A model generated the notes under the pieces. It worked only from the letters and a program-made list of their open reading frames with translations, was not told the DNA's origin and ran no database searches. Of a stretch of DNA of 64,000 nucleotides, positions 1 through 64,000 are shown piece by piece. Numbering within the stretch: position 1 is the first letter of the stretch; each line of letters begins with the position of its first letter. A program made the translations under genes and the position numbers. The stretch is from Roseateles hydrophilus (GTDB lineage: Bacteria > Pseudomonadota > Gammaproteobacteria > Burkholderiales > Burkholderiaceae_C): contig NZ_JAPPUY010000004.1 in assembly GCF_026712245.1 (NCBI RefSeq), positions 186,001 to 250,000 on the forward strand, written 5' to 3'.

Positions 1-478
1 CCGTCGTGGCGCTGGCCATCTGCGTGAGCTGGCTGGTGCTGGTGGCCGCGGCGGCGAACACCGGCGCCGGCTCGGTGCCCAGCGCGAGCGCGACGACGGC
101 GTCACTGAGCGGCGTGACATGGCCCACCATGGTGGCGGCGACGACGGGCACGATGGAGTGCAGCACCTGCATGCGACCGGCGGCGTCCACGCCGCGCGCC
201 TGGATGAACAGCGGCGCCGCCGGGCTGGTGGCCGACAGCGTCAGGCTGTAGCTGCCGTCCGCCGCGTGGGTGGTGGCCGAGCCGACGAGCTTGCCCTGGC
301 CATCGACGACGCTGACCTGTGCATTCACCAGGGGCGCGCCGGTGGCTGCGATGCCGCGCAGCGTCGGCGGCGTCGTGGCTGCCGGTGTCGAGCTCGCCTC
401 GTCCTTGCCACCACCACCGCCACACGCGGCGAGCAGCACAAGCAGGGGCAACACGAGGGCGGCAAAACGGTACGGCAT
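1..478 (-). CDS. Putative lipoprotein with a carboxypeptidase-regulatory-like (beta-sandwich) segment, 3' end cut by the window edge
   Basis: The minus-strand frame from the ATG at 476-478 stays open to the left edge, so only the first 159 codons are visible. The N-terminus is a lipoprotein signal: hydrophobic core, then Leu-Ala-Ala-Cys with Cys19 as the probable lipidated residue, followed by a five-glycine tether. Residues from about 38 onward (a GAPLVNAQVSVVDGQGK stretch, then a GSYSLT motif) look like a carboxypeptidase-regulatory or Ig-like repeat, as found in surface-exposed or periplasmic proteins. No catalytic motif is visible in this part. It lies downstream of the binding-protein gene on the same strand with a 75-bp gap. 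The lipoprotein call is firm; the function is unknown. Confidence 0.7.
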   Translation of the reverse strand, partial: MPYRFAALVLPLLVLLAACGGGGGKDEASSTPAATTPPTLRGIAATGAPLVNAQVSVVDGQGKLVGSATTHAADGSYSLTLSATSPAAPLFIQARGVDAAGRMQVLHSIVPVVAATMVGHVTPLSDAVVALALGTEPAPVFAAAATSTSQLTQMASATT

Positions 479-553
479 GGCGCGGTCTGGAACTGGGCTT
501 GAGCCAGTTTGCCGCGCCGCGCGCCGCTGCAGTGCGCAGTTAAGCGCCGGGAT

Positions 554-2125
554 TCAGCGCTTGATCTGCACCCAGGCCAGCTCGACGAAGTTGTCGGCGC
601 GGTGCACCGCCGTCACCGCAGCCTGCATGGCCCAGGGGATGACCTGCCGGTGCAGCGGGATCACGTTCACCTGCTCGCGCCATTCCGCCAGTGCACCGCG
701 GATCAGCTGCTCACGCTTCTTCGCATCGGTCTCGACACTGCTCCGCGCGGCCAGCGCATCGGCGCGGTCGTTGCGGAAGGCACCGTAGTTGTAGTCGCCC
801 ACACCCTTGACGCTGCGGTTGCGCAGCACGGGCGTGAGCATGACCTCGGCGTCGGTGATGCTGCCGCCCCAGCCGTACAGGAACAGGCTGCTGTCCAGCT
901 TCTCCAGCTTGGGGAAGTACAGCGCGCGCGGCATCGCGTTGACCTTCACACGCACCTTGATCTGCGCCCACATGGCGGCCAGTGCGGCGCAGATCTCCTC
1001 GTCGTTGATGTAGCGGTTGTTGGGGCAGTCCAGCGTGACCTCGAAGCCGTCCGCATAGCCGGCATCGGCCATCAGCTTGCGGGCGCCCGCGACATCCAGC
1101 GGCAGGCGTGACTGCAGCGCCGGGTCGTCGAAGGACGCGTTGGCCGACGGCGTCAGCGCGCCGGTCGGCTCGGACAGGCCGGCCATCAGCTTGAGCTTGA
1201 GCGCCTGCACGTCGATGGCCTGGTAGAGCGCGCGCCGCACGCGCACATCCTTGAACGGATTGCGGTCGCCGGGTGCGCGGCCGTAGAGCAGCTTGTCGCG
1301 CGCCTGGTCCATGCCAATGAAGACCAGCCGGTTCTCGGGCCCGTCGATGATCTTCACACCGGGCGTGCTGCGCAGCCGCGTGATGTCGCGCGGCGCCGGG
1401 TCGTTGACCAGATCCACCTCGCCCGACACCAGGGCCGCCAGCCGCGTGGCGTCACTCGCGATCGGGGTGTAGACCACCTCCTGCACATTGCCGTCGGCGC
1501 GCCCCCACCAGGCCGGGTTGCGCCGCAGCACGGTCTTCACGCCAGGCTGGCGCGTGACCAGCTGGAAGGGCCCCGTGCCATTGGCGTTGACGGAGGCGTG
1601 GCTCTCCTCGCGCCCCTTGAAGTCCAGCGGCTGCACCACGCGGTGGGTCTCACACCACTTGCGGCTCATGATGGGCAGCTGCTCGACGTGCTGCAGGAAG
1701 ATGGGGTTGAAGGCGGCGAGTTGGAAGTCCACCGTCAGGTCGTCCACGCGCTTGGGCGTGCCCACCGCATGGGCATAGACGGCGATCTGCGATGTGGGCG
1801 CCCGCGCGCGCTGCAGCGAGAACACGACGTCATCGGCCGTGAACGGCGTGCCGTCGTGGAACTTCACGCCCGGCCTGAGCTTGAAGCGCCAGCTCAGCGG
1901 CCCGGTCTGGGCCCAGGATGTGGCCAGCCCCGGCACCAGCGCCAGCCGCGCGTCGCGGTGGATGAGGCGCTCGTAGATCTGGGAGTTGACGTTGTTCGTC
2001 AGCGTCTCATTCTGCGAGTGCGGGTCCATCGTCTGCGGGTCACCCTGGCCCGCCCAGCGCAAGGTCTGCGCCGACGCCACCAGAGCCCAGCCCAGCAGCG
2101 CGGCCACCGCCATCCATCGTTTCAT
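554..2125 (-). CDS. ABC transporter substrate-binding protein, family 5 (dipeptide/oligopeptide/nickel type)
   Basis: This 523-residue periplasmic binding protein starts with a Sec signal peptide (Lys-Arg, hydrophobic core, probable cut after VASA near residue 19). The mature start (TLRWAGQGDPQTMDPHS), the LVPGLATSW motif and the VKFHDGTPFTADDVVFSL motif are typical of the SBP_bac_5 family, which captures peptides, nickel complexes or other small solutes for ABC importers. Length fits the family (about 500-540). No permease or ATPase genes lie next to it, so it is an orphan binding protein that would have to work with a transporter encoded elsewhere. A purine-rich GGGGTGGGA precedes the ATG. 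The ligand cannot be read from the sequence. Confidence 0.88.
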   Translation of the reverse strand: MKRWMAVAALLGWALVASAQTLRWAGQGDPQTMDPHSQNETLTNNVNSQIYERLIHRDARLALVPGLATSWAQTGPLSWRFKLRPGVKFHDGTPFTADDVVFSLQRARAPTSQIAVYAHAVGTPKRVDDLTVDFQLAAFNPIFLQHVEQLPIMSRKWCETHRVVQPLDFKGREESHASVNANGTGPFQLVTRQPGVKTVLRRNPAWWGRADGNVQEVVYTPIASDATRLAALVSGEVDLVNDPAPRDITRLRSTPGVKIIDGPENRLVFIGMDQARDKLLYGRAPGDRNPFKDVRVRRALYQAIDVQALKLKLMAGLSEPTGALTPSANASFDDPALQSRLPLDVAGARKLMADAGYADGFEVTLDCPNNRYINDEEICAALAAMWAQIKVRVKVNAMPRALYFPKLEKLDSSLFLYGWGGSITDAEVMLTPVLRNRSVKGVGDYNYGAFRNDRADALAARSSVETDAKKREQLIRGALAEWREQVNVIPLHRQVIPWAMQAAVTAVHRADNFVELAWVQIKR

Positions 2126-2174
2126 CGTCCCACCCCAAGAACTGCAAGGCCCGGCAGTTTAGGAGCGCCCCCAA

Positions 2175-3419
2175 TCACCTTTTCAGATTTGGATTCCAGA
2201 GCTCTTCCAGATGATTGAAGCCCCAGTTCTCCGGCGGCTCGCGCCCGGCGATGCGGTCGGTGGCGCCCGGCGCCGACAAATCGAGCAACTGCACCGGGAT
2301 GGGCATGTTGGACTTGGTGGAATAGAACACCTTCACGCGCGGCGCAATCAGCGCCTCGGGGTTCTGATCCACCACCACGCCCAGGCGCCCGGACTGCAAC
2401 CGCACCAGCGTGCCGGTGGGGTAGATGCCCACGCTCTTCACGAAGGCCTGGAAGACCACCGGGTCGAACTGCCCCTTCCACTGCGCCATGCGCTGGAGAG
2501 AACCGGCCGGGTCCCAGGCTTTCTTGTAGGGCCGCGTCGAGGTGATCGCGTCATAGACATCGCAGACCGCGCCCATGCGCGCCAGCAGGCTGATCTGATC
2601 GCCCGCCAGCTTGTGCGGGTAGCCCGTGCCGTCCACCTTCTCGTGGTGGTGCAGGCACACATCCAGCGCGGCTTCAGGCACATGCGTGCCCTCGCGCAGC
2701 ATCTCCCAGCCCCGCTCGGGGTGGCTGCGCATCACGTTGAACTCCGCGTCGGTCAGGGAGCCAGGCTTGTTCAGCACGTCCAGCGGCATCTGCATCTTGC
2801 CGACGTCGTGCAGCAGGCCCGCCAGGCCCGCCTCGCGCACCTCGGTGTCGCTCAAGCCCATGTGGCGCCCCAGCGCCACCATGAGCCCGCACACGGCCAC
2901 CGAGTGCATGTAGGTGTAGTCGTCCTTGTCCTTCAGCCGGGCCAGGCTCACGAAGGCGGACGGGTTACGGGCGAGCGACGACGCCACCTCATCGACGATG
3001 GGCAGGCAGACCTCGCTGTCGATCGCCTTGCCCAGCCGGGCCTCGTTGAACAGCGCCATGACGGCCGCCTTGGAGCGGTTCAACACCTGACCGGCGCGAT
3101 CCAGCTCCGCCTCCATGCTGACACGCGCAGCCGGCGGTGGTGGTGGTGGAGGCGGGGGTGGCACAGCCGCAGCGACCGGCGCGGGAGACGCCACCGTCAT
3201 GACAGGGCTGGGCTTGGGGTCTTCGACGACCGCCACATCCGCGCCCTTGCTCACATCAATCCACACCGCCGGCACGCCGCTGGCCTTCAGCGCAGCCAGG
3301 TCGACGGCATCCGTCAGCACGAACTTGGTTTTCCAGAATGGGTGGGACAGCCAGGCCCCCTCCATCGATTGCAGGTACATGCCCAGCCTGGCCTCAGAGG
3401 TCGGGATCTTCTTCAACAT
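2175..3419 (-). CDS. HD-GYP domain protein with N-terminal DUF3391, probable cyclic-di-GMP phosphodiesterase
   Basis: The N-terminus (residues 1-60, [19 protein letters not shown]) matches DUF3391, the usual partner of HD-GYP domains. The HD-GYP domain covers about residues 105-320, with the metal-binding HD pair at 204-205 ([12 protein letters not shown]) and the signature [11 protein letters not shown] at 258-268. HD-GYP enzymes hydrolyse cyclic di-GMP, and all the visible key residues are present. The domains are joined by a Pro/Ala linker with ten consecutive prolines (87-96), which would need EF-P for efficient translation. I chose the ATG at 3419 because family members start there; an in-frame ATG at 3440 would add seven residues, and neither has a strong ribosome-binding site. 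It is single-gene, downstream of the cytochrome c4 terminator. Confidence 0.9.
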
Positions 3420-3500
3420 GACAGCGTCGTTTCCATCCAACCGAGTATCGGTTCAGGGCCAGGGCCGGCAGTGTGCAGCCCTGCACAGTTTGCCCGAGGC

Positions 3501-3533
3501 GAAAAAAAGCCGCCTCGGTCGAGGCGGCTCTTT
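3501..3533 (-). terminator. Rho-independent terminator of the cytochrome c4 gene
   Basis: A 9-bp perfect stem (AGCCGCCTC at 3508-3516, GAGGCGGCT at 3521-3529) with a four-base loop. On the minus strand it is followed by a run of seven T residues (3502-3508). It sits 26 bp beyond the cytochrome stop codon and before the HD-GYP gene, so it separates the two transcription units. Confidence 0.9.
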
Positions 3534-3554
3534 CACAGGCGCGCGCCGTGTGCG

Positions 3555-4199
3555 TCAGCGCATCTTGCCCTGCGGCACGGTGGCCAGCTCGCCCGGCAGG
3601 CTGGCGATGTAGCCTGAGATGGCCTTCAGTTCGGCGTTGCTGAACTGCTTGACCTGGCCCGCCATGACGCCGTTGCTGCGGCCGATGTTGGCATTCTTCT
3701 CGGTCTTGTAGGACTTCAGCGCCACGGTCAGGTAGTCGGCGTGCTGACCGGCGATCTTGGGATACGCCGGGTCGATCGGCTTGCTGAAGTTGACGCCGTG
3801 GCAGGAGATGCAGGCCCCCTTGGTCAGTAGCTCGGCCACATTGGCCGGCGCAGCGGGCACGCTCTCCGGCACGGCCGGCTTCTTGGCCTGCTGCTCGTAG
3901 AAAGCGGCCACGTCGAGCATGTCCTGCTCGCTCATCGAGGTCGCGATGCCGCGCATGGTGGGGTGCTTGCGCTCGCCCTTGGCATAGGCCTGCAGCGACG
4001 CCACGATGTACTTGGCGTTCTGGCCCGCGATCATGGGCACCTTGTGGATCTCGGGGAAGCTGGCCTGGTAACCCGGAATGCCATGGCAGCCGATGCACAT
4101 CGCGATCTTCTTTTCACCGGCCTTCACGTCCTGAGCCTGCGCGGAGGCGGCGCCAAACAGGGCGGCCAGGGTGATCGAGATCTGCAGCAGTTTTTTCAT
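3555..4199 (-). CDS. Di-haem cytochrome c4-type protein
   Basis: This 214-residue periplasmic electron carrier has a Sec signal peptide (about residues 1-22, ending SAQAQ) and two c-type haem sites, CIGCH at 35-39 and CISCH at 130-134. Likely axial methionines are Met82 (HPTMRG) and Met179 (NGVMAG). The two halves are similar in layout, as in cytochrome c4, which passes electrons to terminal oxidases. Length fits the family (about 200-215). It is transcribed alone, divergently from the moxR gene, from a region with a perfect TATAAT hexamer, and ends at a strong terminator. Whether its partner is a cbb3 or another oxidase is not visible here. Confidence 0.93.
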   Translation of the reverse strand: MKKLLQISITLAALFGAASAQAQDVKAGEKKIAMCIGCHGIPGYQASFPEIHKVPMIAGQNAKYIVASLQAYAKGERKHPTMRGIATSMSEQDMLDVAAFYEQQAKKPAVPESVPAAPANVAELLTKGACISCHGVNFSKPIDPAYPKIAGQHADYLTVALKSYKTEKNANIGRSNGVMAGQVKQFSNAELKAISGYIASLPGELATVPQGKMR

Positions 4200-4232
4200 G
4201 TCTCGTGGGGTCTGGGTTCTTAGGCGGCCGCG

Positions 4233-4254
4233 ATTATAGGAGGGCTCCTATACT
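4233..4254. promoter_or_regulatory. Divergent promoter core with an 8-2-8 inverted repeat between the cytochrome c4 and moxR genes
   Basis: TATAGGAG-GG-CTCCTATA (4235-4252) is a perfect inverted repeat. Its left arm overlaps a minus-strand TATAAT (4233-4238), 34 bp upstream of the cytochrome ATG. Its right arm overlaps a plus-strand TATACT (4249-4254), 32 bp upstream of the moxR ATG. Neither side has a good -35 element, which suggests dependence on an activator or a regulator bound at the repeat. The hexamers and symmetry are seen directly; the operator role is inferred. Confidence 0.5.
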
Positions 4255-4286
4255 GAAACCGCCCCCTTCCTGCCCCGGTTTTCCCC

Positions 4287-5141
4287 ATGAAATTCCAAGG
4301 TTCCGACCAATATGTGGCCACCGCCGACCTGATGCTGGCGGTCAACGCGGCCGCCACGCTGCAGCGCCCGTTGCTCATCAAGGGCGAGCCCGGCACGGGC
4401 AAGACCATGCTGGCCGAGGAGGTGGCCGCCGCCCTCGGCATGCCGCTGCTCCAGTGGCACATCAAGAGCACCACCAAGGCCCAGCAGGGTCTGTACGAGT
4501 ACGACGCCGTCAGCCGGCTGCGCGACAGCCAGCTCGCTGGCATCGAGGGCAGCGAGCGCGTGCGCCAGATCGAGAACTACATCGTCAAGGGCGTGCTGTG
4601 GCAGGCCTTCGAGGCGGACCAGCCCGTGGTGCTGCTCATCGACGAGATCGACAAGGCCGACATCGAGTTCCCGAACGACCTGCTGCGCGAGATCGACCGC
4701 ATGGAGTTCTACGTCTACGAGACACGCCAGCTCGTGAAGGCCAGGCACCGCCCGCTGGTGTTCATCACGTCCAACAACGAGAAGGAGCTGCCGGACGCCT
4801 TCCTGCGCCGCTGCTTTTTCCACTACATCAAGTTCCCGGACGCCGAGACGATGGCCAAGATCGTCAACGTCCACTTCCCCACGCTCAAGAAGGATCTGCT
4901 GGCTGCGGCGCTGAAGAACTTCTACGACGTGCGCAACCTGCCGGGCCTCAAGAAGAAGCCCAGCACCTCGGAGCTCATCGACTGGCTCAAGCTGCTGGTG
5001 GCCGAGGACGTGCCCGTGCAGGCGCTGCAGGCTCAGGACGAGAAGGTCAGCATCCCGCCGCTGGTCGGGGCATTGCTCAAGAACGAGCAAGACCTGACGC
5101 TGTTCGAGAAGCTCGTATTCATGCAACGCAACAACCGCTGA
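4287..5141 (+). CDS. MoxR-family AAA+ ATPase
   Basis: This 284-residue ATPase has Walker A GEPGTGKT (33-40), Walker B VVLLIDEID (114-122) and a sensor-type segment VFITSNNEKELPDAFLRRC. MoxR ATPases act as chaperones that mature or insert cofactors into protein complexes, nearly always with a VWA-domain partner. The likely partner here is the VWA protein at 8868-10058, about 3.7 kb downstream on the same strand. The start follows the divergent promoter; the gene ends one base before the start of the next small gene, so they form an operon. The target complex is not identifiable. Closely related MoxR proteins sit beside CoxE-like VWA genes, which fits the VWA protein seen here. Confidence 0.92.
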   Translation: MKFQGSDQYVATADLMLAVNAAATLQRPLLIKGEPGTGKTMLAEEVAAALGMPLLQWHIKSTTKAQQGLYEYDAVSRLRDSQLAGIEGSERVRQIENYIVKGVLWQAFEADQPVVLLIDEIDKADIEFPNDLLREIDRMEFYVYETRQLVKARHRPLVFITSNNEKELPDAFLRRCFFHYIKFPDAETMAKIVNVHFPTLKKDLLAAALKNFYDVRNLPGLKKKPSTSELIDWLKLLVAEDVPVQALQAQDEKVSIPPLVGALLKNEQDLTLFEKLVFMQRNNR

Positions 5142-5142
5142 G

Positions 5143-5367
5143 ATGGCCCAAGACTTCAACCGCGCGATGCGCGAGGCGCTGGCGGATGCCGTCGGCTTTG
5201 TGGGCGGCGCGCTGGCTGGCTGGGGCCTGGGCCGGCAGTTCGGCATCGACTTCGTCGCCAGCACCGACTGGAACGCACAGCAGCTGCTGGGCCTGCTGCT
5301 GATCGTGGCCGGCTGCGGCGTGGGCCGCTGGGCCGCGCGACGCATGATGCTGCGAGACCCGTCTTGA
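5143..5367 (+). CDS. Small predicted inner-membrane protein (74 aa), unknown function
   Basis: It starts one base after the moxR stop and overlaps the next gene by a TTGA junction, so it is probably co-translated with both. It has two hydrophobic segments: residues about 17-36, glycine-rich (VGFVGGALAGWGLG), and about 45-63 (QQLLGLLLIVAGCGVGRW). It ends with a basic tail, WAARRMMLRDPS. Two membrane passes with a short polar link is the likely topology. I do not recognise a family. The tight placement behind moxR suggests it belongs to the MoxR/VWA unit, which is inference. Confidence 0.7.
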   Translation: MAQDFNRAMREALADAVGFVGGALAGWGLGRQFGIDFVASTDWNAQQLLGLLLIVAGCGVGRWAARRMMLRDPS

Positions 5368-5960
5368 GGCCCGTCCTGCCGGTTGAGCTGGCGGCCGGGC
5401 CAATCCGGCTGGTGCCGCTGACCGCAGCGCACGCGCCCGGCCTGCAGGCAGCCGCGGCCGACGGCGAGCTCTGGAACCTGCGCTTCACCAGCGTCCCGGC
5501 GCCGGACGAGACAGCCGCCTACATCGACACCGCCCTCGCCGGCCAGGCCGCCGGGCACCGCCTGCCCTTTGCGGTACTGGATGCCCGCAGCAGCGAGGTG
5601 CTGGGCTCCACCAGCTATCACGACATCGTGCCGGCCATCGCGCGGCTGGAGATCGGCTACACCTGGTATGCCCAGCGCGTGCAGCGCAGCGCGGTCAACA
5701 CCACGGCCAAGCTGCTGCTGCTGACGCATGCGTTCGAGACCTTGGGCGCCCAGCTCGTCGGCTGGCGCACCGACAACTTCAACCACGCCTCGCAGCGCGC
5801 CATCGAGCGCCTGGGCGCGCGGCGTGACGGCGTGATCCGCCACCACGCGCTGCGCCGTGACGGCACGGTGCGCGACACCGTGATGTACAGCCTGACCGCC
5901 GGCGAATGGCCCGAGGTCAAGGCCCATCTGCATTGGCAACTCACCCGCCCCCGACCATGA
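5364..5960 (+). CDS. GNAT-family N-acetyltransferase (RimJ/RimL-like)
   Basis: This 198-residue protein has the Acetyltransf_3 pattern: N-terminal IRLVPLTAAHAPGL, a central strand FAVLDARSSEVLGSTSYHDI, then LEIGYTWYAQRVQRSAVNTTAKLLLLTHAF, which replaces the usual acetyl-CoA loop region, and C-terminal N-x-x-S-x-x-A-I-E-RLGAR. Such enzymes acetylate protein N-termini or small molecules; the substrate is unknown. The start is TTG at 5364, overlapping the TGA of the small membrane gene (TTGA). The stop overlaps the ATG of the S9 peptidase (ATGA). It is therefore part of a tightly coupled run, although its role in the MoxR unit is not evident. Confidence 0.88.
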   Translation: MRPVLPVELAAGPIRLVPLTAAHAPGLQAAAADGELWNLRFTSVPAPDETAAYIDTALAGQAAGHRLPFAVLDARSSEVLGSTSYHDIVPAIARLEIGYTWYAQRVQRSAVNTTAKLLLLTHAFETLGAQLVGWRTDNFNHASQRAIERLGARRDGVIRHHALRRDGTVRDTVMYSLTAGEWPEVKAHLHWQLTRPRP

Positions 5961-7957
5961 CCCGCAACGCCGCCCCCGTCTTCGATGTCGATGCCCTCTG
6001 GGCGCTGGACCGCCTCGGCGCCCCCAGCCTCAGCCCCGACGGCGCGCAGGCCGTAGCTGCCGTCACGCGCCACGACATGCAGGCCAACCGCGCGCAGGCC
6101 AGCCTGTGGCTGTTCTCCACGCTGGGCGGCGAACCGCGCCGGCTGACCGAAGCGGGCGACAAGGACGGCCAGCCGCTGTGGAGCCCGCAGGGCGACCTGA
6201 TCGCCTTCACCGCCAAGCGCGAGCAGGGCGGCGTGAAGGACGACGAGGCCCAGCTCTACGTCATCCCGCCCGACGGTGGCGAGGCGCGCCGCGTGGGCCA
6301 GGTGGCCACCGGCGTGGGTGCCTTCCGCTGGTTTCCGGACGGCCGGCGCATTGCCTTCGTGTCCTGGGTGTGGCCCGACCGCAAGGCCGCCGCGCAGGCG
6401 GACGCGCTGCGCGAGTTCAAGGCCCGCAAGGAGACGGCCTACGTCACCGACGAAACGCTCTACCGCTTCTGGGACCACCACATCCCGCAGGGCCGCGTGC
6501 CGCACCTGCATGTGATGGACGTGGCCACCGGCAAGGTCCGTGACCTGTTCGAGGGCAGCGCCTGGGAACTGGAGCGGGCCGAGCCCGAGGCCACCTGTTT
6601 CGATATCTCGCCCGACGGCCGGCGCATCGCCTTCGCCTTCGACCCCAGCGCCGAGAAGCGGCTGGACGGCCGCCAGGCGCTCGCCGAGATCGACGTCAAG
6701 ACGCGCGCCGTGCAAACGCTGCTGCAGGACGCCGACTGGGACTTCGGCGCGCCGCGCTACAGCCAGTCCGGCGCCCACCTCGCCTTCCTGGCCAGCCACC
6801 AGGCGCGGGGCCACAACCAACCCGACCGCCTGGCCGTGCTGGACCAGCGCGGCCACTGGGCCGTGTTCAGCGAGGACTGGGACCACGAGGTCACCGCGCC
6901 GCTGCAGTGGACCGAGGACGACCAGGCCGTGCTGTTCACGGCCGAAGCGCGCGGGCGCCGCCACCTGTGGCGCTTCGCGCTGGGTGATCGTTGCGCCGAG
7001 TGCGTGTTCGAGGGCGGGCATGTCGGCGCCTTCGCGCAGGCCGGTGGCCTCACGGTGGTGAACCATGACGGCATGGCGTTCCCGCCACAGTTGTCGGTGC
7101 TCGATGAAGACGGCCGCGCGCAGCGCATCGAGCACCTGAACGAGGACCGGCTGGCTGCGCACCGCTTCGGCCGCCAAGAGGAAGTCAGCCTTACCGGCGC
7201 GCGCGGCGACGCCGTTCAGATGTGGCTGACCTACCCGCCCGGCTTCGACGCGAAGAAGAAGTGGCCTGTCATGCACGTCATCCATGGCGGCCCGCACACC
7301 GCCTTCGGCGACAGCTGGCATTGGCGCTGGAATCACCAGGCCTTCGCCGCCCAAGGCTACGTGGTCGCGAGCGTCAACTACCACGGCTCCTCCAGCTTCG
7401 GCCATGAGTTCCTGGACAGCATCACCGGCCACTGGGGCGAGTACGAACTGCAGGACATCGAGGCTGGCACCGACTGGCTGCTGCGCCAGCGCTGGGTGGA
7501 CAAGAAGCGCATCGTCGCCACCGGCGGCAGCTACGGCGGCTACATGGTGGCGTGGATGAACGGCCATGTGGCGCCCGGCCGCTACCAGGCCTACATCTGC
7601 CATGCCGGCTGCTACGACTGGCAGGCCATGTACGCGGACGACGCCTACGCCTGGCACCGCAAGGAACTGGGCGCCGCGTACTGGGACGACCCGGCCCGCG
7701 TCGCCGCGCAGAGCCCACACGCATTCGCCAAGCACTTCAAGACGCCCACGCTGGTCATCCACGGCGCGCTGGACTACCGCGTGCCCGACGCTCAGGGCCT
7801 GGCCTACTACAACACGCTGAAGTCGCTGGGCGTGCCGGCGCGGCTGGTGTGGTTCCCGGACGAGAACCACTGGATCCTGAAACCGCGCAACAGCCGGCTC
7901 TGGTACGGCGAATTCTTCGCGTGGCTCGCACAGCACACTGGCCAGACGCGAAGCTGA
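5957..7957 (+). CDS. S9-family serine peptidase (prolyl oligopeptidase / acylaminoacyl-peptidase type)
   Basis: This 666-residue peptidase has an N-terminal beta-propeller with WD40/TolB-like repeats (SPDGAQAV, SPQGDLIAF, FPDGRRIAF, SPDGRRIAFAF) and a C-terminal alpha/beta-hydrolase domain from about residue 420. The catalytic triad is visible: Ser525 in GGSYGGYM, Asp606 in HGALDYRVP and His638 in DENHWIL. The HGGPHTAFGDSW motif supplies the oxyanion-hole region. The family cleaves short peptides or N-acylated peptides. There is no signal peptide, so it is probably cytoplasmic. The start is the ATG of an ATGA overlap with the acetyltransferase gene. Having an acetyltransferase next to a possible acyl-aminoacyl peptidase is suggestive but may be coincidence. 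Confidence 0.94.
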   Translation: MTRNAAPVFDVDALWALDRLGAPSLSPDGAQAVAAVTRHDMQANRAQASLWLFSTLGGEPRRLTEAGDKDGQPLWSPQGDLIAFTAKREQGGVKDDEAQLYVIPPDGGEARRVGQVATGVGAFRWFPDGRRIAFVSWVWPDRKAAAQADALREFKARKETAYVTDETLYRFWDHHIPQGRVPHLHVMDVATGKVRDLFEGSAWELERAEPEATCFDISPDGRRIAFAFDPSAEKRLDGRQALAEIDVKTRAVQTLLQDADWDFGAPRYSQSGAHLAFLASHQARGHNQPDRLAVLDQRGHWAVFSEDWDHEVTAPLQWTEDDQAVLFTAEARGRRHLWRFALGDRCAECVFEGGHVGAFAQAGGLTVVNHDGMAFPPQLSVLDEDGRAQRIEHLNEDRLAAHRFGRQEEVSLTGARGDAVQMWLTYPPGFDAKKKWPVMHVIHGGPHTAFGDSWHWRWNHQAFAAQGYVVASVNYHGSSSFGHEFLDSITGHWGEYELQDIEAGTDWLLRQRWVDKKRIVATGGSYGGYMVAWMNGHVAPGRYQAYICHAGCYDWQAMYADDAYAWHRKELGAAYWDDPARVAAQSPHAFAKHFKTPTLVIHGALDYRVPDAQGLAYYNTLKSLGVPARLVWFPDENHWILKPRNSRLWYGEFFAWLAQHTGQTRS

Positions 7958-8055
7958 CCCCCCCAGGTTGCGGGTGGCGCGCGGCCGGTGCGCACGGGCG
8001 CGCGCCGACACAATCGGCGGGTTCCGCCCTGCGGCCATCACAACGAGACACGCCG

Positions 8056-8829
8056 ATGAAGATCCGTCACACCCTGGCTGCCACCCTCGCCGCCGCGCTG
8101 GTCAGCGCCGCCCCCGCCGCACAGGCCCTGGACATCGTTTTCGATTACAGCCTGGACACAACCGGCTTCTTCACCGCCGCCAAGCGCGAGACGCTGAACC
8201 AGGTCGCGTCCATCTTCGAGAACAACCTGACCACCTCGCTGGCGGCGCTCACCAGCGTCGACTTCAGCACCGGGCTGATGGACGGCTACGCTGGCACCGC
8301 GCTGTCGGTCACCAACCGCAACATCGCCGCCAACACGCTGGTGTTCTACGTCGGTGCCGTCGACCTGCGCGACAGCACCATCGGCCTGGCCTACGTCGGC
8401 ACGGCCAATCCCAACCGCGTCAACTCGAGTGACAACGGCTTCTTCTCGGGCTGGGGCGGCCAGATGCTGTTCGACAACGGCGTCAACTGGTACTACGACA
8501 GTGACATCCGCAGCACCGAGACCGTGGCAGGCACGCTGGACTTCGCCACCGTCGCCATGCACGAGATGGGTCATCTGTTCGGCCTGGTGCACGAGGGCAC
8601 CGTGCCGGGCGACAACATGTACCCCACCACCAACGGCACCCGCAACCTGTTCGGCGTCAACGACTGGCTGGACATGCGCACCGAGGGCTGGGCCGTCGCC
8701 TCGACCACGCCCAACCTGAACCAGGTCGTCGTCGTCAGCACGCCCGTGCCGGAACCCTCCGCCTACGCGCTGATGTTGGCCGGCCTGGCCGCCGTCGGCC
8801 TGCGCGCGCGCCGCCGCAACACCCGCTGA
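8056..8829 (+). CDS. Exported zinc metalloprotease-like protein with PEP-CTERM sorting signal
   Basis: This 257-residue protein has a Sec signal peptide (about 1-25, ending AAQA). The metzincin-like zinc motif HEMGHLFGLVHE places His169, His173 and His179 as ligands and Glu170 as catalytic base. The C-terminus is a full PEP-CTERM signal: VPEPSAYALM, a hydrophobic helix, then RARRR. PEP-CTERM proteins are processed by an exosortase and are tied to exopolysaccharide or surface-layer biology. No exosortase gene lies in this window, so it must be elsewhere. I placed the start at 8056 because the signal peptide begins there; upstream codons are not protein-like. A 98-bp gap separates it from the peptidase, so it may have its own promoter. 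Confidence 0.9.
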   Translation: MKIRHTLAATLAAALVSAAPAAQALDIVFDYSLDTTGFFTAAKRETLNQVASIFENNLTTSLAALTSVDFSTGLMDGYAGTALSVTNRNIAANTLVFYVGAVDLRDSTIGLAYVGTANPNRVNSSDNGFFSGWGGQMLFDNGVNWYYDSDIRSTETVAGTLDFATVAMHEMGHLFGLVHEGTVPGDNMYPTTNGTRNLFGVNDWLDMRTEGWAVASTTPNLNQVVVVSTPVPEPSAYALMLAGLAAVGLRARRRNTR

Positions 8830-8867
8830 CAACGGCGCATGGCCCGACTCCGCATAATCGGCGGGCC

Positions 8868-10058
8868 ATGCTGATCCAGTTCTTCTACACGCTGCGCGCC
8901 GCCAAGCTCAAGGTCACCGTTCCGGAGTACCTGACGCTTCTGGAGGCGCTGCGCGCTGGCGTGATCGCGTCGCCCGAGGACGGCGGCGTCGCACGCATCG
9001 ACGACTTCTACCACCTGGCCCGCGCCAGCCTCGTCAAGGACGAGACCCAGTACGACAAGTTCGACCGCGCCTTCGCCGCCTACTTCAAGGGCGTGGAGAT
9101 GCTGACCGACTTCACGGCCGAGGTGCCGCTGGAGTGGCTGAAGAAGAACCTCGAACTCAACCTGACGCCCGAGCAGAAGGCCGCCATCGAGAAGATGGGC
9201 TGGGATGAGCTGATGGAGACGCTGAAGAAGCGCTTCGAGGAGCAGAAGGAGCGCCATGAGGGCGGCAACCGCTGGATAGGCACCGGCGGCACCAGCCCCT
9301 TCGGCAACGGCGGCTACAACCCGCAGGGCGTGCGCATCGGCGGCGCAGGCGGCAACAAGAGCGCCGTCAAGGTCTGGGAGCAGCGCGCCTACCGCGACTA
9401 CGACGATTCGCTGGAGCTGGGCACCCGCAACATCAAGGTCGCGCTGCGCCGGCTGCGCCGCTTCGCCCGCGAGGGGTCGGACCTGGAGCTGGACCTGGAC
9501 GGCACCATCCACGGCACGGCCGCCAACGCCGGCATGCTGGACATCAAGATGCAGCCCGAGCGCCACAACAAGGTCAAGGTGCTGCTGCTGATGGACGTGG
9601 GCGGCACGATGGACGAGCACGTGCACCGCGTGGAAGAACTCTTCAGCGCCGCCAAGAGCGAGTTCAAGCACCTGGAGTTCTATTACTTCCACAACTGCGT
9701 CTACGACTTCGTCTGGAAGAACAACCGGCGCCGCTTCGCCGAGAAGCTCGACACCTTCGAGCTGATCCGCAAGTACAACCGCGACTACAAGCTCATCTTC
9801 GTCGGCGACGCGACGATGAGCCCCTACGAGATCCTGCAGCCCGGCGGCAGCGTCGAATACAACAACGACGAGACCGGTGCCGAATGGCTGCAGCGGCTCA
9901 CGCACGCCTTCCCCAAGTACGCCTGGATCAACCCCGAGCCGCAGGGCGTCTGGCAGTACCGCCAGAGCATCGCGCTGATCCAGCAGCTGATGCAGCAGCG
10001 CATGTTCCCGCTCAGCCTCTCCGGCCTTGAAGGCGCGATGCGATTGCTCAGCAAATGA
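8868..10058 (+). CDS. VWA-domain, CoxE-like protein, probable partner of the MoxR ATPase
   Basis: This 396-residue protein begins MLIQFFYTLRAAKLKVTVPEY, typical of the CoxE/VWA proteins paired with MoxR. The von Willebrand A domain starts near residue 235 (KVKVLLLMDVGGTMDEHV, Asp243). The metal-site motif is D-x-G-G-T rather than the canonical D-x-S-x-S; this glycine-rich version appears to be usual in this subfamily. The segment ending FHNCVYDFVW and the later VGDATMSPYEI fit the rest of a VWA fold. MoxR/VWA pairs work as AAA chaperone and adaptor. The gene overlaps tamA by ATGA, so it is coupled to the outer-membrane assembly genes downstream. Confidence 0.9.
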   Translation: MLIQFFYTLRAAKLKVTVPEYLTLLEALRAGVIASPEDGGVARIDDFYHLARASLVKDETQYDKFDRAFAAYFKGVEMLTDFTAEVPLEWLKKNLELNLTPEQKAAIEKMGWDELMETLKKRFEEQKERHEGGNRWIGTGGTSPFGNGGYNPQGVRIGGAGGNKSAVKVWEQRAYRDYDDSLELGTRNIKVALRRLRRFAREGSDLELDLDGTIHGTAANAGMLDIKMQPERHNKVKVLLLMDVGGTMDEHVHRVEELFSAAKSEFKHLEFYYFHNCVYDFVWKNNRRRFAEKLDTFELIRKYNRDYKLIFVGDATMSPYEILQPGGSVEYNNDETGAEWLQRLTHAFPKYAWINPEPQGVWQYRQSIALIQQLMQQRMFPLSLSGLEGAMRLLSK

Positions 10059-11881
10059 CGCGACTGCTCGTCGGCCTGCTGCTCGTGGCGGTACTGAGCG
10101 GCTGTGCGACGGCCCCGGCGCCCAACGCGTCGCCCCCCGCCCCGCCCGCTGCCCCGTCCCCGCCCGCTGCCGAGGCACCAGCCGTCTACAGCCTGGACAT
10201 CGAGGTCGACGGCGACTACCGCGACGACCGCCTGCGCAAGCTGCTGCAGCAGCACCTGGACCTGGCCCGCTACCGCGCCAGCGAGGCCGCACTCAGCCGT
10301 GGCGAGCTGGCTCGGCTGGCCGCGGCCGCGCCCGCCCAGGCCCAGACCCTGCTGGAGACCGAGGGCCACTTCAACGCCAGCGCCACGGTCAGCCGCGCCG
10401 CGGACGACGCCTCGCGACTGCGGCTGCTCGTCAAGCCCGGGCCGGTGACGCGGGTGGCCCGGGTCGAATTACTGTTCACTGAGGCGCTGGGCCACGATGA
10501 CGCGCAGGCCCTGCGCGACGCGCTGCGCAGCGCCTGGCCGCTGGGCGAGGGCGTGCCGTTCACGCAATCGCCCTGGGCGTCGGCCAAGAGCGAGCTGCTG
10601 CTGCGCGCCCGCCAGGGCGGCTACCCGCTGGCGCGCTGGGCCGAGACCGCCGCGCAGGTAGACACTGACAGCCACACCGCCGAGCTGCGCCTGGTGATGG
10701 CCAGCGGCCACCGCGCCCGGCTGGGCGAGCTGCGCATCGAAGGCCTGCAGCGCCAGGCCCGCCAGACCGTCGAGCGCCTGACCGGCTTTGAGCGGGGCGC
10801 TCCCTACACCGAGCAGGCGCTGGCCGACTTCCAGGAGCGCCTGGTCAAGACCCAGCTGTTCGACGCCGTGCGCGTGCAGCTGCAGTCCGAGGTGGTGGAC
10901 GCCGACGGCAGCAGCCCCGTGCGCGTCACGCTGACCGAGTCCGCGCTGCAGCAGGCCACCGTCGCCGTCGGCTACCACGCCAACGACGGCCAGAGCCTCA
11001 GCATCGAGCACCTGCACCGCCGCCCCTTCGGCCAGTCGGTGCGCGCGCGCTCCAAGCTGCAGCTCAGCCGTGACGTGCATGGCGTGGAGCTGGAGCTCAG
11101 CTCGCACCCGCAACCCGACCTGAAGCGCAACCTGATGTCGCTGCAGTTCGAGCAGGACCGCAGCAGCGACACCATCGCGCAGAACCTCGGCGTGCGGCTG
11201 GGCCGGCTGTACGAGGCGCCGCAGGACGAACGGCTGACCTATGTCGAGCTGCTGCGCGCCCGCGAGACCACCGGCAGCCAGGTCAACACCAACCTCGCGC
11301 TGTCGCTGAACCAGCAGTGGGTGCGCCGCCGCCTGGACAGCACGCTGCTGCCCACCGACGGCCACCAGGGCCTGCTGCTGCTCGGTGCCGGCCATGTGCG
11401 CGGCGGCGGCAGCGACGACAGCGGTCCCTTCGGCCGGCTGCAACTCAAGCTGGGCTACTACCGCCCGCTGGGCGGCTGGTTCGGCACGGCGCGCGCCGAG
11501 CTGGCCCAGGTCATTGCCCGCGAGCAGGTCGGCGTGCCCGAGAAGCTGCGCTTCCTGGCAGGCGGCGACGAGTCCGTGCGCGGCTACGCCTACCGCAGCC
11601 TGGGCCCGGTCGAGAACGGCCTGACCGTCGGCGGCCGCGTGCTGGCCACCGCCAGCCTGGAGCTGGCCCGCCCCTTCACCGCCAGCCTGCCCAGCGTGCT
11701 GGGCGCCGTGTTCGTGGACGCCGGCAATGCCGCTTCGCGCTGGGCCGACTACCGCCCCGTCGTCGGCATCGGCGCCGGCCTGCGCTGGCGCAGCCCGGTC
11801 GGGCCGCTGCGCATCGACGCCGCGCGCGCGCAGGAAACCGGCAAGTGGCGCCTGCACTTCAGCGTGGGGATCACCCTATGA
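10055..11881 (+). CDS. tamA: TamA-type outer-membrane translocation/assembly protein
   Basis: This 608-residue member of the BamA/TamA (Omp85) family has periplasmic POTRA-like repeats (about residues 45-285) and a C-terminal 16-strand barrel domain with the family motif FLAGGDESVRGYAY near residue 505. The C-terminal strand ends HFSVGITL, comparable to TamA endings. TamA works with TamB in moving proteins or lipids to the outer membrane, and tamB follows directly. Unusually, the signal is a lipobox (VAVLSGC, Cys17) followed by an Ala/Pro-rich tether, which predicts a lipidated N-terminus rather than a simply cleaved one. The start ATG overlaps the VWA stop. The stop codon lies within the first copy of a 47-bp tandem repeat. 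Confidence 0.93.
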   Translation: MTRLLVGLLLVAVLSGCATAPAPNASPPAPPAAPSPPAAEAPAVYSLDIEVDGDYRDDRLRKLLQQHLDLARYRASEAALSRGELARLAAAAPAQAQTLLETEGHFNASATVSRAADDASRLRLLVKPGPVTRVARVELLFTEALGHDDAQALRDALRSAWPLGEGVPFTQSPWASAKSELLLRARQGGYPLARWAETAAQVDTDSHTAELRLVMASGHRARLGELRIEGLQRQARQTVERLTGFERGAPYTEQALADFQERLVKTQLFDAVRVQLQSEVVDADGSSPVRVTLTESALQQATVAVGYHANDGQSLSIEHLHRRPFGQSVRARSKLQLSRDVHGVELELSSHPQPDLKRNLMSLQFEQDRSSDTIAQNLGVRLGRLYEAPQDERLTYVELLRARETTGSQVNTNLALSLNQQWVRRRLDSTLLPTDGHQGLLLLGAGHVRGGGSDDSGPFGRLQLKLGYYRPLGGWFGTARAELAQVIAREQVGVPEKLRFLAGGDESVRGYAYRSLGPVENGLTVGGRVLATASLELARPFTASLPSVLGAVFVDAGNAASRWADYRPVVGIGAGLRWRSPVGPLRIDAARAQETGKWRLHFSVGITL

Positions 11882-11928
11882 AGCTAGACGCTGCGACGTG
11901 GTCGAACAGCGTGGGGATCACCCTATGA
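11878..11928 (+). CDS. Micro-ORF 1 (16 codons), coupled to tamA by ATGA
   Basis: ATG at 11878 overlaps the tamA TGA (11879-11881). It encodes MKLDAATWSNSVGITL and stops at 11926-11928, where it overlaps the ATG of the second micro-ORF. The last six residues are the same as the TamA C-terminus because the repeat unit includes the end of tamA. A GGGGA sequence precedes the start. Whether the peptide has a function or the ORF only relays ribosomes to tamB cannot be told from sequence. Confidence 0.5.
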   Translation: MKLDAATWSNSVGITL

Positions 11929-11975
11929 AGCTAGACGCTGCGACGTGGTCGAACAGCGTGGAGATCACGCGGTGA
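11925..11975 (+). CDS. Micro-ORF 2 (16 codons), coupled to micro-ORF 1 and to tamB
   Basis: ATG at 11925 overlaps the stop of micro-ORF 1. It encodes MKLDAATWSNSVEITR and ends with TGA at 11973-11975, overlapping the tamB GTG (11972-11974). It differs from micro-ORF 1 only at Gly12 to Glu and Leu16 to Arg, because its 3' part lies in the diverged third repeat copy. The arrangement is a chain of three stop/start overlaps between tamA and tamB. Confidence 0.5.
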   Translation: MKLDAATWSNSVEITR

Positions 11976-14900
11976 ACCGGCCCCTGCGCATCGCGCTGAT
12001 CGCGCTCGCCGTCACGCTGTCCACGGTGACGGCCGCGCTCGGCTGGCTGCTGCTGCGCCCGGCCGGCAGCGCCTGGCTGCTCGCCCGCCTGCCAGGCGTG
12101 CAGGTGGAGGCGCCCGAGGGCACGCTGCTGGGTGACTTCCGCGCCCGACGCCTGCTGCTGAGCTGGGCCGGCGGCACGGCCGACCTGCGTGGCCTGCGCT
12201 GGGCCGGCCTGGGCCTGCGCGACGGCCGCCTGGCCGCGCGCGAACTGGTGGTGGACGAGCTCACGCTGCGCACCCAACCCAGCAGCGGCCCGCTGACGGC
12301 GCCGGCCGAGCTGTCACTGCCGCTGGGCCTGCGCCTGCCACGCCTGGCCATCGCCCGCCTCAGCTGGGCGGCCGACCAGCCGCCCCTGCTCGGCATCAAC
12401 GCCGACCTGGACCTGCCCCGCCACGGCACCCACGACCTGCGGCTGAACAGCGCCAGCTGGCAGCAGGTGCAGTTCACGGGCCGGCTGCAGCTGACCAGCG
12501 CCCAGCCGCTGCAAACGCAGCTGCAACTGTCCGCGCAACAGCGCGAGGGCAGCGCCCTGCCCTGGCAGGCCGTGGCGAGCGCCCGCGGGCCGCTGGCGCA
12601 GCTGGCTCTGCAGGCCGAGGTGACGGCTGGCGGCCAGACGCTGCAGGCCAGCGGCGAGCTGCGCCCGTTCGCGCCCTGGCCCGTCAGCGCGCTGCAACTG
12701 CAGGCCCGCCAGTTCGACCTCGCCGCGCTGGCCACGCTCGCCCCCGGCCTGCCGCGCACCGCCCTCACCGGCCAGGCCCGCCTGCACGCCCCGGCCCGCG
12801 ATGCCGAAGCCACGTTGCAAGCCGACCTCAGCAACACCGCCCCCGGCCGCTGGGACCAGGGCGCCCTGCCCGTGCGCCGCCTGCAGCTGGCGCTGGCCGG
12901 CCGGCCGGACCAACCCACCAGCCTGCGCCTGACCACGCTGGACGCCGTGCTGGAAGGCGGCGCCCGCGTGCAGGGCCACGGCCGCCGCGAGGCCGACGGC
13001 CGCTGGCAGCTGGACGCCCGCGTCCAGGCGCTGCGCCCCGAGCTGCTGGACGCCCGCGCCGCGCCGGCCCGGCTGGACGGGCCGCTCGCACTGGCCGGCG
13101 GCGGCACGGCGCCGCTGCAGGCACGGCTGGACCTCACCGGCACGCTGGCCGAGCGCCCGCTGCGCCTGCTGGCCCGCGTGCAGGGGCGGCTGCGCGACGG
13201 CGGCAGCCGCTGGGACGTCGACGAGCTGCGCCTGGCCAGCGGCGCCAGCCTGCTGAGCGCCAGCGGCAGCCTGCAGGCCCCGCAGACCGGCCTGCCCACG
13301 GCCCGCCTGCAGGCCCAGCTGCGCCAGTTCGACCCACGCCTGCTGTGGCGCGGCGCGCCCGACTCGGCCTGGGCCCGCCTGCCCGGCAGCACCCAGCTCA
13401 ATGCCGACCTCGCGCTGGACCTCAGCGGCCACCGCGCCAACAACGCCACCGGCCGCGCCGAGGCCACGCTGCTGCCCAGCCAGCTCGCCGGCCTGGCGCT
13501 GGACGGCCGGCTGCAGCTCACCCGCGCTCGCGCGGCCGACGCCGCCACCTTCGAGCTGAACTCCCGGCTGGGCAGCAACCGCATCCAGGCCGCCGGCCAG
13601 GCGCGGCTGGACGCCGTCACCGCGCGGCTGCAGCTCAACGCGCCCAAGCTGGCCGAGCTGAACCCGCTGCTGGCGCTGGCTGGCCAGGGGCCCGCTGCCG
13701 GCCAGGCCGATGGCGAGGGCGAGCTGCAACTGCAGCGCGGGCCGGCATCGTCCCTGCCCGCCAAGGCCGCCACCACGTGGCAGGTCGGCGGCAGCGGCCA
13801 GGCGACGCTCAAGCGCGTCAGCGCCCAGGGGCTGGTGCTGGACAACGCCCAGGCCCGCTGGGCGCTGCCCGCACCGGGCACGGCGGGCGACGCCCCGCTG
13901 TCGCTGCAGCTGGAGGCCGGCGGGCTGCGCCACCCGCAAGCGCGGCTGCGCACGCTGAAGCTCACGCTGCAGGGCCGGCGCAGCGCGCACGAGCTCCAAC
14001 TGCAGATCGCCGGCCAGTTGCCGCGCGCCGAGCAAGACATCCCGCTGGACGCCACGCTGCAGGCCCAGGGCGGCTGGGACGGCCAGGCCTGGGCCGGCCG
14101 CCTGGCGCGGCTGGACATCGCACCCCTGCGCCCCGGCCTGCCGGCCACGCTGGCGGCGGCCGGCATCAGCCTGCGCGCCGCGCTGACCGACAGCGGCTGG
14201 GACCTCAGCGCCGAGCCCGGCCGCGCCGAGGTGGGCGGTGCCTTCGTGCGCTGGCAGCAATTGAGCTGGCGAGGCGGCGAGCGCCCCGAGGCCCGCGTCG
14301 AGCTGCAGCTGGAAGACCTGGCCGCCGCGCCGCTGCTGGCGCGCTGGCAGCCCGACTTCGGCTGGGGCGGCGACCTGCGCATCACCGGCCACGCCTCGCT
14401 GCTGCTGACCGACACGCTCAGCGCCGACGTGCTGCTGCAGCGCCAGGGCGGCGACCTGCGCGTGACCGACGAGTTCGGCACCCGGGCGCTGGGCCTGAGC
14501 GACCTGCGCCTGGCGCTGAACGTGCGCGACGGCGTGTGGATGCTGGCCCAGGGCCTGGCCGGCCAGGAGCTGGGCGGCCTGGGCGGCGCACTGACGCTGC
14601 GCCCCACCGGCCGCTGGCCCGACGCCGACACGCCCGTGCAGGGCGTGCTGCAGGCCAATGTGTCGGACATGGCCACCTGGGGCCGCTGGGTGCCGCCGGG
14701 CTGGCGCGTGGCCGGCCGCGCGTCCGCGACGGTGCAGCTCGGCGGCCGGCTCGGCGCGCCCGAGCTGCACGGCCGGGCCGAGGGCGACGGCATCGCGCTG
14801 CGCCACCTGCTGTATGGCGTGGACGTCACCGAGGGCCGCTTCACGCTGGACCTGCGCGGCCGGCACGCCGAGCTCACGCAGCTGCAGGCCCGCGCTGGCG

Positions 14901-15913
14901 ACGGCTGGCTGCGCGCCACCGGCCGCGCCGAGCTGGGCGCCCAGCCCACGGCGCGCATCGAACTGGTGGCCGACAAGCTGCGCGTGCTGTCGCGCGTGGA
15001 CCGCCGCGTCGTGGCCAGCGGCAACGCCACGCTGGCGCTGGATGAGCAAACGCTGCAACTGAACGGCAGCCTGCGCGCCGACGAAGGCCTGTTCGACTTC
15101 AGCCGTGCCGACGCGCCCACGCTGGCCGATGACGTCGTCGTGCGCCGCGGCCCGCGCGACGCGGTGCCCCCCGAGGCCGACGCGCCGTCACCCCGGCTGC
15201 GCCGCGGCTCGCGCATCGCGCTGGCGCTGGACTTTGGCCGCGACTTCAAGGTCAGCGGCCGCGGCCTGACGACCACGCTGCGCGGCCAGCTGCAACTCAC
15301 GCAGAAGGACGACAGCCCGCTGCGCATGACCGGCAAGCTGGCGGCCGACGGCGGCCAGTACGCGGCCTACGGCCAGAAGCTGGAGATCGAGCGCGGCGAC
15401 ATCAGCTTCACCGGCGCGCCCGACAACCCGGCGCTGGACCTGCTGGCCGTGCGCCCCAACCTTGATGTGCGCGTGGGCGTGCAAGTGGGCGGCACGGCGC
15501 AGGCCCCGCGCATCGGCCTGTATTCCGAGCCCGAGATGAGCGACACCGACAAGCTGTCCTGGCTGCTGCTGGGCCGCGCGCCCGATGGCCTGGGCCGCAC
15601 CGACACCGCGCTGCTGCAACGCGCCGCAATGGCCCTGCTCAGCGGCGAGGGCGAAGGCGCCACCGGCCGCGCACTGCGCCAGCTGGGGCTGGACGAGCTG
15701 TCGCTGGCGCAGAGCGACGACGACACCCGCGCCACCATCGTGCGCCTGGGCAAGCAGATCTCGCGGCGCTGGTACGTGGGCTACGAGCGCAGCCTCAACG
15801 CGACGACGGGTTCCTGGCAGCTCATCTACCGCATCGCCCAGCGCTTCACGCTGCGCGCACAGAGCGGCGACGACACGGCGCTGGACCTGATCTGGCAGTG
15901 GCGCTGGAACTGA
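11972..15913 (+). CDS. tamB: TamB-type translocation and assembly module protein (AsmA-like, DUF490)
   Basis: This 1313-residue protein is anchored by one N-terminal membrane helix (IALIALAVTLSTVTAALGWL). A very long beta-taco/repeat region follows, and then the conserved C-terminal DUF490 domain. The end shows typical TamB features: GRDFKVSGRGLTTTLRG, MTGKLAADGGQYAAYGQKL, LLAVRPNLDVRVGVQVGG, LSWLLLGRAPDG and YVGYERSLNATTGSWQLIYR. TamB spans the periplasm and works with TamA in outer-membrane protein or phospholipid delivery. The start is GTG 11972, with SD GGAGA seven bases upstream and a GTGA overlap with micro-ORF 2. The repeat-rich, Leu/Ala/Gln-heavy composition is normal for the family. 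Confidence 0.93.
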   Translation: MNRPLRIALIALAVTLSTVTAALGWLLLRPAGSAWLLARLPGVQVEAPEGTLLGDFRARRLLLSWAGGTADLRGLRWAGLGLRDGRLAARELVVDELTLRTQPSSGPLTAPAELSLPLGLRLPRLAIARLSWAADQPPLLGINADLDLPRHGTHDLRLNSASWQQVQFTGRLQLTSAQPLQTQLQLSAQQREGSALPWQAVASARGPLAQLALQAEVTAGGQTLQASGELRPFAPWPVSALQLQARQFDLAALATLAPGLPRTALTGQARLHAPARDAEATLQADLSNTAPGRWDQGALPVRRLQLALAGRPDQPTSLRLTTLDAVLEGGARVQGHGRREADGRWQLDARVQALRPELLDARAAPARLDGPLALAGGGTAPLQARLDLTGTLAERPLRLLARVQGRLRDGGSRWDVDELRLASGASLLSASGSLQAPQTGLPTARLQAQLRQFDPRLLWRGAPDSAWARLPGSTQLNADLALDLSGHRANNATGRAEATLLPSQLAGLALDGRLQLTRARAADAATFELNSRLGSNRIQAAGQARLDAVTARLQLNAPKLAELNPLLALAGQGPAAGQADGEGELQLQRGPASSLPAKAATTWQVGGSGQATLKRVSAQGLVLDNAQARWALPAPGTAGDAPLSLQLEAGGLRHPQARLRTLKLTLQGRRSAHELQLQIAGQLPRAEQDIPLDATLQAQGGWDGQAWAGRLARLDIAPLRPGLPATLAAAGISLRAALTDSGWDLSAEPGRAEVGGAFVRWQQLSWRGGERPEARVELQLEDLAAAPLLARWQPDFGWGGDLRITGHASLLLTDTLSADVLLQRQGGDLRVTDEFGTRALGLSDLRLALNVRDGVWMLAQGLAGQELGGLGGALTLRPTGRWPDADTPVQGVLQANVSDMATWGRWVPPGWRVAGRASATVQLGGRLGAPELHGRAEGDGIALRHLLYGVDVTEGRFTLDLRGRHAELTQLQARAGDGWLRATGRAELGAQPTARIELVADKLRVLSRVDRRVVASGNATLALDEQTLQLNGSLRADEGLFDFSRADAPTLADDVVVRRGPRDAVPPEADAPSPRLRRGSRIALALDFGRDFKVSGRGLTTTLRGQLQLTQKDDSPLRMTGKLAADGGQYAAYGQKLEIERGDISFTGAPDNPALDLLAVRPNLDVRVGVQVGGTAQAPRIGLYSEPEMSDTDKLSWLLLGRAPDGLGRTDTALLQRAAMALLSGEGEGATGRALRQLGLDELSLAQSDDDTRATIVRLGKQISRRWYVGYERSLNATTGSWQLIYRIAQRFTLRAQSGDDTALDLIWQWRWN

Positions 15914-15920
15914 GGCCATG

Positions 15921-15950
15921 AAAAAAAGGCACCGCCCTGCGGCGGTGCCC
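15921..15950 (-). terminator. Terminator of katG (also the end of the tamB unit)
   Basis: A 9-bp perfect stem (GGCACCGCC 15928-15936, GGCGGTGCC 15941-15949) with loop CTGC. On the minus strand it is followed by seven T residues (15921-15927), so it terminates katG intrinsically. On the plus strand, after tamB, there is no T run, so the effect there would be weaker. Confidence 0.88.
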
Positions 15951-15976
15951 TCGTCATGACCGGTGTGGTGCCGGTG

Positions 15977-18322
<2,346 letters not shown>

Positions 18323-18352
18323 TCAGCGGGCTACCCGGCCCGTGCGTGAAGG

Positions 18353-18427
18353 CTCTCCGTAGTTCAATGGATAGAACGGCCGCCTCCTAAGCGGCAGATA
18401 CAGGTTCGATTCCTGTCGGAGGGACCA
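18353..18427 (+). tRNA. tRNA-Arg (anticodon CCT)
   Basis: The sequence folds as a full cloverleaf: acceptor stem CTCTCCG/CGGAGGG (18353-18359 with 18417-18423, one T-G wobble), D stem GTTC/GAAC, anticodon stem GCCGC/GCGGC with loop CTCCTAA (anticodon CCT), and T arm ACAGG-TTCGATT-CCTGT. Discriminator A is followed by an encoded CCA (18425-18427). It reads AGG codons, which are rare in a genome this rich in CGC/CGG. I see no integrase gene or duplicated 3' end next to it. Confidence 0.97.
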
Positions 18428-18474
18428 GGCCCACGCTCACCCGGCCACCGCACCTTGGGATGCGGACCCGGCCG

Positions 18475-19902
18475 TCAGTTCGCTGCAGTGGCTGCCGGCA
18501 CCGGAGCGCCGGCCATCGGATAACGCCAGCAGTCGCCATCTGCGCTGCGCTCGGCGCCTGGCAGGTCGACGAGCACACGGTCCATCACGTCCACGCCCAT
18601 CTGCGCCAAGGTCTGCAGGCGGAATTGCCCGTCGTTGGGGAACCCGCGCCGCGTGCGGTGCAGATTGAAGCGATCCGACAACGCGCCGAAGCGCTGCTCG
18701 ATCGCCGCCGGGCCGAGCATCAAGCCATACAGCCCGCCCCAGGTGGCCGCCGGGTTGTCCGAATCCCAGCCCGCCAGCACCGCGATCTTGAGGGTCTGCT
18801 GCATGTCGCCCGCACCGTAGAACAGGCTCACCAGGCTGGCCGCGAAATTGATGCCGGCCGCGAAGCAACCGTTGCAATACAGCCGTCGGCGGGTGACTTC
18901 ATAGCCGTCGCGCTGCTCGACCTGGTAGCGCCGGTACAGCGCATCGCGCACCTGCTCCCAGGGCTGGCCGGCGCGGTGGCGCGCACGCACGAAGTCGTAC
19001 ATGCGGGCCGGGTACTGGTTGGACGGCAGTGCGCGGCGCGCCTCATCCGCCAACGCCAGCACCCGGGTGCGCAAGCGGGCGGCGTCCGCCACCTCGCCGG
19101 CCGGCAACACCGCAGCGCCGGCATGCAGCGCGACGTAGAACTGCGCAATGTCGGCCGCCTCGGCCGCAGCGGTGGTGCGAATCGGCAAGTCCGCCAAACG
19201 CGCCGCCACATCGGGGCGGCCCGGCGCCAAGGTGCCGAACAGCTCGGTGGTGAGTTGCGCGTCGATCATGTCGTAGTGGGGGTTCTGCGGCGGCATGCCG
19301 GTCAACGGCGGCAGCCACCCCTGCTGCATCAGATCGAAGGCCTGCTGGTTCGAGACCCACAGGTAGTTCTCGGGCTTGCCGTCGGCGGTGCGATGCGGCG
19401 TGTCGGCATCGCTGTAGATGTGGCGCAGCCAGCCCTGGCGGATCTGCTCGGCGCTCAACAGCGGCTGGCCGCTTTGATGCATCAGGTGCAGGTAGATGAG
19501 CTCGATGTCGCTGTCGTCATCCGAGCCCCACACCTCGCCGGGGCGGCGCACGACCCAGTCGATGGTGGGCGAGAGGTCACTGGGAACGCCCTGCCCCCAG
19601 ATGCTGGGCTGATCCGGCTTGCCCCAGTCGGCACGCGTGTAGAAGCGCCCGGCCGGGCCAGGGCCGCCGATCTTGTCCATCTCCGTCACGAGGCCGGTCC
19701 AGTTGCCGATGCTCAGGCCCAACCAAAAGCCGTGCAGCCGCTGCGCATAGGCCCGGCGCGACACCGCCAGGCCGCCTGGCGCCGCGCGGCACTCGGCCGG
19801 CGGCGCGGCAGCCGCGTTCGAGGGCGGCTCCGCCGCGGCGTGCGCGGGCGCGCTCAGGTGCAGCCCGGCCGACAGGACGAGGCAGGAAACGAACAGGCGC
19901 AT
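18475..19902 (-). CDS. Exported ADP-ribosylglycohydrolase-family protein
   Basis: This 475-residue protein has a Sec signal peptide (MRLFVSCLVLSAGLHLSAPA, cut near residue 22). The body resembles the all-helical ADP-ribosylglycohydrolase family: an N-terminal GFWLGLSIGNWTG segment, an acidic GSDDDSDIE cluster at 126-134 where the family has its TDDT metal motif, and GWDSDNPAATWGGLYGLMLG at 378-397 where the family has GGDTD-type metal residues. The Asp positions are largely kept but the motif spelling is divergent, so the substrate may not be ADP-ribose. The family removes ADP-ribose from proteins or small molecules in the cytoplasm; an exported form is unusual. Its promoter overlaps a LacI-type palindrome (19920-19935), which suggests control by a sugar or nucleoside signal. 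Confidence 0.75.
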   Translation of the reverse strand: MRLFVSCLVLSAGLHLSAPAHAAAEPPSNAAAAPPAECRAAPGGLAVSRRAYAQRLHGFWLGLSIGNWTGLVTEMDKIGGPGPAGRFYTRADWGKPDQPSIWGQGVPSDLSPTIDWVVRRPGEVWGSDDDSDIELIYLHLMHQSGQPLLSAEQIRQGWLRHIYSDADTPHRTADGKPENYLWVSNQQAFDLMQQGWLPPLTGMPPQNPHYDMIDAQLTTELFGTLAPGRPDVAARLADLPIRTTAAAEAADIAQFYVALHAGAAVLPAGEVADAARLRTRVLALADEARRALPSNQYPARMYDFVRARHRAGQPWEQVRDALYRRYQVEQRDGYEVTRRRLYCNGCFAAGINFAASLVSLFYGAGDMQQTLKIAVLAGWDSDNPAATWGGLYGLMLGPAAIEQRFGALSDRFNLHRTRRGFPNDGQFRLQTLAQMGVDVMDRVLVDLPGAERSADGDCWRYPMAGAPVPAATAAN

Positions 19903-19919
19903 GACGACATCCAACGAAT

Positions 19920-19962
19920 ATGAAAGCGCTTTCATGTTCGCGGCGGTGGCGACGGACGTCAA
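19920..19962 (-). promoter_or_regulatory. Promoter with a LacI/GalR-type operator for the exported glycohydrolase gene
   Basis: ATGAAAGCGCTTTCAT (19920-19935) is a perfect 16-bp palindrome with the central CG typical of LacI-family operators. On the minus strand a TTGACG hexamer (19957-19962) lies 17 bp from GAACAT (19934-19939), a possible -35/-10 pair. The palindrome would then cover the transcription start, a repressing position. It lies 18 bp upstream of the start codon. No LacI-family gene is in the window. Palindrome and position are seen; the regulator family is inferred. Confidence 0.6.
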
Positions 19963-19981
19963 GCTGCGGCAGGGCCTGCAG

Positions 19982-20003
19982 GCCGCGGCTCAGGCGCCGC
20001 GGC
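19982..20003 (-). terminator. GC-rich stem after tctA, possible weak terminator
   Basis: GCCGCGGC (19982-19989) and GCCGCGGC (19996-20003) can pair across the six-base loop TCAGGC. The stem begins 14 bp beyond the tctA stop on the minus strand. There is no T run, so intrinsic termination would be weak; the structure may only protect the mRNA 3' end. Confidence 0.3.
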
Positions 20004-20016
20004 AGCCGCGCAGCAC

Positions 20017-21507
20017 TCAGGCCTGGCGCCGCACCCGCGTCCACACCCGCGGCAGCACCAGCACGGCCACCAGCAGCACCAGCAGCCCCTGCGACAGCGG
20101 CCGCTCGATGAACACGCTCCAGCTGCCGCTGCCGATGGACAGCGCGTTGCGCCCCTGGGCTTCGGCCAGGGGCCCGAGGATCATGCCGACGACGACCGGC
20201 GCCGTCGGGAAGTCGAAGCGCCGCATGACCACACCCACCAGCCCCAGGCCCAGCATCAGAAACAGGTCGAACGCGCTCTGGCGCATGCCATACACGCCCA
20301 CCGTCGCGAAGATCAGGATGCCCGCATACAGCTGCGGCTTGGGGATCTTCAACAGCTTCACCCACAAGCCCACCAGCGGCAGGTTCAGCACCAGCAGCAT
20401 CACGTTGCCGATGTACAGCGACGCGATCAGCGCCCACACCAGCGCCGACGACGTCGTGAACAGCTGCGGGCCGGCCTGGATGCCATAGTTCTGCAGCGCG
20501 CTCAGCAGGATGGCGGCCGTCACCGAGGTCGGGATGCCCAGCGTGAGCAGCGGCACCAACGTGGCCGTCACGGCCGCGTTGTTGGCCGCCTCGGGGCCGG
20601 CCACGCCTTCGATGGCGCCGGTGGTGCCGAACTCATGCTTGTGGTCGCTGAGCTTGCGCTCGGTGGCGTAGCTGAGGAAGGTCGGGATCTCCGAGCCGCC
20701 GGCCGGGATGGTGCCGAAGGGGAAGCCGATGACCGTGCCGCGCAGCCAGGCCGGGATGGAGCGCTTCCACTCCGTCTTCGTCATGTGCACGCTGCTGAGC
20801 TTGTTGACCTCGGACTTGCTGCGGCCCTCGTACAGCGCCATGTAGAGCGTCTCGCCGACGGCGAACAGGCCCACGGCCACCAGCACGGTCTCGATGCCAT
20901 CCATGAACTCGGGCACGCCGCCCGTGTAGCGCACCTGACCCGTGATCTGGTCCAGCCCGATGAGGCCCAGCGCCAGGCCGATGAACAGCGCCGTCATGCC
21001 GCGCAGCGTGCTCTTGCCCAGCACGGCGCTGACGGTCGTGAACGCCAGCAGCATCAGCAGGAAGTACTCCGGCGGGCCCAGCGTGACGGCGAAGTCCGCC
21101 ACGACCGGCGCGAACAGCGTGACGAGCACCGTCGCCACCGTACCGGCGACGAAGGAGCCGATGGCCGCCGTGGCCAGCGCCGCGCCGGCGCGGCCGCTCT
21201 TGGCCATCTTGAAGCCCTCCAGCGCTGTCACCATCGTGCCGGTTTCGCCCGGCGTGTTGAGCAGGATGGACGTGGTGGAGCCGCCGTACATCGCGCCGTA
21301 GTAGATGCCGGCGAAGAAGATCATCGACGCGGTCGGCTCGACCTGCGACGTGATGGGCAGCAACATGGCCACTGTCACCGCCGGGCCCAGGCCCGGTAGC
21401 ACGCCGATGCCGGTGCCGATGACGCAGCCGAGGAAGGCCCACAGCAGGTTGACGGGCGTGCCGGCGGCGGCGAAGCCGCCCATCAGCTGGTTCCACAGAT
21501 CCATCAT
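20017..21507 (-). CDS. tctA: Tripartite tricarboxylate transporter, large permease subunit TctA
   Basis: This 496-residue inner-membrane protein has about 12 hydrophobic segments. The TctA signatures are [21 protein letters not shown] near residue 31, [21 protein letters not shown] near 70 (a membrane-embedded loop conserved in the family) and a second copy-like region [27 protein letters not shown]. It uses an ion gradient to import carboxylates delivered by a TctC binding protein. It is the last gene of the porin-tctC-tctB-tctA operon, 13 bp after tctB. Two adjacent in-frame ATGs (21505-21507 and 21502-21504) are possible starts. Citrate is the classic substrate, but other di/tricarboxylates are equally possible. 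Confidence 0.95.
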
Positions 21508-21520
21508 GATCGGCCGCTCC

Positions 21521-22033
21521 TCACAGCCAGCCGCTGGCCGTCAGGCCCGGCAGGTTGATGGCCAGCAGCTTGCTGAACATCCAGAACACCGGCGCCGCGA
21601 TGGCCACGCCGGTCAACAGGTCGATGCCGCTGCGCTTCGCCCCGCCACCCGGCTTGCCCTCCGCCATGCGCAGACCGCGCACGGCGAGCGCAAAGCACAG
21701 GCCGCAGGCGAGGATGAAGCCGATCGTCGTGATGAGGCTGGCGTTGGCGACGACACCGCCCACCACCCAGGCCACGGCGCGCCAGTCGCCACGCTCGGCG
21801 CCGGACGGCGCCTCCATCTCACGGTAGCCGCCCGTGCGCGCCTCCCACACCAGCCAGCCGCCGCACAGCATCAGCACGACGGACACCAGCCACGGCAGCG
21901 CGTTGGGGCCAACACCCGCGTAGCCGGCATCCGACGGGATGAAGGTGGCGCCGAACGCCATGACGGCGCCGACGACGAAAACGCCGGCACCCACCAGCGC
22001 CTGGCTGGTGGTGGAAGGATTCACGCTGCTCAT
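21521..22033 (-). CDS. tctB: Tripartite tricarboxylate transporter, small membrane subunit TctB
   Basis: This 170-residue protein has four predicted membrane helices (about residues 13-29, 45-62, 85-105, and a C-terminal pair near 110-165), as in TctB. Identification rests on size, topology and its place directly before tctA; TctB sequences themselves are poorly conserved. It is the small partner of TctA in the membrane. It is separated from tctC by a 159-bp stretch that holds two tandem hairpins, so it is probably made at a lower level than the binding protein. Confidence 0.9.
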
Positions 22034-22100
22034 GGAGCCGCCTCCGTGTTTGTATTGGGCCGAGCGCCGGGCCGCCCCAAGCCGGCCCGTCTGGCGATGT

Positions 22101-22144
22101 GCTTGGCGGTCGATCCGCCAAGCATTGCCGTCCCCTCGGGGGAC
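22101..22144 (-). repeat. Two tandem hairpins (REP-like element) between tctC and tctB
   Basis: Hairpin one is GCTTGGCGG (22101-22109) / CCGCCAAGC (22115-22123) with a five-base loop. Hairpin two is GTCCCC (22130-22135) / GGGGAC (22139-22144) with a three-base loop. They lie in the 159-bp gap after the tctC stop, without a T run. A CCCCTCGGGG core of this kind is, to my knowledge, a common dispersed intergenic element in Burkholderiales. Likely role: mRNA processing or protection that gives more binding protein than permease. Confidence 0.6.
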
Positions 22145-22192
22145 CGACCAGGCTTGCCGGCGTCCAGCCGACGCAAGACTGGGCGAGGGGCT

Positions 22193-23155
22193 TCAGATCA
22201 TTCCACTCTTGACCATGATGGCGCGCAGCGTCGCGAACTCACGGTCGACGAAGGCATCGAACTCGGCGCCGGCCAGCAGAGCCGGCGTCCAGCCGTTCTT
22301 GTCGACGGACTCCGCCCAGCTCTTGCTCTTGGTGGCGGCCACGACCAGGGCCGTCAGCGCCTTGCGCTGCTCGGGCGTGATGCCCGGCGGCGCATACACG
22401 CCGCGCCAGTTGCCGATCTCGACATTGATGCCCAGCTCCTTCAGCGTCGGCGCGTTCACACCCTTCAGCCGTTCGGGCGAGGTGACCGCCAGCGCGCGCA
22501 TCTTGCCGCTTTCCAGATAGGGCTGGAACTCGCTGAAGCCGCTGCCGCCGATGGTGACATTGCCGCCCAGGATGGCCGCCGTCGCCTCGCCACCGCCACG
22601 GAAGGGCACGTAGTTGATCTTGGCGGCGTCCACACCGACATCGCGCGCAATCATGGCGGCCGCCACATGCTCGGTGGCGCCGCGCGAGCCGCCGCCCCAC
22701 TTGACGCTGCCGGGGTCCTTCTTCAACTGCTCGATGACGTCCTTCATCGTCTTCAGCGGCGAGGCTGCGTGGACGACGAACACGTTGTACTCGCTGATCA
22801 GGCGCGCAATGGGCGTGGCCTGCGTCAGGCTCACCGGCGGCTTGCCCGTGATGATGCCGCCCAGCATGACGGCACCCATGACCAGCAGCGCATTCGGGTC
22901 GCCCTTGCTGGCGTTGACGAACTGGGCCAGACCCAGCGCGCCGGCCGCACCGCCCTTGTTCTCGAACTGCACGGACGAGGCCACGCCCGCATCCTGCAGC
23001 GCCTTGCCGAGTGCACGGCCCGTGGTGTCCCAGCCGCCGCCGGGGTTGGCGGGGATCATCATCTTCATCGGCACGCCGGCCGCGCTGGCGCCCAGTGGCA
23101 GCGCGCCGGTGGCAGCCAGCGCCGCCAGGGACTTGAGGAAGGTGTCGCGACGCAT
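22193..23155 (-). CDS. tctC: Tripartite tricarboxylate transporter substrate-binding protein TctC (Bug family)
   Basis: This 320-residue periplasmic protein catches the carboxylate for TctAB. An N-terminal signal (MRRDTFLKSLAALAATGALP) has an Arg-Arg near Phe-Leu-Lys, close to a Tat motif but with one extra residue, so Sec or Tat export is open. Family marks: PANPGGGWDTTGRALGKAL, VQFENKGGAAG, the glycine loop KWGGGSRGATEHV and GNWRGVYAPPGIT. It lies in an operon 24 bp behind the porin. Bug proteins are very numerous in Burkholderiales; physical linkage to tctBA makes this the dedicated binding subunit. Confidence 0.95.
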   Translation of the reverse strand: MRRDTFLKSLAALAATGALPLGASAAGVPMKMMIPANPGGGWDTTGRALGKALQDAGVASSVQFENKGGAAGALGLAQFVNASKGDPNALLVMGAVMLGGIITGKPPVSLTQATPIARLISEYNVFVVHAASPLKTMKDVIEQLKKDPGSVKWGGGSRGATEHVAAAMIARDVGVDAAKINYVPFRGGGEATAAILGGNVTIGGSGFSEFQPYLESGKMRALAVTSPERLKGVNAPTLKELGINVEIGNWRGVYAPPGITPEQRKALTALVVAATKSKSWAESVDKNGWTPALLAGAEFDAFVDREFATLRAIMVKSGMI

Positions 23156-23179
23156 GCTTGTCTCCTTGGTCTTGTCAGC

Positions 23180-24199
23180 TCAGAACGAGTGGTAGATGCC
23201 GGCCTCGATGCCGCGCGAATCGTCACCCAGGGCGATCGCCGACCCACCGGGGATCAGGAAGCGGCCCGTCTTGCTATTGTTGACCTGCGAGATCGTCGAG
23301 TAGAGCGATGTGCGCTTGGAGAGGTTGTGCACATAGCCCAGCGCGAACAGCTTGCCCGTGTAGTCCTCGCCATTGGCGCTGTTGCGCGACTGCGCATTGA
23401 CGAAGCTGGCGCGGACGATGCCGCTGCCCAGCGCGTAGTGCGCGCCGATGACGAGGTTCTTCTGCTCGCGCGTCGTCTGCTTGCTGTTGTGCACCAGGCC
23501 CAGCAGCTTGAGCGCGCCGACCGTGTAGCTGCCGCCCAGGTTGACGACCTTGAACTTGGCACCGGCGGCGGTGTTGGTGGTCTCGGACACGCCCAGCGCC
23601 ACGTCCAGCCCGTTGCCGGCCCAGCCCAGGCGCGCGCCGACGTAGCGGCCCGTGCTGCCCTCGCCCGCCGCCACCATGGCCTGGCCGTAGACGCCGCCCA
23701 GGTTGTCGGGCAGGAAGTAACCCACCGAGTTGTCGGAGCGGATCACGGTCTTGGCCGTGCTGGACGCGCCGTCGAAGCCGTAGACCAGGTTGCTGGCCGC
23801 GCCCACACCGTTGGTGCCGAAGGCGTTGAACTTGCTAATGTTCCAGAAGGTCGGCGTGTAGTCGCGGCCCAGGCGCAGTTCGCCGGCGTCCTTGCTCGCC
23901 ACGCTGACCGTCGCGCGGCGGCGCCAGTCACCGCCCGAGCCGACGTCGGGGCCGATGGCGCCTTCGAGGTGGAAGCTGGCGCTCAGCCCGCCACCCAGAT
24001 CCTCGCGGCCGCGGAAGCCGATGCGGCTGGTCTGCAGGCCGTCGATGCTCTCCAGGTTCAGCGTCTTGTTGCCGTTGGTCAGGCGCTGCACGCCGACATC
24101 GAGCACGCCGAAGATGGTGACGCTGGAGGACTGGGCCGAGGCCAGCGTGGCGGTGCCCGCCAGCAGGGCGGCGACGAGCGCCTTCGCTTGGAAGTTCAT
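23180..24199 (-). CDS. Gram-negative porin (trimeric, OmpC/Omp32-like family)
   Basis: This 339-residue outer-membrane protein has a signal peptide of about 22 residues (ending ASAQ). It begins SSVTIFGVLDVGVQRL, has the loop motif SRIGFRGREDLGGGLSASF and ends in a terminal strand with C-terminal phenylalanine (GIEAGIYHSF), the outer-membrane assembly signal. It lets small, probably anionic solutes through the outer membrane. As first gene of the tctCBA operon it likely supplies the outer-membrane step for the same carboxylate. The ATG at 24199 follows GGAGACAACC. It is divergent from tctD, with the shared 127-bp control region between them. Confidence 0.94.
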   Translation of the reverse strand: MNFQAKALVAALLAGTATLASAQSSSVTIFGVLDVGVQRLTNGNKTLNLESIDGLQTSRIGFRGREDLGGGLSASFHLEGAIGPDVGSGGDWRRRATVSVASKDAGELRLGRDYTPTFWNISKFNAFGTNGVGAASNLVYGFDGASSTAKTVIRSDNSVGYFLPDNLGGVYGQAMVAAGEGSTGRYVGARLGWAGNGLDVALGVSETTNTAAGAKFKVVNLGGSYTVGALKLLGLVHNSKQTTREQKNLVIGAHYALGSGIVRASFVNAQSRNSANGEDYTGKLFALGYVHNLSKRTSLYSTISQVNNSKTGRFLIPGGSAIALGDDSRGIEAGIYHSF

Positions 24200-24247
24200 G
24201 GTTGTCTCCTGTGTATGACTTATGGGAGCCGCCATGGTTGAAAGCGA

Positions 24248-24269
24248 GGCTGTCAATCGGCTGTCCAAC
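24248..24269. promoter_or_regulatory. Candidate TctD operator: 11-bp direct repeat
   Basis: GGCTGTCAATC is followed directly by GGCTGTCCAAC (9 of 11 bases equal), giving direct repeats one helical turn apart. It lies in the 127-bp region between the porin and tctD. OmpR-type regulators typically bind such head-to-tail repeats with 10-11 bp period. It is the only obvious repeat in the divergent region. The binding role is inferred. Confidence 0.4.
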
Positions 24270-24326
24270 GCGTCGGGGTAAACCTCAGGCCCTGGCCCCA
24301 TGCGCGCGGGTGCTAGCGTGTCGCCC

Positions 24327-25010
24327 ATGAAGTTGCTGGTCATTGAAGACAACGCCGCGATGCAGACCACGCTGCAGCGCTCCTTCGAGCGGCGCGGCTT
24401 CAAGGTCGTCATCTGCGACGACGGCGCCAAGGCCTTGGGCCGCTGGCATGCGGCCGTGCCCGATGTGGTGCTGCTCGACCTGTCCATGCCCGGGCAGGAC
24501 GGCCTGGACGTGCTGGCCCAGGCGCGCGCCGAGGGGCTGACGACGCCCGTCATCATCATCACGGCGCGCGGCACGCTGGGCGACAAGATCCTGGGCCTGA
24601 ACACCGGCGCCGACGACTACCTGCCCAAACCCTTCGACCTGGACGAATTGGAGGCCCGCATCCGTGCGCTGGTGCGGCGCCAGGGCCAGGCCAGCGAGGG
24701 CTTCCGCGCGGCCGAGGCGCCGAGCTTCTGCGGGCTGCGCGCGGACGCCGACAGCGGCGCCGTCTACCACCACGGCCAGCCGCTGGACCTGCCGCCGCGC
24801 GAGGCGGCGCTGCTGCGCGCGCTGCTGGTGCGGCCGGGCCAGGCCGTGGCCAAGGACCGCCTGTTCGAGCTGGTGTTTGCCGACGCGGCCGACGCGCAGC
24901 CCGATGCCATCGAGGTGGTCGCGTACCGGCTGCGCAAGCGGCTGGCCGCCACCGGGGCCAAGCTCGTCACGCTGCGTGGGCTGGGCTACCTCCTGCAAGC
25001 CGATGACTGA
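24327..25010 (+). CDS. tctD: OmpR-family response regulator TctD
   Basis: This 227-residue regulator has a receiver domain at 1-115 with phosphoacceptor Asp51 (VVLLDLSMPG), acidic Glu7/Asp8 and the KP pair in DDYLPKPFD. A winged-helix DNA-binding domain follows (about 125-225, ending VAYRLRKRLAATGAKLVTLRGLGYLL). It should activate or repress the divergent porin-tctCBA operon in response to an external carboxylate sensed by TctE. The start at 24327 is chosen because the receiver begins MKLLVIEDN; a longer frame upstream is not protein-like. The stop overlaps the tctE start by eight bases, so the pair is translationally coupled. Confidence 0.95.
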   Translation: MKLLVIEDNAAMQTTLQRSFERRGFKVVICDDGAKALGRWHAAVPDVVLLDLSMPGQDGLDVLAQARAEGLTTPVIIITARGTLGDKILGLNTGADDYLPKPFDLDELEARIRALVRRQGQASEGFRAAEAPSFCGLRADADSGAVYHHGQPLDLPPREAALLRALLVRPGQAVAKDRLFELVFADAADAQPDAIEVVAYRLRKRLAATGAKLVTLRGLGYLLQADD

Positions 25011-26451
25011 GCTCGGCCAGCGCCTGGCCGGCCTGTCCATGCGGGCCCGGTTGCTGTGGGGCATCCTGCTGCCGGTGGGCCTCATCGTGGCCATCAACAC
25101 GGTGAGCCTGTACCGCGACACGCTCCGCGCCGTGGACACCGCCTACGACCGCACGCTGCTGGCCTCGGCCAAGGCCATCGGCGAGCTGCTGGGCGTGGAC
25201 GGCAGCGGCGAGCAGGCGCGGCTGGTGGCCGCCGTGCCCTACGCAGCGCTGGAGGCCTTCGAGACCGACAGCCGCAGCCGGCTGTACTTCCGCGTGCTGG
25301 GCTTCAAGGGCGAGATGGTGTCGGGCTACGAAGACCTGCCCGCGTGGCAGGGCAAGCTGCCCGACCAGGGCGCCTACCCGGCGCTGGTGGACTTCTATGA
25401 CGACCACTACCGCGGCGAACCGGTGCGCATGGCGGTGCTGCTGCAGCCGGTGTCGGGCCAGACCGGCATGGGCCTGGCCACCATCCAGGTGGCCGAGACA
25501 CTGGCGCTGCGCCGCAGCCTCGCGCGCCAGGTGCTGCTGCACACGCTGTGGCGGCAGGCGGCGCTGCTGGGCGTCATCGCCATCGTCGTGTGGGCCGTGG
25601 TGCAGCGCGCAACGCGGCCGGTGCGTGCGCTCAGCGCCGCGCTGCGCGAGCGCGACGCCGACGACCTCAGCCCGCTGCAGGCGCCCGACATGCCGGCCGA
25701 GCTCGCGCCGCTCATCGTCGCCACCAACGACGCGCTGGCCCGCCAGGCGCGGCTGCTGGAGCACCAGAAGCGCTTTGTGCGCGATGCGTCGCACCAGTTG
25801 CGCACGCCGCTGGCGGTGCTGAAGGTGCAGGTGCAGTCCGCCCGCCAGGGCGATGTGGAGCCGCAGCAGGCGCTCGCCGAGATCGACACCACGGTGGCCC
25901 GCGCCACGCAGCTGGCCACGCAGATGCTGGCGCTGGCCCGTGCCGAGCAGATGCGCCAGCAGCGCGACGACATGCCGGTGCTGGACTGGGCCGACATCGT
26001 GCGCGCGATGGCGCTGGACCTGGCGCCGCTGATCGCCAAGCAGGGGCTGGATTTCGACATCCACACCGAACCCGCCCCCATCACCAGCCATGAGTGGGCG
26101 CTGCGCGAGCTGACGCGCAACCTGCTGCACAACGCCATCCAGCACACACCGCCCGGCGGCCGGCTGGCCATCACGCTGAACACCGAAGGCCGCCACGCCC
26201 GGCTGCTGATCGCCGACGGCGGCCCGGGCCTGACGGACGCGCAACAGCAACGCCTGTTCCTGCCCTTTGCCACGGGCGAAGGCGGCAACGGCTCGGGCCT
26301 GGGCCTGGCCATCTGCCAGGCGCTGGTGCAGTCGCTGGGCGGTCAGATCACGCTGCGCAACCGGCTGCTGGAGGGGCGCATCGCCGGGCTGGACGCCTGC
26401 GTGGAGTTGCCGCTCAGTGGCCCGGCGAGCCCGCACGACGCACACGGCTGA
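25003..26451 (+). CDS. tctE: Sensor histidine kinase TctE
   Basis: This 482-residue membrane kinase has TM1 at about 14-34 and a periplasmic 2CSK-type N-terminal sensor domain (about 35-180). TM2 lies near 187-203, followed by HAMP-like RATRPVRALSAALRERD. The phosphorylated His264 is in FVRDASHQLRTPL, the N box is LTRNLLHNAIQHTP, and the G boxes are DGGPGL and GNGSGLGLAI. It senses a tricarboxylate in the periplasm and phosphorylates TctD. All catalytic boxes are intact. It ends 15 bp from the convergent unknown gene; no clear terminator is visible between them. Confidence 0.95.
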   Translation: MTELGQRLAGLSMRARLLWGILLPVGLIVAINTVSLYRDTLRAVDTAYDRTLLASAKAIGELLGVDGSGEQARLVAAVPYAALEAFETDSRSRLYFRVLGFKGEMVSGYEDLPAWQGKLPDQGAYPALVDFYDDHYRGEPVRMAVLLQPVSGQTGMGLATIQVAETLALRRSLARQVLLHTLWRQAALLGVIAIVVWAVVQRATRPVRALSAALRERDADDLSPLQAPDMPAELAPLIVATNDALARQARLLEHQKRFVRDASHQLRTPLAVLKVQVQSARQGDVEPQQALAEIDTTVARATQLATQMLALARAEQMRQQRDDMPVLDWADIVRAMALDLAPLIAKQGLDFDIHTEPAPITSHEWALRELTRNLLHNAIQHTPPGGRLAITLNTEGRHARLLIADGGPGLTDAQQQRLFLPFATGEGGNGSGLGLAICQALVQSLGGQITLRNRLLEGRIAGLDACVELPLSGPASPHDAHG

Positions 26452-26466
26452 AGCGCACGCTCGCCC

Positions 26467-26913
26467 TCACCCCCGCAGCGCAGCCGCCCGCGCCAGGTGC
26501 ACACGGGCGCGGCTGTCCAGCCAGTTGTGGCGGTGCGTGCCGGCGGGTGGCGCCCACAGGTGCAGCAGCTGCTCGTAGCAATGGCCCAGCTCCAGGAAGC
26601 TCTGCGCCAGGTCGTCACGCCGCGTCAGCTGCGCGGCCAGCGCCTGCACCGCGGGCCCGCTGGGCTCGCAGCCGCAGCGCGCCGCCAGCTCGCGGGACTT
26701 GCCGTACTCGCCGTCCAGGCCCGCGATCAGCACCTGCGTGCGCCGCACGCCCACGCCGCGCAACAGCCGCTCGCCCTCCGGGTCACGGCAAACCTGCGCC
26801 AGGTGTGCCAGCAGCGCAAGCAGCCGCGTCCACAGGCGCTGCATCGCCTCACCCTGCAGCAACGCCCCAGGCGCCACGGCCCCAGGCCCGGCTGCGGCCT
26901 GAGCGGCGCGCAT
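26467..26913 (-). CDS. Conserved-looking hypothetical protein (148 aa), unknown function
   Basis: The ATG at 26913 shares one base with the stop codon of the 39-residue ORF upstream (TGATG), so the two are likely coupled. The protein is mostly helical and rich in Leu, Ala and Arg. It has a cysteine cluster, RCGCEPSG, and the segments GEYGKSRELAARCG, LTRRDDLAQSFLELGHCYEQLLHLW and HRHNWLDSRARVHLARA. There is no signal peptide or membrane helix. I do not recognise a family. An alternative start is the internal Met at MQRLWTRLLALL. Codon use matches the neighbours. Expression is supported by the strong ribosome-binding site of its partner ORF. Confidence 0.6.
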   Translation of the reverse strand: MRAAQAAAGPGAVAPGALLQGEAMQRLWTRLLALLAHLAQVCRDPEGERLLRGVGVRRTQVLIAGLDGEYGKSRELAARCGCEPSGPAVQALAAQLTRRDDLAQSFLELGHCYEQLLHLWAPPAGTHRHNWLDSRARVHLARAAALRG

Positions 26914-27032
26914 CACACGCTGCCGTCGGCAGGCAGCCGCAGGCCGTGGGCCAGCGCGGCCTCCAGCGGCCAGCGGCTGGCGCCGAGCACCGCCATGCTG
27001 CAGCGGCAGGCGTCCATCAGTGAGGTGAGCAT
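26913..27032 (-). CDS. Small protein (39 aa), unknown function, first gene of a two-gene unit
   Basis: The ORF starts at ATG 27030-27032 behind a strong ribosome-binding site (AGGAG with six-base spacing). It encodes MLTSLMDACRCSMAVLGASR and continues to ...HGLRLPADGSV. Its TGA overlaps the start of the 148-residue gene by one base. Features: a CRC cysteine pair at 9-11 and an amphipathic middle. I know no family. It is short, but the ribosome-binding site and the overlap argue that it is translated. The upstream 200 bp to the divergent lipoprotein gene would hold its promoter. Confidence 0.5.
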   Translation of the reverse strand: MLTSLMDACRCSMAVLGASRWPLEAALAHGLRLPADGSV

Positions 27033-27233
27033 GCGTGTCTCCTGCGCGCGAGCGCCGTGGTCTTGTGCGGCCGCCGCGCCCGGGGCCGAGGGGCCACGGC
27101 GCGACGCCTGGCCTGCAGTATTCGCAGGCGGCGGCGCGGTGGCCAGTTGCGTTTGTTGATGGCAGCCATAGCGCCAGGCTCGCAAGAACCCGCGCGCCAG
27201 CACGGCCGCGGCCGCTGCGGCACAGTGCCGCGC

Positions 27234-28358
27234 ATGCCTGCTTGCCTGCCATTGCCTTCCCGCCAAGCCCGCGCCGCGCTGTCCTTGCTGGCCCTGCTCG
27301 CCCTGCTGGCGTGCATGGCGCTGATGAGCGGCTGCGCCAGCAGCCGCGACTGCGATTCGCCCTACGCCGCCTCGCCGCAGTTCCGCAACTGCCAGTTCAC
27401 CAACCCGCCCAACCCGGCCACACCGCCCAGCGCCAGCGGCTGGCAGATCTGGTCGCGCTTCATCTTCGGAAGCAAGGTCGGCACGGTACCGGTGGACGCC
27501 ATCCCCGTGCGCCCCGTCACGCGCGCGCAGCTGGACGCGCTGGACCCGCAGGCCAACCATGTCGTGCGGCTGGGCCATTCCTCGCACCTGCTGAAGCTGC
27601 AGGGCCGCTACTGGCTCATCGACCCGGTGTTCGGCGAGCGCGTGTCGCCCTTCAGCTTTGCCGGCCCCAAGCGCTTCCATGCGCCGCCGCTGGCGCTGCG
27701 CGAGCTGCCGCCCATCGCCGGCATCATCCTGTCGCACGACCACTACGACCACCTGGACGTGCCCACCATCGAGCACCTCGCCACAAAGGCCGAGCGCTAC
27801 TTCGTGCCGCTGGGCGTGAAGGCGCGGCTGGTGGACATGGGTGTGCCGGCCGAGCGCGTGCAGGAGTTCGACTGGTGGCAGGCCGCCACGCATGCCGGCG
27901 TGACGCTGACCGCCACGCCGGCCCAGCACTTCTCGGGCCGCACGCTGGCCGACCGCAACCGCACGCTGTGGGCCTCCTGGGCGCTGGAGACCGGCGGGCA
28001 GCGCCTGTTCTACAGCGGCGACACCGGCTACTTCGACGGCTTCAAGGCCATCGGCGAACGCTTCGGCGGATTCGACCTCGCGCTGATGGAGAACGGCGCC
28101 TACGACAGCTACTGGCCCGCCGTGCACATGACGCCCGAGCAGAGCGTGCAGGCCTGCCAGGACCTGCGCGGCCGGGTGCTGTACTCGGTGCACAACAGCA
28201 CCTTCGACCTGGCCTTCCACACGTGGCGCGACCCGCTGGACCGCATCGCCGATCTCACGTCGGCCCGCGGCATCACGCTGGCCACGCCCGAGATCGGCGA
28301 GGTGCTGACCGTGGGCGTGCCGCGCGAGAACCGGCGCTGGTGGACGGGGCTGAAGTGA
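27234..28358 (+). CDS. Lipoprotein metallo-beta-lactamase-fold hydrolase (NAPE-PLD-like)
   Basis: This 374-residue protein has a lipoprotein signal (hydrophobic core, LMSGC with Cys34), then a beta-lactamase-fold domain. The zinc motif is SHDHYDHLD (His168, His170, Asp172, His173). Later metal-site regions are TPAQHFSGR and YSGDTGYFDGF, with a final histidine in YSVHNSTFD. The pattern RLGHSSHLLKLQGRYWLIDPVF is typical of the NAPE-phospholipase-D-like/RomA group, which hydrolyses phospholipid-type or other ester substrates. It is probably anchored in the outer or inner membrane, facing the periplasm. Start ATG 27234 is fixed by the signal peptide. It lies 31 bp before the thioredoxin gene on the same strand. 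Confidence 0.9.
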   Translation: MPACLPLPSRQARAALSLLALLALLACMALMSGCASSRDCDSPYAASPQFRNCQFTNPPNPATPPSASGWQIWSRFIFGSKVGTVPVDAIPVRPVTRAQLDALDPQANHVVRLGHSSHLLKLQGRYWLIDPVFGERVSPFSFAGPKRFHAPPLALRELPPIAGIILSHDHYDHLDVPTIEHLATKAERYFVPLGVKARLVDMGVPAERVQEFDWWQAATHAGVTLTATPAQHFSGRTLADRNRTLWASWALETGGQRLFYSGDTGYFDGFKAIGERFGGFDLALMENGAYDSYWPAVHMTPEQSVQACQDLRGRVLYSVHNSTFDLAFHTWRDPLDRIADLTSARGITLATPEIGEVLTVGVPRENRRWWTGLK

Positions 28359-28389
28359 TGCAGCGCGCAGTCGTGGCAGCATCCGCCCC

Positions 28390-28728
28390 ATGAGCCTGCA
28401 TGTCGCCTGCCTGTGTGCCGCCTGGTGCCGCACCTGCGAGTCCTACCGCGAAGTCTTCGAAACCGCCTGCGCCGAGCTGCCCCAAGACGGACTGCGGGTG
28501 CACTGGATCGACATCGAGGACGAGGCCGAGCTGATCGGCGAGCTGGACATCGAGACCTTTCCCACGCTGCTGATCGCCGACGACGGGCAGGTGCGCTTCG
28601 CCGGCCCGCTGACGCCGCAACCCGAGACGCTCAAGCGCGTGCTGCGCGCCCATCTGGCCGACGCCGCGCCGGCCCGCGTCGAGCCCGCCTACGCCACGCT
28701 GGCACAGCGGCTGCGAGTCCGCAGCTGA
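28390..28728 (+). CDS. Thioredoxin-fold protein
   Basis: This 112-residue cytoplasmic protein has a thioredoxin-type active site WCRTC (Cys13, Cys16) near the N-terminus and the cis-proline motif FPTLLI. The central DIEDEAELIGELDIETFPTLLIADDGQV matches the alpha2-beta3 region of thioredoxins. The usual first helix is short. It probably reduces disulfides or transfers electrons to an unidentified partner. It follows the lipoprotein hydrolase closely, so it may share its promoter. It is not the main TrxA, whose site is WCGPC. Confidence 0.88.
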   Translation: MSLHVACLCAAWCRTCESYREVFETACAELPQDGLRVHWIDIEDEAELIGELDIETFPTLLIADDGQVRFAGPLTPQPETLKRVLRAHLADAAPARVEPAYATLAQRLRVRS

Positions 28729-28825
28729 ACAGCTTCAGCCGGGTGCAGACGACCGTAGCACCCCGGATGCCGTTGCGCATCGCGACGCGCCAGAATCAGG
28801 CCGTCCGTCACAGGAGACCGCCCGC

Positions 28826-29638
28826 GTGAACGCCCGCATGCGCACCGTTGTTGCCAGCCTGGCTGCACTCGCCGCGCTGGGCGCGCAGGCCAGCTGCCCG
28901 CGCCCACTGCAGGTGCCACTCGCGCCCATCGGCGTGAGCGTCAGCTTTGACGGCAACCAGGCGACCGGCATCTACCCGACGCTGCTGCGCGAAGTGGCCG
29001 CCGACACCGGTTGCCAGCTGGAGGTGCAGCGCGTGCCACGCGCGCGCCAGCAAAAGCTGTTCGATGCGGGGCAGGCCCACCTGCTGGTGCCAGCATCGGC
29101 CACGCCGGCACGCGACGCCAAGGCGGAGTTCGTGCCGCTGATCCAGGTGCGGGCCAGCCTGCTGACGCTGGGGAGCGACCCCGCACCACCGCGCTCGCTG
29201 GCGCAGTTGCTGGCGAAGCCCGACTACAAGCTGGTCGTCGTTCGTGGCTTTTCCTTCGGCGCGGCCTATGACAGCGCCATCGCAACACTGCGCCAGCGCC
29301 AGCGCCTCGTCGAGGAGGCCGACACCGTCGGCGTGGCCCGCGCGCTGCAACGCGGCCTGGCCCAAGGCACCGTCATGACGGCCAGCATCCTCGTCGGCAC
29401 GCTGATGGTGGAGCCCGAACTGCAGCCGCTGCTCAAGCAGCTGCAGAGCTCGCCCCTGGATGAGCTGGGCTGGAACGCGAGCGGGCTGTACCTGTCCAAC
29501 AGCAGCCTCAGCAAGGCGGAGCGCGACACGCTGCGCACGGCCTTCGGCCAAGCCGCCCGCAACGGGCGGGTCTGGCAACTCTTCAACGAGCACCATCCGC
29601 CGGGCAGCCTGAGCCAGAGCATCCGCCCCCTGCCCTGA
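28826..29638 (+). CDS. Periplasmic solute-binding protein, family 3-like (amino-acid type), orphan
   Basis: This 270-residue protein has a signal peptide (cut after AQAS near residue 23) and the bilobal family-3 layout: VPLAPIGVSVSF, GIYPTLLREVAADTGCQLEVQRVPRARQ, and the hinge-region RGFSFGAAYDSAI. It lacks nearby permease genes. Proteins of this kind also serve as sensors or as relics of transport systems. The GTG at 28826 follows CAGGAGA; the ATG at 28838 is an alternative. The ligand is unknown. It is convergent with dnaB, 14 bp apart. Confidence 0.82.
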   Translation: MNARMRTVVASLAALAALGAQASCPRPLQVPLAPIGVSVSFDGNQATGIYPTLLREVAADTGCQLEVQRVPRARQQKLFDAGQAHLLVPASATPARDAKAEFVPLIQVRASLLTLGSDPAPPRSLAQLLAKPDYKLVVVRGFSFGAAYDSAIATLRQRQRLVEEADTVGVARALQRGLAQGTVMTASILVGTLMVEPELQPLLKQLQSSPLDELGWNASGLYLSNSSLSKAERDTLRTAFGQAARNGRVWQLFNEHHPPGSLSQSIRPLP

Positions 29639-29652
29639 GCGACAGCGCCGGG

Positions 29653-31077
29653 CTAGTACTCGTCGCGCTCCACGCCCACGTAGCCTGGCGCGAGGTTCTC
29701 GAACTTGGTGTGCATGCGCTGGAAGGCCAGCTTCACCGTGCCCACCGGACCATTACGCTGTTTCGCAATGATGATCTCGGCCACCCCAGGCTCCTTGCAC
29801 TCATCCTTCGTGTAGTACTCATCACGGTAGATGAACATGATGATGTCCGCGTCCTGCTCGATGGCGCCGGACTCTCGCAGGTCGGACATCATGGGCCGCT
29901 TGTCAGGCCGCTGCTCCACCGAGCGGTTCAGCTGCGACAGCGCGATGACGGGGCAGCGCAGCTCCTTGGCCAGCGCCTTCAGGCCCCGCGAGATCTCGCC
30001 CAGCACCGTCGCGCGGTTCTCCTCGCTGCCGCCGCCGTTGCCGGTCATCAGCTGCAGGTAGTCGATGACGATCAGCCCCAGCTGGCCGCTGATGCGCGCC
30101 TGCCGGCGTGCGCGGGCGCGCACCTCACTGGGCGACAGGCCCGGGCTCTCATCGATGTAGATCGCGGCCTTGCCGAGCTTGTCGACGGCCTCGGACAGCC
30201 GGCTCCATTCGTCGTCCTTGAGCTGGCCGGTGCGCAGGTGGCTCTGGTCGATGCGGCCGATGGAGCCCACCATCCGCAGCGCCAGCTGCGCGGCGCCCAT
30301 TTCCATCGAGTAGATGACAACCGGCAGCCCCTCGTTGATGGCCACGTTCTCGGCGATGTTGACGGCGAATGCCGTCTTGCCCATGGACGGGCGCGCGGCC
30401 AGCACGATGAGGTCGCCCGGCTGCAGGCCCGCGGTCTGCTTGTCCAGGTCGTAGAAGCCGGTGCGCACGCCGGTCACGTCCTGGTGCCCGGCCTCGGCCA
30501 GCTCGTTGACGCGGTCGATCAGCGCGATGACCAGCCGGTCCATGCTCTGGAAGCCCTGCTGGCTGCGCGAGCCTTCCTCGCCAATCTTGAAGATCTTGCC
30601 CTCGGCCTCGTCCAGGATCTGGTTGACGGCCTTGCCCTGCGGGTTCATCGCGGCGGTGGCGATCTCGTCGGACGTCGCCACCAGCTTGCGCAGGATGGCG
30701 CGCTCGCGAACGATCTCGGCGTAGCGGCGCAGGTTGGCGGCGCTCGGCACGCTCTGCGCCAGCGCATTCAGGTAGGCCAGGCCACCGCATTCCTCGGCGC
30801 GGCCCAGCGACGTCAGCTCGTCGAAGACAGTCACCACGTCGGCCGGCTTGCCCGCGTTGACGAGCTTGCCGATGGCCGCGAACACCTGCTTGTGCTCGAA
30901 GCGGTAGAAGTCGCTCTCGGTCAGCAGGTCGGCCGCCTTGTCCCAGGCGGAGTTGTCGATCAGCAGGCCGCCGAGCACGCTCTGCTCGGCCTCCACCGAA
31001 TGCGGCGGCACGCGCAGCCGCGCAACCTCATCGTCTTGCGGCGCAGTGGAAGGGGAAGCAGGGAAGATCGCAGACAT
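29653..31077 (-). CDS. dnaB: Replicative DNA helicase DnaB
   Basis: This 474-residue hexameric helicase unwinds DNA 5'-3' at the replication fork. The N-terminal DnaB domain is at about 20-125 (VPPHSVEAEQSVLGGLLIDN). The RecA-like motor has Walker A ARPSMGKTAF at 228-237, Walker B LIVIDYLQLM, and motif 4 AIEQDADIIMFIYRDEYY. There is no intein. It is the last gene of the rpsF-priB-rpsR-rplI-dnaB order common in Burkholderiales, but a hairpin lies between rplI and dnaB and may lower its expression relative to the ribosomal genes. Confidence 0.98.
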   Translation of the reverse strand: MSAIFPASPSTAPQDDEVARLRVPPHSVEAEQSVLGGLLIDNSAWDKAADLLTESDFYRFEHKQVFAAIGKLVNAGKPADVVTVFDELTSLGRAEECGGLAYLNALAQSVPSAANLRRYAEIVRERAILRKLVATSDEIATAAMNPQGKAVNQILDEAEGKIFKIGEEGSRSQQGFQSMDRLVIALIDRVNELAEAGHQDVTGVRTGFYDLDKQTAGLQPGDLIVLAARPSMGKTAFAVNIAENVAINEGLPVVIYSMEMGAAQLALRMVGSIGRIDQSHLRTGQLKDDEWSRLSEAVDKLGKAAIYIDESPGLSPSEVRARARRQARISGQLGLIVIDYLQLMTGNGGGSEENRATVLGEISRGLKALAKELRCPVIALSQLNRSVEQRPDKRPMMSDLRESGAIEQDADIIMFIYRDEYYTKDECKEPGVAEIIIAKQRNGPVGTVKLAFQRMHTKFENLAPGYVGVERDEY

Positions 31078-31150
31078 GCCTGTGGATAAAGCTGTGGACG
31101 GCCTGGGAGCAAGCGGTGGGCGGAGCGGGACAACTCGGCCCTGAAAGACA

Positions 31151-31181
31151 GAAGGCCGAAACCCTCAGGGTATCGGCCTTC
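31151..31181 (-). terminator. Hairpin between rplI and dnaB, probable partial terminator
   Basis: GAAGGCCGA (31151-31159) pairs with TCGGCCTTC (31173-31181), with an inner ACCC/GGGT stem and three-base loop. On the minus strand the stem is followed by TGTCTTT, a weak T tract. Placed between the ribosomal genes and dnaB, it likely allows partial read-through, so dnaB is expressed less than rplI. Confidence 0.65.
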
Positions 31182-31228
31182 GTTGGATGTTGCGGCGACA
31201 AGCTGTCACCGCGCATCAGGGGAAGCGT

Positions 31229-31681
31229 TTATTCCGCTTCGGCAACCACGTGAACGGTGATCTCGACGACCACGTCCGTGTGAGCGGCGATGCTGACCGG
31301 GAACTCGCCCACGGTCTTCAGCGGGCCGTTCGGCAGGCGCACCTGAGCCTTGGCGACGGCGGTGCCGGCCTTGGTCAGTGCGTCAGCGACGTCGGCGTTG
31401 GTCACCGAGCCGAACAGACGGCCGTCCACGCCGGCCTTCTGGGCGATGCGGACGGTCTTGCCGGCGATGGCTTCACCCAGCTTCTGGGCTTCGGCCAGCT
31501 TGGCGGCGGCGATCTTTTCCAGTTCGGCGCGCTTGGCTTCGAATTCCTTGATCGCGGCTTCGGTGGCGCGACGGGCGGCCTTGGTCGGGATCAGGAAGTT
31601 GCGGGCGTAGCCGTCCTTGACCTTGACGACATCGCCGAGGTTGCCGAGGTTGGCGACTTTTTCGAGCAGGATCACTTGCAT
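31229..31681 (-). CDS. rplI: 50S ribosomal protein L9
   Basis: This 150-residue L9 binds 23S rRNA near the L1 stalk and influences frame maintenance. The N-terminal globular part ([34 protein letters not shown]) matches the conserved L9 signature. A long connecting helix ([21 protein letters not shown]) and a C-terminal RNA-binding domain follow. Length is normal. It is fourth in the rpsF operon, 12 bp after rpsR. Confidence 0.98.
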
Positions 31682-31693
31682 GTCGTCAGCTCC

Positions 31694-31984
31694 TTAGACC
31701 TTGTGCTGGTCGCTGTACGGCAGCAGGGCCAGGAAGCGCGCGCGCTTGATGGACACCGTCAGCTGACGCTGGAAGAAAGCGCGCGTGCCGGTCAGGCGAG
31801 CGGGCGTGATCTTGCCGTTTTCGGCGATGAAGTCGCGCAGCGTGTCGACGTCCTTGTAGTCGATCTTCTCGACGCCAGCGACGGTGAAACGGCAGAAACG
31901 CTTGCGGCGGAACAGCAGCGACTGTTGGTTGCGCTTGGGCTTCTTGTCCTTGGAGAAGCGACCTTTGCCACGAAGAGGGGGCAT
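31694..31984 (-). CDS. rpsR: 30S ribosomal protein S18
   Basis: This 96-residue S18 pairs with S6 on the 30S platform. The conserved core is [41 protein letters not shown] and [19 protein letters not shown] basic N-terminal extension ([19 protein letters not shown]) is longer than in E. coli but usual for Burkholderiales. It follows priB by 27 bp. Confidence 0.98.
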
Positions 31985-32011
31985 GTTGGACCTCTGTTAA
32001 ATCTATCCGGA

Positions 32012-32323
32012 TCAATCAATGTCCGGGTTCTGCGACTCAGCGGGTTCGATCACGGTGACGTGGGCGACAAAGCCCCGGCCGTTGCGCTGGTGGGTCAGGA
32101 AGCCGCGAAAGATCGCGTGGCCACCGATTCCCAGCGCCTGCAACTGCTTGGCCACCTCGCCCACCGCGACCGCCTTGATCTCCAGGGAGACCTTGCGCGG
32201 CTTGCCGGCTTCGATGACTTCGGACTCGGCCTTGAGGGCGGCGTCCAGGGCCATCAGCCCGGCGGGTGTGTAGCGAACTTGTCCGAGTTGCTGGATCTGT
32301 GCCTGCAGGTGAAGTTGATTCAC
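32012..32323 (-). CDS. priB: Primosomal replication protein N (PriB)
   Basis: This 103-residue single OB-fold protein binds single-stranded DNA and helps PriA reload DnaB at collapsed forks. The sequence NQLHLQAQIQQLGQVRYTPAG and the position between rpsF and rpsR identify it. The start is GTG at 32321-32323. It is conserved in this operon across beta- and gammaproteobacteria. Confidence 0.93.
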   Translation of the reverse strand: MNQLHLQAQIQQLGQVRYTPAGLMALDAALKAESEVIEAGKPRKVSLEIKAVAVGEVAKQLQALGIGGHAIFRGFLTHQRNGRGFVAHVTVIEPAESQNPDID

Positions 32324-32374
32324 GCTGTCGGCACGCTGTTCGAAAAACCTGGTTCTTCAGCGATGAGCGTCAGC

Positions 32375-32737
32375 TCAGGCCGCTTCTTGCTGCGGCGCCT
32401 TGCGGGCTTCTTCGCGCTCGACGGCCTTCATCATGACCGAGGGGGTCGTGATGGCCTTGTCCTGCACCACGGTCAGGTGGCGCAGCACGGCGTCGTTGAA
32501 GCGGAAGCCGGTCTCGAGCTCAACGAGGACTTCCTTGCTGGCTTCGATGTTCAGGCACAGGTAGTGGGCCTTGGCGAGCTTCTGGATCTGGTAGGCCAGC
32601 TGACGGCGGCCCCAGTCCTCGACACGGTGCACGACACCGCCGCCGGCGGTGATCAGGCCCTTGTAACGCTCCAGCATGGCCGGAACCTGTTCGCTTTGAT
32701 CCGGATGGATCAGCAGAACGATTTCATAGTGACGCAT
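32375..32737 (-). CDS. rpsF: 30S ribosomal protein S6
   Basis: This 120-residue S6 starts [18 protein letters not shown] and has the conserved [20 protein letters not shown] and [13 protein letters not shown] segments. It binds S18 and 16S rRNA. The start at 32737 has an AGGAGT ribosome-binding site. The C-terminal [12 protein letters not shown] tail is a normal acidic/basic extension. It is the first gene of the operon; its promoter must lie in the 145 bp between it and the symporter stop at 32883. Confidence 0.98.
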
Positions 32738-32882
32738 GAGTACTCCTTGTGGATTCCAGCCCGGCATGGTCGGAAGTGACGGCCGGCCTGAGGAAGCCGC
32801 GCCACGGCGTCTACTCGTGGTGCGGCAAGGCGAAGCCCGTGATTCTAGCCCGCAACCTGAAAAATCCCAAACCGGCGCCGCA

Positions 32883-34943
32883 TCAGCGCGGTGGCGGCGT
32901 GCGCAGGGTCTCAACGATCTCCCGCTCGCGGGGCCCGGGGGGCGCCGTCATCAGGCTGGCCAGCACCAGCACCAATGCCCCGGCCGGCACGCCGAACACG
33001 GCCGCCGCCGCCGGCGGAATGCCCCACAGCAAGGACGCCGGCCCTGCCAGGCCGAACAGCGACCGCAGGTCGGGGTGGGCCATGGCCAGGTAGGCCAGGC
33101 ACACGGCCAGCCCGCTCAGCATGCCAGCCAGCGCGCCGACTCGATTGGCGCGCCGCCAGAACACGCCAGCCACCAGCGCCGGGAAGAAGGTCGAGCCGGC
33201 GATGGAGAACGCCGCCGTCACGACGGCCAGGATGTCCGCCGGCCGGCTGGAAGCCACGGCCGCCGCCGTCAGCGCAGCAGCCAGCAGCAGCGCCTTGGAC
33301 AGCGTGACGCGCCGCGTGCGTGAGGCATCGGGGTTGATGGACTTGAAGTAGATGTCGTGCGAGAGCGCGCTGGAGATGGCCAGCAGCAGCCCGTCGGCGG
33401 TCGACAACGCCGCGGCGAGCCCGCCGGCCGCCACCATGCCCGAGATCACATAGGGCAGGCCCCCCAGTTCCGGCAGCACCAGCATGACAAGGTCGGGATG
33501 CAGCCGCAGCTCGCCCAGCTGCAGGCGGCCGTCGCCATTGAGATCCACCGCCGAGAGCAGCGCGGGATCGACGCGCTGCCACTGGCGTATCCAGGCCGGC
33601 AACTGGTCGAACGCCGTGCCCACCAGGCCGTTGAACACCTCGGTTTTGACCATGACGGCCAATGCTGGCGCCGTCAGGTAGAGCAGGCAGATGAACACCA
33701 GCGACCAGGCCACCGACTCACGCGCCGTCGCCACCGAGGTCGTCGTGTAGTAGCGCGTCAGCAGGTGGGGCAGGCCGGCCGTGCCCACCATCAGGCACAG
33801 CGCCAACGCGATGAAATTGCGACGCGAATCACTGCCCGGCGCGGCATCCTCCGCATTGCCGCGGGGCGAGGCCTCGGGGAATGGCTGGGAATGCGGCACC
33901 AGCCCGGACAGCGGACGCGCACGCTGGGTCTCGCTGGCCTGCTCGCGGCGCCATTGCTCCTCTGCTTCGGCCGGCGTGCGCGGCATCGCGGCGCGCTGCT
34001 TCTCCGCCGCCTGGATGGCGGCCAGCGGCGCGCCCTCCGCCTTCAGCGCAGCAACGCGTGCAGCGGCCTCGGCCTGCGCCTTGGCCAGCGCGGCAGGCAC
34101 ATCCTGCAGCCGGGCGGCCGCGGCGTCGGCGCGCTGCTGGTGCAGCGCCCGCACCTGCAGCTCGGCGGGGTCGTGGATGAGTTCGCGCTCGCGCTCGGCC
34201 AGCTGGTGCAGCTGCTGGCCGTACACCAGCTGCGGCAGCGGCCAGCCGGTCTGCTTGACGCTGAGCCAGATGACCGGCACCAGGTAGGCCAGGATCATGA
34301 TCAGGTACTGCGCCACCTGCGTCCAGGTGACGGCACGCATGCCGCCCAGGAAGGAGCACACCAGCACGCCGCCCAGGCCCACGAACACACCCACCTCGAA
34401 GGCCAGGCCGGTGAGCCGCGTCGTGATCAACCCCACGCCGTAGATCTGCGCGACGAGGTAGACGAAGGACACCAGGATGGCGGCGGCGGCGCCCAGCAGC
34501 CTCAGCGCACGGCTGTCGAAACGCTCGCCGAGGAAGTCGCCCAGCGTGAACTGACCGAAGCGGCGCAAATAGGGCGCGATGCACAGCGCCACCAGCACGA
34601 AGCCGCCCGTCCAGCCCAGCACATAGGCCAGCCCCGAGTAGCCGCTGGCGTACAGCGTGCCCACGAGGCCGATGAAGCTGGCCGCGCTCATCCAGTCGGC
34701 CGCGGCGGCCATGCCGTTGTAGAGCGGCGGCACGCGCCGGCCGGCGACGAAGTACTCCGCCGGATCCGTGGTGCGGCCCAGGATGCCGATGACGGCATAG
34801 ACCGCCACCGTCGCGCCCAGGAAGGTGTAGCCGATCCATGCCTTGGGCATGCCGCGCTGCTCGGCCACGCCCAGCGCGACGACGAGTGCGATGAAGCTCA
34901 GCGCGAAGACGGCGTAGCGGCGGTGGAGGCGGTTGGCGAGCAC
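32883..34943 (-). CDS. Sodium:solute symporter (ActP-like, VC_2705 type) with a charged insert and an EF-hand loop
   Basis: This 686-residue inner-membrane SSS transporter probably takes up acetate or another short organic acid with sodium. The core helices carry [52 protein letters not shown] and [19 protein letters not shown], all typical. About 135 residues (240-375) between core helices form a charged, Ala-rich, probably coiled-coil insert. A perfect EF-hand calcium loop, [12 protein letters not shown], lies at 467-478. Start is GTG 34943 without a ribosome-binding site, 19 bp after the T run of the ppsA terminator. The usual small partner subunit (DUF4212) gene is absent here. Confidence 0.88.
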
Positions 34944-34961
34944 GGCCGCGATGATGGCAAC

Positions 34962-34996
34962 AAAAAGCCCGGGTTCCCCTTACGGAGAACCCGGGC
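34962..34996 (-). terminator. Rho-independent terminator of ppsA
   Basis: A 10-bp perfect stem GCCCGGGTTC (34967-34976) / GAACCCGGGC (34987-34996) with a ten-base loop. On the minus strand it is followed by TTTTT (34962-34966). It begins 24 bp after the ppsA stop and ends only 19 bp before the symporter start codon. Confidence 0.9.
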
Positions 34997-35019
34997 CTCG
35001 GGTCGTCAGCGGTGAAGCT

Positions 35020-37416
35020 TTACTTGGCGGCCAGGCGCTGCCAGGTGTCGATCACCGTATCGGGGTTCAGCGAGATGGACACGATGCCTTCCTCGGCCAG
35101 CCAGTCGGCGAAGTCCGGGTGGTCGCTGGGGCCTTGGCCGCAGATGCCGATGTACTTGCCGGTGGCACGGCAGGCACGGATGGCGCGCGAGATCATGGCC
35201 TTGACGGCCGGGTCACGCTCGTCGAAGTCGCCGGCCAGCTGCTCCAGGCCGGAGTCGCGATCCAGGCCCAGCGTCAGCTGCGTCAGGTCGTTGGAACCGA
35301 TGGACATGCCATCGAAGTGCTCCAGGAACTGCTCGGCCAGGATGGCGTTGCTCGGCACCTCGCACATCATGATGACGCGCAGGCCGTCCACGCCGCGCTT
35401 CAAGCCCCGCTCGGCCAGCATGTTGACGACCTTCTCCGCCTGCTTCACGGTGCGCACGAAGGGCACCATGATCTCGACGTTGGTCAGGCCCATGTCCTTG
35501 CGCACGCGCTTGAGCGCTTCGCACTCCATCGCGAACGCGTCCTGGAACTCGCCGCTGATGTAGCGCGACGCGCCACGGAAGCCCAGCATCGGGTTCTCTT
35601 CGTCCGGCTCGTAGCGGCTGCCGCCGATGAGCTTGCGGTACTCGTTGGACTTGAAGTCCGACAGGCGCACGATGACCGGGCGCGGGAAGAACGCGGCGGC
35701 GATGGTCGCCACGCCTTCGGCCAGCTTGTCCACATAGAACGCACGCGGCGACGCATGGCCGCGGGCCACGGACTCGACGGCCTTCTTCAGGTCGGCGTCG
35801 ATGTTCGGATAGTCCAGGATGGCCTTGGGGTGGACGCCGATGTTGTTGTTGATGATGAACTCGAGGCGGGCCAGGCCCACGCCGCCGGACGGCATCTGCG
35901 CGAAGTTGAAGGCCAGCTGCGGGTTGCCGACGTTCATCATGATCTTGATGGGGCAGTACGGCAGCTCGCCGCGGTGCACCTCGCTGACCTCGGTCTCCAG
36001 CAGGCCGTCGTAGATGTAGCCGGTGTCGCCCTCGGAGCAGGCCACGGTGACCAGTTGGCCGTCCTTGAGCTTGTCCGTCGCGTCGCCGCAGCCGACGACG
36101 GCCGGGATGCCCAGCTCACGCGCAATGATGGCCGCGTGGCAGGTGCGGCCGCCGCGGTTGGTGACGATGGCGCTGGCGCGCTTCATGACCGGCTCCCAGT
36201 TGGGGTCGGTCATGTCGGTGACGAGCACATCGCCGGGCTGCACGCGCTCCATGTCGGCGACGTTGTCGACCAGGCGGACCGGGCCGGTGCCGATCTTCTG
36301 GCCGATGGCGCGTCCCTCGGCCAGCACGGCGCTGTGGGCCTTGAGCTTGTAGGCCAGCTCCACCTGGCCGGCCGCCTGGCTCTTCACCGTCTCGGGGCGG
36401 GCCTGCAGGATGTAGAGCTTGCCGTCGATGCCGTCACGGCCCCACTCGATGTCCATCGCGCGCCCGTAATGCTGCTCGATGATCAGCGCGTACTGGGCCA
36501 GCTCGGTGACCTCGGCGTCGTTCAGCGAGTAGCGGTTGCGCGCCTCGACGGCCGTGTCCACCGTCTTCACCAGCTTGCCGCTGGCCGCCTTTTCCTCCGG
36601 CGTCGAGAACTCCATGCGCAGCAGCTTGGAGCCCAGGTTGCGGCGGATGATGGCCAGCTTGCCGTTCTTCAGCGCGGGCTTGTGGACATAGAACTCGTCC
36701 GGGTTTACGGCGCCCTGCACCACCGTCTCGCCGAGGCCGTAGCTGGAGGTGATGAAGACAACGTCCTGGAAGCCGCTTTCGGTGTCGATGGTGAACATCA
36801 CGCCGGCGGAGCCCAGGTCGGAGCGCACCATGCGCTGCACACCAGCGGACAGCGCCACGTCACCGTGAGCGAAGCCCTTGTGCACGCGGTAGCTGATGGC
36901 GCGATCGTTGTAGAGCGAGGCGAACACCTCGCGCATCTTGTGCAGCACCTCGTCGATGCCGTGCACGTTCAGGAAGGTTTCCTGCTGGCCGGCAAAGGAC
37001 GCGTCGGGCAGATCCTCGGCCGTGGCGGAGGAGCGCACGGCGAAGGTCGCGTCCGGGTTGTCAGCGGTCAGCTGCGCATAGGCGGCTCGCACGCCGGCTT
37101 CCAGGTCTGCCGGGAAGGGCTGGTTCTCGATCCAGCCGCGGATCTCGGCACCGGCCTGGGCCAGCGCACGGACGTCGTCGGTGTTGAGCGAGCTCAGCCG
37201 CGCCGCGATGCGCGCGTCCAGGCCCTCGTGCTTGAGGAACTGCCGGAAGGCATGCGCGGTCGTCGCGAAGCCCCCGGGAACGCGCACGCCGCTGGCGGCG
37301 AGCTGCGAGATCATTTCGCCGAGGCTGGCGTTCTTGCCGCCAACTGCCTCGACATCGGTCATCCTCAGGTTCTCAAACGGTACGACCAGGGCGGTCGCCT
37401 CGAACAGGGTGGACAT
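35020..37416 (-). CDS. ppsA: Phosphoenolpyruvate synthase
   Basis: This 798-residue enzyme makes PEP from pyruvate and ATP, giving AMP and phosphate, and is the entry step of gluconeogenesis from pyruvate or lactate. The N-terminal ATP-grasp domain starts near [18 protein letters not shown]. The phospho-histidine is His427 in [21 protein letters not shown]. The C-terminal TIM-barrel PEP/pyruvate domain ends with [15 protein letters not shown]. The threonine next to the catalytic His is the site used by the PpsR regulator in the family. It is transcribed divergently from ppsR with 284 bp between them and ends at a strong terminator. Confidence 0.98.
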
Positions 37417-37700
37417 GAAAAAACTCCGGGAGGTTGAAAAACCGGTGTCGTCGCGTCGTCCGGGCCCGGTGCCGAGCTCAGGGGCTCAAGGCAGGCGCGG
37501 CTCCATCCATTTCTGGATTCTTCTTGGAGGATGGCGGCGCGCATGGGGCTGATCGCGAGGAATTGCGGCTGATTCTAGGCGGTTCGTACCCGCGCGTAAC
37601 CTGCGCCGGACGTGCGAAAGGTCCGCTGTTGGGAAACACCCCCCTCGCCCCGGGGGCGCTGGCTATCATGGCCGGAACATCGACTTCCGAGCGCTTCGCC

Positions 37701-38522
37701 ATGACCGCCAGAACTGTCTATTTCGTCTCTGACGGCACCGGCATCACCGCCGAAACCTTCGGCAACTCCATCCTGGCGCAGTTCTCCATCAAGCCGCGCC
37801 ATGTGCGCCGGCCCTTCATCGACACGGCTGACAAAGCGCATGCCGTGGTGGCCGAGATCAACGAGCTGGCCGTGCGCGAGGGCGAGCGCCCCATCGTGTT
37901 CGCCACGCTGGTGGACCGCGACGTGCTGAAGATCGTGCGCGAGCACTGCCAGGGCCGCGTGATGGACATGTTCGGCACCTTCATCGAGCCGCTGGAAGAC
38001 GAGTTCGGCATCAAGAGCAACCACCGTGTGGGCCGCTTCTCGGACGTGGCGCAGAGCCAGGAGTACCACGACCGCATCGAGGCCATCAACTTCTCGCTGG
38101 CGCACGACGACGGCCAGTCGGCCAAGAACCTGGACGTGGCCGACGTCATCCTCGTCGGCGTGTCGCGCTCGGGCAAGACGCCGACGTCGCTGTATCTTGC
38201 GATGCAGCACGGCATCAAGGCGGCCAACTACCCGCTGATTCCGGAGGACTTCGAGCGCCGCAAGCTGCCGCCGGCACTGGTGCCGCACCGCCGCAAGTGC
38301 TTCGGCCTGACCATCGACCCCGAGCGGCTGTCCGGCATCCGCAACGAGCGCCGCCCCGGCAGCAAGTACGCCGACGCGCTGAACTGCCGCTACGAGGTCA
38401 ACGAGGCCGAGGCCATGATGAAGCGCGAGGGCATCTCGTGGCTGTCGTCGACGCACAAGAGCATCGAGGAGATCGCGACGACCATCCTGCGCGACATCCG
38501 ACCCGACCGGCTGATCTACTGA
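37701..38522 (+). CDS. ppsR: PEP synthase regulatory protein (bifunctional kinase/pyrophosphorylase, DUF299)
   Basis: This 273-residue enzyme inactivates PpsA by ADP-dependent phosphorylation of the threonine beside the catalytic histidine and reactivates it by phosphate-dependent removal. The N-terminus TVYFVSDGTGITAETFGNSIL and the P-loop-like GVSRSGKTPTSLYLA are diagnostic. The start at 37701 is set by family length. It is divergent from ppsA, the usual arrangement. The 284-bp region between the two must hold both promoters; I found no clear operator there. Confidence 0.97.
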   Translation: MTARTVYFVSDGTGITAETFGNSILAQFSIKPRHVRRPFIDTADKAHAVVAEINELAVREGERPIVFATLVDRDVLKIVREHCQGRVMDMFGTFIEPLEDEFGIKSNHRVGRFSDVAQSQEYHDRIEAINFSLAHDDGQSAKNLDVADVILVGVSRSGKTPTSLYLAMQHGIKAANYPLIPEDFERRKLPPALVPHRRKCFGLTIDPERLSGIRNERRPGSKYADALNCRYEVNEAEAMMKREGISWLSSTHKSIEEIATTILRDIRPDRLIY

Positions 38523-38532
38523 TGCCGGCCTG

Positions 38533-39417
38533 ATGCCCGCTTCGGCGCTCGCGCTCGTCCTCACCGCCGCCCTGCTCCACGCGCTGTGGAACCTGGCCGC
38601 CAAGAAGTGGGGCGGCGGTCCGCATTTCGTCATGAGCTGCGCCATCGGCGTCGTGCTGCTGTGGCTGCCGGCCGCCGTGTGGCTGGGCATGGACGAGGTG
38701 CCGCGCTGGACGCCGCTGGTGTGGGGCTTGGCCCTGGCCAGCGCCGTCGTGCACCTGCTGTACTTCAACTGCCTGGTGGCCGGCTACCGGGCGAGCGACC
38801 TGACGGTGGTCTACCCGGTGGCGCGCGGCAGCGGGCCGCTGTTGTCTGCGCTGGCGGCCGTGCTGCTGCTGGGCGAGCACCTGGGCGTGCACGGCGCGCT
38901 GGGCCTGGCCGGCGTGGTGGGCGGCATCCTGCTCATCACGCTGGGGCCACGCCTGATCGGGCGCGGCCTGACGCATGACGCCGACGCGGAGCGCCGCCGC
39001 CGGCTGGGCCTGTGGTGGGGCGCGGCCACCGGCGCGCTGATCGCGGGCTACACGGTCATCGATGCCTATGCGGTCAAGCTGCTGGCGGTGTCGCCGCTGC
39101 TGCTGGATTGGGTGGGCAACCTGCTGCGCATGGTGATGCAGGCGCCCGTGTCGCTGCGCCAGCGGCACACGTTCTGGGCCGAGGTACGGCAGTCGTGGCG
39201 CGGCATCCTGGCCGTGTCGGCGCTGGGGCCGGCAGCCTATGTGCTGGTGCTTCTGGCCGTGAAGGAGGCCCCGCTGTCGCGCGTGGCCCCGGCGCGCGAG
39301 GTGTCCATGCTGATCGCGGCGCTGCTGGGCGGGCAGTTGCTGGGCGAGGCCGAGCGCGGCTGGCGCCTGGCCGGCGCGGGCCTGATCGCGCTTGGCGTCG
39401 TGGCGCTAGCCGTGTAG
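38533..39417 (+). CDS. EamA/DMT-family inner-membrane transporter
   Basis: This 294-residue protein has about ten predicted membrane helices in two EamA halves: AALLHALWNLAAKKWG at the start of the first, VVYPVARGSGPLLSALAAVLLLGEHLG ending it, and a second half beginning GAATGALIAGYTVIDAYAV and ending VSMLIAALLGGQLLGEAERG. DMT proteins export or import metabolites such as amino acids; the substrate is unknown. It begins ten bases after ppsR, so it may be co-transcribed. The last 12 bp overlap the convergent glgA 3' end. Confidence 0.92.
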   Translation: MPASALALVLTAALLHALWNLAAKKWGGGPHFVMSCAIGVVLLWLPAAVWLGMDEVPRWTPLVWGLALASAVVHLLYFNCLVAGYRASDLTVVYPVARGSGPLLSALAAVLLLGEHLGVHGALGLAGVVGGILLITLGPRLIGRGLTHDADAERRRRLGLWWGAATGALIAGYTVIDAYAVKLLAVSPLLLDWVGNLLRMVMQAPVSLRQRHTFWAEVRQSWRGILAVSALGPAAYVLVLLAVKEAPLSRVAPAREVSMLIAALLGGQLLGEAERGWRLAGAGLIALGVVALAV

Positions 39418-40863
39418 CAGGTCGGCGTAAAGGTCCACGTAGCGCGCGGCGGCCGTGTCCCAGCCCAGGCGCTGCTGCATCGCTACCGCGCGCACACGCG
39501 CCCAGCACGCGGGGCGCTGCCACAGCACGAACGCCCGCCGCAGCGCGCGGCGGTAGGCATCCAGCGCGTAGGCGTCGAAGACAAAACCCGTCGCGCTGCC
39601 GGCGTCCAGGTCTTCCAGCGTGCAGTCGACGACTGTGTCGGCCAGGCCGCCAACGCGGTGCACCAGCGGCAGCGCGCCGTAGCTCAGACCGTAAAGCTGG
39701 GTCAGGCCGCAGGGCTCGAAGCGGCTGGGCACCAGCACCACGTCGATGCCGGCGTAGATGCGGTGGGCCAGGCCCTCGTCCATGCCGCTGCGCAGGGCGA
39801 CGCGGCCGGGGTGACGGGCCGCAGCGGTGGCGAACTCGGCTTCCAGCCGCGCGTCGCCGGCGCCGAGGATGACGAGCTGGCCGCCGGCCGCCACCAGCTC
39901 GTCCAGCGCCTGCAGCACCAGCGGCAGGCCTTTCTGCTCGGTCAGGCGGCTGACGACGCCTAACAGCGGCGCCTCGGCCGACACGGCCAAGCCGCACTCG
40001 CGCTGCAGCGCGGCCTTGCAGGCGGCCTTGCCCGCGATGTCGTCGGCGCTGTAGGGCGCGGCGATGGCCGCATCGGCGGCCGGTGACCAGATGCGGTAGT
40101 CCACGCCGTTCAGGATGCCGTGCAAGGCGGCCGACCGATGGCGCAGCAGCCCGTCCAGGCCGCAGCCCTGCTCGGGCGTCTGGATCTCGCGGGCATAGGT
40201 CGGGCTGACGGTGGTGATCGCGTCGGCGAAGTGCAGGCCGGCCTTGATGAAGCTGACCTGGCCGTAGAACTCCAGCCCTTCAACCGCATAGTGCTCGGCC
40301 GGCAGGCCCAGCTCGCCGAACTGGCTGGCCGGGAACAGGCCCTGGTAGGCCAGGTTGTGCACCGTGAAGACGGTCTTGGCCGTGCTGCGCTGGCGCGCGC
40401 GGCTGGCGGCGACATGGGCGCAGGCCAGGCCGGCATGCCAGTCATGCGCATGCACGATGTCGGGCCGCCACTGCGCATCCAGCCCTTCCGCCAGCCGCGC
40501 GGCGGCCAGGCCCAGCAGCGCGAAGCGGCGATGGTTGTCGGCATAGGCCGTGCCGTGCTCATCGGCATAGGGGTTGCCGGGGCGGTCGAACAGGCCCGGC
40601 GCGTCCAGCAGGTAGACAGGCTGCTCGAAGCCGGGCAGCCGCCCGCGCAGCAACGCCGCACGCCCCTCGCTCCACGGCAGCGCGACAGGCGCAACGGCGC
40701 ATGCCTGCACCAGCGCTGCGCGCAGCGCCGGGAAGCCCGGCACCAGCAGCCGTGGCTCGGCACCGGCCGCGGCCAGCGCGGCGGGCAAGGCGCCGGCCAC
40801 GTCGGCCAAGCCGCCAGTCTTCAGCAGCGGGAACAGCTCCGCGCTGACTTGCAGCACCCGCAT
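39406..40863 (-). CDS. glgA: Glycogen synthase (ADP-glucose type, GT5)
   Basis: This 485-residue enzyme extends alpha-1,4-glucan from ADP-glucose. The N-terminal MRVLQVSAELFPLLKTGGLADV contains the ADP-glucose-binding KTGGL (Lys15). The C-terminal GT-B half has GVVSRLTEQKGLPLVLQAL and the FEPCGLTQLYGLSYGALPLVHRVGGLADTV motif with catalytic glutamate. It lies one base after glgC, so both are translated from one mRNA. Branching enzyme and phosphorylase genes are not in the window. Confidence 0.97.
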   Translation of the reverse strand: MRVLQVSAELFPLLKTGGLADVAGALPAALAAAGAEPRLLVPGFPALRAALVQACAVAPVALPWSEGRAALLRGRLPGFEQPVYLLDAPGLFDRPGNPYADEHGTAYADNHRRFALLGLAAARLAEGLDAQWRPDIVHAHDWHAGLACAHVAASRARQRSTAKTVFTVHNLAYQGLFPASQFGELGLPAEHYAVEGLEFYGQVSFIKAGLHFADAITTVSPTYAREIQTPEQGCGLDGLLRHRSAALHGILNGVDYRIWSPAADAAIAAPYSADDIAGKAACKAALQRECGLAVSAEAPLLGVVSRLTEQKGLPLVLQALDELVAAGGQLVILGAGDARLEAEFATAAARHPGRVALRSGMDEGLAHRIYAGIDVVLVPSRFEPCGLTQLYGLSYGALPLVHRVGGLADTVVDCTLEDLDAGSATGFVFDAYALDAYRRALRRAFVLWQRPACWARVRAVAMQQRLGWDTAAARYVDLYADLLHG

Positions 40864-40864
40864 G

Positions 40865-42124
<1,260 letters not shown>

Positions 42125-42199
42125 GAACCGATCTCCACGAGACTGCAAACGATGGCAGTTTGCCGCCTCCAGTGTGCCGGTCTTTCTCGGGGCTTGCCC

Positions 42200-43381
42200 T
42201 CAGGTCGGCAGTGCGCTGCCTTCGCTCGCGGCGGCCTGAGCCAGCGCACGTTCGAAGGCACTGCGGCTGGGCGTCTCGACGAACACGCAGCGCTTGTGGT
42301 GGCGCTTGCAGTGGTCCTTCACGCGCCAGTAGGCGTCGTGGCTGATGCAGCCGGTCTGGCAGATGACGAGGTCGGCCGCAGCGAGCTGGGGCTCCAGCTG
42401 CGCGGGCTTGTGCTCGGCGCCGCCGTCGTGGTGCAGAAAGTGCGCACCGCAGCCCTCCACGGCCTGGCGGTACTGCGGCACGCTGCCACCCCGGCCGCCC
42501 ACGCACAGCACCACGCGATGGTCCAGCTTGACGGGCAGGGCCAGGTCTTGCGCCGGCGCGGGCAACGGCGCCGCGTGCGCTGGCTCTGCCGCCACCGCGC
42601 GCGGCGTCAGCCGGGCCAGCTCGCGTTGCAGCGCGTGGTTGCGCTCGGTCTGCTCGGCCAGGCGCTCGCGCAGCTGCTCGCGCTCCGGCAGGTCGGGGCG
42701 CAGCGACTGCCAGTGCAGCAGCTGCTCCTGGGCCTGGGCCAGCTGGGTCTGCAGCGAGATCACGAGCGCGCGCTGCTGCATGCGCTCCTGCTCCCAGGCC
42801 TGCTGCTCGCGAGCGCGCTCCTGGCTCCAGGCGGTGACGCGCTGTTGCGCCTCGGCGTACTCGCGCGACAGCGCCTGGTGCTCGGCCAGCAACTCGCGGT
42901 GGCGCGCCATGTCCACCCGCTGCGCGGCGCCCACCTGGTGCTGCAGCATGTGCACCTGGCCGAGCACGCGCATCTCCAGCCACTCGTCGCAGCGCGCATG
43001 CGTCAGCGTGGCCCACAGGGCGCCGGCAATCTCGCCCTGCGCGGCGCGGCTGCGCCACCAGGTCATCAGCGACTCGCGGCATTTCGCCTGGCCGGCGCTG
43101 CGGATGTCCAGCGTGAAGCGCTGCTCCAGGTCCTTCTGCAGCGCCTCGGCCACCGCGTTGCGGCGTGCGGCCGCGGTGACGAGGCTGCAGTGCAGCGTGT
43201 AGTCGTCCTCGTCGCCCTGCAGCACCAGCAGCTTCTTGGCCAGCACGCGCACGCGCTCCAGCGGCACGCACACACCGATCACCGGGCAATGCGCATGGCT
43301 GCCCAGCTCCCACAGGCGGCGGCGGCGCGAGCCCGCCGTGGGCAGCACAGCCGCATGGGCGGCGCAGCAGGCCTCAGCCAT
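42200..43381 (-). CDS. DUF2325-domain protein with long coiled coil
   Basis: This 393-residue protein has an N-terminal helical part (1-130, CPVIGVCVPLERVRVLAKKLLVLQ) and a long Gln/Glu/Arg-rich coiled coil (about 135-265). The C-terminal DUF2325 domain (about 300-385) starts VVLCVGGRGGSVPQYRQAVE, carries HHDGGAEHK and the cysteines CQTGCISHDAYW and DHCKRHHKRC, and ends VFVETPS. DUF2325 has a Rossmann-like look with conserved Cys/His that could bind metal; its function is not established to my knowledge. It lies 170 bp downstream of hemP on the same strand, so it may be part of the same Fur-controlled transcript. The gap itself shows no clear feature. Confidence 0.85.
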   Translation of the reverse strand: MAEACCAAHAAVLPTAGSRRRRLWELGSHAHCPVIGVCVPLERVRVLAKKLLVLQGDEDDYTLHCSLVTAAARRNAVAEALQKDLEQRFTLDIRSAGQAKCRESLMTWWRSRAAQGEIAGALWATLTHARCDEWLEMRVLGQVHMLQHQVGAAQRVDMARHRELLAEHQALSREYAEAQQRVTAWSQERAREQQAWEQERMQQRALVISLQTQLAQAQEQLLHWQSLRPDLPEREQLRERLAEQTERNHALQRELARLTPRAVAAEPAHAAPLPAPAQDLALPVKLDHRVVLCVGGRGGSVPQYRQAVEGCGAHFLHHDGGAEHKPAQLEPQLAAADLVICQTGCISHDAYWRVKDHCKRHHKRCVFVETPSRSAFERALAQAAASEGSALPT

Positions 43382-43551
43382 GACGCCCTCCCCGCAGCGC
43401 GTGCCGCTGGCCTGGATGCAGACGGGAATGGGCGGGGCCAGCAGCGGCCCGCACAGCAGGGTTCGTCAACATGTGAGCTCCGAAAAAGAGCGCGGGCTGG
43501 CGAGGGCTGGCTGGCGCGGGTAACGAGTGAAGGCGGGCGCGAGCCCGGGCG

Positions 43552-43740
43552 CTACTTGGTCAGGATGAGCTTGCCCAGGCTGGTGACACGCAGGCGGTAG
43601 ACCTGCTGCTGGTGATGGATGAGCACCTCGCCGCCCGGGCCCAGCAGCGCGGCGCTGTCGATATGGCGCAGCGGCCCGGCGCCCGGCAACGGCACCGAGG
43701 GCAAACGGGACGGTGGGCGTGGGTCGTGATCAGCAAGCAT
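43552..43740 (-). CDS. hemP: HemP/HmuP-family hemin uptake protein
   Basis: This 62-residue protein carries the conserved HemP C-terminus: GGEVLIHHQQQVYRLRVTSL followed by GKLILTK. Small proteins of this family are needed for haem use; HmuP is described as an activator of haem-receptor genes in other bacteria. The N-terminal 30 residues (HDPRPPSRLPSVPLPGAGP) are low-complexity and probably disordered. No haem-receptor gene is adjacent. A Fur-type palindrome lies 13 bp upstream of the ATG. There is no ribosome-binding site, and the predicted promoter would start transcription at or next to the ATG, so the mRNA may be leaderless. Confidence 0.85.
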   Translation of the reverse strand: MLADHDPRPPSRLPSVPLPGAGPLRHIDSAALLGPGGEVLIHHQQQVYRLRVTSLGKLILTK

Positions 43741-43746
43741 GCGACG

Positions 43747-43775
43747 ACTTTAATGAGAACAGTTCTCAATTGCAA
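43747..43775 (-). promoter_or_regulatory. Fur box within the hemP promoter
   Basis: TGAGAACAGTTCTCA (43754-43768) is a perfect 7-1-7 palindrome and matches the Fur 7-1-7 consensus TGATAATNATTATCA at 10 of 14 arm positions. On the minus strand it fills the spacer between TTGCAA (43770-43775, possible -35) and TAAAGT (43747-43752, possible -10), 17 bp apart. Iron-bound Fur there would block polymerase. The hexamers match the consensus only moderately. Confidence 0.7.
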
Positions 43776-43818
43776 GTCATTCGCATCCTCTGTCCCCTGT
43801 CAGGGGCTCGAGACCGTT

Positions 43819-44589
43819 TCAGCCGCGCTGGCGCTCGCTCTCGTACAGGCAGATGGCCGCGGCAGCCGCGACGTTCAGCGACTCCTCGCCACCGGGCTGC
43901 GGGATGCCCACCGTGAGGGCGCAGCGCGCCATCAGCGCGGGCGACACGCCCTGCCCTTCGTGCCCCATGACCCAGGCGCACGGCGACGGCAAGGCCACCT
44001 TGTGCAGCACATGCTCGGTGTGGGAGCTGGTGGCGATCATTGGCACGGCGAGCTGGGCGAGGTCGTCCGCCGCCAGGCCTTCGATCAGGCGCAGACCGAA
44101 GTGCGCGCCCTGCCCGGCCCGCAGCACCTTGGGCGACCACAACGCCGCCGTGCCCTTCAGCGCCAGCACCTGGCGCACGCCGAAGGCTGCCGCACTGCGC
44201 AGGATGGCGCCCACGTTGCCGGCGTCCTGCAGCCGGTCCAGCACGACGCTGGCCGCGCCGGGGTCGATGGCCGCGGCCGGCGGCAGCGCCAGCTCGGCGC
44301 CGATCTGCGCGGGCGACTCCAGCCCGCTCAGGCCCTTGAACAGCGCCGCGGGCACGACCAGCGCGCGTGCGGCCGCCTCGGCCAGTGCGCGCAAGGCCTC
44401 GTCCTGCAAGGCCGCTTCGGTGACGACCACCAGCCCCAGCGGCCAGCCGCGCTGCCGTGCTGCGCGCAGCAGGTGGTCGCCCTCCAGCCACACGCTGCCG
44501 CTCTTGCGGTAGCCGCCGGGGTCGGCCGCGAGTTTGCGCAGCCTCACCAGGGCCGGGTTGTCGCGCGAGGTGATGTGATCCAGCTTCAT
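43819..44589 (-). CDS. TrmH/SpoU-family RNA 2'-O-methyltransferase
   Basis: This 256-residue SPOUT methyltransferase has an N-terminal substrate-binding part starting [21 protein letters not shown]. The three SpoU motifs are [20 protein letters not shown] (motif 1), [14 protein letters not shown] (motif 2) and [18 protein letters not shown] (motif 3), which form the SAM-binding knot. It methylates a ribose in rRNA or tRNA; whether 23S (RlmB-like) or another target cannot be read. It is the last gene of the rpsB-lpx cluster, ATGA-overlapped with rnhB. Confidence 0.93.
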
Positions 44590-45206
44590 TCGGTACAGAC
44601 CGCCCGCACGGGCGCAAAACTGCGGCGGTGCCAGGGGCTGGCGCCATGGGCCTTCAGCGCCGCCAGGTGCTCGGCCGTGCCATAGCCCTTGTGGGCGGCA
44701 AAGCCGTACTGCGGGTGGCTCGCGTGCATCTGCTCGCAGAACAGATCGCGCGCAACCTTGGCCAGGATGCTGGCGGCCGAGATGGCGGGCACAGTGGCAT
44801 CGCCCTTCACGATGGCCTCGGCCGCCATGGGCAGCACCGGCAGGCGGTTGCCGTCCACGCGCACCAGCGCCGGCTTGAGGCGCAGCCCGTTCACCGCGCG
44901 CTGCATGGCCAGCATCGTTGCCTGCAGGATGTTGAGGCGGTCGATCTCCTCAATGGACGCCTGCGCGATGCAGAAGCACAGCGCCTTGGCGCGCACCTCG
45001 TCGTACAGCCGCGCACGCCGCGCCGCCGTCAGCGCCTTGGAGTCGGCGAGGCCCGCGATGGGCTGCAGGTCGTCCAGGATGACGGCGGCGGCGAACACCG
45101 GGCCGGCCAGCGGGCCGCGGCCGGCCTCGTCCACGCCAGCGACGAGGCCGGGCGGCGTCCAGTCCAGCGACACCTGTTCAGGCACCGATGAGCGTCGCGA
45201 TCGCAT
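44586..45206 (-). CDS. rnhB: Ribonuclease HII
   Basis: This enzyme of about 206 residues removes ribonucleotides and RNA-DNA hybrids. The catalytic signature [14 protein letters not shown] lies near residue 25 (Asp and Glu of the active site), with further motifs [19 protein letters not shown] and [13 protein letters not shown]. The start is uncertain. ATG 45206 overlaps the lpxB end by 29 bases; GTG 45173, just after the lpxB stop, would give a 195-residue protein that still holds all motifs. Its stop overlaps the methyltransferase ATG. rnhB after lpxB is the standard order. Confidence 0.95.
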
Positions 45207-46302
45207 CACTGGCGCGCCGCGCGGTGTCTTGCCGCAGCAGCTCATGGAGTTGCACAAAGCGCTGGTGCAGCGCGGCACGGCGCGGCGCATCGGCCAGCAG
45301 CGCCTCGGCCTCGCGGGCCAGGTTCTCCGGCGTGCAGGCGTGCTGGATCAGCTCAGGCACGAGGAAGTCACGCGCCAGGATGTTGGGCAGGCCCACCCAG
45401 GGCAGCAGGCCCTTGTCCTTCATGCGCCACCAATTCAGCCAGTGCATGCGGTAGGCGATCACCATGGGCCGCTTGAACAGCGCCGCCTCCAGCGTGGCCG
45501 TGCCGCTGGCCACCAGCGTCAGGTCGCAGGCGGCCAGCACGGCGTGCGACTGGCCGTCAACGAGCTGGATGTCGGCGCCCTGCAGCATGGGCTCCACCAA
45601 GCCCCGCAGGCCCGGCACTACGGGCATGACAAAGCGTCGCCCCGGTTTGGCCAGCAGCCTGGCCGCACCGATCAGCGCCGGCGCGATGTACTTGATCTCG
45701 CTCTTGCGGCTGCCGGGCAGCAGCGCAATGACGGTGTCCTGCTCGGGCAGCTTCAACGCCTCGCGGGACGCGGCGCGCGGCGGCTCCAGGGGAATCGCAT
45801 CGGCCAGCGGATGGCCCACGTAGGTCGCGCCGATGCCGGCCTGGTGCAGGATCTCGGGCTCGAACGGGAACAGGCACAGCACGTGGTCGGCCGCCGCCCT
45901 GATCTTCTCGACGCGCTCGGGCCGCCAGGCCCAGATGGACGGGCACACGAAATGAACCGTCTTGATGCCCGCCTCGCGCAGCCGCGTCTCCAGGCCGAAA
46001 TTGAAGTCGGGCGCGTCGACACCGATGAACACATCGGGCTTGTTGGAGATCAGCCGCGTGCCCAGTTGCTTGCGGATGGACAGCAGCTCGCGGATGTTCA
46101 GCAGCGCATCGACATAGCCGAAGATGGACAGCTTGCTGTGCGGCCACCAGGTCTCGAAGCCCTGGGCGATCATCTTCGGGCCGCCGATGCCTTCGGAGGC
46201 CAGGCCGGGCCAGCGCTCGCGCAGACCCTGCAGCAACAGGCCGGCCAGCAGATCGCCGCTGGCCTCGCCGGCCACCATGCCGAGGCGGGGCGCGGTCGTC
46301 AT
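45178..46302 (-). CDS. lpxB: Lipid-A-disaccharide synthase
   Basis: This 374-residue GT19 glycosyltransferase joins UDP-2,3-diacylglucosamine and lipid X to make the lipid A disaccharide on the inner-membrane surface. It begins [20 protein letters not shown], has [19 protein letters not shown] and [10 protein letters not shown], and ends with the [20 protein letters not shown] donor-binding region. It is three bases after lpxA, in the classic lpxD-fabZ-lpxA-lpxB order. Confidence 0.97.
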
Positions 46303-46305
46303 CAG

Positions 46306-47094
46306 TTACCGAACAATGCCGCGGGTCGACGCGGCGAGGAAGGTCAGCATGGTGTCGATGTCGCCATCGGCCGCGCCGCCCTCCGTGCCGCGCAGCGCGG
46401 CGATCGCCGCCTTGGCCTCGTCCAGCGTGTGGCCCATGCGGTAGAGCAGCTTGTAGATCTGGCGGATGACGCCGATGCGCTCGGCGCTGAAGTCGCGGCG
46501 CTTCAGGCCCACGACATTGACCGCGCGGGCCGCCAGCGGGTTGCCGTCCACCGTCATGAAGGGCGGCACGTCCTGCGCCACATGCGCCTGGAAGCCGATC
46601 ATCGCGTGGTCGCCGATGCGCATGCGCTGCAGGATGCCGGTCAGGCCGCCGATGGTGACGTGGTTGCCCACGTGCACATGGCCGGCCAGCGTCGCGTTGT
46701 TGGCCAGCACGCACTCGTTGCCGATGACGACGTCATGCGCCAGGTGGCAGTACGCCATGATCCAGTTGTCGTTGCCCAGCGTCGTCTCGCCGCGGTCCTG
46801 GACCGTGCCGACGTTCAGCGTGCAGAACTCGCGGATGGTGTTGCGGTCGCCGATGACCAGCGTCGTCGGCTCCCCGGCGTACTTCTTGTCCTGGTTGACC
46901 GCGCCGATGGAGCTGAACTGGAAGAAGGTGTTGTCGCGACCGATGGTCGTGTGGCCTTCGATGACGCAATGCGGGCCGACCTTGGTGCCGGCTCCGATCT
47001 TCACGTGCGGGCCGATCAGCGTGTAGGCGCCGACCTCGACGCTGCTGTCCAGCTGCGCGCCGGGGTCGACGATGGCGGTGGGGTGGATGGCCAT
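46306..47094 (-). CDS. lpxA: UDP-N-acetylglucosamine acyltransferase
   Basis: This 262-residue left-handed beta-helix enzyme performs the first acylation of lipid A synthesis, moving a hydroxyacyl chain from ACP to UDP-GlcNAc. Start [20 protein letters not shown]; hexapeptide repeats run to about 190. The catalytic histidine region is [12 protein letters not shown], and the C-terminal helical part ends [12 protein letters not shown]. The ATG at 47094 is the family start; an upstream extension inside fabZ is not conserved. It lies 11 bp after fabZ. Confidence 0.97.
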
Positions 47095-47105
47095 CGCGCG
47101 CGTCC

Positions 47106-47567
47106 TCAGGCGTCCAGGCGGCGCATGGTGCACATCAGCTCGGCCTCGGCCGCGAGCTGGTCGCCCACCAGCGCGCGGGCGCTGAACTTGTAGATGCCGG
47201 CCTTGGCGCGGCCCAGCGTCACCTCCAACACAAGCTGGTCGCCCGGTTCAACCGGGCGCTTGAAGCGCGCGCCGTCGATGCCGGCGAAATAGACCACCGA
47301 TTTGTCGTCCAGCACCATGTCCATGCTGCGCAGTGCCAACAGCGTGGCAGCCTGGGCCATGGCTTCGAGGATGAGCACGCCCGGCATCACGGGCCGGTGC
47401 GGGAAGTGGCCCAGGAAGAAGGGCTCGTTGATCGAGACGTTCTTGATCGCGCGGATGCGCTCGCCCTTGACCAGCTCGACCACGCGGTCCACCAGCAGGA
47501 TGGGATAGCGGTGCGGCAGGCGCGTCAGGATTTCATGGATGTCCATCGTGATCGTCTCGGTCGTCAT
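47106..47567 (-). CDS. fabZ: 3-hydroxyacyl-ACP dehydratase FabZ
   Basis: This 153-residue hot-dog-fold dehydratase for fatty-acid elongation competes with LpxA for hydroxyacyl-ACP. The conserved block is [14 protein letters not shown], and the catalytic histidine is in [20 protein letters not shown], whose final Glu is the second catalytic residue. The start ATG 47567 overlaps the lpxD stop (ATGA); an internal ATG at 47546 (MDIHEIL) is the other option and closer to the usual family length. Confidence 0.97.
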
Positions 47568-48592
47568 TTCTTTTCCAGCGCGCGCACACGCTCTCTCAGG
47601 GTGTGGAGCTGGCGCAGCGTCGCCGCGTTCTTCTGCCAGCTCGAGTTTTCTTCGAAGGGATGGGGGCCGCTGTAGACGCCCGGCTCGGCGATGCTGCGCG
47701 TGACCGTCGTCGCCGCGGAGATGTGCACACCGTCCACCAGCGTCAGGTGGCCGATGATGTTGGCGGCGCCACCGATGGTGCAGTTCGCACCGATGCGGGT
47801 GGAGCCCGCCACCGCCGCGCAACCCGCCATGGCCGTGTTCTTGCCGATGTGCACGTTGTGGGCGATCTGGATCAGGTTGTCGAGCTTCACGCCGTCCTCG
47901 ATGACGGTATCGGCCAGCGCACCGCGATCGATGCAGGTGTTGGCACCGATCTCGACGTCATCGCCGATGCTCACATTGCCGAGCTGTTCGATCTTCACGT
48001 AGCCCTGCTTGCTCGGTGCGAGGCCGAAGCCATCGGCGCCGATGACGACGCCGCTGTGCACCAGGCCACGCGCGCCGATGCGGCAGCCATAGCCCAGCAC
48101 CACGCGCGGCGCCAGCCGCGTGCCCTCGCCCACCTGCGCATCGCGTTCGACAACACAGTGCGCGCCGATGCGTGCGCGGTCGCCGATGACGGCCCCCGCC
48201 TCCACCACGGCCAGCGGGCCGATCTCCACATCGCGGCCCAGCGTCGCCTCGGGCGACACGATAGCGCTGGGGTGCACGCCCACGCTCGCCGCCGGGCGCG
48301 TGCGGGCCGCCCACCATTGCGTCAGGCGGGCGAAGTAGAGGTAGGGGTCTGGTGTGACGATGGCCGCACCGCGGGCGGCGGCCGCCTCGGCAAAAGCCGG
48401 CGCTACGATGACGCAGCCCGCCCGCGTCGTGCCCAGCTGGGCCTGGTAGCGCGGGTTGGCGAGGAAGCTGATGCAGTCGCCGTCCGCCTCGTCCAGCGGA
48501 GCGATGCGGGCGATGCGGACTTCGGACCCACCAAGCAAATCGCCGCCCAAGGCGGCGATCAGCTCGGTGAGCGCGACGGTCGTCGAGCTCAT
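47564..48592 (-). CDS. lpxD: UDP-3-O-(3-hydroxyacyl)glucosamine N-acyltransferase
   Basis: This 342-residue enzyme adds the second acyl chain in lipid A synthesis. The N-terminal uridine-binding domain includes [20 protein letters not shown], and the beta-helix has hexapeptide repeats with the catalytic-histidine segment [20 protein letters not shown]. The C-terminal helix is [20 protein letters not shown]. It sits between skp and fabZ as in other proteobacteria, 13 bp after skp. Confidence 0.97.
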
Positions 48593-48605
48593 GGTGGCCA
48601 GCGGC

Positions 48606-49115
48606 TTACTTCTGCGCGTTCAGCGCGTCGATCACCTTCTTGGTGATGTCCACGCGGGCGCTGAAGTGGATGGCGTCTTGCAGGATCAGGTCGTACTTCT
48701 CGGCGTCGAAGATCTGCTTGATGACCTTGTTGGCGCGTTCGACGACGACGGACAGTTCCTCGTTCTTGCGCTGGGTCAGGTCTTCCTGCCACTCCCGGCG
48801 CTTGCGCTGCAGGTCGCGTTCCTGTTCGACGACATCGCGCTGGCGGCGATTGCGCTCGGCTTCGGACAGCGTGGGCGCGTCCTTTTCCAGCTTCTCGGCG
48901 GCACCGCGCAGCTTGGTTTCCAGGTCACGCAGGTCCTTCTCGCGCTTGCCGAACTCCGTTTCCAGCTTGATCTGTGCCGTCTTGGCCAGGTTGGCTTCGC
49001 GCAGCACACGTTCGCTGTTGACGTAGCCGATCTTCAGTTCCTGGGCTTGCACGGCCGAGGTGGCCACCATCATCGACGCGGCCAGAGCCGCCGATTGCAA
49101 GAGCTTGCTCATCAT
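48606..49115 (-). CDS. skp: Periplasmic chaperone Skp/OmpH
   Basis: This 169-residue protein has a signal peptide ([20 protein letters not shown], cut after VQAQ near 24). The body is a long charged helix pair (about 50-125, [20 protein letters not shown] and [17 protein letters not shown]) flanked by the small beta core [10 protein letters not shown] and [18 protein letters not shown]. Skp trimers carry unfolded outer-membrane proteins to BamA, whose gene overlaps its start by one base (TGATG). Confidence 0.95.
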
Positions 49116-51430
49116 CAGAATGCAGTCCCGATCTGGAATTGGAATTTCTCGATTCTATCCGTGCGTTCCTTGCGGATAGGCTTGCCGTAGCTGAGGCGCA
49201 GCGGGCCCATGGGCGAGAGCCACGACAGGCCGATACCGGCCGAGGCGCGCACGCTGTCGAGCTTGAGCTTTTCGTGCTCGCCCCAGACGTTGCCCGCGTC
49301 AGCGAACAGGAAGATGCGGAAGCTCTTGTCGTTGCCGCTGCCGGGCACCGGCAGGTAGAGCTCGGCATTCAGGTTGAAGCGGCGGTTGCCGCCGCTGTAG
49401 GAGCCGGTGGGGTCCACCGGGCCCAGCGTGCCAGCCTCGAACACCCGCACGGAACCCAGGCCACCCGCGTAGAAGTTCTTGAAGATCGGGTAGGGCCGTC
49501 CGCTCAGGCCCTCACCCCAACCGAGCTCGCTGTTGATGCCCAGCGTGATCTTGTTGGTGATCTCGAAGTACTCCTGGTGCTGCAGGTTCAGGCGCGCAAA
49601 GCGCACGTCGCCCAGCGTGCTGAGCTCGAAGTTGGCGCGCTGGTAGCGGCCCTTCATCGGCGTGATGACGCTGTCGCGGCTGTCGCGCTGCCAGCCGATG
49701 GTCAGCGGGATGGAATCGCTGCGCGTGCCGAAGCGGTTGACGTAGTCGAAGTAGCTCTGCGGCAGGCCGCGCGAGGTGGTGATGTCCGTCTGCTCGTAGC
49801 CGATGCCGAAGAACACGGTGTCAAGCTCGGAGAACGGCACACCGAAACGCACCGAGCCGCCCTTGGTGACGTACTCGTACTCCTCGCCCAGCGTGTTGAT
49901 GGGCTTGGTCGTGCGGTAGAACACGTCGAGCGCGCGGGACACGCCATCGACCGTGAAGTACGGGTCCACCGTGGAGACCTGCAGCTGGCGGCCGGTGCGG
50001 GCCGTCGCGATGTCGATGCCCAGGTAGTTGCCCGAGCCGAACACGTTGTCCTGGCGGATGGAGCCGGTGAAGGACAGCTTCGTCTGGCTGGAGTAGCCGG
50101 CACCCACCGTGATGGCGCCCGTGGGGCGCTCGACGACGGTCAGGATGACATCCACCTGATCCTGCGCGCCCGGCACCTCCTGGGTGTCGATGTTGACTTC
50201 CTTGTCCTTGAAGTAGCCCAGGCGTTCCACGCGGTCGCGCGAGGCCTTGATCTTCTGGCCGTCGTACCAGGCCGACTCGAACTGGCGGAACTCGCGACGG
50301 ATGACCTCGTCACGGGTGCGCGAGTTGCCGGAGATGATGACCTTGCGCACGTAGACGCGGCGCTGCGGCTCGGCGACGAAGGTGACGACCACCTGGCCGG
50401 TCGCACGGTCGATCTCGGGGCGGCTGTCCACGCGGGCGAAGGCGTAGCCGTAGGTGCCGAACAGGTCGCTGAACGCACGCGTCGTGGCGGCCACGGCCTC
50501 GCCCTGGTAGGCCTGGCCGGGCTTCAGGAACACGAGGTGCTTGAAGTCCTCCTCGCGGCCCAGGAAGTCGCCTTCCAGCTTCACGCCGGTCACCGTGTAC
50601 GGCTGCCCCTCGCTGATGGTGATGGCGATGCTGATGCTCTGCTTGTCCGGCGAGATCGTGACCTGGGTGGATGTGACCGCCACCTCCAGGTAGCCGCGGT
50701 TCAGGTAGTGGCTGCGGATGGTTTCCAGGTCCGCGTTCAGCTTGGCGCGCGAGTAGCGGTCGGTCTTGGTGTACCAGGTCAGCCAGCCGGAGCTGGTCTG
50801 CTCCAGCAGGCCCAGCAGCGTGCTCTCGGAGAACACCTTGGTGCCCAGGATGCGGATTTCGGCGATCTTGGCCGGCTCGCCCTCGGTCACGTTGAAGCTG
50901 ACGTTGACGCGGTTGCGCTCGATGGGCGTGATGGTCGTCGTGACCTCGGCGCCGTAGAGGCTGCGGGTCAGGTATTGCCGCTTAAGCTCCTGCTCGGCGC
51001 GGTCGGCCAGCGCACGGTCGAAGGGCTTGCCTTCGCCGATGCCGACGTCCTTCAGCGACTTGGACAGCGCCTCGGTATCGAACTCCTTCAGGCCGACGAA
51101 GTTCACGTTGGCGATGATGGGGCGCTCGTCGATGATGACGACGACGGCGTCACCCTCGATGCTGATGCGCACGTCCTTGAACAGGCCGGTCGCGAACAGC
51201 GCGCGCAGTGCGGCCGCGCCCTTCTCGTCGTTGTAGGTGTCGCCGATGCGGAAGGGCAGCGACGCGAACACGGTGCCGGGGTCGGTGCGCTGCAGGCCTT
51301 CGACGCGGATGTCTTTCAGCACGAAGGGGTCGACGGCCCAGGCCAGCCCCGACTGGAACAGCCCCAACAGAGCCAAGGCCAGGACTGAGGGGCGACGTTT
51401 CTTCGCTCCCGAACGTAGAAAAAAGGACAT
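49115..51430 (-). CDS. bamA: Outer-membrane protein assembly factor BamA
   Basis: This 771-residue Omp85 protein is the core of the BAM complex that inserts beta-barrels. A signal peptide (1-31, ending GLAWA) precedes five POTRA domains (about 35-420, starting FVLKDIRVEGLQRTDPGTVF). The 16-strand barrel has the conserved loop-6 region FYAGGLGSVRVFEAGTLGPV (VRVF in place of the VRGF seen in many BamA) and ends RIEKFQFQIGTAF with terminal Phe. The start ATG 51430 has the signal peptide directly behind it. The gene is downstream of rseP and upstream of skp, the conserved order. Confidence 0.97.
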   Translation of the reverse strand: MSFFLRSGAKKRRPSVLALALLGLFQSGLAWAVDPFVLKDIRVEGLQRTDPGTVFASLPFRIGDTYNDEKGAAALRALFATGLFKDVRISIEGDAVVVIIDERPIIANVNFVGLKEFDTEALSKSLKDVGIGEGKPFDRALADRAEQELKRQYLTRSLYGAEVTTTITPIERNRVNVSFNVTEGEPAKIAEIRILGTKVFSESTLLGLLEQTSSGWLTWYTKTDRYSRAKLNADLETIRSHYLNRGYLEVAVTSTQVTISPDKQSISIAITISEGQPYTVTGVKLEGDFLGREEDFKHLVFLKPGQAYQGEAVAATTRAFSDLFGTYGYAFARVDSRPEIDRATGQVVVTFVAEPQRRVYVRKVIISGNSRTRDEVIRREFRQFESAWYDGQKIKASRDRVERLGYFKDKEVNIDTQEVPGAQDQVDVILTVVERPTGAITVGAGYSSQTKLSFTGSIRQDNVFGSGNYLGIDIATARTGRQLQVSTVDPYFTVDGVSRALDVFYRTTKPINTLGEEYEYVTKGGSVRFGVPFSELDTVFFGIGYEQTDITTSRGLPQSYFDYVNRFGTRSDSIPLTIGWQRDSRDSVITPMKGRYQRANFELSTLGDVRFARLNLQHQEYFEITNKITLGINSELGWGEGLSGRPYPIFKNFYAGGLGSVRVFEAGTLGPVDPTGSYSGGNRRFNLNAELYLPVPGSGNDKSFRIFLFADAGNVWGEHEKLKLDSVRASAGIGLSWLSPMGPLRLSYGKPIRKERTDRIEKFQFQIGTAF

Positions 51431-51444
51431 GGAGACCGGGAGTT

Positions 51445-52806
51445 TCAGTGCCAGCCCGCGAGGCGGGCGACGTCGTTGGAAAGGGCCAAGGCCATCATCA
51501 GCATCAGGATCAGCAAGCCGACTCGCTGCAGTTGCTGCTGCCACCGTTCAGACACGGGGCGGCCGCTCAGACCCTCGAAAAGATGATACATGAGGTGCCC
51601 GCCGTCCAGCATTGGCAGCGGCAGCAGGTTCAGCACGGCCAGGCTCATGGAGATGCTCGCGAGGAACGCGAGGTAAGGCACCAGGCCCGCCTGTGCCGAC
51701 TGGCCGGCCGCACCCGCAATGGCCACCGGCCCGCCCAGGTTCTTGAGCGAGGCTTCACCCACCAGCATGCGGCCGATCACACGGATCATGGTGACCGCCG
51801 TGTCCCAGCTCTGCTGCGCGCCGCGCCCAATGCTGTCGAGCAGCCCGTAGCTGACAAGCACCCGCTCCGGCGCAGAACCGGGGTACAGGCCCAGTCGCGC
51901 CACGCTGCGGCCGCCTTCCTGGACGATGGCCGGCGTGGGCGTGAGCTCCACGACCTGGCCCGCGCGCTCCACCTGCCAGACCATCGTGCGCGGCTGATCG
52001 CCATCGCGGGCACGCAGAATCGCATCGCGCAGTTGCCCAGCATCGGCCACCGCTCGGCCATCCACCGACAGCACACGATCGCCCACCTGGATGCCTGCCG
52101 CCGCTGCGGGCTCGCCTGGCGTCACCTTCTGGATCAATGGTTCGCTGAGCGGAAACAGGCCGATGTCGTCCGCCAGGCGGCGGTCGGCCGTGCGGCTGGC
52201 CAGTTGGTCGATGTCGAGCCGGGCGCTGCGGGAGCCGTGGCCGCTCGCATCGCTGATGGTCAGGTGCACCGCCTCGCCCAGTGCCTGGGCCTTGGCCACC
52301 TGCACCATCAGGTCGGGCATCGCCTGCACCTCATCCCAGGACTGGCCGTCATGCGACACCGCACGCACCCAATCACCCGCACGCAAACCGGCCCGCTCCG
52401 CCAGCGAGCCGGCCGGCGGCGTGCCCAGCACGGCCTTGGGCACCTCACTGCCCAGCCACGCCACCGCCGCGAACAGCACGATGGCCAACAGCCAGTTGGC
52501 CGCAGGCCCGGCCGCCACGATGGCCGAGCGCTGGCGCAGCGGGCGCTGATTGAAGGCTTGCGCACGCTCATGCGGCAACACCAGCCCATCGCGCTCGTCC
52601 AGCATGCGCACATAGCCGCCGAGCGGGAATGCGCACAAGGTGAACTCGGTGCCGTCGCGGCCGACTCGGCGCCACAGCACGGGGCCGAAGCCGATGGAGA
52701 AGCGCAGCACCTTGACACCGCAGGCCCGCGCCACCCGGTAGTGGCCCCATTCGTGAATGGTGATCAGCAGCGCCAGCGCGGCGAGGAACGCAAGCGGCGT
52801 GATCAC
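51445..52806 (-). CDS. rseP: RIP metalloprotease RseP
   Basis: This 453-residue inner-membrane site-2 protease cuts anti-sigma factors and signal peptide remnants inside the membrane. The zinc motif HEWGH is at residues 18-22 in the first helix. Two PDZ-type regions (about 105-195 and 205-290, with [18 protein letters not shown]) precede the second active-site motif [12 protein letters not shown] near 390. Start is GTG 52806, overlapping the dxr stop (GTGA). It lies between dxr and bamA as usual. Confidence 0.96.
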
Positions 52807-53969
52807 AGCAGCGTCAGGGCGTGAGCCCGCGTGCGGGCGTCGAGATCCAGCAGCGCCTCGATGCTGCCGCAGTCGCCCGGCTGCACATCGGCCAGGCATT
52901 GGGCATTGAGCGCCGGGATGCGGTCAAAGCGCAGGCGGCCGTTCAGGAAGGCGTCCACCGCCACCTCGTTGGCCGCATTCAGCACCGCCGTGCTGCCCTC
53001 AGGGCCGCGCAGCGCCTGCCAGGACAGGTGCAGGCCAGGGAAGCGCGTCGCATCCGCCTCTTCGAACGTGAGGCTGGGCGTGGTCAGCAGGTTGAGCTGG
53101 CTGGCACCCGACGTGATGCGCTCGGGGAAGGACAGGCCATAAGCAATGGGCACGCGCATGTCCGGCGTGCCGAGCTGGGCCAGCACGGACTGATCCCGGC
53201 AGACCACCATCGAGTGGATGATGCTCTGCGGGTGGATCAGCACCTTGATCTGCTCGGGCGCCAGGTTGAACAGCCAGCGGGCCTCGATGACCTCCAGCGC
53301 CTTGTTCATCATGGTCGCGGAGTCGACCGAGATCTTGCGGCCCATGACCCAGTTCGGGTGGGCGCAGGCCTGCTCGGGCGTCACGTCGGCCAGCGTCTTG
53401 GGGTCGCGGGTGCGGAACGGGCCGCCGGAGGCGGTCAGCACGATGTGGTCGATGCGGTCGTGCCAGGTCGTGCGGTCTTCGGGCAGGCACTGGAAGATGG
53501 CCGAGTGCTCGCTGTCGATGGGCAGCAGCGTGGCACCGCCCTGCTCCACCGCCTGCATGAACAACGCGCCGCCGACAACGATGGCCTCCTTGTTGGCCAG
53601 CAGCAGCCGCTTGCCGGCACGCGCTGCGGCGATGGCCGGCGCCAGGCCAGCCGCGCCGACGATGGCCGCCATGACGGTGTCCACATCAGGGTGCGCAGCG
53701 ATATCGGCCAGCGCGGCCGCACCATCCAGCACCTCCGTGGTGCTGCCGGCCTCGCGCAGGCGCTCGCGCAGCCGCGCCGCCGCGGCCGACTCGGGCATCA
53801 CCGCAAAGCGCGGGCGCCACTGCAGACATTGGGCCAGCAGCTCATCGACGCGGCTCATCGCGCTGAGCGCGACGACCTCGTAGCGGTCGGGATGGCGGGC
53901 CAGCACGTCCAGCGTGTTGACGCCGATGGAACCGGTGGAGCCGAGGACGCAGACGCGTTGGCGGGTCAT
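52803..53969 (-). CDS. dxr: 1-deoxy-D-xylulose-5-phosphate reductoisomerase
   Basis: This 388-residue enzyme of the MEP isoprenoid pathway makes methylerythritol phosphate with NADPH. The NADPH motif VLGSTGSIG is at 8-16, the metal ligands lie in [14 protein letters not shown], and the active-site loop region is [26 protein letters not shown] type (split GPFRTRD / [20 protein letters not shown]). The ATG 53969 is preferred; a TTG at 53984 would overlap cdsA. Output feeds UppS downstream in metabolism, so clustering with uppS is logical. Confidence 0.97.
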
Positions 53970-53980
53970 GACAGAGGAAC

Positions 53981-54817
53981 TCAAAGGCTGATCAGGGCCA
54001 GCGCCAGCGGGAACACCGGCAGCAGTGCGTCGATGCGGTCCAGCACGCCGCCATGGCCGGGCAGCAGGCCGCTGCTGTCCTTGGCGCCTGCTGCGCGCTT
54101 GACCAGGGATTCAAACAGGTCGCCGACGACGCTCATCGCGGCAAGGAAGAACAACGCCAGCAGCGACACCACGCCATGCCGCTGCACCAGCAGCGTGTAG
54201 AGGCTGGGCGAGTCGACCGCGACGCGCACATCGATGACATGCACCCACACAAAGCCCAGCAGCACAACACCGGCCATGCCGCCCCACACGCCCTCCCAGC
54301 TCTTGCCCGGGCTGATGGCCGGGGCCAGCTTGCGCCGGCCAAAGGCGCGGCCGCAGAAGTAGGCGGCGATGTCGGCCATCCACACGAGGCAGAACACCGA
54401 CAGCAGGAAATTGATGCCCAGCACCTTGGCCTGGGTGATGGCCAGCCACGCGCCCCACAGCAGCACCGCGCCCAGCACCAGCCGCCCACCGCGCGCCAGA
54501 TGCGGCCAGCCAGCCGGCCCGGCGCGCAGCGCATACGCGCCGCCCAGCACCCACAGCCCGGTGGCCAGCCACCAGATCCAGGCCGGCGGCGCCTGCAGAC
54601 CGCCGATCAGCAGCGTCCACACGCAGCCCAACGCTAGCGCGACGCCAGCCGCCAGCGCGCCGGTGCCGGGCAAGCCATTGAGCCGGGCCCATTCCCAACC
54701 GGCCGCGCCGATCAGAGCGACCGTGAGCCACGCGAACGGCCAGGGCGAGGCCTGGAACAGCACGGGCAACAGGATGGCCAGCAACACGACGGCGGTGATG
54801 ACGCGGGTCTTGAGCAT
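53981..54817 (-). CDS. cdsA: Phosphatidate cytidylyltransferase
   Basis: This 278-residue inner-membrane enzyme makes CDP-diacylglycerol from phosphatidate and CTP for phospholipid synthesis. It has about eight hydrophobic helices; the diagnostic C-terminal signature runs from [20 protein letters not shown] to [10 protein letters not shown], preceded by [14 protein letters not shown]. Start 54817 ([15 protein letters not shown]) is set by the first helix. It lies 13 bp after uppS. Confidence 0.97.
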
Positions 54818-54830
54818 GGCAGGACCGCGG

Positions 54831-55568
54831 TCAGGCGGCGTTGGGTGCGTCTTTGACGCCGCCGAAGCGGCGGTCGCGGCCGTGGAAGGCATCGATGGCC
54901 GCATCCAGTTGCTGGGCGCCGAACTCGGGCCACAGGCAGTCACTGAACACGAACTCGGTGTACGCCACCTGCCACAGCAGGAAGTTGCTGATGCGGACCT
55001 CGCCGCCGGTGCGGATGAAGAGGTCGGGGTCCGGCGCATGGGCCAGCGCCATGAACTCGCTCAGCTTGTCCTCGGTCAGCTCATGGGCTGGCACGCCGGC
55101 CGCGATCGCCTTGCGGCTGGCCTGCACGATGTCCCAGCGACCGCCGTAGTTGAAGGCAACGTTCAGCGTCAGCTTGGTGTTGTGGGCGGTGCGCGCCTCG
55201 GCACCGTCCCAGGCCTGGCGCAGCTTCTCGGCGATGCTGTCGCGATCACCGATGACGCGCACGCGCACACCCATCGCGTCGAGCTTGCTGAGGTAGCGCG
55301 ACACGGCAGCCAGCACCAGGCCCATCAGACCCGACACCTCGTCGCTGGGGCGCTTCCAGTTCTCGCTGGAGAACGCGAAAACGGTCAGGAATTCGATGTC
55401 GCGATCGATGCAGGCCTGGATGGTGCGGACGACCGCATCCACGCCGGCCTTGTGGCCGAAGAAGCGCGGCAGAAAGCGCTTCTTGGCCCAGCGGCCGTTG
55501 CCGTCCATGACGATGGCGACATGGCGCGGTGGCGCCGGGCGATCCTGCGCCACGACAGACGCGCTCAA
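54831..55568 (-). CDS. uppS: Undecaprenyl diphosphate synthase
   Basis: This 245-residue cis-prenyltransferase makes the C55 carrier lipid for peptidoglycan and LPS. The conserved [16 protein letters not shown] holds catalytic Asp22; other motifs are [13 protein letters not shown] and the C-terminal [20 protein letters not shown]. The start is TTG at 55568, overlapping the frr stop (TTGA). No ATG is available at a sensible place upstream of the motif, so the TTG start is likely real. Confidence 0.96.
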
Positions 55569-56125
55569 ACCGCCATGACCTCGGCTTCCTTCGCCGAGAT
55601 CAGCTTGTCGATCTCGCTGATCACGCGGTCGGTGAGCTTTTGCACCTCGTCGAGGCTGCGGCGCTCATCGTCTTCGCCGATCTCCTTGTCCTTCAGCAGC
55701 TTCTTGGCCTGCTCGTTCGCGTCGCGGCGCAGGTTGCGCACGGCCACCTTGGCGTCCTCGCCCGTGTTGCGCACGACCTTGGTCAGCTCCTTGCGGCGCT
55801 CCTCGGTCAGCGGCGGCATCGGCACGCGGATCAGGTCGCCCTGCGAGGCCGGGTTCAGGCCCAGATCGCTCTCGCGGATGGCCTTCTCGATCTTGGCGCC
55901 CATGCCCTTTTCCCAGGGCTGGACGGAGATGGTGCGGGCATCCAGCAGGCTGACGTTGGCCACCTGGCTGATGGGCACCATGGAGCCGTAATAGTCGACG
56001 CTGACCTGGTCCAGGATGCCCGGGTGGGCGCGACCGGTGCGGATCTTGTGCAGTTCGTTCTTCAGGGCCTCGACGGACTTGGCCATCTTGGCTTCGGCGT
56101 TCTTCTTGATGTCGGCAGTGCTCAT
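55565..56125 (-). CDS. frr: Ribosome recycling factor
   Basis: This 186-residue factor splits post-termination ribosomes with EF-G. Nearly full-length conservation: [60 protein letters not shown] and the C-terminal helix. It follows pyrH by 57 bp, a gap with a GC-rich imperfect repeat but no T run. Confidence 0.98.
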
Positions 56126-56182
56126 GATCGATACCTATTCATTGCGGGGCGCCCGTCAACGCGCGCCCCCAGCGGACGCAGC

Positions 56183-56893
56183 TCAGACGTGGACCAGCGT
56201 GCCCTCGTCCTCGCCCTGCACGACGCGCTTGAGCGCGCCGGGCTTGAAGATGCTGAACACCTTGATCGGCAGCTTCTGGTCGCGGCACAGCGCGAAGGCG
56301 GCGCCATCCATGACCTGCAGGTTGCGGCCAATGGCCTCGTCGAAGGTGATGGCCGAGTAGCGCTTGGCCTCGGGATCCTTCTTGGGATCGGCCGTGTAGA
56401 CACCATCGACCTTGGTGGCCTTGAGCACGACCTCGGCGCCGATCTCGGCGCCGCGCAGCGCGGCGGCGGTGTCAGTCGTGAAGAAGGGGTTGCCGGTACC
56501 GGCAGCGAAGACGACGACCTTGCCCTCTTCGAGGTATTGCAGCGCCTTGGGGCGCACATAGGGCTCGACGACCTGCTCGATGCCGATGGCCGACATCACG
56601 CGGGCCACCATGCCCTCTTGACGCATCGTGTCGGCCAGGGCCAGCGAGTTCATCACCGTGGCCAGCATGCCCATGTAGTCGGCGGTGGCGCGGTCCATGC
56701 CGACCGAGCCGCCGGCCACGCCGCGGAAGATGTTGCCGCCGCCGATGACGACGGCGACTTCCACGCCCATCTGCGTCACTTCGCGGACCTCCTGCACCAT
56801 GCGCACGATGGTGGCGCGGTTGATGCCGTAGGCGTCATCGCCCATCAGGGCTTCACCGGAGAGTTTGAGCAGGATGCGCTTGTACGCGGGCAT
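56183..56893 (-). CDS. pyrH: Uridylate kinase
   Basis: This 236-residue enzyme phosphorylates UMP to UDP in pyrimidine synthesis, and is hexameric and UTP-inhibited in the family. It starts [20 protein letters not shown], has [11 protein letters not shown] and [20 protein letters not shown], and ends [16 protein letters not shown]. The ATG 56893 is preferred over a longer frame that starts in the intergenic region. It is separated from tsf by a terminator-like hairpin, so it may have its own promoter in the 83 bp upstream. Confidence 0.98.
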
Positions 56894-56935
56894 GGTGTCC
56901 TCAGTGGTTGGGGGCCTATGGTGGGCCGCAAGTTT

Positions 56936-56960
56936 AAAGGGCGCCAACTTGGCGCCCTTC
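56936..56960 (-). terminator. Terminator downstream of tsf
   Basis: AAGGGCGCC (56937-56945) / GGCGCCCTT (56951-56959), a perfect 9-bp stem with five-base loop AACTT. On the minus strand it is followed by TTTAAACTT. It starts 18 bp beyond the tsf stop and 43 bp before the pyrH start, so it divides the translation-factor and pyrH-frr units. Confidence 0.8.
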
Positions 56961-56976
56961 TCTATCGCAAGAGTCT

Positions 56977-57870
56977 TTACTGACCCTTGGCAGCCGCAAC
57001 CTGCGCGGCCACCTCGGCGGCGAAGTCGTCGACCTTCTTCTCGATGCCTTCACCCACGACGTACAGCGTGAAGCCCTTGACGGTCGTGTTGGCAGCCTTC
57101 AGGTGGGCACCCACGGTCTGCTTGCCGTCGGCGGCCTTCACGAAGACCTGATCCAGCAGCGAGACTTCCTTCAGGAACTTCTGCACCGAGCCTTCGACCA
57201 TCTTGGCGACGATGTCGGCGGGCTTGCCGGATTCGGCAGCCTTCTCGGTGGCGATCTTGCGCTCCTTCTCGACCAGGTCGGCCGGCACGTCGGCGCTGGA
57301 CAGCGCGGCGGGCTTCATGGCGGCGATGTGCATCGCGACGTCCTTGGCGGCCACGTCGTCACCTTCGAACTCGACGACCACGCCGATGCGGGTGCCGTGC
57401 AGGTAGGTGGCCAGCTTGGAGCCGGTGTAGCGCTGGAAGCGGCGGATCGTCATGTTCTCGCCGATCTTGCCGATCAGGCCCTTGCGCACGTCTTCCACCG
57501 TCGGGCCAAAGCCTTCCTGCGACAGGGGCAGGGCCGACAGGGCAGCGACGTCAGCGGGAGCATGCTCGGCCACCAGGCCGGCCAGGGCGCCCACGAATGC
57601 CAGGAAGGCATCGTTCTTCGAGACGAAGTCGGTCTCGCAGTTCACTTCGATCAGCGCGCCGTTGCCGTTCACGACGGCCGACGAGACCACGCCTTCAGCC
57701 GTGATGCGCGAGGCCGCCTTGCCAGCCTTGTTGCCCAGCTTGACGCGCAGGATCTCTTCCGCACGGGCCAGGTCGCCGTCGGCTTCCGTCAGCGCCTTCT
57801 TGCACTCCATCATCGGGGCGTCGGTGCGGGCACGCAGTTCGCCCACCATGCTTGCAGTGATTGCAGCCAT
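56977..57870 (-). CDS. tsf: Elongation factor Ts
   Basis: This 297-residue factor exchanges nucleotide on EF-Tu. The N-terminal domain carries [20 protein letters not shown], and the second signature is [15 protein letters not shown]. Start ATG 57870 has GGAGAG seven bases before it. It is the second gene after rpsB, with a hairpin in the 82-bp gap. Confidence 0.98.
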
Positions 57871-57908
57871 TGTTCTCTCCAGATTTCGGTTGGCCAAATT
57901 CAGTTGGC

Positions 57909-57931
57909 AAAAGGGGCCTCGCGGCCCCTTT
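57909..57931 (-). terminator. Attenuator-type hairpin between rpsB and tsf
   Basis: AAAGGGGCC (57910-57918) / GGCCCCTTT (57923-57931), a perfect 9-bp stem with loop TCGC. On the minus strand the T residues of its descending arm run into TTTTGCC. It lies 22 bp after the rpsB stop and 39 bp before tsf, so some transcripts would stop after rpsB. Confidence 0.75.
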
Positions 57932-57952
57932 CAGATGCAGGGTCGAAAGGGC

Positions 57953-58699
57953 TTAAGCCTCTTCCGAAACCTCGACGAACTCATCGCCAGCGGGGGCGAC
58001 AGCAGCCAGCACTTCGTTCGTGGCGTTGGCCTTGCCTTCCAGCACGGCGTCGGCAACAGCGCGGGCATACAGCGCCACGGCCTTGGCCGAGTCGTCGTTG
58101 CCGGGGATGACGTAGTCGATGCCTTCGGGCGAGTGGTTGGTGTCAACCACGCCGATGACGGGAATGCCCAGCTTCTTGGCTTCGGCGACGGCAATCTTGT
58201 GGTAGCCGACGTCGATCACGAAGATGGCGTCCGGCAGCGCGGTCATGTCCTGGATGCCACCGATGTTCTTTTCCAGCTTGGCGATGTCGCGCTGGAACAG
58301 CAGGGCTTCCTTCTTGATCGCGGGCTGGGTGCCAGCCTCGACCTGGGCCTGCATGTCCTTCAGGTTCTTCAGCGAGGTCTTGACCGTCTTGAAGTTGGTC
58401 ATCATGCCGCCCAGCCAACGCGAGTCGACGTAGGGCATGCCGGCGCGCTGCGCTTCAGCGGCGATGAACTCACGGGCCTGGCGCTTGGTGCCGATCATCA
58501 GGATCGTGCCGCGCTTGGCAGCCAGCGAGCGCACGAACTTCATCGCATCGTTGAACGCGGGCAGCGTCTTCTCGAGGTTGATGATGTGGATCTTGTTGCG
58601 ATGGCCGTAGATATACGGGGCCATCTTGGGGTTCCAGAAGCGGGTTTGGTGGCCGAAATGGACGCCGGCTTCCAGCATCTCGCGCATCGTGACAGACAT
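57953..58699 (-). CDS. rpsB: 30S ribosomal protein S2
   Basis: This 248-residue S2 bridges head and body of the 30S subunit. Signatures: [57 protein letters not shown] and the C-terminal [15 protein letters not shown]. The acidic tail ends EFVEVSEEA. It is the first gene of the long minus-strand cluster and has a long 5' leader region. Confidence 0.98.
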
Positions 58700-59020
58700 G
58701 GGTCTTACTCCGAAGGTTGTGTCTAAAATCCAGCCCGAATTGCGTCGCAGCGCCTTGAAACACCTGTTTCTCGAGTCGCCGCAAGCCGCAACACCTTTGT
58801 GTGGCCGGTTTGCGATTTGTTGCTACGCGTGGAAGCCTGTCTCCAGGCGCCACACCTCACAACCGTTTTACCGAGGGCGACGGCGGCTCAACGAGCCACC
58901 CCCTCCGGCAAAACCCGCAGAGTATACACAATCCATGGCCTCCCACTGCCGACCCCGCCTGCCAGCGGTCGCCTGCCCCGTCGTCACGCCCCTGCGCGGC
59001 ATGTCGCTCGAGGTGCACGC
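58700..59020. other. 321-bp divergent region: rpsB leader/promoter and 5' region of the FAD oxidoreductase
   Basis: On the minus strand, TATACT (58921-58926) is a possible -10 about 220 bases upstream of the rpsB ATG, without a good -35. The leader between them can form a GGCTC-GTT-GAGCC stem and is AT-rich near the rpsB start. Such long leaders in other proteobacteria can carry S2 autoregulatory structures, which is inference here. On the plus strand a 29-codon frame (58935-59024, MASHCRPRLPAV...) ends in a TTGA overlap with the oxidoreductase start, without a ribosome-binding site. No other gene is seen. Confidence 0.45.
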
Positions 59021-60271
59021 TTGAGCCGCAGCGTTGCCGTGGTGGGCGCCGGGCTGGCAGGCGTGACGACGGCCTACGAACTCGCCGCGCTGGGCTGGCG
59101 CGTGCAGGTGTTCGAGCGCTGCGCCAGTGTGGCAGAGCAGGCCAGCTTTGCCAGCAACGCACTGCTGGCGCCTTTCGTCCCAGGCCTGGCAGATGCAAGC
59201 CCGCCCGCCCCACCCGCCTTCCGCCTGCGGCGCTGGCGGGCCGCACGCAAGCCCAGCGACGCACCCAAGCAACTCTGTACCCTCAGCCAGCTGGGGCTGG
59301 CACGTGCCGCACAACTGCGGCGCGAACTGGGGCTGGACGACGAAGCCGCCGATGGCCTGCTCGTCGCACTCGCTGATGCGCGACGCGTCACCGCAGCCCA
59401 CACCCGGCTGGCCGATTGGCAAGCGCTGGGGCTGCAGCTGCAGCTCATCGAGGCCGGCGAGGCGCGCCTGCGCGAGCCCGGCCTCGACAGCCAGGCGCCG
59501 TTTGCCGCCGCACTCGCCATCGCCCAAGGCGGCGTGGGCAATCCGCGCCTGTTCGCTCAGCAACTGCGATTGCAGGCGCAGCGGCTCGGCGCGGAGTTCC
59601 GTTTTCACACGACCGTGCGCCGCCTGCAGAGGGATGCCACCGGCATCACCCTGCGACACGAACACACGCCGCCCACGGAGCCTCCGACCCGCAGCGCGGA
59701 GCGCGAAGCCGGTGACACCCAGCCCCAGGCCCTCGGCGCCCAGGAGCAGCGCTTCGATGCCGTCGTGCTGTGCAATGGCCTGGATGCACTGGATCTGCTC
59801 GACAAGCGGCTGCGCCTGCACGCCCACCACGAGGCGTCCATCACCGCCCCACTGCGCCAGCTCGAGGCCCATCCGGACCTCGGACCCAAGGCCGCGTGGG
59901 CAGACCTCGCGACGGGCATCACCATCACGCGCATCGGCCAGCGCGTGCGCGTCAGCGGTGGCGCCACGATCGGCGCGCCAGGCAGCAAGCCCACACCCGA
60001 CTTCGAAGCCCTGCACCGTGCGCTGCAGCATTGGTTCCCGGGCTCGGTGCTGCACCAGCAGGCCCAACAGCGCAGCAGTCGCCGCGCTGCAGCGCCCGAC
60101 GGCCTGCCCCTGATCGGCAGCACGGCGCAGCCGGGCGTGTGGCTGAACCTGCCGCTGGGTGGCCACGGCTGGGGCAGCGCCTGCGGCAGCGCCCAGGTGC
60201 TGGCACAGATGATCACCGGCCAACCGCCGAGCACCAACATTTCAGGACTGAGCCCGCAACGCTTGACCTAA
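59021..60271 (+). CDS. FAD-dependent oxidoreductase of the D-amino-acid oxidase (DAO) family
   Basis: This protein of about 416 residues has an N-terminal dinucleotide-binding motif VAVVGAGLAGVTTAYELAAL (GxGxxG) followed by an acidic strand end VQVFER. A SFASNALLAPFVPG segment comes next, where DadA-type enzymes have SFANAG. The C-terminal DGLPLIGSTAQPGVWLNLPL and GHGWGSACGSA are typical of DAO proteins that oxidise amines or D-amino acids. The substrate is unknown; a role like D-amino-acid dehydrogenase or the MnmC oxidase domain is possible. The start is taken as TTG 59021 because it lies just ahead of the Rossmann strand and no ATG fits. It lies ten bases upstream of nnr, so they form an operon. 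Confidence 0.8.
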   Translation: MSRSVAVVGAGLAGVTTAYELAALGWRVQVFERCASVAEQASFASNALLAPFVPGLADASPPAPPAFRLRRWRAARKPSDAPKQLCTLSQLGLARAAQLRRELGLDDEAADGLLVALADARRVTAAHTRLADWQALGLQLQLIEAGEARLREPGLDSQAPFAAALAIAQGGVGNPRLFAQQLRLQAQRLGAEFRFHTTVRRLQRDATGITLRHEHTPPTEPPTRSAEREAGDTQPQALGAQEQRFDAVVLCNGLDALDLLDKRLRLHAHHEASITAPLRQLEAHPDLGPKAAWADLATGITITRIGQRVRVSGGATIGAPGSKPTPDFEALHRALQHWFPGSVLHQQAQQRSSRRAAAPDGLPLIGSTAQPGVWLNLPLGGHGWGSACGSAQVLAQMITGQPPSTNISGLSPQRLT

Positions 60272-60281
60272 GCTCGCGGGC

Positions 60282-61634
60282 ATGCGCCTGCTGCTGCCCA
60301 CGACCGCCACGCTGCCGCTCTTCGACGTTGCCGCCAGCCGGCGCATCGAGGCGCGCGCCCTCACCCACTCGCCCGACCTGATGGCGCGCGCCGGCCTGGC
60401 GGTCGCCAAGCTCGCATTGGCCCTGCGCCGCGGCGACGGGCCGGTATGGATCGCCTGCGGCCCTGGCAACAACGGCGGCGACGGGCAGGTGGCCGCGCAG
60501 CGCCTGACCGAAGCGGCCGTGCCCGTGCATGTGGGTCACGACGCGCCGCACCGCCCGTCCCTCGTCATCGACGCCTTGCTGGGCCTGGGCCTCAACCGCG
60601 CGCCCTCCACCGAGATGCAACTCAGCTTCGCGGCGATGGCAGCCTGTGGCGCACCGGTGCTGGCCGTGGACCTGCCCAGCGGGCTGCTGGCCGACACCGG
60701 CCAAGCGGCTGGCGGCCATGCGGTGCGGGCCGACCACACGCTGGCGCTGCTGACACTCAAGCCCGGCCTGTTCACCGGCGAAGGGCGCGCCCACTGCGGG
60801 CGCCTGTGGTTCGACGACCTGGGCATCGCGCCGGACGAGGCGCCTTCCGCCGAACTGCTGGGCCCCACGCCGCGCCCAGCGCGCCGCGCCACCAGCCACA
60901 AGGGCAGCCACGGCCAGGTGCTCGTCGTCGGCGGCGCGCCGGGCATGCAGGGCGCGGCGCGGCTGGCTGCCCGGGCCGCCCTAGCCTGCGGCGCCGGGCG
61001 GGTCTATGTGGACCTGCTTGACCTGCCAGCCGATGAGCTTGCGGACGCCGGCCGCCCCGAGCTGATGCGCGGCACGCTGGGCGAGTTGCCGCAGGCCGTG
61101 GGCGTCGTCGGCTGTGGCGCTGGCGCAGCCATCGCGGATCAGCTCCCCGCGCTGCTGCAGCAGCTGCCCCGCCTTGTGCTCGATGCCGACGCGCTGAATG
61201 CCGTCGCCACACACCCGCGCCTGCAAGACCTGTTGCGCGCCCGGCCGGCCGGCACCACCGTGCTGACGCCCCATCCGCTCGAAGCTGCCCGGCTGCTGGG
61301 CCGGGACACCGGCGCCGTGCAGGCGGATCGCCTGACCGCCGCACGCGACCTGTCGGCCCACCTGAATGGCTGTGTCGTACTGAAAGGCTCAGGCAGCGTC
61401 ATCGCTTCTGCGGGGGCGCGACCGGCCATCTGCGCCAGTGGCGGCCCGGCCCTGGCCACCGCCGGCAGCGGGGATGTGCTGGCCGGCTGGCTGGGCGGGC
61501 TGTGGGCCCAGCAGCCAGACGCAGACGCACACACCATCGCCTGCGCGGGCGTGGACGCACACGGCCGCGCCGGCGAGGTTGACGGCGTGCTGCGCGCGGG
61601 CGATCTCATCGAACGCCTGGCCGCGCTGCGCTGA
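60282..61634 (+). CDS. nnr: Bifunctional NAD(P)H-hydrate epimerase / dehydratase
   Basis: This 450-residue metabolite-repair enzyme restores NAD(P)H from its damaged hydrate. The N-terminal YjeF epimerase domain (1-190) has CGPGNNGGDG at 59-68 and VIDALLGLGLNR. The C-terminal ADP-dependent dehydratase domain (about 205-450) has KGSHGQVLVVGGAPGMQGAA, VLTPHPLEAARLL, VVLKGSGSVI and the catalytic ATAGSGDVLAG. Both domains look intact. It is convergent with rnr, only three bases apart, with no terminator visible. Confidence 0.95.
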   Translation: MRLLLPTTATLPLFDVAASRRIEARALTHSPDLMARAGLAVAKLALALRRGDGPVWIACGPGNNGGDGQVAAQRLTEAAVPVHVGHDAPHRPSLVIDALLGLGLNRAPSTEMQLSFAAMAACGAPVLAVDLPSGLLADTGQAAGGHAVRADHTLALLTLKPGLFTGEGRAHCGRLWFDDLGIAPDEAPSAELLGPTPRPARRATSHKGSHGQVLVVGGAPGMQGAARLAARAALACGAGRVYVDLLDLPADELADAGRPELMRGTLGELPQAVGVVGCGAGAAIADQLPALLQQLPRLVLDADALNAVATHPRLQDLLRARPAGTTVLTPHPLEAARLLGRDTGAVQADRLTAARDLSAHLNGCVVLKGSGSVIASAGARPAICASGGPALATAGSGDVLAGWLGGLWAQQPDADAHTIACAGVDAHGRAGEVDGVLRAGDLIERLAALR

Positions 61635-61637
61635 CCC

Positions 61638-63950
61638 TCAGCGGCGCTTGCGCGGCGTCGACTTCGCCGCCGTCTTCTTGGCCGCCTTGCCGGCCGCGCG
61701 CTTGGCCGCTTGCTGCGCCGCCTTGACCGGGTGCAGCGCGGCAACCACGGCCTTGCGGCTCTGCTTCACATCGCGGTCGGCCTGGCGCACGTCTTCCAGC
61801 GCCTCAACGGCAGTTTTGGGGGCGCGCTTTTTCGCCGCCACCTTGGCCACCGGCTTGCCAGCGACGGCACGGCTGGGCGCCCGTGCCTCGTCGGTCTCGC
61901 GCACCAGGCGGAAGTCAATGCGGCGACCGTCCAGATCCACGCGGCTGACCTGCACCTGCACACGCGCGCCGGTGGCGTAGCGAATGCCCGTGCGCTCGCC
62001 GCGCAGCTCCTGGCGCACCTCGTCGAAGCGGTAGTACTCGCCGCCCAACTCGGTGATGTGCACCAGGCCCTCAACGTAGAGCGCATCCAGCTGCACAAAC
62101 AGCCCGAACGACGTGACCGCGCTGACGGTGCCGGCGAACTCCTCGCCGAGGTGGTCGCGCATGTAGCGGCACTTGAGCCAGGCCTCGACATCACGGCTGG
62201 CCTCGTCGGCGCGGCGCTCGTTGGCGCTGCAGTGCGCACCGACGACTTCCCAGCGCTCGGCCTCGTTGCGGGCGTCCGCCGGGTTGGGTGGTGCAGCGCG
62301 GCCGGGGCGTTTGGGCGCCTGCGGCACGTTCATCTTGCTGGCATCCAGCGTGCACTTCTTCGCCGCCAGCAGCGCCTTGATGACGCGATGCACCAGCAGG
62401 TCCGGGTAGCGGCGGATGGGGCTCGTGAAGTGCGTGTATGCCGGATAGGCCAGGCCGAAGTGGCCGGAGTTGGTGCCGGTGTAGATGGCCTGCTGCATGG
62501 AGCGCAGCAGCATCTGGTGGATCTGCTGCGCGTCAGGACGATCCTTCGTGGCGGCGGCGAGTTGCTGGAACTCGCGCGGCGCCGGATCGTCGGAGATGCC
62601 CAGTGAGATGCCCAGCGAGCGCAGGTAGTTCTGCAGCGTCTGGCGCTTCTCGGGCGTGGGGCCCTCGTGCACGCGGAACAGCGCGTGGTGCTTGTTGGTG
62701 TGGATGAAGTCGGCCGCGCAGACGTTGGCGGCCAGCATGGCCTCTTCGATCAAACGGTGCGCATCGTTGCGCGTGCGCGGGACGATCTTCTCGATGCGCC
62801 CGTTGTCGTCGCAGACGATCTGGGTCTCGGTGGTCTCGAAGTCGATCGCACCGCGCCGGCCGCGCTCGGACAGCAGCGCGCGGTAGACCTCGTGCAGGTG
62901 CAGCAGGTGCGGGACGAGCTCTCGCCGCTTGGCGGCCTCAGGGCCATGCGTGTTGCCCAGGATGGCCGCGACCTCGTTGTACGTAAAGCGCGCGTGCGAG
63001 CTGATGACGGCCGGATAGAACTGATAGGCGGTGACCTCGCCGTCGGTGGACACGAGCATGTCGCAGACCATGCTGAGCCGGTCCTCGTACGGGTTCAGCG
63101 AGCACAGGCCGTTGGACAGCTTCTCCGGCAGCATGGGGATCACGCGGCGCGGGAAGTAGACCGACGTGGCACGCTCATACGCATCGGCATCCAGCGGCTC
63201 GCCGGGCTTCACGTAATGCGACACGTCGGCAATCGCCACCAGCAGCCGCCAACCGTCGAAGGCCTTCTTGCCGCGGCCCTGCTTGAAGGGCTCGCAGTAG
63301 ACAGCGTCGTCGAAGTCGCGCGCGTCCTCGCCGTCGATGGTGACCAGCGGCACATCGCGCAGGTCGATGCGGTGCTTCAGGTCGACGGCGCGCAGCTTCT
63401 CGGGCAGCTTGGCGCTCTGCGCCAGAGTCTCCGGGCTGAAGCGATGCGGCACGTCGTACTTGCGCACGGCGATCTCGATCTCCATGCCGGGGTCGTCGAT
63501 CTCGCCCAGCACCTCGACGACGCGACCGACCGGCTGCGAGTACAGCGACGGCGGCTCGGTCAACTCGACCGCGACGACCTGCCCGGCCGTCGCATTCGCA
63601 ATGCCGTTCTTGGGGATGAGGATGTCCTGGCCCATGCGCCGGTCCTCGGGCGCGACCAGCCAAACGCCAGACTCCAGCAGCAGGCGCCCGATAAGGGGCC
63701 GCTTCTTGCGCTCGAGGATCTCCAGCACCTTGCCTTCGGGGCGGCCACGCTTGTCAAAGCGCATGACGCGCACGCGCAGGCGGTCGCCATGCATGACGGC
63801 ATGGGTCTCCTGCGAGGACAGATAGACGTCGGCGGAGCCGTTATCGGGAATCAGGAAACCATGGCCGTCGCGATGACCTTGCAGCGTGCCTTCGACTTCG
63901 CCGAGCAGCCCGGCACCGTCGGCATGGGAGGGATGTGTTGTGTTCTTCAA
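61638..63950 (-). CDS. rnr: Ribonuclease R
   Basis: This 770-residue 3'-5' exoribonuclease degrades structured RNA and rRNA fragments. Cold-shock domains are at about 20-170 (VEGTLQGHRDGHGFLIPDNG). The RNB catalytic domain has IDGEDARDFDDAVYCE with the metal-binding aspartates and YTHFTSPIRRYPDLLVHR. An S1 domain follows (about 625-705, FAGTVSAVTSFGLFVQLDAL). A Lys/Arg/Ala-rich tail of about 60 residues suits RNA binding. The start is TTG at 63950; no in-frame ATG lies upstream in the window and the next Met is too late, so TTG is likely, although there is no clear ribosome-binding site. Confidence 0.96.
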   Translation of the reverse strand: MKNTTHPSHADGAGLLGEVEGTLQGHRDGHGFLIPDNGSADVYLSSQETHAVMHGDRLRVRVMRFDKRGRPEGKVLEILERKKRPLIGRLLLESGVWLVAPEDRRMGQDILIPKNGIANATAGQVVAVELTEPPSLYSQPVGRVVEVLGEIDDPGMEIEIAVRKYDVPHRFSPETLAQSAKLPEKLRAVDLKHRIDLRDVPLVTIDGEDARDFDDAVYCEPFKQGRGKKAFDGWRLLVAIADVSHYVKPGEPLDADAYERATSVYFPRRVIPMLPEKLSNGLCSLNPYEDRLSMVCDMLVSTDGEVTAYQFYPAVISSHARFTYNEVAAILGNTHGPEAAKRRELVPHLLHLHEVYRALLSERGRRGAIDFETTETQIVCDDNGRIEKIVPRTRNDAHRLIEEAMLAANVCAADFIHTNKHHALFRVHEGPTPEKRQTLQNYLRSLGISLGISDDPAPREFQQLAAATKDRPDAQQIHQMLLRSMQQAIYTGTNSGHFGLAYPAYTHFTSPIRRYPDLLVHRVIKALLAAKKCTLDASKMNVPQAPKRPGRAAPPNPADARNEAERWEVVGAHCSANERRADEASRDVEAWLKCRYMRDHLGEEFAGTVSAVTSFGLFVQLDALYVEGLVHITELGGEYYRFDEVRQELRGERTGIRYATGARVQVQVSRVDLDGRRIDFRLVRETDEARAPSRAVAGKPVAKVAAKKRAPKTAVEALEDVRQADRDVKQSRKAVVAALHPVKAAQQAAKRAAGKAAKKTAAKSTPRKRR

Positions 63951-63967
63951 GTTTTTGATGCTATAGT
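63938..63967 (+). promoter_or_regulatory. Candidate promoter reading out of the right edge
   Basis: TATAGT (63962-63967, 5 of 6 to TATAAT) is followed by a GC-rich CCGCGC discriminator, with a poor TTGTGT (63938-63943) 18 bp upstream. The TATAGTCCGCGC pattern resembles stable-RNA promoters, and tRNA genes often stand beside rnr in this group. The transcribed gene lies outside the window. Confidence 0.35.
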
Positions 63968-64000
63968 CCGCGCTTTCCTGAAACGGCTCAGGGCTTCGGA

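Follow-up and report, generated by a model that had tools for sequence, protein, structure and literature searches.

How does translation reach tamB when a tandem repeat separates it from tamA, although the two genes directly overlap in most related genomes? The question is raised by a window of 64,000 nucleotides (the whole stretch of DNA analyzed here), which lies within a 637,776-base contig of the 4.77-Mb genome of Roseateles hydrophilus. All features discussed for this window are on the forward strand. The tamA gene (10055 to 11881; Pfam Omp85, 9.8e-34) encodes a member of the Omp85 family, and its last codons contain a GGGG motif and end in an ATGA overlap (11878-11881). The tamB gene (11972 to 15913; Pfam TamB, 1.9e-60) begins with GTG, within GTGA at 11972-11975. 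Two 47-bp copies of the same sequence (11860 to 11906 and 11907 to 11953), each consisting of the tamA tail, ATGA, and a core, were read directly and detected by TRF. They are followed by a partial copy of about 22 bp (11954 to 11975), which contains only the tail, with GGGG changed to GGAG, and ends in GTGA. The initial annotation described a repeat of three copies; its two exact 47-bp copies stand, while its diverged third is this partial copy and no whole unit.

The repeat contains two micro-ORFs of 16 codons each, both read directly and recovered in the chain test described below. The first (MKLDAATWSNSVGITL; 11878 to 11928) overlaps the tamA stop by 4 nt, and the second (MKLDAATWSNSVEITR; 11925 to 11975) overlaps both the stop of the first and the start of tamB by 4 nt. 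All three joints are 4-nt overlaps (ATGA, ATGA, and GTGA), as the initial annotation had read them, and such stop/start overlaps (-4 or -1 nt) are a mark of gene pairs coupled by termination-reinitiation. It was also correct that a change in unit number never breaks tamA or tamB, which holds by geometry for units of 3n-1 bases. Upstream, the stop of a VWA/CoxE-like gene (8868 to 10058; an ORF with a Pfam match) shares 4 nt (10055-10058) with the tamA start, so that three genes are linked through 4-nt overlaps, and this gene may perhaps belong to the same coupled operon as tamA and tamB.

The TRF score of the tamA-tamB array is 211, and the runner-up among the 24 rows of the window scores 65. 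Ten rows score at least 100 on the whole contig; the tamA-tamB array alone has 98% matches, the other nine having 65-87%. A 161-base junction query has one matching place in the window's genome. About 11-12 kb to the left of the window lies a tandem array of 1.3 kb, made of about 20 units of 66 bp with a palindromic motif (CCACCC...GGGTGG; G000:C8:173963-175308, L163).

The initial annotation proposed a comparison across close species, and we examined 20 Roseateles/Pelomonas genomes, one per species, all of which contain tamA. The genes tamA and tamB overlap directly in 14 of them and the junction is expanded in six by one or two units of 44-50 bp, with an extra insert of 122 bp in one case; unit number is thus 0, 1, or 2, and the lengthening ranges from 0 to 169 bases. 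The expansions measure 47+47 bp in the window, 44+44 bp in L004, 44 bp in L012, 47 bp in L016, 47+122 bp in L015, and 98 bp in one ORF in L019 (units of 48 and 50 bp). Eleven of the 14 zero-unit species share a distance of 77 nt between the tamA stop and a fixed TamB motif; the TamB heads of the remaining three are built differently. In the expanded species it amounts to 121 (L012), 124 (L016), 162 (window, with a TamB head shorter by three codons), 165 (L004), 175 (L019), and 246 nt (L015). Tandem self-match scores of at least 18 are confined to five of the six expanded junctions; the unit of L012 has diverged, which lowers its score to 12. Among the zero-unit junctions the maximum is 16 (L017), and 430 control windows taken from within tamA and tamB reach no more than 17. 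L012 (L065) is a metagenome-assembled genome whose tamB leaves frame about 45 codons in, through either assembly or mutation. Since five more genomes of the genus set have homologous units between tamA and tamB, the array in the window is not an isolated oddity of assembly, and an assembly artefact is rated unlikely.

The stop/start-linked relay of micro-ORFs, claimed initially for the window, is present there and in every other expanded junction: a chain of ORFs joined via 4-nt overlaps connects the stop of tamA with the start of tamB without a break in six out of six. At one step in L015, the strict search chose an in-frame ATG (1-nt overlap) located beside the GTG of the 4-nt overlap. With units of 48 and 50 bp, the ORF of L019 stays in frame across the first unit and, 98 bases on, terminates at the ATGA that follows. 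In L015, the ORF continues through the 122-bp insert and stops exactly on the ATGA of tamB. The three forward frames of this insert contain zero, one, and one stops (that of the used frame being the final TGA) and the reverse frames none; with so few stops in any frame, only the frame of the ORF is telling, not its openness. This insert (L066:2851-2972, Pelomonas sp. Root1217) holds a palindromic dispersed repeat of about 75 bp, which has 81 matches in its own genome and 36 in a sister genome (both strands counted), and none in the window's genome.

The reading that we regard as probable, judging from these sequences, is that a local tandem duplication of the overlapping junction gave rise to the insert and that its micro-ORFs relay ribosomes to tamB, with selection acting on the chain and not on the peptides. 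Each unit would combine the tamA end (an SD-like motif and ATGA) with a core of about 25 bp, and as the motif and the ATGA are copied together, every copy would rebuild a complete stop/start site. A ribosome ending tamA would re-initiate on an ORF of 15-16 codons, whose sole job would be to hand the ribosome on, overlap by overlap, until it reaches tamB. Units would be gained or lost via slippage or recombination between the copied tails, and variants breaking the chain would be removed because tamB presumably depends on coupling to tamA. The peptides themselves would be under no selection. For coupling in general, the portion of PMC12548453 consulted retains RNA unfolding as an alternative to re-initiation.

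The same chain could also arise as a neutral by-product. In that case, stop/start sites would reappear automatically whenever an overlap is duplicated, translation of tamB would begin de novo at the SD of tamB itself, and the chain would be functionless and unselected. Simulated duplications of the junctions of 11 zero-unit species (33,231 constructs) already yield a relay in one third of the cases (33%), the remainder being in-frame extensions (24%) and broken chains (43%), and of 6,000 shuffled inserts (116-118 bp plus ATGA) 24.5% form a relay. In addition, the cores differ between species by 15-52%, which is similar to or above the differences at tamA third codon positions (24-33%). Opposed to this are the relays in all six expanded junctions, where the frame was kept by the L015 insert and the L019 length changes as well. 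The six do not represent six independent tests, because their core is homologous.

The wider family bears on this alternative in both directions. Out of 299 genomes drawn evenly from the larger group, 228 matched, and a part of those entered the junction survey. HMM placement succeeded for 166 of 166 loci, leaving 139 unique junctions after removal of 27 duplicates, and the tamB head was located in 131 (20 within the genus, 111 outside). These comprise 105 direct junctions, 11 relays (six in the genus and five outside, the latter with ORFs of 6-16 codons), and 15 gapped junctions without relay, all outside the genus. Ten of these gaps measure 9-20 nt and the other five 28, 69, 213, 225, and 251 nt. 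Gaps without relay at 15 of 111 junctions imply that coupling is not obligatory in the family, as the neutral explanation would have it. It is countered by the 13 gapped junctions in which a start codon overlaps the stop of tamA (by 4 or 1 nt): 11 of them, all but L110 and L202, are relays, with ancestry partly shared. The 13 junctions represent nine lineages at most, seven of them relays, for which a hand calculation gives roughly 0.01-0.09 against chances of 1/3-1/2. The lineage counts are suggestive of selection for an intact relay, short of proof, and we consider the neutral explanation unlikely, though the likeliest of the alternatives. No tandem self-match above 14 was found among 119 unique junctions outside the genus. 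Outside the genus, micro-ORFs of 16 and 13 codons link tamA and tamB via TGATG and ATGA in L107 and L120, respectively; that of L107 opens with four consecutive ATG codons.

The units consist of a copy of the tamA 3' tail and the core of about 25 bp, and core identity between units is 48-93%, compared to 25-29% for shuffled sequences. The reading frame of the core gives MSQRLRLRRT or MSRPLRLCRT in L004 and L012, whereas the units of the 47-bp class use a frame shifted by one base and give MKPDAAASPN or MKLDAATWSN; the ORF chain is kept despite this frame change. As homologous cores are thus read in different frames into unrelated peptides, it seems to be the coupling geometry rather than the peptide that is conserved. 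We give almost no credence to the idea that the micro-ORFs encode a functional peptide: MKxDAA-like starts are common to some units, but the homologous core stands in different frames, and the products differ between the 44-bp and 47-bp classes.

Where the core comes from was addressed with several searches. A 47-bp-class core pattern allowing up to three mismatches gave five matches in four of the 20 genomes, all at the tamA-tamB junction, together with two further isolated matches at three mismatches; a reversed control pattern also gave five matches, and the pattern missed the known units of genomes G003 and G013, which limits its sensitivity. Within these limits, we rejected the core as a dispersed element and place it at the tamA-tamB junction. 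A plasmid origin was discarded as well, with no match in the plasmid collection. Alignments of the core to the species' own tamB head did not rise above background for any of seven cores (lowest background share 0.17, L012), nor clearly so for the tamB heads of zero-unit species (lowest share 0.11, L004). At these background levels, the idea of the core as a plain copy of the tamB start was set aside. At the peptide level, identity to the own TamB head amounts to five of ten residues in L012 (0.1% of windows) and is marginal in L004 (three of ten, 6.7%); it is absent for the window, L015, and L016. These peptide matches weakly suggest that the core of L012 may derive from a tamB head.

The core might instead act as RNA: a hairpin preceding each SD (in the window, ACGCUG-CGAC-GUG-GUCG-AA-CAGCGU) would affect mRNA stability or ribosome access. 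The full stem is predicted for the unit of the window, for L016, and for both units of L019, and its inner part for L015; one pair is changed on both sides (A-U to G-C), and 85.7% of cells pair versus at most 50% with partners slid. However, no stem is predicted for the 44-bp units, the fold z-scores are weak (-0.8 to -1.7 for four units, -0.02 for L015, and +0.4 to +1.2 for the three 44-bp units), and the pair statistics fall within shuffles (75/500 and 71/500). Rfam gave no match at E 1 in 11500-12400. A conserved hairpin was set aside given its weak support in the fold, pairing, and Rfam tests, and we hold an RNA element to be very improbable.

The relay reading has a further consequence for the SD sites: the last copy, freed from encoding the TamA C-terminus, could let its SD drift or improve, as GGGG to GGAG in the window. 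The contribution of the SD differs by gene pair, according to the part of PMC6728339 available to us. Pairing of the final SD with the anti-SD ranges from -5.5 to -6.5 kcal/mol in the expanded species versus -1.7 to -5.6 kcal/mol for the 14 species without units (0.0008 in a one-sided rank test, kinship and spacing ignored), and the first SD sites of the expanded species compare with the zero-unit sites at 0.05 (same restrictions). The last SD before tamB is at least as strong as the first in six of six, with a tie in L016 and a trivial difference in L015. The difference is small, the species are related, and the pairing energy leaves spacing aside. The strength of the last SD fits the idea that copying frees the tamB RBS from the TamA C-terminal codons. 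Following this idea, the tamB RBS would lie inside the codons of the conserved C-terminal strand of TamA, a coding conflict, and duplication of the junction would be an evolutionary exit from it: tamB would gain a private, improvable RBS, a dispensable micro-ORF would keep the coupling, and unit number would become a slow dial on the TamA:TamB ratio. We put this forward tentatively, as a doubtful extension.

The expanded species are spread over the tamA tree (23 rows), with at least six changes of unit presence or absence and with eight of 20 inner branches open. Because the cores are homologous, a single early gain that was lost repeatedly, or exchange among species, is more probable than six separate gains. 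A single origin would need about ten losses (hand count); the direct repeats formed by the copied tails would make loss easy. The initial annotation raised a possible copy-number rheostat, in which a within-species change of units sets the TamA:TamB ratio via the number of re-initiation steps. The two exactly identical copies of the window would agree with this, as would the spread of unit numbers among species (0-2), which also separates two close relatives, L014 with none and L015 with one plus the insert. Yet the changes on the tree fit slow change equally well as switching, and a stronger last SD could offset the loss per step. We therefore judge such a rheostat improbable; a tolerated insert, with tamA-tamB translation staying coupled, appears as a simpler reading that fits the sequences better than a tuning device.

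The tamA-tamB junctions represent natural experiments on translational coupling, with one gene pair in 20 related genomes and a chain kept in each of the six lengthened junctions. They make it testable whether selection at gene overlaps protects coupling and how many serial re-initiation steps one ribosome manages. We found no report of a tamA-tamB micro-ORF relay in the open-licence literature, judged on titles and abstract starts. The closest known systems are mycobacterial interspersed repetitive units (MIRUs) and engineered bicistronic designs. Tandem MIRUs are found at gene overlaps, for instance senX3-regX3, with copy numbers that differ between strains. According to extracts of PMC12548453, a MIRU sits as a short repeat at the start of a gene and its ORF is coupled to that gene at -4 spacing, so that expression is likely little disturbed by the insertion. 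The units described here similarly have an ORF overlapping the downstream gene start by 4 nt. In contrast to MIRUs, which are dispersed over many loci, the tamA-tamB core was located at one locus only, within the limited sensitivity of the pattern; the unit includes a copy of the upstream gene's tail, nothing pointed to mobility, and the hosts are unrelated (mycobacteria versus Roseateles/Pelomonas). In bicistronic designs, the leader cistron contains an internal SD and an overlap. These engineered designs likewise use a short ORF to deliver ribosomes to a downstream start (PMC12548453, in part), whereas the tamA-tamB relay is natural, lies inside an operon, and is repeated in series. Coupling at native gene pairs drops steeply as the gap lengthens and is almost lost at about 20 nt (PMC10666635, in the sections seen). 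Termination-reinitiation at ATGA/TGATG overlaps, as portrayed in sections of PMC6728339 and PMC10666635, shares with the tamA-tamB junction the -4 overlap and an SD-like motif in the upstream tail, but the latter has one or two extra ORFs interposed.
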